Shown here: piece after piece, positions 1 to 35,505 of the stretch | Numbering within the stretch: the stretch's first letter is position 1 | How the letters are laid out: every line of letters begins with the position of its first letter | NCBI GenBank assembly: GCA_002683215.1 | Contig: NYSY01000149.1 | Location: 1-35,505 of the forward strand | DNA: 35,505 nt | Origin: Planctomycetaceae bacterium | GTDB lineage: Bacteria > Planctomycetota > Phycisphaerae > Phycisphaerales > SM1A02 | Reading direction: 5' to 3' | The notes under the pieces: model-generated | Told to the model about the DNA's origin: nothing | Database searches by the model: none | Seen by the model: only the letters and a program-made list of their open reading frames with translations | Translations under genes and position numbers: made by a program

Positions 1-1
1 T

Positions 2-1822
2 CCGGCGTTCCTCGACAACGGCCGCATCTATCTCATGTACGTGGTCGATCGCCATCACCTCCTGAACTTCGGAACCCCGAACTACGACCCGGACGTCGAC
101 GAGTACTTCGCCGCGACGATCGGTCGGATCACCCGATACGAAGCCACCGAGGCGAGCGAGCGATCGACGATCGACCCCAAGTCACGCCGGGTGCTGGTGG
201 GCGGTTCGATCACCGACGGTCTTCCGATCCTGCATCAGTCCCACGCGGTCGGCAGCCTGGTCTTCGGAACCGACGGCACCCTGATCGCGAGCATGGGCGA
301 CTCCGCGAGCTACTTCGGCGTGGACACCGGCGGGCAGGTGGAGGGCGGCTGGATCGACCAGGCGCTCGCCGACGGGATCATCACCCCGGATCAGGATCTC
401 GGCGCGTTCCGGGCGCAGTACATCGACACGCTCTGCGGAAAGCTGCTCCGGCTCGATCCCGAATCCGGGTTCGGGGTCCCGAGCAATCCGTGGTTCGACC
501 CCAAGTCGCCGCGAAGTCCGCGAAGCCGCGGCTGGAGCCTCGGGCTGCGGAACCCGTTTCGGATCTCGCTGGTTCCGGGGACCGGAAGCACCGATCCCGC
601 GGATGGCGATCCCGGATCGATCGCATACGGCGACGTCGGCGCCGGCTCCTTCGAGGAGATCGGCGTGATCGACGGGCCCGCCCTCAACAACGGCTGGCCG
701 CTCTACCAGGGCCACGACATCGACGCCGGATTCTGGGCGACCGGCCGAATGCACCCCACCGGCGTCAATCCGCGGGGCGGCGAGGACTGCCCCGTGGGCT
801 TCCGATTCCGGGATCTCCTGCTGCACGACACGCCGGACGACCAGCGGCCCGCCAACCCTTGCGCGCCGGCGTGGCGATTCCCCGTCGCCTGGGACGGGCC
901 GACCTTCAAGAACGAGGTCACCGGGTTCACCGGCGAGGGATATCTCGACTTCGGATTCTCGACCGGCGAAACCATCGACTTCGAGGTCGACTGTCCCACG
1001 GACGGCGTTCGTTCCTTCCGGGTCCGATTCGCCAACGGCGGCGGGGACTCGCGGCCGATCGCGGTCGACGTGGACGGCGTCATGCTGACCACGCTCGACA
1101 TCCCCCCGACCGGCGACTGGGCGAACTGGCGGTCCGTCGAATTCTCCGCGGATCTCACCGCGGGCGACCACCTGATCACCCTCCGCACCATCATTCCGAC
1201 CGGGCCCAACGTCGACCGACTCGACACCCCCGATCTTCCCTCGACCCCATTGACGGATCCGCCGACCTTCAGCCATCACCGCCCCCTGCTGGATGCCCAG
1301 CACGGTTTCGCGGCGACGCGGGCGGCGACCTTCGATGGAAACGCCCCGACCACCATTTCGGTGATCGACCCCGAGAGCCCCATCACCGGCGTGCCGTTCA
1401 ATTCGAACTCCATCACCGGAGGCGTGCTGCAGGACGACCCACGCTGGCCCGCCGAATGGCGGGGACTCTTCTTCGCGGACTACATCCATCGCTGGATCCG
1501 GGTTCTTGATTTCGACGAGGAGGGTCGCCCGACCTCGATCCGGATGTTCGATCAGTCCGCCGGCGCGATCGTGAGCATGACCGCCGACCCGGTGAGCGGT
1601 GACCTGATCGCGATCCGCTGGAGCGATCGGCCCATTCGCTACACGCCACCGGCGAATCCCTGCCCCGCCGATCTCAGCGGCGACGGGATCGTGAACGGCG
1701 GCGACATCGGCCTGCTCCTGGCGGCGTGGGGAACCATCAACGCCGACCTCGACGGCGACGGAACCACCGGTGGTGCCGATCTCGGCCTGATCCTCGCCGC
1801 CTGGGGACCCTGCCCGGGTTGA
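2..1822 (+). CDS. PQQ-dependent sugar (glucose/sorbosone) dehydrogenase-like protein with dockerin tail, 5' partial
   Basis: The frame is open from base 2, upstream of the first ATG at 35, and already encodes conserved propeller sequence (NGRIYLMYVVDRHH), so the gene begins outside the window. The family oxidises sugars with PQQ in the periplasm or at the cell surface. Seen: HQSHAVGSLVFG and SMGDSASYFG, LCGKLLRLDP, a GWSLGLRNPFR motif, then SFEEIGVIDG. Counting from the ATG at 35, roughly residues 290-385 form a beta-rich insert (ANWRSVEFSADL, TAGDHLITLR) resembling a CBM6/35-type module. The propeller then resumes (SNSITGGVLQDD, FFADYIHRWIRVLDF). The last 50 residues hold two dockerin-like repeats (DLSGDGIVNGGD, DLDGDGTTGGAD). 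The substrate is unknown. The family call is good; the insert call is inference from its sequence pattern. Confidence 0.82.
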   Translation, partial: PAFLDNGRIYLMYVVDRHHLLNFGTPNYDPDVDEYFAATIGRITRYEATEASERSTIDPKSRRVLVGGSITDGLPILHQSHAVGSLVFGTDGTLIASMGDSASYFGVDTGGQVEGGWIDQALADGIITPDQDLGAFRAQYIDTLCGKLLRLDPESGFGVPSNPWFDPKSPRSPRSRGWSLGLRNPFRISLVPGTGSTDPADGDPGSIAYGDVGAGSFEEIGVIDGPALNNGWPLYQGHDIDAGFWATGRMHPTGVNPRGGEDCPVGFRFRDLLLHDTPDDQRPANPCAPAWRFPVAWDGPTFKNEVTGFTGEGYLDFGFSTGETIDFEVDCPTDGVRSFRVRFANGGGDSRPIAVDVDGVMLTTLDIPPTGDWANWRSVEFSADLTAGDHLITLRTIIPTGPNVDRLDTPDLPSTPLTDPPTFSHHRPLLDAQHGFAATRAATFDGNAPTTISVIDPESPITGVPFNSNSITGGVLQDDPRWPAEWRGLFFADYIHRWIRVLDFDEEGRPTSIRMFDQSAGAIVSMTADPVSGDLIAIRWSDRPIRYTPPANPCPADLSGDGIVNGGDIGLLLAAWGTINADLDGDGTTGGADLGLILAAWGPCPG

Positions 1823-1847
1823 TCGCGGGCTGCAACCCCCCGGGACG

Positions 1848-1865
1848 CCTCGATGAGTGAGGTTT
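1848..1865 (+). terminator. possible weak terminator after the sugar dehydrogenase
   Basis: A 4-bp CCTC/GAGG stem with a 7-nt loop is followed directly by TTTT, about 25 nt after the stop codon. The stem is short, so this is tentative. Confidence 0.25.
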
Positions 1866-1952
1866 TCCGATCGACCGCTGGAATCCACGGGCGTCGCGCG
1901 GGCCGAGGGTCGATACCACAACGGTCAAGTCACCACGTCGACCGGAGCCCCC

Positions 1953-3284
1953 ATGCCCACGATCCGAATCCGATCCCTTCTCACGATGCTTCTCGTCACC
2001 CTGCTCCACCCCGCGGTGCCCGCGACGGCAGATCCGCCGTCGACCCGCAAGGGCATCATCGTGTGGGACAACACCGCGTTCGGGCTCGCCGCGGCGCCAG
2101 CGGCGGACAACGCGTGGAAGGAGTTCAAGGACTTCATCGGCGACGCGTCCGCCGGCCTCGGGGGCACGATCTACAAGGACTGCAGCGACGGCTACTTCAA
2201 GCACTACGCTTCGGCGTTCACCGCGGCGGCGATCCACTTCGCGACCGCCAGCCCGCCGGTCCGCGTCTCACCCGGATTCTCGATGATCCACTGCGGTTCG
2301 GCGGACTGCGGCGTCGCCGACGCCCAGGCGATCGTCGACCACCTCGCGAACCTCACGCCCGGTGACGCGACGACGCTTGCGACGAACCTCGGCGGTCATC
2401 TCGAGATGTGGATGGACTTCGAACCGTCGACACCCGCGGACATGCCGACCTACTTCGCCGCGCTCGCATCCATTCGAAACCTGGTCGATCAATACAACGC
2501 CACCGAATCGAACGGGTTGAGGCTGCGGCTGACCGCCTTCCTTCCGATGCGACTGCACGCCGGAACCGGAAGCGACGACTTCCACCTTTCGTGCCCGCTG
2601 CCCGGTGGCGGGACCCGGACCATGTTCGTCTCCGACTGCCTGCAGCAGTACTACCTTGACGCGTCGATCCTGATGGCCTACCGGAACGTCGCCTGCTACG
2701 AGACGATCTGCGAGCCCGCGTCGGATGCCGCGATCTGCCTCCACTGCTGGAATCGGCAGGCTTCGGACATGCAGGACTGCTACGGGATGATCGCCTGGTC
2801 GACGCTCTTCGCCGACGGCGCCGCGAGCGGCGCCGGCGACTTCTCCATCGCGATCGAGACCGATCCGAGCGTCGCCCACGCCTCCGAGATCTCCTTCGGA
2901 CAACCCAACCTGCAGGGGAACATCACCTACCTCGATGCCCAGGTCGACCTCGCGGTCTCCACCCTCGCCGCCGGCGGTCACGGTTCGACGATGGCGACGA
3001 ATCCGATCGTGGTCCATGACTACAAGAACTTCTTCTGCTTCATGAACCGCCGGCTGCCCATGGGGTTCTCCGGCGATTGCCCGGTCGGGACCGCCACCAA
3101 CTGCGATCCGACCACCCATTTCGCCCGCGAGGATCTCAACTACGACGGCGTGGTCGACCGGGCGGACCTCGAAATCATCCAGACCGCCATGGGCAGCTGC
3201 ACCGGAGACCTCGACGGCGACGGCACCGTCGACGGCGCCGACGTCGGTATCCTGATCGGGGCGTGGGGCGTCTGCCCCCGCTGA
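1953..3284 (+). CDS. secreted dockerin-tailed protein of unknown function, possibly TIM-barrel
   Basis: The start at ATG 1953 is preferred over an in-frame upstream start at 1857. GGAG lies 5 nt upstream of 1953, and the protein then opens with a Sec signal peptide (RIRSLLTMLLVTLLHPAVPATA). The mature protein of about 420 residues is not a family I can name. It is fairly Cys-rich (CYETICEPASDAAICLHC), which suits a secreted disulfide-bonded protein. Segments such as HLEMWMDFEPS, DASILMAYRN and IAIETDPSVAHASEISFG are spaced like beta strands of a (beta/alpha)8 glycosidase-like barrel with acidic residues at strand ends; this is inference. The C-terminus has two dockerin-like repeats (DLNYDGVVDRAD, DLDGDGTVDGAD). 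It lies 130 nt downstream of another dockerin-tailed gene on the same strand. Confidence 0.75.
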   Translation: MPTIRIRSLLTMLLVTLLHPAVPATADPPSTRKGIIVWDNTAFGLAAAPAADNAWKEFKDFIGDASAGLGGTIYKDCSDGYFKHYASAFTAAAIHFATASPPVRVSPGFSMIHCGSADCGVADAQAIVDHLANLTPGDATTLATNLGGHLEMWMDFEPSTPADMPTYFAALASIRNLVDQYNATESNGLRLRLTAFLPMRLHAGTGSDDFHLSCPLPGGGTRTMFVSDCLQQYYLDASILMAYRNVACYETICEPASDAAICLHCWNRQASDMQDCYGMIAWSTLFADGAASGAGDFSIAIETDPSVAHASEISFGQPNLQGNITYLDAQVDLAVSTLAAGGHGSTMATNPIVVHDYKNFFCFMNRRLPMGFSGDCPVGTATNCDPTTHFAREDLNYDGVVDRADLEIIQTAMGSCTGDLDGDGTVDGADVGILIGAWGVCPR

Positions 3285-3302
3285 TCAGGGAGCCCTTCGT
3301 CC

Positions 3303-3824
3303 ATGCCGCGACCATCGATCGAACTCCTCCTGCTCCGACACGCGAAGAGTTCCTGGGCGGACGAGGCGATGGCGGACCACGATCGCCCGCTCAACGCCCG
3401 CGGCATCGCCGCGGCGAGTCGCATGGGACACCTCTGCCGCGAACTGGGCCGGATTCCGGATCGTATCCTCACGTCCGACGCGTGCCGGACCCGGGAGACC
3501 GTCGCGGGCCTGACCGAGGCCAGCGGCTTCGAAGGCTCGACCACCACCACTCGAACGCTCTACCTCGCGTCGCCGGAATCGATCCTCGAGACCGTTCACG
3601 AACTCGGTGGCGACGCCCGACGACTTCTCGTGGTCGCTCACAATCCCGGCATGGAAGCGTTGATGACCCGGCTCGCATCGACGCCGATCCACTGCCCGAC
3701 CGCGACGCTGTCGGTCTTCCAGATTCCCGATTCCACCACCACGTGGACCGACTGGTCCGGCGAAGACGCCACCCACCTTGGAACGTGGCGTCCGAAGGAA
3801 CTTCCCCCGCCGGCCGCGGACTGA
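3303..3824 (+). CDS. sixA: SixA-like phosphohistidine phosphatase (histidine phosphatase family)
   Basis: A 173-residue cytosolic protein, close to the length of E. coli SixA. The N-terminus has the phosphatase signature LLLLRHAKSSW (R12-H13), where the His becomes transiently phosphorylated. DHDRPLNARG follows, then TSDACRTRETV, and a second catalytic-type His in VVAHNPGMEAL. SixA proteins dephosphorylate phosphohistidine on signalling or phosphotransfer proteins; the partner here cannot be told. AGGGAG at 3287-3292 serves the ATG at 3303. The gene follows the dockerin protein by 18 nt but shares no obvious function with it, and it converges on the MFS exporter. Confidence 0.85.
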   Translation: MPRPSIELLLLRHAKSSWADEAMADHDRPLNARGIAAASRMGHLCRELGRIPDRILTSDACRTRETVAGLTEASGFEGSTTTTRTLYLASPESILETVHELGGDARRLLVVAHNPGMEALMTRLASTPIHCPTATLSVFQIPDSTTTWTDWSGEDATHLGTWRPKELPPPAAD

Positions 3825-3832
3825 GACCGCAC

Positions 3833-3845
3833 CGGCGTTCCGCCG
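3833..3845. terminator. short hairpin between convergent genes
   Basis: A perfect 5-bp stem CGGCG-TTC-CGCCG fills most of the 21 nt between the stop codons of the SixA-like gene (plus) and the MFS exporter (minus). It could stop transcription from both sides, but there is no T-run, so the call is weak. Confidence 0.3.
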
Positions 3846-5483
3846 TCAATCCCCGGACCTGGATGCCTTCGAAGCCGGTGGTCGCCACGCGATCGCCGCG
3901 ACCGTGGCGAGCGAGGCCACCAGACCCGCGAACACGAACCCCCATCCGATGCCCCGCGCGATCTCGGTGCGAACGAATTCGACGCAGGCATCGGGCGCCG
4001 AAGCGACCAGCGTCGCGAGATCGCCGAGGTCACCCCGGCCGGCCCGCGCCACCACGCCGGGGTCGACGCCGTCGCAGGCCGCGGCGGAATCGACGTCCCG
4101 CCGGCCCACATTCCCGACCATCGCGGTCATGAATGCGATCCCGAGCGTCGAACCGAACATCCGGAAGGTCTGCAGCACCCCCGAAGCCTGCCCCCGGTTC
4201 ACGGGGTCGATCCGGCGCATGCCATCGGTGTTGCTGGGCATGTTCACGAACGGAATGGCGCATCCGAGCAGGAACATCGCGACCACGAGGACGGACATCG
4301 ACGTGGTCAGCGATCCGACGCCGAGCAGGACCACCGAAGCGGACGCGGCGATCGCGGCGGGGATCGCGAGCCTTCGCACGCCGTACCGGTCGTAGAGCCG
4401 GCCGGAGATCTGGACGAAGAACAGCACCGGAAGCATCAACGGCAGGGTGGCGAATCCGGCGGCCTCCGGATCGAGCGCGAAGGTCGACTGGAGCAGCACC
4501 GACAGCTGGATCACCGTGCCGGTCAGCGCAAACTGCATCAGGCCGAGCATGGAGGCGTCCGCGAGAAACCCGCGATCGCGAAGCAGCTTCATCTGCAGCA
4601 CCGGATTGTCGACGCGGCCCTGCCGGCGGAGAAAGGCCAGCAGCCCCAGCAACCCCGCGACGATCATGCCGTACGGGATCCATCGGCCGAGTTCCGAGGC
4701 CCCCGTCTCCTGAATCCCCCCCACGAGCAGCGGCAGCGACACCACCAGCATCGCGATGCTCGGCGCGTCGATGGCACGATCGGTGGACCGGATCGCCGGC
4801 GGGCGGGCCCAGGCCGCGAGCGCGAGGGCGATCGCGGCGATGGGCAGGTTGATGAAGAAGATCCAGTGCCAGCCGAAGCGCTCTGTGACGATTCCCCCGA
4901 GCACCGGCCCGATCGCGAGCGACAGCATCGAGATCCCGATGTAGATCCCCATCGTCCGGCCCTCGCGCCCGGGGGCCGCGGTCGAGATGACGATCGCACC
5001 GGAGGCGGGCTGCATCAGCACCGCCCCCACCGCCTGCAGCACGCGAGCGGCGATCAGCATCGTCCCGGACGTCGCGAGGCCACACCACAGGCTCGCGAGC
5101 GCGAACACCGTCACACCGACCATGAACGCCCGGTTCTTACCCACGAGGTCGCCGATCCGGCCCCCGAGGGCGATCAACGCCGCGAGGGCGAGGAGATACG
5201 CGTTCACCACCCACGCGAGGTGGGACTCGTTCAGGCCGAGGTCCCTGCCGATCTCCGCCAGCGCGACGCCGACCACGGTGGTGTCCATCATGATCATGGA
5301 CAGGGAGCCGGTCATCGCGACCAGGATCAGGGCTCGCCGGCGTGGTGACAACGAGGCGATCTCGTCGAGCTCGGGGTTGGGCGGGTCACGGTCCACGTTC
5401 GAGAATGCTACTCGCTCCGGCGTCCCGACCGGACGTGTTTTCGGGCGCCCGTGCAACGAAACCGGTCCTCGTACATGATGCAC
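3846..5483 (-). CDS. MFS transporter, DHA2 (14-TM drug:H+ antiporter) family
   Basis: A 545-residue inner-membrane protein with 14 or so hydrophobic segments, the usual length for DHA2 exporters such as EmrB/QacA relatives. Seen: the MMDTTVVGVALAEIG segment in TM1, the MFS loop motif LGGRIGDLVGKNRAFMVG after TM2, RVLQAVGAVLMQPASGAIV in TM4, and the antiporter motif C region GIYIGISMLSLAIGPVLGG in TM5. The final TM is followed by a short basic tail. The start is GTG 5483, which has GAGGG 6 nt upstream. A GTG at 5396 would give a shorter N-terminus but has no good ribosome site. No adaptor or regulator gene is beside it, so the substrate is unknown. Confidence 0.88.
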   Translation of the reverse strand: MHHVRGPVSLHGRPKTRPVGTPERVAFSNVDRDPPNPELDEIASLSPRRRALILVAMTGSLSMIMMDTTVVGVALAEIGRDLGLNESHLAWVVNAYLLALAALIALGGRIGDLVGKNRAFMVGVTVFALASLWCGLATSGTMLIAARVLQAVGAVLMQPASGAIVISTAAPGREGRTMGIYIGISMLSLAIGPVLGGIVTERFGWHWIFFINLPIAAIALALAAWARPPAIRSTDRAIDAPSIAMLVVSLPLLVGGIQETGASELGRWIPYGMIVAGLLGLLAFLRRQGRVDNPVLQMKLLRDRGFLADASMLGLMQFALTGTVIQLSVLLQSTFALDPEAAGFATLPLMLPVLFFVQISGRLYDRYGVRRLAIPAAIAASASVVLLGVGSLTTSMSVLVVAMFLLGCAIPFVNMPSNTDGMRRIDPVNRGQASGVLQTFRMFGSTLGIAFMTAMVGNVGRRDVDSAAACDGVDPGVVARAGRGDLGDLATLVASAPDACVEFVRTEIARGIGWGFVFAGLVASLATVAAIAWRPPASKASRSGD

Positions 5484-5543
5484 TTCACGCCCTCGTGGCG
5501 GCGGAGGCCGAATCCACGGTCACCGGTTGTGACTGGACCCCCC

Positions 5544-8204
5544 ATGAACACGTTCGCCATCCTCTTGTCGCTCCTCCTCCAGCCCTCGCTCCCCGACGGA
5601 CCAGCCCCACCACCGACGCCTGGCACACCCGCGGCCAAGGCGGCCGAGGAGATCCTCACCCTCGAGACGGTGATGTCGGATCCGGCGTGGATCGGCGCCG
5701 CCCCCGAACGCCCCCGCTGGTCACCGGACGGTCGATCGATCCACTTCGATCGACGTCGCGGCACGACCCGGGAACGCGACGTCTTCAACCTCGATCCCAC
5801 GACGGGGGAGACGATCCGGCTCGACGATGCGACGGCGGATCGAATCGTCGAGATCGGCGATTGGAATCCCACCCGAACTTCGATGATCACCACCCGGGAC
5901 GGCGATCTGCTCCGCTTCGATCCGACGACGGGCGACTTCACGCAGATCACCCGGACGACGAGTCGGGAATCGAACCCCCGTTTTCTCGCCGACGGAAGGA
6001 TCGCCTTCGAACGCGACGGCCGGACGATCCTCCGCGACCTCGATCACGGACACGAGACCGAGCCAGCCATCATCCGCTTCGAAGACCCCTCTGAAGCGCC
6101 GCCCGCGCCGATCGGACTCGCCGCCGATCAGCGCCGGCTCTTCGACACGTTGCGGGATCGAGCCGAGCGCACCGAGGCGGCCCGGATCCGGTCGGAAGCG
6201 ATTCGCGAGAACCGCGAACACGATGTGATCGGTCCGATCCGACTCGACCCCGGCCTTCGCGAGACGCGACGCCATCTCTCACCCGATGCGCGATGGATGC
6301 TGCTCGAGACCGCCCCCGCAGGACGATCCACCCGCCGGAACGACGACATGCCCGTCTTCGTCACCGACGATGGATACGTCGACGTCCGGTCGATTCGCCC
6401 CAAGGTCGGAACGTCCGCCCGCACCCCGGAACGGCTGTTTCTGATCGACCTCACCGAAGCCCTGGTTCGGGAGATCGACCTCGACGAGCTCCCCGACCGC
6501 CGGATCGATCGACTCGCGGCGATCCGCGCGGAGAACACGGTCTGGCGAGACGCAATCGAGGCGACGACCCCGAACCCCGAGCCGGACGCCTCCGAGCCGA
6601 CCCCCGACACCCCGGCGCCCCCGCCGTCGTTGCGGTCCCGGATCGAACGGCTCGCCGAACCCGCCGCGACGACGTCGGATTCCGAACCCCCGGAGGCCGT
6701 GGACCCGCGACCGCTCGCGATCAACATGGTGATCTGGTCCGATGACGGAACGCTCGCCGCGATCCAGGCCCGCAGCCTCGACAACAAGGATCGATGGATC
6801 ATGGTGTTGGCGCCGGAGATCGCGATCGAAAGCGGTGAAACCACCGTCGTCGAACATCTCCACGATCCGGCGTGGATCGGCTGGCGGTTCAACGAGATGG
6901 GGTGGCTGCGAAACAGCGACACCCTCTGGTTCCTCAGTGAAGGGCTCGGCTGGTCGGACCTCATGGCCTGGCGACCGACCGATCCACCGACGCCGAGCGA
7001 CGAAGCCGCCGAGGTCCCGCCCGCCGACTCGGACGTCACGACCGAACCGAAATCCCCCGCGGGTCCCACCGGGCGGGTCGAACCACTGGTGGCCGGTCGG
7101 TTCGAAGTCCGCGGCGTACGACGCCACCCGACCGACGGCACGCTCTGGTACCGGTCGAATCGACAAGACCCGAGCCACTGGCGACTCGAACGGGTCGATC
7201 CGTCGACCGGCTGGTCCGAAACCATGGTCGATGATCCCGGCATGGTCGAGTCGTTCGCGATCAGTCCGGATGGCGAGCGATTCCTCTTCCTGCATTCGAC
7301 GATCGAGGCGCCCGCGGAGCTTCACGTCCGATCGACCGCCGCGCCGGCGTCCGGCACCCCGCCCCTCACGCATTCCACCACCGCACGCTTCGATGCGATG
7401 GAACGTCATCCTCCGATCCTCGTCGACATCCCCGGCCGGCACGGTCGTCCCATCCGGGGCCGGCTCCATCTGCCGCCGGACTCGGCGAACGACGATTCCA
7501 CGACGACCCGCCCCGCCGTCCTGTTCATTCATGGTGCCGGGTATCTCCAGAACGCCCACGGCGGCTGGAGCCGGTACTTTCGGGAGGGCATGTTCCACGA
7601 CCTGCTGGCCCGCGAGGGGTTCGTGGTGCTCGATCTCGACTATCGGGCGAGCGCCGGTTACGGCCGCGACTGGCGGACCGCGATCGCGCGGAACATGGGA
7701 CCGCCCGAGCTCGACGATCTCGAGGACGGCATCGCGTGGCTCGAAGCGAACCATCGTGTCGATCCGGAACGGATCGGCGTGTACGGCGGTTCATACGGCG
7801 GATTTCTGACGCTGATGGGACTATTCACCCGACCGGATCGCTTCGCCTGCGGGGCCGCCCTTCGTCCGGTGACCGACTGGTCCCACTACAACGACGGCTA
7901 CACCGCGAACATCCTCAACACACCCGAAGCGGATCCGATGGCGTATCGCAGGAGCTCGCCGATCGAACACGCGGCAGGACTCGAGAAACCGCTTTTGATC
8001 TGCCACGGAATGGTGGACGACAACGTCCCGTTCCAGGACACCGTCCGGCTCGCGCAACGATTGATCGAACTGGAGAAGGAGGACTGGGAGGTCGCCATCT
8101 ATCCGGTCGAGCCGCATGGATTCCGCACGCCCTCGAGCTGGCTCGACGAATATCGACGGATCCGCGACTTGTTCCGGGCGCATCTGCTCGCACCGACGGA
8201 TTGA
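5544..8204 (+). CDS. exported S9 family serine peptidase (prolyl oligopeptidase / DPP IV-like)
   Basis: An 886-residue protein with an N-terminal signal peptide (MNTFAILLSLLLQPS), so it probably acts outside the cytoplasm on peptides. Residues ~40-600 are a beta-propeller with WD40-like repeats (PRWSPDGRSIHF, ISPDGERFLFLHS), broken by low-complexity linkers rich in Pro and Glu. The C-terminal alpha/beta hydrolase has the full triad: Ser750 in GGSYGG, Asp825 in HGMVDDNVPF and His858 in EPHGFRTP. ATG 5544 is chosen because an in-frame start at 5451 would put about 30 basic residues before the signal peptide. The RND adaptor starts 15 nt after its stop, suggesting co-transcription. The assignment to S9 is firm; the exact subfamily and substrate are not. 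Confidence 0.9.
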   Translation: MNTFAILLSLLLQPSLPDGPAPPPTPGTPAAKAAEEILTLETVMSDPAWIGAAPERPRWSPDGRSIHFDRRRGTTRERDVFNLDPTTGETIRLDDATADRIVEIGDWNPTRTSMITTRDGDLLRFDPTTGDFTQITRTTSRESNPRFLADGRIAFERDGRTILRDLDHGHETEPAIIRFEDPSEAPPAPIGLAADQRRLFDTLRDRAERTEAARIRSEAIRENREHDVIGPIRLDPGLRETRRHLSPDARWMLLETAPAGRSTRRNDDMPVFVTDDGYVDVRSIRPKVGTSARTPERLFLIDLTEALVREIDLDELPDRRIDRLAAIRAENTVWRDAIEATTPNPEPDASEPTPDTPAPPPSLRSRIERLAEPAATTSDSEPPEAVDPRPLAINMVIWSDDGTLAAIQARSLDNKDRWIMVLAPEIAIESGETTVVEHLHDPAWIGWRFNEMGWLRNSDTLWFLSEGLGWSDLMAWRPTDPPTPSDEAAEVPPADSDVTTEPKSPAGPTGRVEPLVAGRFEVRGVRRHPTDGTLWYRSNRQDPSHWRLERVDPSTGWSETMVDDPGMVESFAISPDGERFLFLHSTIEAPAELHVRSTAAPASGTPPLTHSTTARFDAMERHPPILVDIPGRHGRPIRGRLHLPPDSANDDSTTTRPAVLFIHGAGYLQNAHGGWSRYFREGMFHDLLAREGFVVLDLDYRASAGYGRDWRTAIARNMGPPELDDLEDGIAWLEANHRVDPERIGVYGGSYGGFLTLMGLFTRPDRFACGAALRPVTDWSHYNDGYTANILNTPEADPMAYRRSSPIEHAAGLEKPLLICHGMVDDNVPFQDTVRLAQRLIELEKEDWEVAIYPVEPHGFRTPSSWLDEYRRIRDLFRAHLLAPTD

Positions 8205-8219
8205 TCCACCCCGGATATC

Positions 8220-9470
8220 ATGGTCTGCGTGATACCTCTCCTCCATCGAACTCACCGTCCGACCCTCCGGCATCTCTCTCTGATCGCGACGATCCCGGTC
8301 CTCACGACCTCGATCGCCGTGACGGGCTGCGAGGAGGCGCGAAACGAGTTCGCGGCACCGCCGCCGCCGAAGGTCACGGCCATCCACCCGGAGATTCGGC
8401 AGTTCGAGCCGTACCGGGACATCGTCGCGACGGTGGAACCAGTGGAGACCGTCGACGTCCGGGCCCGGATCTCCGGCTTCCTCCAGTCCCGGGAATTCAC
8501 ACCGGGTGACAAGGTCGAGATCGACGAGACCCTCTTCCGGCTGGAATCCGACGAATACGACGCGAACCTCGCCATCGCCGATGCCGATCTCCGAAGCGCC
8601 GAAGCGAGCCTGCAACTGACCCGCCAGGTCCTTGCGAAGTACCAGGTCGCCTTCGACAAGGGTGCCGCGACCGAGATCGAGATCCTCGAGGCCGAGGCGA
8701 ACGTGGAGGTCGCCGCCGCGAAGGTCGAACAGGCGAAGGCACAGGTGACGCGGAGCCGGCTCGACGTGGCCTACACGACGATCAAGTCCCCGATCGCGGG
8801 CCAGATCGGCGAGGACCTCGTCAGCGTCGGCAACCTCGTCGGCCGGGGCGAGCCGACCCTGCTCGCCAGGATCACCAGCATCGATCCGATGAACGTCTAC
8901 TTCTCGCTGCCCGAGACGGCCTATCTCGAGTACCGCCGCCGCATGAGTGAAGCCGGACGAGAGAGCGATCGGCGTGGCGACTACGAATTCAACATCGTGC
9001 TTCCGAACGGCGAGGTCTACCAGCACCCCGGCGTGGTCGACTTCGCCGCTCCCGAGATCAACCGCGAGACCGGCACGGTGTCCATTCGAGGTGTGGTCCC
9101 CAACCCCGAGGACCTGCTTCGCCCCGGCCTCTTCGTCCGGGCTCGGCTCGCGGAACCGTCACGAAACAGGATCGCGCTTCCCGAATCGGCGGTACTCGTC
9201 GACATGGCGGGGGCCTACGTCTTCGTGATCGACAAGGATGACGTGGTCGCCCGACAGGGCGTCACCGTCGGTGCGAGTCTGAACGGCCTGCAGGAGATCG
9301 AAGCGGGACTCGACGAGGCCTCGATGGTGATCGTCGACGGGATCCTGCGGGCCCGACCGGGCTCGACCGTCTCTCCCGTCACGGTGTCGCTCGAAGAGGC
9401 ACTCGAACTGATCGATCCCGCGGCCGCCGCGATGCACGGATCGACCGAACCCACCAACGGGGACGCCTGA
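8220..9470 (+). CDS. RND efflux periplasmic adaptor (membrane fusion protein), lipoprotein
   Basis: A 416-residue AcrA/MexA-type adaptor that bridges an RND pump to an outer-membrane channel. The N-terminus has a long hydrophobic signal ending in SIAVTG-C, so Cys37 is probably lipidated. The half-lipoyl motif VDVRARISGFLQSREF is followed by the coiled-coil hairpin (about residues 120-175, rich in Ala/Glu/Val heptads), the second lipoyl half TTIKSPIAGQIGEDLVSVGNLV, and beta-barrel and membrane-proximal domains. The pump gene follows after 4 nt. The start ATG 8220 lacks a clear ribosome site, and translation may depend on the upstream peptidase gene. Confidence 0.93.
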   Translation: MVCVIPLLHRTHRPTLRHLSLIATIPVLTTSIAVTGCEEARNEFAAPPPPKVTAIHPEIRQFEPYRDIVATVEPVETVDVRARISGFLQSREFTPGDKVEIDETLFRLESDEYDANLAIADADLRSAEASLQLTRQVLAKYQVAFDKGAATEIEILEAEANVEVAAAKVEQAKAQVTRSRLDVAYTTIKSPIAGQIGEDLVSVGNLVGRGEPTLLARITSIDPMNVYFSLPETAYLEYRRRMSEAGRESDRRGDYEFNIVLPNGEVYQHPGVVDFAAPEINRETGTVSIRGVVPNPEDLLRPGLFVRARLAEPSRNRIALPESAVLVDMAGAYVFVIDKDDVVARQGVTVGASLNGLQEIEAGLDEASMVIVDGILRARPGSTVSPVTVSLEEALELIDPAAAAMHGSTEPTNGDA

Positions 9471-9474
9471 GCCC

Positions 9475-12400
9475 ATGCTGAGCAGCGTCTTCATACGTCG
9501 GCCGATCTTCGCCTCGGTCATCTCCATCGTCACCCTGATCATGGGTGCGATCGCCTACACCGCGCTTCCGCAGGCCCGCTACCCGAACATCGCCCCGCCG
9601 ACCATCCAGGTCTCCGCGGTGTTTCCGGGCGCCAGCGCTTCCACCATCGGGGAGACGGTCGCGACACCGCTCGAGCAGGAGATCAACGGGGTGGACGGAA
9701 TGCTCTACATGAGCAGCGTCTCCGCCAGCGACGGCTCCTGCGTCATCACGGTCTCCTTCGAGGTCGGGACCGATCTCGACACCGCGAACGTCCTGGTGCA
9801 GAACAAGGTCGCCTCCGCGATCCCCAAACTGCCCGAGGAGGTCCAGCGACAGGGCGTGATGACGAAGAAGCAGTCGACCGACATCATTCTCTACGCCTCG
9901 ATCATCGCCGACGAGGGCAGCGAGTTCGACGCGCTGTTTCTCAACAACTACGCGGAAGCCCAGCTCCGCGACGAACTGACCCGGGTCTCCGGCGTCGGCG
10001 ACATCAAGACGTTCGGCGTCGGCCGCTACAGCATGCGGGTCTGGCTGGACCCGGAGACGATCCGCTCCCTCGGCATGACCACCAACGAGGTGGTCACGGC
10101 GATCCGGGCCCAGAACGCGGAGGTCGCCGCAGGTCGGATCGGCGCCGCACCGGCCCCCGCGGGTCAGGTCTTCGACTACACGGTCACCACCACCGGGCGC
10201 CTCAACACCGCCGCCGAATTCGAGGAGATCGTGCTTCGTACCGGCAAGGACGGAACCCTCGTCAAGCTCCGGGACGTCGCCCGCATCGAACTCGGCTCCG
10301 AAAGCTACAACCTCGCGTCGTCCCTCGGTGGAAGGCCCGCCGCGACGCTGGCGATCTACCAGCTGCCCGGGGCCAACGCGATCGACGTGGCGGACGGCTG
10401 CATGGCCGCCCTGGACCGGCTGTCGAAGGCCTTCCCGGAGGGCGTCGGCTACAAGGTGGTCTACGACGGCACCCTGATCATTCGAACCAGTCTGGCCGAA
10501 CTCCAGACCACGCTGCTGATCACCATCGGACTCGTGATCCTCACGGTCTTCGTGTTCCTCCAGAACTTCCGCGCGACCTTGATTCCGGCCGTGACCATCC
10601 CGGTCTCGCTGATCGGCACCTTCGCGGTGATGCTGGCCCTCGGTTTCAGCCTCAACCTCCTCACCCTCTTCGGGCTCGTGCTGGCCGTGGGCATCGTGGT
10701 CGACGATGCGATCGTGGTGGTCGAGAACGTGACGCGGATCCTCGACGAGGAGAAACTTCCGCCTCGCGAGGCGGCGCTCAAGGCGATGAAGGAGGTCTCC
10801 GGCCCCGTGGTCGCCACCACCATCGTCCTCCTCGCGGTGTTCGTCCCGGCCGCCTTCATCGGCGGCATCACCGGCAGCCTGCTCAAGCAGTTCGCCCTCA
10901 CCATCTCCATCGCGACCGTCTTCAGCTCCATCAACGCCCTCACGCTGAGCCCCGCCCTCGCCGGCGTCCTGCTCCGTCCGACCTCGGACCGGAAGAACAT
11001 CGTCTTCCGGGGTTTCGATGCGGTCCTCGCCCGGGTCACGTCGGTGTACGCCGCGACCGTGAAGGGGCTGATCGCGATCTGGCCGCTGACCGTGGCCGCG
11101 TTTCTCGCGCTGGTGGTGGGCGCCGGCTGGATGTTCACCAAGCTTCCGACCGGCTTCGTCCCGCAGGAGGACGAAGGCTACTGCGTCATGAACATCCAGC
11201 TCCCGGACGCGGCCAGCTCCCAGCGGACCCAGCGGGTCGTGGACCGGGTCGCCGCGTCGGCCGAGGAGATCGGCGGCGTCGCGGACGTGCTGGCGATCAG
11301 CGGCTACTCGCTGCTCTCCGGCGCCGCCTCCGCGAACGCCGCGACGATCGTGGTGGTGTTCGACCCGTGGAGCGAACGAACCACCGAAGCCCTCGGGCAG
11401 ACGAACATCGTCCGCCAGTTGAACGGCATCGGCGCCGGCATCCAGGAAGGCGCCGTCGTCGCCTTCCCGGTGCCCTCCCTCCCCGGACTCGGCGCGAGTG
11501 CCGGCCTGTCCCTCGAGGTCCAGGACCGGGGCGGACTCGGCTTCGACGTCCTTCAGGGCGCGGTCGACCAGTACGTGTTCGCCGCCAACGCGCAGTCCGG
11601 CATCGGCCAGGCCTTCTCGACGTTCTCCGCGAACGTCCCGCAGGTGTTCGTCGACATCGATCGTGACAAGGTCCTCTCCCGTGGCGTGGCGCTCGAAGAC
11701 GTCTTCCAGGCCCTCGGCGCGAATCTCGGCTCGTACTACGTCAACGACTTCTCGGCCTTCGGCCGCATCTACCAGGTCCGAACCTCCGCGGAACCGAGAT
11801 TCCGATCACGCCCCGCGGACATCGAGGCGCTTGAGATTCGAAATCGCGACGGAGAGATGCTCCCCCTGTCGGCGGTGGCCACGGTGAAGCAGACATTCGG
11901 GCCGGAGAACGTCTTCCACTTCAACATCTATCCCTCCGCCCGGGTCACCGCCGGGCCCGCCCCCGGGTTCTCCGGCGGTGAAGCCCTCGACCTGATGGCT
12001 CAGATCGGCAATACCGAACTCCCGCCGGGAACCGGCTTCGCCTGGCGGGACATGGCCTACCAGATGCAGTCCTCGTCCGGCGCGATGTCCGCCATCTTCG
12101 GCCTCGCGGTGCTTCTGGTCTACCTCGTCCTCGCCGCCCAGTACGAAAGCTGGTCGCTGCCGGTCTCGGTGGTGCTCTCAGTCCCCACCGCCCTGCTCGG
12201 CGTGGTGGCGGCGTTGATGTTCGCAGGACTGCCGATCGATCTCTACGTTCAGGTCGGGATCGTGCTGCTGATCGGCCTCGCCGCCAAGAGCTCGATCCTG
12301 ATCGTGGAGTTCGCCAAGAGCAAACGCGACGAAGGCGTGGCGCCCGCCGAAGCCGCGACCATGGCGGCGAGGCTTCGTTTTCGTGCGGTGCTCATGACCG

Positions 12401-12630
12401 CCTTCAGCTTCATCCTCGGCGTCATTCCGCTGCTGGTCGCCGAAGGTGCGGGTTCCGCGAGCCGTCGAACCATGGGAACCACGGTCTTCGGCGGCATGCT
12501 GGCCGCGACGGTGATCAGCCTGCTGATGGTGCCGGTCCTCTACACCGTGGTGCAACGCGCCTCGGAATTCGGCGGCGGGAAGAAGGAGACGGCGGACGGC
12601 GACGCCACCCCCGGTCCGTCGGCGTCATGA
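9475..12630 (+). CDS. RND multidrug efflux permease, HAE1 family (AcrB/MexB-like)
   Basis: A 1051-residue inner-membrane proton antiporter of full family length with 12 expected TM helices and two large periplasmic loops. It begins with the classic N-terminus SSVFIRRPIFASVISIV. The proton-relay residues are present: Asp410 and Asp411 in VGIVVDDAIVVVENVTR (TM4), and Lys938 in GLAAKSSILIVEFAK (TM10). The pattern is complete, so the pump should be functional. It is encoded directly after its adaptor, but no TolC-type outer-membrane factor is encoded in the window, so that partner must be elsewhere. Its last codons overlap the MBL hydrolase gene by 4 nt. Confidence 0.95.
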   Translation: MLSSVFIRRPIFASVISIVTLIMGAIAYTALPQARYPNIAPPTIQVSAVFPGASASTIGETVATPLEQEINGVDGMLYMSSVSASDGSCVITVSFEVGTDLDTANVLVQNKVASAIPKLPEEVQRQGVMTKKQSTDIILYASIIADEGSEFDALFLNNYAEAQLRDELTRVSGVGDIKTFGVGRYSMRVWLDPETIRSLGMTTNEVVTAIRAQNAEVAAGRIGAAPAPAGQVFDYTVTTTGRLNTAAEFEEIVLRTGKDGTLVKLRDVARIELGSESYNLASSLGGRPAATLAIYQLPGANAIDVADGCMAALDRLSKAFPEGVGYKVVYDGTLIIRTSLAELQTTLLITIGLVILTVFVFLQNFRATLIPAVTIPVSLIGTFAVMLALGFSLNLLTLFGLVLAVGIVVDDAIVVVENVTRILDEEKLPPREAALKAMKEVSGPVVATTIVLLAVFVPAAFIGGITGSLLKQFALTISIATVFSSINALTLSPALAGVLLRPTSDRKNIVFRGFDAVLARVTSVYAATVKGLIAIWPLTVAAFLALVVGAGWMFTKLPTGFVPQEDEGYCVMNIQLPDAASSQRTQRVVDRVAASAEEIGGVADVLAISGYSLLSGAASANAATIVVVFDPWSERTTEALGQTNIVRQLNGIGAGIQEGAVVAFPVPSLPGLGASAGLSLEVQDRGGLGFDVLQGAVDQYVFAANAQSGIGQAFSTFSANVPQVFVDIDRDKVLSRGVALEDVFQALGANLGSYYVNDFSAFGRIYQVRTSAEPRFRSRPADIEALEIRNRDGEMLPLSAVATVKQTFGPENVFHFNIYPSARVTAGPAPGFSGGEALDLMAQIGNTELPPGTGFAWRDMAYQMQSSSGAMSAIFGLAVLLVYLVLAAQYESWSLPVSVVLSVPTALLGVVAALMFAGLPIDLYVQVGIVLLIGLAAKSSILIVEFAKSKRDEGVAPAEAATMAARLRFRAVLMTAFSFILGVIPLLVAEGAGSASRRTMGTTVFGGMLAATVISLLMVPVLYTVVQRASEFGGGKKETADGDATPGPSAS

Positions 12631-13586
12631 CCCCGCCACCGATCACCATCGACCTCGCGTATCGCGGCATCCCCGAGGCGGCGGCCTCCTTTCTCTTCCG
12701 CACCGAGGACGGACCCGTCCTGGTCGAGTCGGGTCCGAGCAGCACGCTCCCCACGCTGCAGGCGGCGCTCGTGGCGGCCTCCGTCGATCCCACCTCGATC
12801 CGTGCGGTGATCCTCACCCACATCCACCTCGATCACGCCGGCGCGGCGGGCTGGTTCGCGGATCACGGCGCGGACGTCCACGTTCATCCGTTCGGCGTTC
12901 GCCACCTCGCGGATCCGGCCAAGCTCAACGCCAGCGCCCGCCGGATCTACGGCGACGCGCTCGATCATCTCTTCGGCGAGATGCACGCCTGCCCCGCGAA
13001 TCGGATCCACCCCTCGGAGGATGGCGAGGTCGTCCGGTACGGGCGGCACGAGTTCACCGCGATCGAGACCCCGGGCCACGCCCGACACCACCACGCATGG
13101 TCGATTCCGCTCGACGACGGCCGCACCTGCTTCACCGGGGACGTGGCCGGCATGCGGGTGCCTGGTACCGACCATCCGATCCTCCCCCTCGCTCCCCCCG
13201 AGTTCGATCCCGACGCGTGGAACGCCTCCCTCGACCGGATCGACGCCCTGGGCTTCGACTCGCTCCAGCTCACGCACTTCGGGCGGGTCGACGACCCCGG
13301 CGCCCATCTGGAGCGGGTCCGGGCCCAACTCGCCTGGGAGACCGCGCTCGCCATCCGGCTGGTGGACGATGCCGCGATCGACCAGCCACAGCGGGTCGCG
13401 GCCTACCGGGCCGATCTCCATGCTCGAGCGGCGGCGAACGGGGTCCCCGTGGCCGCACGAACGACCTATCTGGACGACGGCGGCATTTCCATGAACCTCG
13501 GGGGCGTCAAGCGGTACCTCAAAACATCGCGATCCGAGCCCACGAAGGCCGATCATGGATCCACGGGCGTTTTCCCGACGAACTGA
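12627..13586 (+). CDS. MBL-fold metallo-hydrolase
   Basis: A 319-residue metallo-beta-lactamase-fold hydrolase without a signal peptide, so cytosolic. The metal-binding motif is intact: H65-x-H67-x-D69-H70 in THIHLDHAGAAGWF, followed by a His in ETPGHARHHH, an Asp in CFTGDVAGMRV and a last His in LTHFGR. This is the general glyoxalase-II-like/lactonase type, and the substrate cannot be assigned. The ATG overlaps the stop of the RND pump (ATGA), a sign of translational coupling, though no functional link is obvious. A helical C-terminal extension of about 70 residues follows the metal site. Confidence 0.88.
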   Translation: MTPPPITIDLAYRGIPEAAASFLFRTEDGPVLVESGPSSTLPTLQAALVAASVDPTSIRAVILTHIHLDHAGAAGWFADHGADVHVHPFGVRHLADPAKLNASARRIYGDALDHLFGEMHACPANRIHPSEDGEVVRYGRHEFTAIETPGHARHHHAWSIPLDDGRTCFTGDVAGMRVPGTDHPILPLAPPEFDPDAWNASLDRIDALGFDSLQLTHFGRVDDPGAHLERVRAQLAWETALAIRLVDDAAIDQPQRVAAYRADLHARAAANGVPVAARTTYLDDGGISMNLGGVKRYLKTSRSEPTKADHGSTGVFPTN

Positions 13587-13590
13587 CCCG

Positions 13591-13616
13591 GTCGACCGGC
13601 GTTTCGAACGCCCGAC
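13591..13616 (+). terminator. stem-loop after the MBL hydrolase
   Basis: GGCGTT-TCG-AACGCC (13598-13612) is a perfect 6-bp hairpin flanked by pairing GTCG/CGAC, a few bases after the stop codon. There is no T-run, so it may be a terminator or a transcript-end stabiliser. Confidence 0.35.
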
Positions 13617-13694
13617 GAGACCGGACCCACACCCAGCCCGGACCGGGAGGCTCGGCCAGCCCTTCCCCGCAAGGCCCCTTGGAGCACGAACTCG

Positions 13695-14816
13695 ATGCAT
13701 CCGACCATCAGCATCACCCTCTTCGCCACCGCGACTGCCGCCGTGGTCGCCCTCGGACTCACCGCGGCCCCGAATTTCAACCCCCCGGGAAGAGACGCCA
13801 ACACCATGACGACCTCAGAATCAGATCGCCGCATCTCCGCCTCGGGCCACGACGTGACACCACTGTCCCGGGCGCGGGTGGAGGAACTCGCGTCGAAGCT
13901 CACCCCCGAGCAGTACCGGATCACCCAGAAGTCCGGCACGGAGCAGGCCTTCTGCGGCACCCTGCTCGACAACAAGAAGGAGGGCATGTACGTCTGCGTC
14001 GTCTGCGGTCTCCCCCTCTTCAAGAGTGAGCACAAGTTCACGTCGGGCACCGGTTGGCCGAGCTTCTTCACCCCCTTCGATCCCGATCACGTGACCGAGA
14101 AGGCCGACGAGAGTTTCGGAATGGTCCGCGTCGAGATCGAGTGCGCCCGTTGCGGTTCGCACCTCGGCCATGTCTTCCCCGACGGCCCCCCGCCGACCGG
14201 TCAGCGATACTGCCTCAACAGCGAAGCCCTCGCCTTCGTCGAGAAGGGCGAGGAGGTCCCGCTCGAAAGCCGGCCCATGGCGATCGAGACCGGCTACTTC
14301 GCGGGAGGCTGCTTCTGGGGCGTCGAGTACGGCTTCCAGCAGATCCCCGGCGTCATCTCGGTCGAGAGCGGCTACCAGCAGGGTCGCATCGACAACCCCA
14401 CCTACAAGCAGATCTGCAACGGTGACACCGGCCATGCCGAGAGCGTGAAGGTCGTCTTCGACCCGAAGAAGGTCTCCTACGAGAAGCTGGTTCGCTTCTT
14501 CCTCTTCCTTCACGATCCGACGCAGCTGAACCGGCAGGGCCCGGACTTCGGCACGCAGTACCGGTCCGGCATCTACACCGTCGGCGCGGAGCAGCAGGCC
14601 GTCGCGTCGAAGGTCAAGGCCGAACTCGCCACCGCCGCCCGCTTCAGCGGCCGAAAGATCGTGACGGAGGTCGAGCCCGCCAAGACCTTCTGGCCGGCCG
14701 AGGATTATCACCAAGACTACATCATGAAGACCGGGCGATCCTGCCACGTCGATCTGCCTGCCGCCTTCCAAGCCGCGGACATCCAGCCGCTCGGCAAGAC
14801 CACCAAGTCGAAGTGA
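13695..14816 (+). CDS. msrBA: exported bifunctional methionine sulfoxide reductase, MsrB-MsrA fusion
   Basis: A 373-residue protein that reduces both methionine sulfoxide diastereomers. The N-terminus ([20 protein letters not shown]) looks like a signal peptide or membrane anchor, which places the enzyme outside the cytoplasm. MsrB comes first (about residues 55-195) with the zinc cysteines C101/C104 and C150/C153 and the catalytic C173 in RYCLNS. MsrA follows (about residues 200-350) with catalytic C206 in [11 protein letters not shown] and a GDTGHAESV motif. GGAG lies 10 nt before the ATG at 13695. A later in-frame ATG (13806) would give a cytosolic form. The thioredoxin-like electron donor that exported Msr enzymes need is not in the window. 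Confidence 0.92.
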
Positions 14817-15229
14817 CTCGACACCACACAGACCGTCGCCGATCCAGGTCGATGTGAACACCGCGTCCCCTGCCCCGGGGACGCGGTTTCGCATCTGGCG
14901 GTGACACCACCGTCCCGGCCGACGGTGCATCCTGCTCACCAGCCCGATCGGGGACGAGGCGTCGAGCGGATGCGGGGCGGACTGGCCTCGAAACCACGTG
15001 CGGAAACCGCGTGCGTCTCCGCAACTCCACCCCGGCACGCGGTGTACGTCGCAGTCAGAGGACGCCGCCGTCGGCCAGACGTGGTGCTCACGCCGGTCGC
15101 CCTCGCCCGCCCATCGCCATCGATCATGCTTCCGATTCGGCGAACAACCCGATCTCGTCGCGAGGACTGCCACTCGGCGAACTCTCGGCGTGACCTGAAC
15201 TGCGCGCGGATCCCAAAGGCGACCGGCGC
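14817..15229. other. intergenic region with no recognisable gene
   Basis: This gene-free stretch between the MsrB-MsrA gene and the tandem secreted paralogs starts with two hairpins. The terminator stem lies at 14861-14886. A second perfect 7-bp stem, CACCGTC-CCGGCC-GACGGTG, lies at 14908-14927. From about 14930 to 15229 I see only short open frames without codon bias, homology or a good start. No tRNA cloverleaf or riboswitch was recognised. Confidence 0.6.
14861..14890 (+). terminator. rho-independent terminator of the MsrB-MsrA gene
   Basis: A perfect 10-bp stem CCGCGTCCCC / GGGGACGCGG (14861-14870 with 14877-14886), loop TGCCCC, followed by a short TTT. It lies 45 nt after the stop codon. 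Confidence 0.75.
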
Positions 15230-15266
15230 AAAAAGAACCACGACCCGCCGGAAGGCGGGCCGTGGT
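15230..15266 (-). terminator. rho-independent terminator of the downstream secreted paralog
   Basis: Read on the minus strand, ACCACGGCCCGCC pairs with GGCGGGTCGTGGT around a TTCC loop with one mismatch, and is followed by TTCTTTTT. It lies 24 nt past the stop of the gene ending at 15290. Confidence 0.85.
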
Positions 15267-15289
15267 CTGATTGCTGCGAACAAGCTGAT

Positions 15290-15958
15290 TCAGCCGCGAC
15301 GTCGGCGGGTGCCGAACAACGCAAGACCGGCCAGGGCGAGTCCGCCCGGTCCGGGGATGTTGAAGCCCTGCACGAACGCGTCCCCGACGTCGGCACCGGT
15401 GAGATCGGTGTCGGTGAGACCGAGATCCAGAAGGATCGTCGCGAAGTTCTGGGTGATCAGGAGATCACCCATGACGTCGAAGGTCTGCTCGAGCGGCGCG
15501 ATGGTGAGCGGGAGGCCGATTTGGAACAACGCACCGAGGCCCGTGCCGTCGAAGAACGTGTCGAAGACGGCGAAGGCTCCGAGGCCTTCGTCGAAGGCGA
15601 TGTCGAAGTTGCCGAGCGTGATCGAATCGTTGAACGTGATGGTCCCCCGATGGGCGATCGTGCCGGAGAACGTCGTGATGAAGTCATCGGTGTCGTACAT
15701 GAAGGTGGTCGGGTTCGAGGCGGCATCGGGGGACGTGATCGCGAAGGCGATGGAGTCCGGGCCGAGGTTGCCGGGGACGATGGTGTCGTCGCTCACGCCG
15801 GTCAGCACGAGGTCGGTGACGCTCCCGATCAACTCGAGGTCGAGCAGCACGCTTGTCTGGCCGCCCACGACTTCGACCATGTCCGCGGTGGCGGTAGTCG
15901 CAAATCCGGAGGCGGCGATGACCGCACAAAGAGAACCAATCTGCATACGCATTTTCAT
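15290..15958 (-). CDS. secreted protein with C-terminal PEP-CTERM-like sorting tail, paralog A
   Basis: A 222-residue (or 220) protein with a signal peptide (IGSLCAVIAASGFATTATA), a Thr/Asp/Leu-rich beta-type body, and a C-terminal tail of PGPGG, a hydrophobic run and RRRR. The tail resembles exosortase/PEP-CTERM sorting signals, although the PEP motif itself is replaced by PGPG. The function of the body is unknown. Three ATGs lie close together. AAAGGG is only 2 nt from the first (15958) but 8 nt from the second (15952), so translation probably starts at 15952. The middle of the gene is about 95% identical in DNA to the neighbouring paralog at 16100-16765. A strong terminator follows. Confidence 0.8.
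   Translation of the reverse strand: MKMRMQIGSLCAVIAASGFATTATADMVEVVGGQTSVLLDLELIGSVTDLVLTGVSDDTIVPGNLGPDSIAFAITSPDAASNPTTFMYDTDDFITTFSGTIAHRGTITFNDSITLGNFDIAFDEGLGAFAVFDTFFDGTGLGALFQIGLPLTIAPLEQTFDVMGDLLITQNFATILLDLGLTDTDLTGADVGDAFVQGFNIPGPGGLALAGLALFGTRRRRG
15359..15682. repeat. duplicated segment, copy 1 of 2
   Basis: This 324-bp segment matches 16175-16498 at a constant offset of 816 bp with 17 substitutions by my count and no gaps (about 95% identity). It includes a 46-nt identical block, 15421-15466 = 16237-16282. It encodes the C-terminal half of the secreted protein body but stops at the sorting tail, and similarity drops sharply on both sides. Confidence 0.9.
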
Positions 15959-16099
15959 GACCCTTTTCCTGATCTATTTCTCTGCCTGCTGAGCCGCCGA
16001 ACGTACGGCGACTCCCCCTTCAAAATCGCTCGGCTCTTCGCTCTGGATTCATGGAATCCCTTGCGTCGCCCCGGGGAGCGTTCAGAATCAACATGCACT

Positions 16100-16765
16100 T
16101 CAGCGGCGACGGCGACGGGCGCCGATCGCGGCGATCGCGGCCAACACCAGCGGGCCGGGACCGGGCACCGCCTGGTTGAAGCCCTGCACGAACGCGTCTC
16201 CGACGTCGGCGCCGGTCAGATCGGTGTCGGTGAGTCCGAGATCCAGAAGGATCGTCGCGAAGTTCTGGGTGATCAGGAGATCGCCCAAGACGTCGAAGGT
16301 CTGCTCGAGCGGTTCGATGCTGAGCGGGAGGCCGATCTGGAACAACGCGCCGAGACCCGTGCCGTCGAAGAACGTGTCGAAGACGGCGAAGGCGCCGAGG
16401 CCTTCGTCGAAGGCGATGTCGAAGTTTCCGAGCGTGATCGACTCGTTGAACGTGATGGTTCCCCGATGGGCGATCGTGCCGGAGAACGTCGCGATGAAAG
16501 AATCGCTGTCATACTGGAAGTCGCTGCCAACGGACCCCGCATAGGGCGAGGTGATCGCGAACGCGACCGAATCCGGTCCGAGGTTGCCCGGCGTGATCAC
16601 GCCGCCACTCAGCCCCGTGAGTTCCAGATCGGTCACCGAGCCGATGAGCTCGAGGTCGAGGAGAACACTGGTCTGCCCGCCGACGACGCCCACGATTTCC
16701 GCGGATGCGACGCCACCAAGGCTCAACGCTGCAATGACAGCGCCTGAAGCGGTCTTGAACTGCAT
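16100..16765 (-). CDS. secreted protein with C-terminal PEP-CTERM-like sorting tail, paralog B
   Basis: A 221-residue tandem paralog of the gene at 15290-15958, 141 nt upstream of it on the same strand. It has the same plan: signal peptide ending near ASAEI, a conserved VGGQTSVLLDLELIGSVTDL start to the body, and a tail of VPGPGPLVLAAIAAIGARRRRR. Over the stretch of about 92 residues that ends just before the tail, only about four residues differ from paralog A (D/E, T/S, A/E, M/L). The tails and signal peptides differ much more. AAAAGGG lies 9 nt before ATG 16765. No enzymatic motif is visible; a structural or surface role is a guess. Confidence 0.8.
   Translation of the reverse strand: MQFKTASGAVIAALSLGGVASAEIVGVVGGQTSVLLDLELIGSVTDLELTGLSGGVITPGNLGPDSVAFAITSPYAGSVGSDFQYDSDSFIATFSGTIAHRGTITFNESITLGNFDIAFDEGLGAFAVFDTFFDGTGLGALFQIGLPLSIEPLEQTFDVLGDLLITQNFATILLDLGLTDTDLTGADVGDAFVQGFNQAVPGPGPLVLAAIAAIGARRRRR
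16175..16498. repeat. duplicated segment, copy 2 of 2
   Basis: Partner of 15359-15682, about 95% identical without gaps. Most of the 17 differences change the protein conservatively or not at all, consistent with a recent duplication or with gene conversion under selection. Confidence 0.9.
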
Positions 16766-16830
16766 ATTTTAAAACCCTTTTCCGTTGGTCCTTTTCCACA
16801 ACGCCAGCTTCCCTACGGCTGGACAACAGA

Positions 16831-16858
16831 ACTATTGCACGATTTTCGCCCTCCGCAA
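16831..16858 (-). promoter_or_regulatory. possible sigma70-type promoter of paralog B
   Basis: On the minus strand, TTGCGG (-35-like) and AATAGT (-10-like) are separated by 16 nt, about 65 nt upstream of the start codon, with an A/T-rich stretch (around 16872-16892) just upstream. The match is partial (3/6 and 4/6). Confidence 0.25.
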
Positions 16859-16926
16859 CTCAGGGGTGCACATTTTCCAATAAAAATTTCGATTGACGCC
16901 AATGGCAATTCCTTCAGCATCTGCAG

Positions 16927-17382
16927 GTGGCTGCCATCGAACCGCGATCCATGCCGAATCAGCGATCAAAGTGCCCACGCTGGATGTCCCGCTGGCTGAT
17001 CGCCGCCGGGATCTACAACCTCGTCTGGGGGATCCCGATCATTCTGGCCCCCGATCTTCCCTTCAAGATGTTGGGGATGCCTCCCCTGGAGGACCCGGGA
17101 AGGGCGATCTGGCAGTGCCTTGGCATGGTGATCGGGGTCTACGGGGTCGGCTACCTCGCCGCCGCAAGCGACCCGCTTCGCCATTGGCCGATCGTGCTGG
17201 TCGGCCTTCTGGGCAAAGTGTTCGGCCCGATCGGCTTCATCTGGACCGCCTCGCAGGGCGGAATCGAGTGGATCTTCGGCCTGAACATTCTCACCAACGA
17301 CCTGATCTGGTGGGCGCCGTTCGGGATGATTCTCCTCGCGGCCCGGCGGTCAGCCGCCCAAGATGGGCCGAATCCAGGCTGA
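16927..17382 (+). CDS. small integral membrane protein of unknown function, about four TM helices
   Basis: A 151-residue hydrophobic protein with about four TM helices: WLIAAGIYNLVWGIPIILA, then IWQCLGMVIGVYGVGYLAAA, WPIVLVGLLGKVFGPIGFIW and LIWWAPFGMILLAA. This layout is common in small hypothetical membrane proteins of marine bacteria; I do not recognise a named function. The start is uncertain. GTG 16927 has GCAGG close upstream, and ATG 16951 is an alternative without a ribosome site. It is divergent from the tandem paralogs and converges on the FMN-binding protein, with only 4 nt between the stop codons. Confidence 0.7.
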   Translation: MAAIEPRSMPNQRSKCPRWMSRWLIAAGIYNLVWGIPIILAPDLPFKMLGMPPLEDPGRAIWQCLGMVIGVYGVGYLAAASDPLRHWPIVLVGLLGKVFGPIGFIWTASQGGIEWIFGLNILTNDLIWWAPFGMILLAARRSAAQDGPNPG

Positions 17383-17386
17383 TCAC

Positions 17387-18004
17387 CTACGGGGCCAGCC
17401 AGCCGGCCTCGATGATTCCTGCTTCATTCCACTGCCAGGCGGCCCGAAGATGGCCGTCGTGGTGCAGTTCAAGCCGCTCCAGCCGATCGATCCGGGTGCG
17501 AACGAGGGCGAAATTCTCCCGTCCCGCTTCGCTCGCCGCGGCATCCGGCCGGCAGGCATGAAGGCCGTCCGGGAGGTTGGGATGCCACTCGTCGAGCGGT
17601 CCCGATGGAGGATGAGGTGCGAGGTAGCAACGTCGACTCGAGAGGGTCGTTCTCGCCCAACCCGCATCCGCGACCTCGTCGTCGGCATGAACCGTGGTGA
17701 TCCCGGAAGCCCGAACCTGTGTCTTGCTCGTTCGCTCGTAGAACGCCCAGGCGAGCTGCCCCGACGCCTCGATCTCCCGGACCTTCGGGCTTCGCCGGTC
17801 GGTGTGGAAGGTGAGTGTTCTCGCTTCGGGATCCACCGAGCGGAGCACCACGGTCCGCGCTTCGGGCCATCCATGGAGGCCGACCGAGGCGATGACCGGA
17901 AGGTGCCATTCGTGCCGGCCGTTCGTGACGGCTTCCGTGAGGCCCCGCCAGACGGCAGCGAGTTGATCGGGCAGGGTTGGACGTTCGATCTGCGGTTCGG
18001 TCAT
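17387..18004 (-). CDS. pyridoxamine 5'-phosphate oxidase-like FMN-binding split-barrel protein (Alr4036 type)
   Basis: A 205-residue cytosolic protein. The split-barrel core reads HLPVIASVGLHGWPEARTVV, LTFHTDRRSPKVREI, QLAWAFYERTSKTQVRASG, and a C-terminal FALVRTRIDRLERLELHHDG / AAWQWN segment. This matches the PNPOx-like family typified by cyanobacterial Alr4036, which binds FMN; the reaction is not known. ATG 18004 is chosen over an in-frame start at 18118 because GGGAG lies 9 nt upstream and the extra N-terminus is unlike the family. It is divergent from the photolyase operon with a 134-bp shared upstream region, so a link to that flavin-rich operon is possible but unproven. Confidence 0.82.
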   Translation of the reverse strand: MTEPQIERPTLPDQLAAVWRGLTEAVTNGRHEWHLPVIASVGLHGWPEARTVVLRSVDPEARTLTFHTDRRSPKVREIEASGQLAWAFYERTSKTQVRASGITTVHADDEVADAGWARTTLSSRRCYLAPHPPSGPLDEWHPNLPDGLHACRPDAAASEAGRENFALVRTRIDRLERLELHHDGHLRAAWQWNEAGIIEAGWLAP

Positions 18005-18138
18005 GCCCGTATTCTCCCACCTCGGCGGGCCCGTGTCCCGTCCCGCCTGCTGAAACTCGCCACGGATTTGGACGAAACAACTAGAAGTCGCCGCGACCCG
18101 GCGAGCACGTCGAGTCAATCCCGAACCGGAGCGAGCCC
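18005..18138. promoter_or_regulatory. divergent intergenic region upstream of the photolyase operon
   Basis: These 134 bp separate the FMN split-barrel gene (minus) from the six-gene photolyase operon (plus) and must hold the operon promoter if it is local. No convincing sigma70 pair is visible. A TTGGAC (from about 18068) and a CTAGAA (from about 18081) are too close together to form one. The ribosome site GGAG (18128-18131) lies 7 nt before the TTG start at 18139. Confidence 0.4.
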
Positions 18139-18897
18139 TTGAACGATCAGATCACCCCGTCTTCATCACCCGCCGGACAGCGGATCCTCGTGGTCGGCGC
18201 CGGCGGCGGCATCGGTCGATCGCTCGTGGAACGCCTGGTGGCCCGCGGGGCCTCCGTGATCGGCGCTGCGCGGGACGTTGATGCACTTGAATCGGTCCCC
18301 GGACTCGAGTCCCGACACCAGCTCGATGCCCGGGACCCCGACGCGACGGTCGCGCTGGTCGGAACCCTCCATCAGGACACGCCATTGGATGGAATCGTGA
18401 ACCTCGCCGGATGCATCTCCCTGAAGCCCGCCCACATGGTCTCCACCGACGAATGGAACGAGACGATCGCGACCAAGCTCACGACGGCCTTCGCCTGCGT
18501 CAAGGCGGCGGGACGACACCTCAAGGCCGGCGGGAGCGTCGTACTCGTTTCGACCGTCGCCGCCGGGACCGGGCTCTCGAATCACGAGGCCATCGCCGCG
18601 GCAGGGGCCGGCATCGAGGGCCTCGCCCGGGCGGCCGCCGCGACCTACGCGGCCCGAGGGCTCCGCTTCAACGTCGTCGCACCGGGCCTCGTGGATACCC
18701 CACTCGCCTCCAAGATCACCGGAAGCGAGCGGGCCCTCGAGCACTCGAGAAAGATGCACCCCCTCGGCCGCATCGGGGTCGCGGAAGACGTATCCCCCGC
18801 CATCGACTGGCTCCTCTCACCCGATGCGGGCTGGATCACCGGCCAGACCATCGGAATCGACGGAGGCCTCGGAGCGCTTCGCGTGCCGGCCTCATGA
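18139..18897 (+). CDS. short-chain dehydrogenase/reductase (SDR) lacking catalytic Tyr and Lys
   Basis: A 252-residue Rossmann-fold protein and the first gene of the photolyase operon. The cofactor motif VVGAGGGIGRSLVE (TGxxxGxG-type), the structural NLAGCISL and the PGLVDTPLASKI segment are classical SDR. In the active site Ser138 is present (VVLVSTVAA), but the YxxxK positions are Ile152 and Gly156 in NHEAIAAAGAGIEGL. Loss of Tyr is seen in related SDRs with an NHEAIAAAK-type motif; loss of Lys as well suggests altered chemistry or a non-enzymatic NAD(P)-binding role. The C-terminal WITGQTIGIDGG is normal. Translation starts at TTG 18139 with GGAG 7 nt upstream. The stop overlaps the next start (ATGA). 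Confidence 0.87.
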   Translation: MNDQITPSSSPAGQRILVVGAGGGIGRSLVERLVARGASVIGAARDVDALESVPGLESRHQLDARDPDATVALVGTLHQDTPLDGIVNLAGCISLKPAHMVSTDEWNETIATKLTTAFACVKAAGRHLKAGGSVVLVSTVAAGTGLSNHEAIAAAGAGIEGLARAAAATYAARGLRFNVVAPGLVDTPLASKITGSERALEHSRKMHPLGRIGVAEDVSPAIDWLLSPDAGWITGQTIGIDGGLGALRVPAS

Positions 18898-21326
18898 ACC
18901 TCGACGAGATGATTCAACGCCTGCCCGGCCATCTTCGGGAACGGGTCCACCCGTTCGCCGACCGAGGTCGCGGAGGTGACCTGGTCGTCTGCTGGATTCA
19001 CCACGCCAATCGCACCGACGAGAACCCCCTGCTGGAGGTCGCGGCGGACGCGGCCCGCGCCCTGCAACTCCCACTGGTGGTCCACGCCGGCTTCGGTGGC
19101 TTCCATCCCCATGCGAACGATCGGCACACCCGCTTCATGCTCGAGGGATTGCGGGAGACCCAGGCCTCGCTCGCCTCGCACGGGATCCGAATGTCCGTGA
19201 CGCCGCCGACGACACCCGGCCGCCCTTCCGGGCTCCGGCAGCTCGCGAACCGAGCCCGCCTGCTCGTTGCAGAAGACCAGCCGGTGCGACCCTGGCCCCG
19301 TCGGACCGCGGCGATCGCCGATTGCGTCCCCGGTGAAGTCATGCTGGTGGACACCGCCTGCGTCGCGCCCATACGTTCGATCGCCGGCACCCATGATCGA
19401 GCGTTCCGATTTCGTTCGGCCGCTGAGGCGTCGTGGAAGGAACGGCTCGACCGCGATTGGCCGAAGGCTTCGCTCGATGCGCCGGAAGCGAAGACCGCCG
19501 ACCTGCCGAACGGCACGCTTGATCTCGCCTCCATCGATCTCGGCCTCACCATCGGAGACTGGGACATCGACCATTCGATCGGTCCCGTCCCGGATCTGCG
19601 TGGTGGCATGGCCGCGGCCGACGCCCGGTGGGAGGCCTTTCGCGACCGGAGCCTGAGCCGCTACCACCGGCGAAGGAACGATGCGATCGATGAAGATGGC
19701 GTGAGCGGACTCTCTCCGTACCTGCATCACGGGATGATCTCTCCGATGCGGATCGCTCGCGACGCCCATCGGACCGGCGGCGAAGGCGGCGAGAAGTTTC
19801 TCGACGAGCTGCTGGTCTGGCGGGAGCTCGCCCACCATTTCTGCCTTCATCAACCCAACCACGATGCTCTGGAAGCGCTCCCCTCCTGGGCCCGGAAGAC
19901 GCTCGATCGCCATCGACGGGATGAACGCCCCGGCCGCCGATCGTGGGAGACGCTCGCGAGAGGACGTACCGGCGACCGACTCTGGGACCTGGCTCAGGAG
20001 TCGTTGAAGTGCCGGGGTCGACTGCACAACAACTTGCGGATGACATGGGGCAAGATGCTGCTCGAGTGGACCGCCTCACCGGAAGAGGCCCTCGATCGGT
20101 TGCTCGACCTCAACGATCGGTACGCGCTCGATGGATCCGACGCGAACTCCATCGGCGGTCTGCTCTGGTGCCTCGGCCTCTTCGACCGCGGCTTCGAACC
20201 GGAGCAGCCCGTGTTGGGCACGATTCGCGGCCGGAATTCGGTCGATCACGCGAAGCGGCTCGACCTCGGCCGGTACCGGTCGGTCGTCCGGGGCGGCATC
20301 CAGCGCGGCTCCGTGCTCGTCGTCGGCGCCGGCATCGCCGGATCGCACGCAGCCCGGATCCTGCATGATCATGGACATCGCGTGACCGTGCTCGACAAGA
20401 GCCGCGGCCCGGGGGGTCGCTCCAGCAGCCGTCGCGGCGACGGCACGCGACACGACCACGGATGCCAGGTGCTGCGGCTGCGGGGCGAGACGCTCCGGCG
20501 TCCGGCCGAAAGCTGGGAGGAAGACGGAGTCATCGCGCGGTGGAATCCAAGAATCCTCCAGGACGGCTCGGTGATTCCACGCCCGCGGGAACCATGGTTC
20601 GTGGGGAAGCCGGGCATGAACGAGCTCGTCCGGCACCTGCAGCGTGATCTGGAGGTCGAGTTCGGCCGACGCATCACTCGACTGGAGAAGACCAGCACGG
20701 GCTGGCGGGCGTTCGACGACGCGGACTCGAAGGTCGGCGAAGCGGATCGCGTGATCATCGCGGCCCCCGCACCCCAGGCCGCCACCCTGCTTCGCACCGC
20801 CACCATCGACGCCGATCCGCTCGACGCGGTTGTTTTCGATCCGACCTGGACTCTGCTCCTCGACGGGGTCGACCACGATCCAGGCTTCGACGTCGCGATC
20901 GACCCGAACCCCGAGATTCGCTGGATGGCACGCGAGGCTTCCCGCCCCGGCCGCGCCGACGCCGGCTGCTGGACCATCAACGCCACCCCCGAGTGGTCTC
21001 GTACCAACCTCGAAGCGGATTCCGAATTCGTCGAAGACCGGCTCCGGACCGCTGCTGCCGCCGCCTTGGGCATCGCCATCGACCGCCCCGGCCGGGTCCA
21101 CCGCTGGCGATACGGGCTCGTCGAGGCACCGCTCGGCCGACCGATCCACATCGACGCGTCGACCGGCGCGATCGCCTGCGGAGACTGGTGCCTGGGCGGA
21201 CGCGTCGAACACGCCTTCCAGAGCGGTGCCGCGGCCGCCGGGACGCTTCTGCGCGACCCGTCGTTCGCCTCCCCTGATCCGGGCGATGCGATCGACGAAG
21301 GCCTGTTCGCGGGGATTTCGGGATGA
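18894..21326 (+). CDS. class II-type photolyase fused to a renalase-like FAD/NAD(P)-dependent oxidoreductase
   Basis: An 810-residue two-domain flavoprotein. Residues 1 to ~465 match class II CPD photolyases, which use light and FAD to split pyrimidine dimers: an N-terminal antenna-type domain ([29 protein letters not shown]), then [46 protein letters not shown] and [20 protein letters not shown]. From ~470 a second FAD-binding Rossmann domain begins, with G478-x-G480-x-x-G483 ([17 protein letters not shown]) and the renalase-type motif [14 protein letters not shown]. It ends with [20 protein letters not shown], where the last FAD-contact helix is expected. Renalases oxidise abnormal NAD(P)H isomers; what this one does is unknown. 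The frame is continuous, so the fusion is not an obvious assembly break. ATG 18894 overlaps the SDR stop. Confidence 0.88.
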
Positions 21327-21706
21327 GCCGTGCGCCCCTGCCGAGACGAACCTGCGAATGCTGCGGACGGACCTTCGCCTGGCGTCGAAAATGGGCGCGT
21401 GACTGGGAGAACGTGCGGTACTGCTCCGATCGGTGTCGCCGCTCGGGCACGGGCGCGGCCGACCGACGACTCGAAGCATGCATTCTGGATCGCCTGGGCG
21501 GCCGGCCCGGACGCAGCACCACCTGCCCATCGGAGATCGCCCGAACGATCGACCCCGCGGACTGGCGGGATCATCTCGAAGCGGTGCGGTGCGCCGCACG
21601 CCGCCTCGTCGCGGCCGGCCGCCTCGAGTTCCTGCAGAACGGCCGCGCCGTCGATCCTGACACCGCCCGTGGCCCGATTCGACTTCGGCTCGTCCGTGAT
21701 CGGTGA
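21323..21706 (+). CDS. DUF2256-DUF3253 fusion: zinc-ribbon plus winged-helix-like protein
   Basis: A 127-residue protein. Residues ~8-40 are a DUF2256-type four-Cys zinc ribbon ([20 protein letters not shown], then [11 protein letters not shown]). Residues ~50-125 are DUF3253-type, a small winged-helix-like domain ([43 protein letters not shown]). Neither domain has an established function. DUF2256 genes are often found beside photolyase/cryptochrome genes, and that holds here. Zinc ribbon plus winged helix would suit nucleic-acid binding, so an accessory or regulatory role in the operon is a reasonable guess. ATG 21323 overlaps the stop of the photolyase fusion by 4 nt. Confidence 0.85.
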
Positions 21707-21803
21707 ATCCGGATGAGTCGGCGACGCGAAAATCGACATAGGTCGCCGCCGGAGGGGTGACGACCCGCCAGAAGACCACGCGGCACCGAACGGAGATCGA
21801 GGG

Positions 21804-22436
21804 ATGATCCACGACGCCCGAACCTGCGACGACGCCGAAGACACCGCGGACGGCGAGGCCTCACGTGCGGCCGGCTTCGACCAGCCACGGATCGAAGCGG
21901 CGGTCCGCGAGATCCTCCTCGCGATCGGCGAGGATCCGGATCGCGAAGGCCTCATGGACACCCCGCGTCGGGTCGCCGGAGCCTACGGTGAGATGTTCTC
22001 GGGCATGGGCGAATCCCCGGAGGCGCATCTCGCCCGCCAGTTCCCGCAGGACGGCAGCGACCCCGTGATGGTCATCAACATCCCTTTCACGAGCATGTGC
22101 GAGCATCACCTGCTGCCGTTCAGCGGCGTGGCCCACATCGCTTACCAGCCACAACATGGCCGCGTGGTCGGGCTCTCGAAGCTCGCTCGCACGGTTCAGA
22201 TCCTCGCCCGCCGCCCCCAGCAGCAGGAGCGGCTCACCCAGCAGATCCGCGAGGCGATCGAAGAACACCTCGACCCCGCCGGCGTGCTGGTGATGCTCGA
22301 GGCCACGCACTCGTGCATGCAGATCCGCGGGGCGAAGGCCCACGGTGCGGGCATGAAGACCCGTTCCGTCGGCGGCCGCTGGGAACGCGATGCCGCGACA
22401 CGCCGCGAGATTCAGGAGATGATGGTCGGCAAGTGA
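21804..22436 (+). CDS. folE: GTP cyclohydrolase I
   Basis: A 210-residue cytosolic enzyme that converts GTP to 7,8-dihydroneopterin triphosphate, the first step to folates. The zinc ligands Cys99 and His102 (MCEHHLLPF) and Cys171 (HSCMQIRG) are all present, as are LMDTPRRVAGAY, GLSKLARTVQILARRPQ and the C-terminal basic RGAKAHGAGMKTRS segment. The first 25 residues are a poorly conserved acidic extension. GGAG lies 8 nt before ATG 21804. The gene sits between photolyase-associated genes. Class I photolyases commonly use methenyltetrahydrofolate as antenna, so local folE may support cofactor supply; this is inference. Whether a second folE exists elsewhere cannot be seen. Confidence 0.96.
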   Translation: MIHDARTCDDAEDTADGEASRAAGFDQPRIEAAVREILLAIGEDPDREGLMDTPRRVAGAYGEMFSGMGESPEAHLARQFPQDGSDPVMVINIPFTSMCEHHLLPFSGVAHIAYQPQHGRVVGLSKLARTVQILARRPQQQERLTQQIREAIEEHLDPAGVLVMLEATHSCMQIRGAKAHGAGMKTRSVGGRWERDAATRREIQEMMVGK

Positions 22437-22466
22437 TTCCGACCTCTTCTCCTGGATGGATCGAAC

Positions 22467-23732
22467 ATGTCCTCGAAAACCCCCATCCTGATCATCGGCG
22501 CGGGCCTCGCCGGCCTCGCCGCCGGACGCGAGCTCCATCGCCGAGGTCATCCGTTCCGCATCCTCGAACGTTCGGACCGGGTCGGTGGGCGGCTTGGATC
22601 GATCGAGGTCGACGGCTTCGTCTGCGACCTCGGTTTCCAGGTCTCGATGTCCAACTACCGCGTCCTCGAGTCACTCGTCGACCGCGCCTCCCTCCACCGG
22701 GATCCGTTCATCCCCGGCGCCGTGGTCTGGACCGGAACGGATCGAATCCGCGTGGTCGATCCGCGACGGGCGCCGCTGGGTGCGTTCCAGGCGGTCTTTC
22801 GAGGACTCGCAGGATGGAGAGACCTCCGGGCCGCAACGCGATGCCGACGGGCCGCGGTCCGCGCAACCTCCGGGGCCGATCCGGCGGGCTCCGCCGACCG
22901 GTTCATCCGGGACGTCGGCTTCAGCGAACGTTTCCGGGAAGCCTTCCTTCGCCCGTTCTTCGGTGGTGTCTTCCTCGACGAGTCGCTTGAGGTCTCCGCG
23001 GGACGCTTTCTCAGAACCCTCGACCGATTCTCGCGCGGCACCGCCGAACTCCCCCGCGGCGGCATGCAGGCGATCGCCGATGCGATGGCGATGCCGATCC
23101 TCGATCGGATCGACCTCGGCCGAAACATCGAGGCAGTCGATGCGGGCGCCGTGGTGCTCGACGACGGAGCACGACTCGAAGCGGCCGGCATCATCATCGC
23201 GACGGACCAGGACACCTCGAAGCGACTGCTCCACGGGCCCCGGGACCACGAAACCGAGCACGAAGATCGACCGCGGTGGGCCTCGACCGTCGCCATCCAC
23301 TTCGAGACGCCCGCGGCGACGATTCTCGAGCCGATCATCGTCCTGAACGGAAGCGGATCAGGTGACGTGAATCTCGTCGCCAGTTCGACCGCGGTGACCG
23401 ACGACGTCGCACCGGCCGGTCGCCACAGCCTCACCGTCAGTCTTCGACCCGGTGGCCCGACCGACCTCGGCCCGGCGGATCTCGAGCGAATCGGACGAAC
23501 CGCAGCCGCGATGATCGGCGTGGAAAGCACGAAGTGGCGACACCTTGCGACGACCACGATCCATCGGGCCCTCCCGATCGGACCACCCCCCGCCACCCGA
23601 CCCGAAACGCCCGATCGAATCGAGATCGCCGGCGACTGGCTCGGTGAACCATCGATCGACGCCGCGGTGCAAAGCGGAATCGAGGCCGCGATCCGGTTGA
23701 CCGAACCATCCACCCCGGGAGATCCGAGATGA
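22467..23732 (+). CDS. FAD-dependent oxidoreductase, amine oxidase / phytoene-desaturase-like
   Basis: A 421-residue flavoprotein. The N-terminal dinucleotide-binding motif is PILIIGAGLAGLAAGRELHR, followed by ILERSDRVGGRLGSIEVDGF and CDLGFQVSMSNY, as in protoporphyrinogen oxidase, phytoene desaturase and monoamine oxidase relatives. FLRPFFGGVFLDESLEVSAG and ELPRGGMQAIADAMA follow. The C-terminal IAGDWLGEPSIDAAVQSGIEAA is the second FAD-contact region. The substrate is unknown. Proteins of this type are frequent neighbours of bacterial photolyases. The gene follows folE by 30 nt and overlaps the class I photolyase start by 4 nt, so it is probably co-expressed with both. Confidence 0.87.
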   Translation: MSSKTPILIIGAGLAGLAAGRELHRRGHPFRILERSDRVGGRLGSIEVDGFVCDLGFQVSMSNYRVLESLVDRASLHRDPFIPGAVVWTGTDRIRVVDPRRAPLGAFQAVFRGLAGWRDLRAATRCRRAAVRATSGADPAGSADRFIRDVGFSERFREAFLRPFFGGVFLDESLEVSAGRFLRTLDRFSRGTAELPRGGMQAIADAMAMPILDRIDLGRNIEAVDAGAVVLDDGARLEAAGIIIATDQDTSKRLLHGPRDHETEHEDRPRWASTVAIHFETPAATILEPIIVLNGSGSGDVNLVASSTAVTDDVAPAGRHSLTVSLRPGGPTDLGPADLERIGRTAAAMIGVESTKWRHLATTTIHRALPIGPPPATRPETPDRIEIAGDWLGEPSIDAAVQSGIEAAIRLTEPSTPGDPR

Positions 23733-25117
23733 GCGCGAGTCGACGGACCATCGCATGGCTGCGCGGCGACCTCCGGGTCGATGACAATCCTGCGCTCGCC
23801 ACGGCCCGTGACCGCGGGACGGATGGATGCACCGCGGTGTATCTCATCGACGACGCCTTCTGGTCCCGCCATCACTGGGGGCCGGCTCGACGCGGCATGA
23901 ACCTCCGGGCGGTGGCCGCGATGCGACCGAGACTCGCCGACGCCGGCGTCGACCTTCGCGTCCTGACGACGGCCTCACAGCCCGCCGAGGATGTGATCAC
24001 GGAGGCCTGCCGTCTGCTCGGTGCGACCGAGGTTCATGCGAACCGGGAGTTCGGCGTCGATGAACTTCGGCGCGACGAACGGGTGGCGGTCCGGCTCGCC
24101 GATGCGAACGTCGATCTTCGACGTCACCACGACCAGACGATCCTCCCGGTCGAGGAGATTCGATCCGGGGCCGGCACCCCCTACACCGTGTTCACGCCGT
24201 TCAAGCGCAAGTGGCTGGCCCTGCTCGGCGAGGCGGGCATCCCCGCCCCCCTCGACCCACCTCGCACGTCCGACCCGCCCCTGGAGACCAGCCCGCCGCT
24301 CGCCGACGAGATCGATCTCGATACCGCGCTCCGTGACGTCCCCGAGTCGGCGTTCGAGGCCGGTGAAGCCGAACCTCACCGACGGCTCGAGGCGTTCCTC
24401 GACGGCCCTGTGGAGCGTTATCACGACGACCGCGACCCGCCCTCGCTCGACGGCACGAGCACGATTTCTCCGTGGCTGGCCTGCGGCTCGATCTCCCCAC
24501 GTCGAATTCTCACGGTCCTCACGCAACGTTTCGGTCCCGACCCCGCGGCCTGGGCGGAGGGGCCTTCGACCTGGTTGAGCGAACTGATCTGGCGGGAGTT
24601 CTATCGCCACGTGATGGACGGCATTCCGAAGCTCTCGATGGATCGACCACTGCACGGCTGGACCGACCGCGTCCGCTGGCGTGACGACGAGGCCGGATTC
24701 ACCGCATGGTGCGACGGACGAACCGGGATCGCGATCGTCGACGCGGGCATGCGGCAACTCGCCGCCGCGGGATGGATGCACAATCGCGTCCGCATGATCA
24801 CCGCGACCTTCCTTGCGAAACATCTGCTCATCGACTGGCGCCGAGGCGAGCGGTTCTTCATGCGGCAGCTCGTCGACGGCGACTTCCCCAGCAACAACGG
24901 CGGCTGGCAGTGGGCCGCCTCGACCGGAACCGACGCGGCGCCCTACTTCCGGATCTTCAATCCCGATCGCCAGGCCGAACGCTTCGATCCTGATGCGACC
25001 TACATCCGGCGGTGGGTTCCGGAGTACGACGGCCCCGGATCGATGAAGCCGATCGTCGACCTCAAGGCGGCACGGGTCCGTGCGATCGAGACGTTCAAGA
25101 CGGCGAAGAACGGCTGA
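23729..25117 (+). CDS. phrB: class I CPD photolyase (deoxyribodipyrimidine photo-lyase)
   Basis: A 462-residue light-driven DNA repair enzyme. It has the N-terminal antenna domain (IAWLRGDLRVDDNPAL, TPYTVFTPFKRKWL) and the C-terminal FAD domain (SELIWREFYRHVMDG, IVDAGMRQLAAAGWMHNRVR, NNGGWQWAASTGTDAAPYFR). The electron-transfer tryptophans are W317, W370 and W393, with the same 53- and 23-residue spacing as W306/W359/W382 in E. coli PhrB. Glu112 aligns with the E. coli Glu109 that contacts the methenyltetrahydrofolate antenna, which fits the folE gene in the same operon. It is not a cryptochrome DASH by these motifs. The start overlaps the previous stop (ATGA) and GGGAG lies just upstream. 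It is the last gene of the operon. Confidence 0.95.
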   Translation: MSASRRTIAWLRGDLRVDDNPALATARDRGTDGCTAVYLIDDAFWSRHHWGPARRGMNLRAVAAMRPRLADAGVDLRVLTTASQPAEDVITEACRLLGATEVHANREFGVDELRRDERVAVRLADANVDLRRHHDQTILPVEEIRSGAGTPYTVFTPFKRKWLALLGEAGIPAPLDPPRTSDPPLETSPPLADEIDLDTALRDVPESAFEAGEAEPHRRLEAFLDGPVERYHDDRDPPSLDGTSTISPWLACGSISPRRILTVLTQRFGPDPAAWAEGPSTWLSELIWREFYRHVMDGIPKLSMDRPLHGWTDRVRWRDDEAGFTAWCDGRTGIAIVDAGMRQLAAAGWMHNRVRMITATFLAKHLLIDWRRGERFFMRQLVDGDFPSNNGGWQWAASTGTDAAPYFRIFNPDRQAERFDPDATYIRRWVPEYDGPGSMKPIVDLKAARVRAIETFKTAKNG

Positions 25118-25136
25118 ACCGCCGCCGTGAAGCAAA

Positions 25137-25165
25137 GCCCCCTCCCCGCATGTCGGAGAGGGGGC
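25137..25165. terminator. bidirectional terminator between the photolyase operon and the ApbE fusion gene
   Basis: An 11-bp G/C stem (25137-25147 with 25155-25165, one G-U pair on one strand) with loop GCATGTC lies between the two convergent stop codons. On the minus strand it is followed by TTTGCTT, so it fits best as the terminator of the minus-strand gene but could serve both. Confidence 0.75.
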
Positions 25166-25192
25166 GGCTCTGTTCCGGTCCGGGTCACTCGA

Positions 25193-27049
25193 TCACGGCG
25201 ACCAGCTGCCGGCGAGGTCGTCCGGCAAATCGAACACGAGCACCCGATCGACCGCAGTGACCACCAGCCGTCGCTCGGCCTCGTCGAAGCACGCGTTGGA
25301 GATCCAGCGTTCCTCCGGCACGAGGGTGCGGATCAGGACCCCGTCCGCTGACACCACGTGCACGCCCTTGCCAGTGAGCAGCACGGCGCCGTCGGAGGCC
25401 ATCGCCATGCCGTCCGACCCCAGCGGAAAGAACATCCGACGCGGGCCGAGGGCGCCGTCCGGCCCGATGGCGAACTCGAAGGTCCGCCCCCCGTCGAGAT
25501 CGGCGACGTAGAGACGACTTCCGTCCGGTCGGCCGACGATGCCGTTGGGACGTACGAAGTCCGTCGCCGCGATCTCACAGGTCCCGTCGGGATCGAGGCG
25601 GTGCACATTCGCCGCGAGCGGCTTTCGCCCGAACGCGAACCAGGGTCTCCGATAGAAGGGATCGGTGAACCAGATCCGTCCCGACGGCCCGACCCAGAGA
25701 TCGTTGGGCCCGTTGAACGGACTCGTCCCGCCCGAGGCGAGGACCTCGACGCTCCCGTCGTCATCCCACGCCACGAGTTCGTTCTCGGCTTCCGCACACC
25801 CGAGGAGCCGACCATCGCCGGCGATCGCCAGTCCGTTCGCTCGTCGCGCACTCTCGAACATGACCGACACGCCACCGTCGGAATCGATGCGGACGATTCG
25901 GTCGCGGGGCTGATCCGTCACGAGCAGATCCCCATCCGGAAGAAACACCGGGCCCTCCGAGAATTCGAATCCCTCCACCAGCACCGCGGGCGCCTCAACC
26001 CGGGCCCACGTCGGATCGGACGCGAGCAGGATGCGTCGGGTGCGTCCGATTTCGGTCCCGGATGGAATCTCGTGAAAGCGCATCCAGCCGTCGATGGTGC
26101 CGTCCTGAAGTCGCATCGAGCCGTTGAAACCGAGGACGCTCGCACAACTTGCAAGTGCGTCGGCATCGGCACCGGGCGAGGCCCCCCCTCGGACCAGCAC
26201 CGTCACCTCTCGCCGAGTGTCCACCGGACGTCCGGTGCGGGGATCGAGAAGATGACTCAGCCGGACGACCGCCCCATCCCGTTCCACCTCGAGAAACTGC
26301 TCCACGTCGCCACTCGTCGCGATCGCGCCGTTCTCCAGCAGCACGACCTCGCCGTCATCACCCTCCACGGTCCGGATGCGGACCCGCCACCCCGCCTCAC
26401 CGGGCGGTGGAAATCCCGCGACGAGATCACCTCCGACGTCAACCAGGGCCCGAACCAGGCCGTGGGCGCGAAGCACCTCCAGCCCCGCATCCGCGGCCAT
26501 CCCCTTCCCGATCCCGCCGAAGTCGAGCCGAAGTCCGGCCGTCAGACATCGAACCGTGCCCGCCTCGACGTCCAGATCCAGTTTCTCGAGGCCGACCACG
26601 TCGTTCGCGAAGTCGATGCTCGCCGCGGACGGCGGAACGCCGTCCCGCCGTGCCGTCCGCCAGAGCAGGCTGAGCGGACCGATCGTGGGATCGAACGCGC
26701 CCCCACTCCGCCGATGCCAATGGACGGATCGCATCAGGGCCGTCGCCAGGTCCGAGGACAGCGCAACGGCTTCATCGACTCGCTCGACGAGCCGCATCGC
26801 CTCGCTCCGCGGCCGATAGTCGCTCAGCGCGTTCTCGATCTCGGCCATCCGCGCGAACGCGGCACGAGTGGCCTCGTATCCCGTCGCCTCGTCCGGCGCG
26901 TAGACCTGGATGGTGGCGGGCGTGCCCATCACCATCCGGCGATCGACCACACGCACCTCGGCCCCGACGGCCGATGCCTCCGGGACGCACCACGCCAGGC
27001 CGATCACGGTGGCGAGCATCGCCACGGCGCGAACGACCTCGATGCTCAT
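25193..27049 (-). CDS. exported ApbE-type flavin transferase fused to SMP-30/gluconolactonase-like propeller
   Basis: A 618-residue two-domain protein with an N-terminal signal peptide (VVRAVAMLATVIGLAWC). Residues ~30-350 are ApbE-like, the family that attaches FMN covalently to exported proteins: MVMGTPATIQVYA, GAFDPTIGPLSLLW, LDFGGIGKGMAAD, ALVDVGGDLVAG, RLSHLLDPRTGRPV, and the metal-site DALASC in place of the usual D-x-x-x-T. Residues ~355-615 are an SMP-30-type six-bladed propeller with all three expected metal ligands: Glu in FSEGPVFLPDG, Asn in RPNGIVGRPDG and Asp in GSDGMAMASDG. That family hydrolyses sugar lactones. ATG 27049 is chosen because it overlaps the upstream stop (ATGA). 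A GTG at 27067 is an alternative. No ApbE target protein was spotted nearby. Confidence 0.87.
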   Translation of the reverse strand: MSIEVVRAVAMLATVIGLAWCVPEASAVGAEVRVVDRRMVMGTPATIQVYAPDEATGYEATRAAFARMAEIENALSDYRPRSEAMRLVERVDEAVALSSDLATALMRSVHWHRRSGGAFDPTIGPLSLLWRTARRDGVPPSAASIDFANDVVGLEKLDLDVEAGTVRCLTAGLRLDFGGIGKGMAADAGLEVLRAHGLVRALVDVGGDLVAGFPPPGEAGWRVRIRTVEGDDGEVVLLENGAIATSGDVEQFLEVERDGAVVRLSHLLDPRTGRPVDTRREVTVLVRGGASPGADADALASCASVLGFNGSMRLQDGTIDGWMRFHEIPSGTEIGRTRRILLASDPTWARVEAPAVLVEGFEFSEGPVFLPDGDLLVTDQPRDRIVRIDSDGGVSVMFESARRANGLAIAGDGRLLGCAEAENELVAWDDDGSVEVLASGGTSPFNGPNDLWVGPSGRIWFTDPFYRRPWFAFGRKPLAANVHRLDPDGTCEIAATDFVRPNGIVGRPDGSRLYVADLDGGRTFEFAIGPDGALGPRRMFFPLGSDGMAMASDGAVLLTGKGVHVVSADGVLIRTLVPEERWISNACFDEAERRLVVTAVDRVLVFDLPDDLAGSWSP

Positions 27050-27999
27050 GGTCGGAATCGATCGCACTCTCGATACGCCTCGATGAGCCGGTCCACACCG
27101 TCCTTGCCGCCGAGACTCAGACCGTGTTCCATGCCCACGATCCCCTTGAATCCTCGCCGGTGAAGGTGGCGGAAGACGTTTCGGTAATCGATCTCGCCGG
27201 TCGTCGGCTCGCGACGACCGGGGTTGTCACCGACCTGGAAGTAGGCGATCTCGCTCCACGCCTGATCCATGTAGGGAATGAGATTTCCTTCGGTGATCTG
27301 CTGGTGGTAGAGGTCGTCGAGGATCTTGCAGCTCGGACTGCCCACTGCTTCGCAGATCATGAACGCCTGCGGAATACCGGTCAGGAACAACCCCGAGTGA
27401 TCACGGCGATTCAAGGGCTCGAGCACCATCACCAGATCATGCGGCTCGAGAATCGCCGCGCATCGCTTGAGATTCTCGATCACGTTGGCGGTCTGAAAAT
27501 CCCAGGAATCGGACAGGCCGTACCGGCCCGGCACCACGGTCATCCAACGCGCCCCACACCGCTTGGCGATCTCGACCGCCTTCGTCATCTTCGCTTCCAA
27601 CTTCCTGGTCACGGCCGGATCGCGCTTGACAAAGGTCTCAGCACCGAAATCCCCCTCGGCCACGAACACGCCCATCTCGATGTCCAGCCGACGCATCGCA
27701 TCGCCGAGTCGCTTCTGATCGGCATCCGATCGGCCCGGCATGCCGTTGTCCTCCCACGCTCGGAATCCGTGATCGTGGGCGTACTCGAGCTGATCGACGA
27801 GACCGTCCCCGCTGATCGCGTTGAACATGCCGAAGTGTGGCGCGTACTTCAGATTGAACTCCGCCGCGGGCGGCACCGCGACATCGCCGGCCGCGACCCC
27901 GGTCGCGAGTCCGGCCACCGTCGCCCCGCCCGCCGCCCCGAGAAAGGTCCGCCGTTCGATGCCACTCGGTCCGGGTGCTGCTGGTCCGGTTTCATTCAT
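27046..27999 (-). CDS. Tat-exported hydroxypyruvate isomerase-like TIM-barrel protein
   Basis: A 317-residue protein with a twin-arginine signal (IERRTFLGAAGGATVAG, R16-R17), so it is exported folded. The body is a sugar isomerase / AP-endonuclease-2-fold TIM barrel most like hydroxypyruvate isomerase: DHGFRAWEDNG, MTVVPGRYG, MVLEPLNRRDHSGLFL, DDLYHQQITEGNLI and QVGDNPGRREPTTGEIDY. Glu, Asp, His and Glu residues in these motifs are the usual metal-site ligands. The real substrate may be a larger sugar acid rather than hydroxypyruvate. AAGGAG lies 8 nt before ATG 27999. The gene lies 28 nt after a Gfo/Idh/MocA gene and overlaps the ApbE fusion gene by 4 nt, giving one transcription unit. Confidence 0.87.
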   Translation of the reverse strand: MNETGPAAPGPSGIERRTFLGAAGGATVAGLATGVAAGDVAVPPAAEFNLKYAPHFGMFNAISGDGLVDQLEYAHDHGFRAWEDNGMPGRSDADQKRLGDAMRRLDIEMGVFVAEGDFGAETFVKRDPAVTRKLEAKMTKAVEIAKRCGARWMTVVPGRYGLSDSWDFQTANVIENLKRCAAILEPHDLVMVLEPLNRRDHSGLFLTGIPQAFMICEAVGSPSCKILDDLYHQQITEGNLIPYMDQAWSEIAYFQVGDNPGRREPTTGEIDYRNVFRHLHRRGFKGIVGMEHGLSLGGKDGVDRLIEAYRECDRFRP

Positions 28000-28027
28000 G
28001 TCGGTCGCTCCTTGATCCGGTTGGTGC

Positions 28028-29341
28028 TCATGCGTCGCCGGGACGGACGTCGTCGCTTCGGTTCATTCTGGTCTGGCCGGGAATCGGGACCGGCGGCGTC
28101 GGCATGTCGGTGAAGTCCGTGAGGTTGGGCATCAGATCCTGATCACTGTTCAGCGCATCCTCGAAGGTGATCACCTTTCCGGTGTAGGCCGCTTCGCGCC
28201 CCATGATGGCGGTGAGCGTGCTCTCCGCGATCCGCTGCCCTTCGTTGAGGTAGTCGCCGGTACCCCGGATCGACGCCTGCAGGTCCATGTGTTCCTGGAC
28301 GTAGGGACTTCGTTGCGGCCCCTTGAATCGCCAGGCGTTCGGTCCGGTCAGAACCGCACGGCCGCTGGTGAGGGTCGCCGTGCCGTCGGCACCGGTGATG
28401 ACCTCCTCCACCCGACCGTCGGTCCCCGCCTGCTGCCGACACATGCTCATCGCGAAGCGGTCGTCCGGGTATCGATACTCCAGTCCGAAGTGATCGAAGA
28501 TGTGACCGTACTCGTCCGAGGTCCGGGACTGACGCCCACCGACGCCGAAGACCTCGGTCGGCGGCGACTGGAACGCCCAGTTGATCGCGTCCAGATTGTG
28601 CACGTGCTGCTCGACGATGTGGTCCCCGGAGAGCCATGTGTAATACAGCCAGTTCCGGATCTGATTCTCGACCTCGCTCCGGTCGGGCTCGGGGGCGACG
28701 TTCCACAGGCTCCCCATGTTCCAATAGCACCGGGCCGCGAGCAGCCGTCCGAGGTCGCCGCGATGGAGCCGTTCCATCGCTTCGAGATAGCACTGTTCGT
28801 GTCGCCGCTGCGTGCCCGCGACCACCGAGAGCTTCCGATCGTTCGCGGCCGCCGCCGCCTCCATCACGGTTCGAATGCCGGTCGCGTCGACCGCAACCGG
28901 CTTCTCCATGAAGACGTGCTTGCCACCCTCCACCGCGGCGGCGAAGTGCTGAGGACGGAAACCGGGCGGGGTCGCGAGGATCACCACGTCGCAGTCGCTG
29001 CCGATCACCTTCTTGAACGCGTCGAATCCCGTGAACTGCCGGGACTCCGGAACGTCCACCCGGGCGTCGTCCCGCTTGCGGAGATTGCCGAGGCTGCTCT
29101 GGAGGCGATCGGGGAAGAGGTCGCCCATCGCGTGGATCCGCACGTCCGGGCCCGCCTCGAGCGCGTTGACCGCCGCACCCGAGCCACGCCCGCCGCACCC
29201 GATGAGACCGACGTTGATCACGTCCTCCCGGCCGAGTTTCGACCCGAGGATGGTGGGCGCCGCAGCCACGATCGAGGGCACCGTGGCGGCAAGGCCGACG
29301 GCGCGGACGAAGTCACGTCGAGCAAGATTCCGGTCATTCAT
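28028..29341 (-). CDS. Tat-exported Gfo/Idh/MocA family NAD(P)-dependent oxidoreductase (1)
   Basis: A 437-residue sugar or polyol dehydrogenase. The twin-arginine signal is LARRDFVRAVGLAATV (R8-R9). The Rossmann domain has VGLIGCGGRGSGAAVNAL and the catalytic-region motif HVFMEKPVAVDATG (the EKP Lys). The C-terminal domain includes LSGDHIVEQHVHNLDAINW, typical of the planctomycete exported branch. The substrate is unknown. GGAG lies 8 nt before the ATG. It is a paralog of the gene at 30363-31673, with a sugar-isomerase gene between the two. Such exported members, like Zymomonas glucose-fructose oxidoreductase, are thought to carry a bound nicotinamide cofactor through Tat. Confidence 0.9.
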   Translation of the reverse strand: MNDRNLARRDFVRAVGLAATVPSIVAAAPTILGSKLGREDVINVGLIGCGGRGSGAAVNALEAGPDVRIHAMGDLFPDRLQSSLGNLRKRDDARVDVPESRQFTGFDAFKKVIGSDCDVVILATPPGFRPQHFAAAVEGGKHVFMEKPVAVDATGIRTVMEAAAAANDRKLSVVAGTQRRHEQCYLEAMERLHRGDLGRLLAARCYWNMGSLWNVAPEPDRSEVENQIRNWLYYTWLSGDHIVEQHVHNLDAINWAFQSPPTEVFGVGGRQSRTSDEYGHIFDHFGLEYRYPDDRFAMSMCRQQAGTDGRVEEVITGADGTATLTSGRAVLTGPNAWRFKGPQRSPYVQEHMDLQASIRGTGDYLNEGQRIAESTLTAIMGREAAYTGKVITFEDALNSDQDLMPNLTDFTDMPTPPVPIPGQTRMNRSDDVRPGDA

Positions 29342-29401
29342 CGCAGGAGCTCCGATCTTGGGTTTTCAGACGGTGGATCCACCGCCGCTTTCCGGGGCCA
29401 C

Positions 29402-30310
29402 CTACTCGGCGGATGCCCGGATCCGGTCCATTCGCGTCGCGACATCGGTCAGCCAGGCTCGATCGCCGCCACCGATCTCCGCGGTCATCCATCCATCGAA
29501 TCCGATCTCCTGCAGGGCGGTCATCACCGCGGGCCAGTCGCAATCGCCCTCGAGCAGCAGGACGTCGAAGCCGGCCCACCGGCCCTCCTGGTCGAGCTTG
29601 GTGCGACTGTATTCCTTCACGTCGACCTTCATGACCCGCGGGCCGAGGATCCGGATCCACTGCTCCGGCCAGCCGTAGGCGACGAGATTTCCGACATCGA
29701 GGTACCAGCCGACCCGGTCGCTTTCGAACGAGTCGACGTACGCCGCGGCCTCCCGCGGACTCAGCAGGAAGTTGTTCCAGACGTTCTCGAAGGCGATGTC
29801 GATGCCCGCCGCTTCGGCGTCCGGAATCACCTTGAGCAGTTCGGCGCGGCTGAGTCGCCAGGCCTCGTCGTACGGACGATTCTTCCCGACCACCGCCGGA
29901 ACCACCAGCACCGACGACGCCCCGTAGGCCTTCGCGTCCGCGATCGCCTCCCGGATCGCCGCGACGCATTTCGCCCGAACCTCGGGATCGGCGTCATTGA
30001 GCGGGCTCTTCCAGTGTTCGCTGCAGACCACCCCGTGCACGGGAAGACCCGAGGCCTTCGACGCCGCGACCACCTCCTCCACGCTCCACGCATTGGGGCT
30101 GGGCAGTTCGACGCCGTCGTACCCGAGCGTTCGCAGCAAACGGAACTTCTCCTCGAGCGTCCCGCCCTCCTTCACCATCTCGATCTTGACGGCCTTCTTC
30201 ATCGCCGGGCTCCCCGAAGCCGCAGGAGACACGTCACCCGAGGCGGGCGACACGAGCGAGAAGCCGAGAAGGCCGAGAAGACCGGTGACGAGAATCGCGA
30301 TCGGACGCAT
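29402..30310 (-). CDS. exported sugar phosphate isomerase/epimerase-like TIM-barrel protein
   Basis: A 302-residue protein with a Sec-type signal peptide (RPIAILVTGLLGLLGFSLV). The body is the xylose-isomerase-like / AP-endonuclease-2 TIM barrel: LRTLGYDGVELPSPN, VHGVVCSEHWKSPLND, DIAFENVWNNFLLSP, VGWYLDVGNLVAYG, VKEYSRTKL and GFDGWMTAEIGGGD. The Glu, Asp, Lys/Glu and Glu positions fit the metal-bound epimerase site of L-xylulose- or tagatose-type epimerases. A phosphorylated substrate is unlikely outside the cytoplasm, so a free keto-sugar is more plausible. It is encoded between two Gfo/Idh/MocA oxidoreductases, suggesting sequential oxidation and epimerisation of one substrate. Confidence 0.85.
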   Translation of the reverse strand: MRPIAILVTGLLGLLGFSLVSPASGDVSPAASGSPAMKKAVKIEMVKEGGTLEEKFRLLRTLGYDGVELPSPNAWSVEEVVAASKASGLPVHGVVCSEHWKSPLNDADPEVRAKCVAAIREAIADAKAYGASSVLVVPAVVGKNRPYDEAWRLSRAELLKVIPDAEAAGIDIAFENVWNNFLLSPREAAAYVDSFESDRVGWYLDVGNLVAYGWPEQWIRILGPRVMKVDVKEYSRTKLDQEGRWAGFDVLLLEGDCDWPAVMTALQEIGFDGWMTAEIGGGDRAWLTDVATRMDRIRASAE

Positions 30311-30362
30311 GTGGCTCCCATCCGTTCAAGGACGATGCGGGGCGATGGCCGTGAGAACTCGA

Positions 30363-31673
30363 TCAGCTGAACTTGTAGACGCCGGGTGCGGGGATCTCGA
30401 GAGGCGGCATCGGCCCGAACTTCGGATCTTCCGGAACGATGACCTTGTCTGAATTCATGATCTCGTCCCACGTGATCGTCCGCCCGCTGTAACCCGCCTC
30501 CCGACCGAGGATGCCCATCGCGACCGACTGGGTCATCCAGTCGCCGTCGTTCACCAGCTCACCGTCACGAATCGCCTTGAAGAGCTCGTTGTGCTCGGTC
30601 TGGTACATGTTCGGCGTACCGCCCTTGTAGCGGAAATCCTTCGACCCGTCGGCGAACTTGAGGTTCGACTGCCGTGGAGCCCAGCCGTTCACGAAACCGA
30701 TCCCCTTGGTGCCGGCGATCCAGTCGGTGTTGTCGTTCGAGCAGTTGGGAACCTGCCGGCAGGTGAGGAATCCCCGGGCTCCGTTGTCCCACTCGTAGAC
30801 CACCGCGAAGTGATCGAAGACGTCGCCCCGTTCGGCGCCCTCGCGGAGCCCGCGGCCACCGAGGGCGGTCGCCTTGGCCGGGGGGCGGTTGCCCATCGCC
30901 CAGTTCATCTTGTCGACGCTGTGCACCGCCTGCTCGACGATGATGTCGCCGGAGAGCCAGTTCAGATGCTGCCAGTTGCGGAGCTGGAAGTCCATGTCGG
31001 TCATGTCGGGCGTTCGCGCCCGGGTTCCGAGGGGGCCGGTGTGATAGGTCGAATGGACGGACTCGATCTCGCCGATCGCGCCGTCGTTGATCTCGCCGTA
31101 CACCGCACGTTCCGGCGCCGCGTAACGCCAGCAGAATCCGGACATCAACTGGGTCCCCTGGGCCTTCGCCTTCTTCGCGGTCTCCATCACCTTGCGAAGG
31201 CCGGGCATGTCCGTGGCCATCGGCTTCTCACAGAAGACGTGCTTCCCGGCGTTGACCGCCTTCTCGAGGTGGTCCGGACGGAACCCCGGAGGCGTCGCGA
31301 GAATCACCACGTCGACTCCGCTGTCCAGCACCTTGTCGATCGCATCGAAGCCGACGAATCGACGCTCGTCTCCCACCATGACCCGGGTGCCGTGCTGGTT
31401 CTTGAGGCCGTTGAAACTGTTCTTCAATCGATCCTCGTAGACGTCACCCATCGCCCAGAGCATCACGCCCGGATCCGCATTGATCGCCTGATTGGCCGCA
31501 CCGGTACCACGGCCACCACATCCGACGAGCCCGACCTTGATGCGGTCGCTCGCGGTGGCCGATCCCCAGACCGGCATGGCGAGACCGGTGGCACCGACCG
31601 CAGCCGCGGTCTTCACGAAGGCGCGACGACCCACGCCGTCATTGGAACTGGCTTCGGACTTGGAATTCTTCAT
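30363..31673 (-). CDS. Tat-exported Gfo/Idh/MocA family NAD(P)-dependent oxidoreductase (2)
   Basis: A 436-residue exported oxidoreductase, paralogous to the one at 28028-29341. Tat signal VGRRAFVKTAAAVGATG (R16-R17). Rossmann motif VGLVGCGGRGTGAANQAI, catalytic-region HVFCEKPMATDMPG, and C-terminal LSGDIIVEQAVHSVDKMNW. GGAG lies 7 nt before ATG 31673. It follows the SUMF1-fold lipoprotein by 70 nt and precedes the epimerase by 52 nt, so it is probably part of the same minus-strand unit. The substrate is unknown. The two paralogs differ enough to act on different steps or sugars. Confidence 0.9.
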   Translation of the reverse strand: MKNSKSEASSNDGVGRRAFVKTAAAVGATGLAMPVWGSATASDRIKVGLVGCGGRGTGAANQAINADPGVMLWAMGDVYEDRLKNSFNGLKNQHGTRVMVGDERRFVGFDAIDKVLDSGVDVVILATPPGFRPDHLEKAVNAGKHVFCEKPMATDMPGLRKVMETAKKAKAQGTQLMSGFCWRYAAPERAVYGEINDGAIGEIESVHSTYHTGPLGTRARTPDMTDMDFQLRNWQHLNWLSGDIIVEQAVHSVDKMNWAMGNRPPAKATALGGRGLREGAERGDVFDHFAVVYEWDNGARGFLTCRQVPNCSNDNTDWIAGTKGIGFVNGWAPRQSNLKFADGSKDFRYKGGTPNMYQTEHNELFKAIRDGELVNDGDWMTQSVAMGILGREAGYSGRTITWDEIMNSDKVIVPEDPKFGPMPPLEIPAPGVYKFS

Positions 31674-31743
31674 CGGGGGACTCCTGACGGTTTGCGAGAA
31701 TCAAGGTTCGGAATTCGAAACGGGTCGGCCGGAAGAGCAAGGC

Positions 31744-32688
31744 TCAAGGGTCGCAGGCCAGCCGCACGCCGACCCAGTCGTTGGATGCGAGCCACCAGGG
31801 GCTCTTGGGAATCTGCGGGTCGTCGGCGTTCCAGTCGGTGGTGAACGGGATCCGGTAGTCGAGACCGACGTCGGCGACGGGGTCGATGAATGAACCGCCC
31901 ATCACGACCCAGGTTCCATCCGGGGCGATCGCGTATTCGCTCAGGTTTCCCCAGATGTCGTGGATCCCGTTGGCGTCGACGGGCCGGGATCCGACCGCAT
32001 GCGTCGAGTACTCGGCGTTCTCCTCGAACCACCCGGACGCAAGGCGCGCGTCGGCGTCCTCGATGCCGCTCGTTTCCAGCAGGTACCGCATCTCCGCCTC
32101 GGTCGGGATCCGGATCGTCCGCCCGGTCTTGATGGACAACCACTCGACGAAACGCTCCACCGCCGCCGGACTGGCGCTCAGCAGCCCGTATCCCGCATGG
32201 CCGTAGCCACGATCCGCGAGGACGTAGGGCTTGCTCGGACGGGTCACGGCGTCGGAGGCTTCGGTGCTCTCGCCGGCATCGGTGTCGAGATTGAAGATGA
32301 ACGCGTCGTAGAGGTCCCAGGTCGCCTCCGTGGTGGCGACGTAGAAGGGAGCCCCGACGGCGGGCGCGATCGGCTGCATCGTGAGCGTGACGCTGGTCCC
32401 CGGCACCGTGACCTCGATCGGCTCCGTCGGGACGACCTTGGCGTCGCCCGAATGGGCCTGCGACTCGCCGGAGTCGTCGAGCGGCGCCTGATGGTCATGC
32501 CCCCGGGTGACGTCCGCGTCACCCCCCGGGCCGGTTTCGCATCCCACCACCGCCGAAAGACCCGCGACGGAAGCGCTGACCAACAAGGCCCGAACAGCAC
32601 GGGAACGATCCTGAAGAACGAGGTTCCGGATCACCATCGCCTTGAGCGATCTCTTCCGGCCGAACTCGACGATTCCCTCGAGATCCAT
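31744..32688 (-). CDS. SUMF1/formylglycine-generating-enzyme-fold lipoprotein, probably not a true FGE
   Basis: A 314-residue protein. A basic N-terminus and hydrophobic stretch end in a lipobox (LSAVVG-C), so it is probably a lipoprotein. A His/Asp/Ser-rich linker of about 40 residues follows. The SUMF1 fold is clear: PFYVATTEATWDLYDAF, RIPTEAEMRYLLETSG, NGIHDIWGNLSEYAI, WVVMGGSFIDPV and a final WVGVRLACDP. Only one Cys lies in the C-terminal region, so the Cys pair that oxygen-dependent FGE needs is absent. No sulfatase gene is nearby. A structural or sugar-binding role is more likely. ATG 32688 has GGAG 7 nt upstream. Confidence 0.83.
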   Translation of the reverse strand: MDLEGIVEFGRKRSLKAMVIRNLVLQDRSRAVRALLVSASVAGLSAVVGCETGPGGDADVTRGHDHQAPLDDSGESQAHSGDAKVVPTEPIEVTVPGTSVTLTMQPIAPAVGAPFYVATTEATWDLYDAFIFNLDTDAGESTEASDAVTRPSKPYVLADRGYGHAGYGLLSASPAAVERFVEWLSIKTGRTIRIPTEAEMRYLLETSGIEDADARLASGWFEENAEYSTHAVGSRPVDANGIHDIWGNLSEYAIAPDGTWVVMGGSFIDPVADVGLDYRIPFTTDWNADDPQIPKSPWWLASNDWVGVRLACDP

Positions 32689-32919
32689 TCATTCACTCCG
32701 GGTCTTCAGCCGAACGGCCGGATGGCTCGGGCGGCATCTTCGTGTTACCGATACGGAACCCGAGTGGTTCGGGGATTCCGCATCACGACGACCGATTTCA
32801 AAGGTCATGTCTCGAATGGGACAAGACGTCGTCGCCGTGCATGATCGCCGCGATCGGCCGCGAGGTCCAGTACCGATGCCCCGGAAGCGATGGATTTCAA
32901 TGCCGTACAGACCGGGAGA

Positions 32920-32937
32920 CGGAGCACGATCGCTCCG
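32920..32937 (-). terminator. hairpin just after the choice-of-anchor-B-like gene
   Basis: A perfect 6-bp stem CGGAGC / GCTCCG with a 6-nt loop lies 2 nt after the stop codon at 32940. There is no T-run, so this is a weak call. The rest of 32689-32919 is gene-free and contains no recognised element. Confidence 0.3.
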
Positions 32938-32939
32938 CC

Positions 32940-35225
32940 TCAACCGGTCCAGTGACCCAGCAGGATGCCGAGATCCAAGCCGTTGACGATCCCGTCGTAG
33001 TTGAAGTCCGCCGGCGAACCGAACCGGCCCCACTCGGCCAGGAACTGCCCGAAGTCTTCACCGTCGACACGACCGTCACCATTCATGTCGCCCGGAGACT
33101 CACCGTCGCAGATCCACTCGAGGAGCTCCAGCTGATCGATCGCGGCCACGACCGTGGAATCCGACCCTTCATCCCGAGCCGTGAATCGAATGCGTACGTC
33201 CGCCGGCGCGGAGACCGGCTGAAGTTCCACGGAGCGGGACTCCCATCCATCGGTCGCGGCGGTGATGACCTCGCTCAGGGCCCATGATTCGCCACCGTCG
33301 CCGGACACCGCGACCTCGAATCGATCGTCTGCAGGAACGGTGCTCTCGAAATCCAGCCAGAGGCTGAATCGAACGGCCGGCAGGACCAGTCCGAACGGAT
33401 CGATGCCCGGGGTCACCAGAGTGGTCACCCCTCCATCCACATCTCCGGAACCATCTCCGGTCATGAAGCAATCACCGTCGCCCCCCGAGTCGGCCGTCGG
33501 CCCGAAATCATCGAGTCGGCTGGGCGAACGACTCTGCCAGACCCCGGCGGCTGCCGTATCGGCCGGCATCCCGAGCATCCAGCCGGTCGGATCGTCGCCA
33601 TCGAATCGATCCGCCAGCACTTCCGTGTCGGCATACGTCGCGGCGTAGGGGCCGGATGGGTCGGAAAACGACTCCCCGGTCGCGGACTGGGCATTGAAAC
33701 TGAAGGCAATCTGGTCCGGACAGTCGACCGATGCCGGGAAGGCGATCCGGAATCGTCCGGGCTCGATATCCGCCTCTCCCTGCACGAAGCCCGCGTCCCC
33801 GGATTCCATTTCGTATTCCATGTACATCGACACGGCATCGAACGACTCGACATCCACCACGGCTTCGAAGCCATCCGGACCGATCCGATCCGGGAGCCCG
33901 TTCACGAATCGGATGGCCGGTTCGTTCGCGACAGGCTCGTCCAGTCTCAGGACGAAGAGCCCGCGCTGCATGTCACTGGCCAGGATGGTCCCCGAGGGCA
34001 GAAAGGGATCGACGCCCCAGCACCCCTGATATCCGGGATCGCCGGACTCGGGAAAGGTATCGAAGAAGGCGACTTCCTCGAGTCCGTTTCCATCGGCTTC
34101 GAGGACACGCACACCATCCTTGTAGTTCGCGGCGAAGAGCAGGTCGCCTCGGACGAAGAGATTGTGGTTCGTCGCTGCTTGCCCGTTGGCCTGCTGTTCG
34201 CCCAGAAATGCGTTGTCAAGATCCGAAATATCGATGCACTGCCACGTCGAGTTGAGCGCTGGCGACGTCTCGTCGTTCGAATAAAGCCATCGAAGGTCTT
34301 CACTCTCCCAGGACTGATGGCTGTAGCCACCCTCATCCCAGGTGATTCTCCCAAGCGTCTCGCCCTGTGGATTGAAATCGGCACGCGTACCGAAGCTGAC
34401 GATGGAAAGCCCCGGATCGACATAGCCTTGATTAAAACCGTCGTTGAGAAAACCAATGATCTCACCACGGTGATCCGGATCGGGACCATCCTGCGGATAG
34501 ACGATGATCCGGGCGTCGTGTACGAATCGATCCGTACGAGATCCGAGAAACTCGATCTCCACGGGGTCTTCGAGGACGTCGTAGAACCGCACGGTCTGAC
34601 CGACTCGGATCAAGAGTCCCGCCTCGGGACACGCCACGATGTTGTGAGCCTTGCCGCCCGCAGCCATCCCCTCGTAGATCACGGTTCCCGAGTCGATCTC
34701 GGACATGTCGAAAACGAGAATCCCTCCGCCTTCACCATCGACATAGGCGTACTCGCCGATGACCTTGACATCACCCCAGAGTGACGAGGTCGAACCACGT
34801 TCGTGGATGTGAACCACCACCGGATCGAACGGATCGGTGACCTCGACCCACGCGACCGATTCCATCGTGGTCATGATGCCGTATTCACGTCCTGCAGATG
34901 ACACGTAGTGCCAGAGATCAGCGCCGTTTCCAACCCCCCCGAGCACGTTCACCGGAATCTGAGCGCAGAAGATGACTCCATCTCCGCTGTCATCCCACTG
35001 CGTGTCGAAGCCAATCCCGCCACCGCGAACGATCTCGCCGTGGATCGAGGGATCCGGACGACCCTTCGGATCGCCGTCGTGCGCCATGACTTGACCTGCG
35101 AAGCAGAATCCTGCCGCCAAGAGACCAGCCGTCCGGGGCTTCCACCCGACCAACGCTTTGGCGATGGCGGAGAACCTCGGCCGAGGGAATTGCGAGAACT
35201 CGGGACGATTGGCGTATTCAAACAT
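32940..35225 (-). CDS. secreted choice-of-anchor-B-like (LVIVD-repeat) protein with jelly-roll domain and dockerin tail
   Basis: A 761-residue secreted protein. ATG 35225 is preferred over an in-frame start at 35303 because AAGG lies 5 nt upstream and the earlier start would translate the TTG-repeat leader. The signal region is PRTAGLLAAGFCFAGQVMA. Residues ~40-430 form a propeller of LVIVD-type repeats (WGDVKVIGEYAYVDGEGGGI, NHNLFVRGDLLFAANYKDGV, GTILASDMQRGLFVLRL), as in the choice-of-anchor B family. A beta-sandwich domain follows (about residues 540-700; ADDRFEVAVSGDGGESW). The dockerin-like end has DMNGDGRVDGED and DFNYDGIVNGLD. The cellular role is unknown; cell-surface display or adhesion is the usual guess. 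Confidence 0.82.
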   Translation of the reverse strand: MFEYANRPEFSQFPRPRFSAIAKALVGWKPRTAGLLAAGFCFAGQVMAHDGDPKGRPDPSIHGEIVRGGGIGFDTQWDDSGDGVIFCAQIPVNVLGGVGNGADLWHYVSSAGREYGIMTTMESVAWVEVTDPFDPVVVHIHERGSTSSLWGDVKVIGEYAYVDGEGGGILVFDMSEIDSGTVIYEGMAAGGKAHNIVACPEAGLLIRVGQTVRFYDVLEDPVEIEFLGSRTDRFVHDARIIVYPQDGPDPDHRGEIIGFLNDGFNQGYVDPGLSIVSFGTRADFNPQGETLGRITWDEGGYSHQSWESEDLRWLYSNDETSPALNSTWQCIDISDLDNAFLGEQQANGQAATNHNLFVRGDLLFAANYKDGVRVLEADGNGLEEVAFFDTFPESGDPGYQGCWGVDPFLPSGTILASDMQRGLFVLRLDEPVANEPAIRFVNGLPDRIGPDGFEAVVDVESFDAVSMYMEYEMESGDAGFVQGEADIEPGRFRIAFPASVDCPDQIAFSFNAQSATGESFSDPSGPYAATYADTEVLADRFDGDDPTGWMLGMPADTAAAGVWQSRSPSRLDDFGPTADSGGDGDCFMTGDGSGDVDGGVTTLVTPGIDPFGLVLPAVRFSLWLDFESTVPADDRFEVAVSGDGGESWALSEVITAATDGWESRSVELQPVSAPADVRIRFTARDEGSDSTVVAAIDQLELLEWICDGESPGDMNGDGRVDGEDFGQFLAEWGRFGSPADFNYDGIVNGLDLGILLGHWTG

Positions 35226-35412
35226 ATTTGCCTTCTCACCACGCCCCTGAGCGGGAAGCGACAACAACAACAACAACAAACCACCGCTCTTATCGCCCAT
35301 CACAACTTACACGGTCCTATTACAGAATCAACAAAGAAGTCTCCATCTTAGGTCGCAGGTGGGATTGGGCGCTTGGCGCCGGGATCCCATCAAACGGCTG
35401 TAGACCCCCGAC
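35226..35412. other. A/T-richer intergenic region upstream of the choice-of-anchor-B-like gene
   Basis: 187 bp between two minus-strand dockerin genes. The region holds the CAA repeat and an A/T-rich stretch (35300-35350) that probably carries the promoter, but no clean -35/-10 pair could be fixed. No gene was found. Confidence 0.4.
35262..35279. repeat. (CAA)6 trinucleotide microsatellite in the leader of the choice-of-anchor-B-like gene
   Basis: Six perfect CAA units (TTG on the coding strand) lie 37-54 nt upstream of the ATG at 35225. Such perfect low-GC repeats are unusual in this high-GC window. Confidence 0.9.
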
Positions 35413-35505
35413 TCAGAACGACCAGTTCACCAGCATCACGCCCAGATCATCGCCACCGACGTTGCCGGATCCATTCAGATCGGCCGCGGGATCGTCGGTA
35501 CCCCA
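35413..35505 (-). CDS. C-terminal end of a dockerin-tailed protein, partial at the window edge
   Basis: The minus-strand frame is open from 35505 down to a TGA at 35413-35415, encoding the last 30 residues of a protein that starts beyond the window. They read as the end of a dockerin-like domain: ADLNGSGNVGGDDLGVMLVN, then a final WSF. The spacing of D-x-N-x-S-G-x-V and the terminal W match the other three dockerin tails in the window. What precedes it is unknown. Confidence 0.8.
   Translation of the reverse strand, partial: WGTDDPAADLNGSGNVGGDDLGVMLVNWSF

Follow-up and report, generated by a model that had tools for sequence, protein, structure and literature searches.

The window analysed here, the whole 35,505-nucleotide stretch of contig NYSY01000149.1 from a Planctomycetaceae bacterium (assembly GCA_002683215.1), contains a gene that, judging from its sequence and a structural model, encodes one exported protein with two domains, an ApbE domain (FAD:protein FMN transferase) and a C-terminal SMP-30/gluconolactonase (SGL) propeller. 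The fusion, made by a small group of marine planctomycetes from two enzymes that are usually separate, is a real, narrowly distributed and conserved novelty of architecture, and its product most likely is a two-activity protein that serves extracytoplasmic sugar oxidation and whose ApbE is an orphan. The earlier note had suggested that the fusion may couple flavinylation or flavin use to extracytoplasmic sugar oxidation; a coupling of flavinylation to lactone hydrolysis is plausible. We also report a new observation on the wider ApbE clade: across Planctomycetota and in one opitutian, its unfused members adjoin a gene for an FGE-domain protein and genes for exported Gfo/Idh/MocA dehydrogenases.

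The fusion gene and its product

The gene (25193..27067, minus strand) is one uninterrupted open reading frame, supported by Pfam matches, by full-length relatives and by an AlphaFold2 model. Its product has 624 amino acids if translation begins at the GTG at 27067, or 618 if it begins at the ATG at 27049, which overlaps the stop codon of the upstream gene as ATGA. The start site is unsettled because several relatives lack a methionine at the ATG position and begin at the upstream site. The sequence reads as a Sec-type signal peptide at residues about 7–33 (26969..27049, minus strand), which ends in an AxA-like ASA and has no lipobox; the model predicts a helix at residues 9–25 and has low confidence at 27–33. 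The ApbE domain occupies residues 47–321 (26105..26929, minus strand; PF02424, E = 1.4e-59, 202 bits against a curated cut-off of 25.6; also a fold match), and the six-bladed propeller residues 369–605 (25253..25963, minus strand; PF08450, E = 2.7e-27, 96 bits against a curated cut-off of 26.3; also aligned to 3e5z and 3dr2). The single reading frame and the two Pfam matches, both far above their cut-offs, bear out the assignment of both domains to one chain, for which the model has a mean pLDDT of 92.5 and a pTM of 0.89. The junction, residues about 336–362 (25982..26062, minus strand), includes a loop of variable length and is in frame in all eight species with a full-length copy.

Conservation and distribution of the fusion

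The full fusion is intact in seven other metagenome-assembled species (loci L002–L008, 55–94% identity, independent assemblies), six of them in the genus of the window; L007 appears to be genome G494 of a neighbouring genus. In a ninth species, G495 from the genus of L007, the beginning of the contig truncates the gene, of which the same linker and propeller are present. Within the window's genus the fusion is present in seven of the eight genomes, and the remaining one (G002) has no ApbE whatever. A search for the same architecture in planctomycetes, proposed in the earlier note, located it in only two neighbouring genera of Phycisphaerales among 181 genomes of the family, and in none of 392 genomes sampled across the phylum besides the window's own; elsewhere in that sample ApbE and SGL are separate. 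The alternative foreseen in that note, homologues that are always separate, is contradicted by this recurrence. No paper describing an ApbE–SMP-30 fusion was found in a literature search of partial coverage.

Rarity of the architecture is the one point that would speak for an assembly artefact or a frameshift having joined two genes. The same full-length protein in seven independently assembled genomes (eight species with the window) rules out a frameshift at 25975–26050, where the earlier note had seen a possible weak point. The dN/dS values of the ApbE and SGL halves, 0.08–0.28, indicate purifying selection on both; the junction keeps its reading frame, with dN/dS under 0.5 in each of the six pairs compared. 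Purifying selection across the junction and the confident model leave an artefactual origin extremely improbable.

Several irregularities were seen in the DNA of these loci. Compared with L002, the window shows a far higher identity at 25105–25905 and 27105–27505 than the surrounding 0.75–0.85, and similar patches occur at 9400–9600 and 7600–7800 of L008 compared with L006. The patches reach 0.97 and include the propeller half, a pattern suggestive of either mixed assemblies or recent interspecies recombination. In L009 (NZFT01000056.1, the MED708 MAG), about 143 residues from the N-terminus of the fusion are encoded a second time near the end of a contig (positions 8001–8630), with unrelated sequence beyond them; this is probably an assembly chimera.

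Active sites of the two halves

The ApbE half of the model matches Treponema pallidum Ftp (4xdt) with Z 35.3 and an rmsd of 2.2 over 301 residues, and also matches other solved ApbEs. The ApbE catalytic positions D182, K188, S252, H272 and D303 are invariant in all eight fusions, so that this half looks as intact as had been supposed. In our own alignment, which uses the published FmnB numbering, the catalytic residues Asp301, Ser257, His273 and Lys190 of FmnB (PMC8906456) correspond to D303, S252, H272 and K188 of the fusion. The threonine of the metal site is replaced by Ser307 in 8/8 fusions, which had been read as unusual and a possible sign of repurposing. This reading did not hold: among 59 ApbEs of the same clade the metal site has Ser in 31 and Thr in 27, and serine is thus ordinary there.

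A less obvious deviation is Gln257, present in all eight fusions and in 55 of the 59 clade rows, where FmnB has Arg262; the neighbouring tyrosine is lost as well. Replacement of Arg262 by alanine inactivates FmnB (PMC8906456). According to a review, V. cholerae ApbE also lacks an equivalent of Arg262, so Gln257 does not show a loss of function and this arginine does not define the ApbE family. Glutamine is also found at this position in two FMN_bind-associated ApbEs. Residue 84 is a tyrosine in seven of the eight fusions, and ApbEs with tyrosine at the equivalent position are reported to bind FAD, not to hydrolyse it (PMC4767422).

The propeller half of the model fits the gluconolactonase structures 3e5z (Z 34.6) and XC5397 (3dr2, Z 34.5). 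When aligned to these structures, the ligand positions E371, N455, N508 and D552 are conserved without exception in 8/8 fusions, in agreement with the earlier reading of an intact metal site. No DxxxGA[ST] site was found in the propeller.

The operon

The fusion gene ends an operon of seven genes, all on the minus strand. It begins with a choice-of-anchor B family protein with a dockerin-like C-terminus (32940..35303; TIGR04312, 198 bits against a cut-off of 100), followed by an FGE-domain (PF03781-like) lipoprotein (31744..32688), identified by profile matches of its orthologues and by its neighbourhoods. The orthologues match PF03781 with a best E of 2e-24, the copy in the window is below the cut-off, and no cysteine is conserved among 42 relatives. 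Next come Gfo1 (30363..31673; PF01408, PF22725, PF02894), a Gfo/Idh/MocA dehydrogenase whose nearest solved relatives are inositol dehydrogenases, aldose-aldose oxidoreductase and GFOR; TIM1 (29402..30310; PF01261), an exported xylose-isomerase-like TIM barrel with a Sec-type signal recognized by eye; Gfo2 (28028..29341; PF01408, PF22725), a second Gfo/Idh/MocA dehydrogenase; and TIM2 (27046..27999; PF01261; in NCBIfam, TAT signal model and TIGR03234 below cut-off), a TAT-exported xylose-isomerase-like TIM barrel that resembles hydroxypyruvate isomerase. Gfo1, Gfo2 and TIM2 have TAT-type signals, read from the sequence and, for TIM2, from a profile. The gene order is the same in all eight loci within the reach of their contigs (that of L005 starts at TIM2), which upholds the earlier reading that the fusion closes an operon encoding exported sugar oxidoreductases.

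The Gfo proteins match the NCBIfam models for glycoside 3-dehydrogenase, inositol dehydrogenase and others, all far below cut-off. Their relatives among solved structures are of two kinds, lactone-forming (aldose-aldose oxidoreductase, GFOR) and ketone-forming (DgpA, 3-dehydrogenases), and the named families nearest to them likewise comprise ketone-producing glycoside 3-dehydrogenases beside lactone-forming GFOR and aldose-aldose oxidoreductase. The Gfo enzymes may make lactones, as the earlier note had supposed, or ketones. Elsewhere in the window, 15290–15958 and 16100–16765 encode adjacent, very similar paralogous secreted proteins with PEP-CTERM-like tails (GLAL..FGTRRRR).

The wider ApbE clade

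Unfused ApbEs of the same clade have comparable neighbourhoods, usually on the strand opposite to the FGE and Gfo genes. Within 9 kb of 54 ApbE loci, Gfo genes were found at 44 and FGE genes at 40, and in a phylum-wide sample FGE lay within 1.5 kb of 18 of 19 ApbE loci; these loci are the best matches to the ApbE half of the fusion, and the counts are not a share of all planctomycete ApbEs. Control loci totalling 509 kb gave no FGE match and one Gfo match. The FGE-domain gene is the partner most often beside ApbE in the clade. Such an arrangement, often with exported Gfo/Idh/MocA genes, was seen in loci L172–L196, L082–L121, L131–L141 and L032, the last being the single opitutian locus seen, with both FGE and Gfo. 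The grouping looks like an undescribed conserved unit of Planctomycetota and one opitutian.

In the phylogenetic tree, 59 cluster-type ApbE rows are split from 10 rows that contain all eight FMN_bind-neighbouring ApbEs; support for this split is moderate (92/92), and the smaller group includes the long-branch row L138, whose place is unsure. The sequences thus place the ApbE half in a planctomycete clade that travels with the FGE lipoprotein and Gfo/Idh/MocA genes, apart from Rnf/FMN_bind-associated ApbEs. The eight fusions are grouped in a single clade (100/96) whose sister is the unfused ApbE of L082 (genome G044), a topology indicating that SGL became attached to ApbE a single time, before the fused species diverged. 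The L082 ApbE closes the same operon, with the same overlap with the upstream gene. G044 shares its genus with two fused species, and its ApbE (L082, 7387–8397) sits on a long branch and has an altered DPxTG motif, DARTLSP replacing DPRTG, so that loss of SGL is as likely here as an ancestral unfused state. This ApbE may be decaying.

Search for a flavin acceptor

FMN_bind, DUF2271, DUF3570 and NqrB/RnfD were all absent from the eight genomes of the window's genus, some of which are incomplete (four reach 90% completeness or more, with contamination no higher than 5%); the search covered these known types, and acceptors of another type would escape it. The ApbE of the fusion is an orphan in this sense. 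FMN_bind was found in 11 of 101 relatives, most of these 11 with a canonical GAT site such as DAITGAT, which provides a positive control for the method. No conserved DxxxGA[ST] was found in the proteins of the operon or of the related clusters, and the canonical motif was thus discarded as a lead to an acceptor within the operon. A scan for the flavinylation motif, akin to the one recommended in the earlier note, gave no excess: genome-wide DxxxGAT counts in three genomes were close to those of a reversed-pattern control, conserved instances fell in GH18-like and exosortase-like proteins, and the lead was dropped. Clustering of the reading frames near the 54 ApbEs returned ApbE, Gfo, FGE, TIM, choice-of-anchor B, a minority Msr and apparent antisense frames; no hidden third constant neighbour emerged as a candidate acceptor.

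An exosortase-like membrane protein in L147 and L167 carries a conserved DPVTGAT in its C-terminal part that fits the flavinylation motif, probably by chance.

Possible function

The explanation that we tentatively prefer, at slightly less than an even chance, joins exported sugar oxidation, hydrolysis by the propeller and flavinylation by ApbE of an exported non-canonical acceptor. The operon would oxidize a sugar or glycoside outside the cytoplasm, and the propeller would hydrolyse a lactone or similar ester arising in the pathway. The ApbE half would take FMN from FAD and put it on an exported protein that carries electrons away from the sugar pathway. This acceptor would lie outside the known domains and might be a member of the cluster with a non-canonical site, the FGE lipoprotein being the most constant partner among such candidates. 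The fusion itself would mainly bind both activities to one operon and one place. In its favour are the two strong Pfam domains on one frame, the recurrence of the fusion under purifying selection, the fold matches and invariant residues, the constant gene order, the place of the ApbE half in the clade with FGE and Gfo neighbours, and a solved precedent, DrSOD, for SGL fused to an exported redox enzyme. Against this explanation stand the lack of a known acceptor domain in the genus, the lack of a conserved DxxxGA[ST], genome-wide DxxxGAT counts near the control level and the glutamine in place of an arginine essential in FmnB. A propeller beside a sugar dehydrogenase, moreover, is not necessarily a sugar lactonase, and lactone chemistry cannot be deduced from the operon, as illustrated by DrSOD of Deinococcus, a structurally solved fusion of a Cu/Zn superoxide dismutase to a propeller lactonase, whose propeller hydrolysed 2-coumaranone but not gluconolactone despite an adjoining glucose dehydrogenase gene (PMC12362111).

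DrSOD, a comparable fusion with independent activities, also lends weight to the less probable view that the two halves are independent enzymes on one chain, the propeller having gained an export signal and a place in the operon with no direct coupling to ApbE. The same view would account for the unfused clusters of relatives, which lack an SGL gene (with a loose exception in L132, about 8 kb off), for the separation of ApbE and SGL in all other sampled planctomycetes, and for the unfused L082 ApbE at the end of the same operon. It fits less well with a chain whose frame has been preserved in eight or more species, at identities as low as 55%, with the confident overall arrangement of the model, and with the existence of one unfused species, by which splitting or loss is possible but rare. 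We regard as still less probable a repurposed ApbE half that flavinylates nothing and is either an FAD pyrophosphatase or uses a different ADP-containing nucleotide, NAD(P) for example, an activity that would be tied to the NAD-dependent exported Gfo dehydrogenases. The NAD-type dehydrogenases constantly nearby, the genus devoid of known acceptor domains and the clade-specific Gln257 with loss of the neighbouring tyrosine point in this direction; retention of all other catalytic positions, Tyr84 of the FAD-binding class and the occurrence of Gln257 in FMN_bind-associated ApbEs point away from it.

A more specific form of exported sugar oxidation with flavinylation, which we consider rather unlikely as it stands, is a planctomycete system in which the dedicated ApbE clade modifies the FGE lipoprotein or the Gfo/Idh/MocA enzymes and the fusion adds lactone hydrolysis. 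If true, flavinylation, or another nucleotide modification, would give NAD-type Gfo/Idh/MocA enzymes a flavin route for electrons.

In a published survey, 4% of the genomes examined had apbE without any acceptor of a type known at the time, and the authors concluded that further acceptors remain to be identified (PMC8238504). The clade described here offers a concrete case: its orphan ApbEs are widespread and have only two very constant partners, the FGE lipoprotein and the exported Gfo/Idh/MocA proteins, which narrows the search for the missing acceptor to very few candidates. Compared with gene order alone, the fusion is a more direct link between flavin transfer and sugar oxidation outside the cytoplasm.

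Comparison with known systems

Exported or related dehydrogenases like those of the operon occur in the Gfo/Idh/MocA glycoside-oxidation modules (BT_2158-type glycoside 3-dehydrogenase, DgpA, GFOR). The operon likewise has its Gfo dehydrogenases beside TIM-barrel isomerase-like proteins, but its NCBIfam matches to these modules are far below cut-offs, and we know of no description of ApbE or an FGE lipoprotein as a part of them.

With ApbE/Ftp/FmnB proteins (T. pallidum 4xdt, L. monocytogenes 7esa, V. cholerae 6nxi) the fusion shares the fold (Z 32–35), the catalytic Asp, Ser, His and Lys, the metal-site Asp and export. It differs from them in its C-terminal propeller, in Ser for Thr and Gln for Arg262 of FmnB, in belonging to a genus without an FMN_bind, DUF2271, DUF3570 or NqrB/RnfD acceptor, and in having sugar dehydrogenases as neighbours in place of electron-transfer subunits. 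Like SMP-30 propellers (3e5z; XC5397, 3dr2; RPA3624, 8djf), the C-terminal half has six blades (Z 33–35) and E/N/N/D ligands, and like XC5397 it is exported; in contrast to them, it is not free-standing.

ApbE also shares a chain with a second domain in ApbE–DUF2271 and ApbE–fumarate reductase fusions. The second domain of our fusion, unlike theirs, is an SMP-30 propeller without DxxxGA[ST], and to our knowledge this propeller is not a known flavin acceptor. In the ApbE–DUF2271 proteins and the trypanosomatid ApbE–fumarate reductase fusions the flavin acceptor is the second domain itself or a part of it (PMC8238504, PMC12052999).

DrSOD, like the fusion, combines an exported redox-type enzyme with a C-terminal SGL propeller in a narrow taxonomic range (DrSOD is restricted to its genus), and in both the gene lies downstream of one for a sugar dehydrogenase (glucose dehydrogenase in DrSOD) and shows an ATGA overlap. 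The two differ in the partner of the propeller, a superoxide dismutase in DrSOD and ApbE in the fusion.
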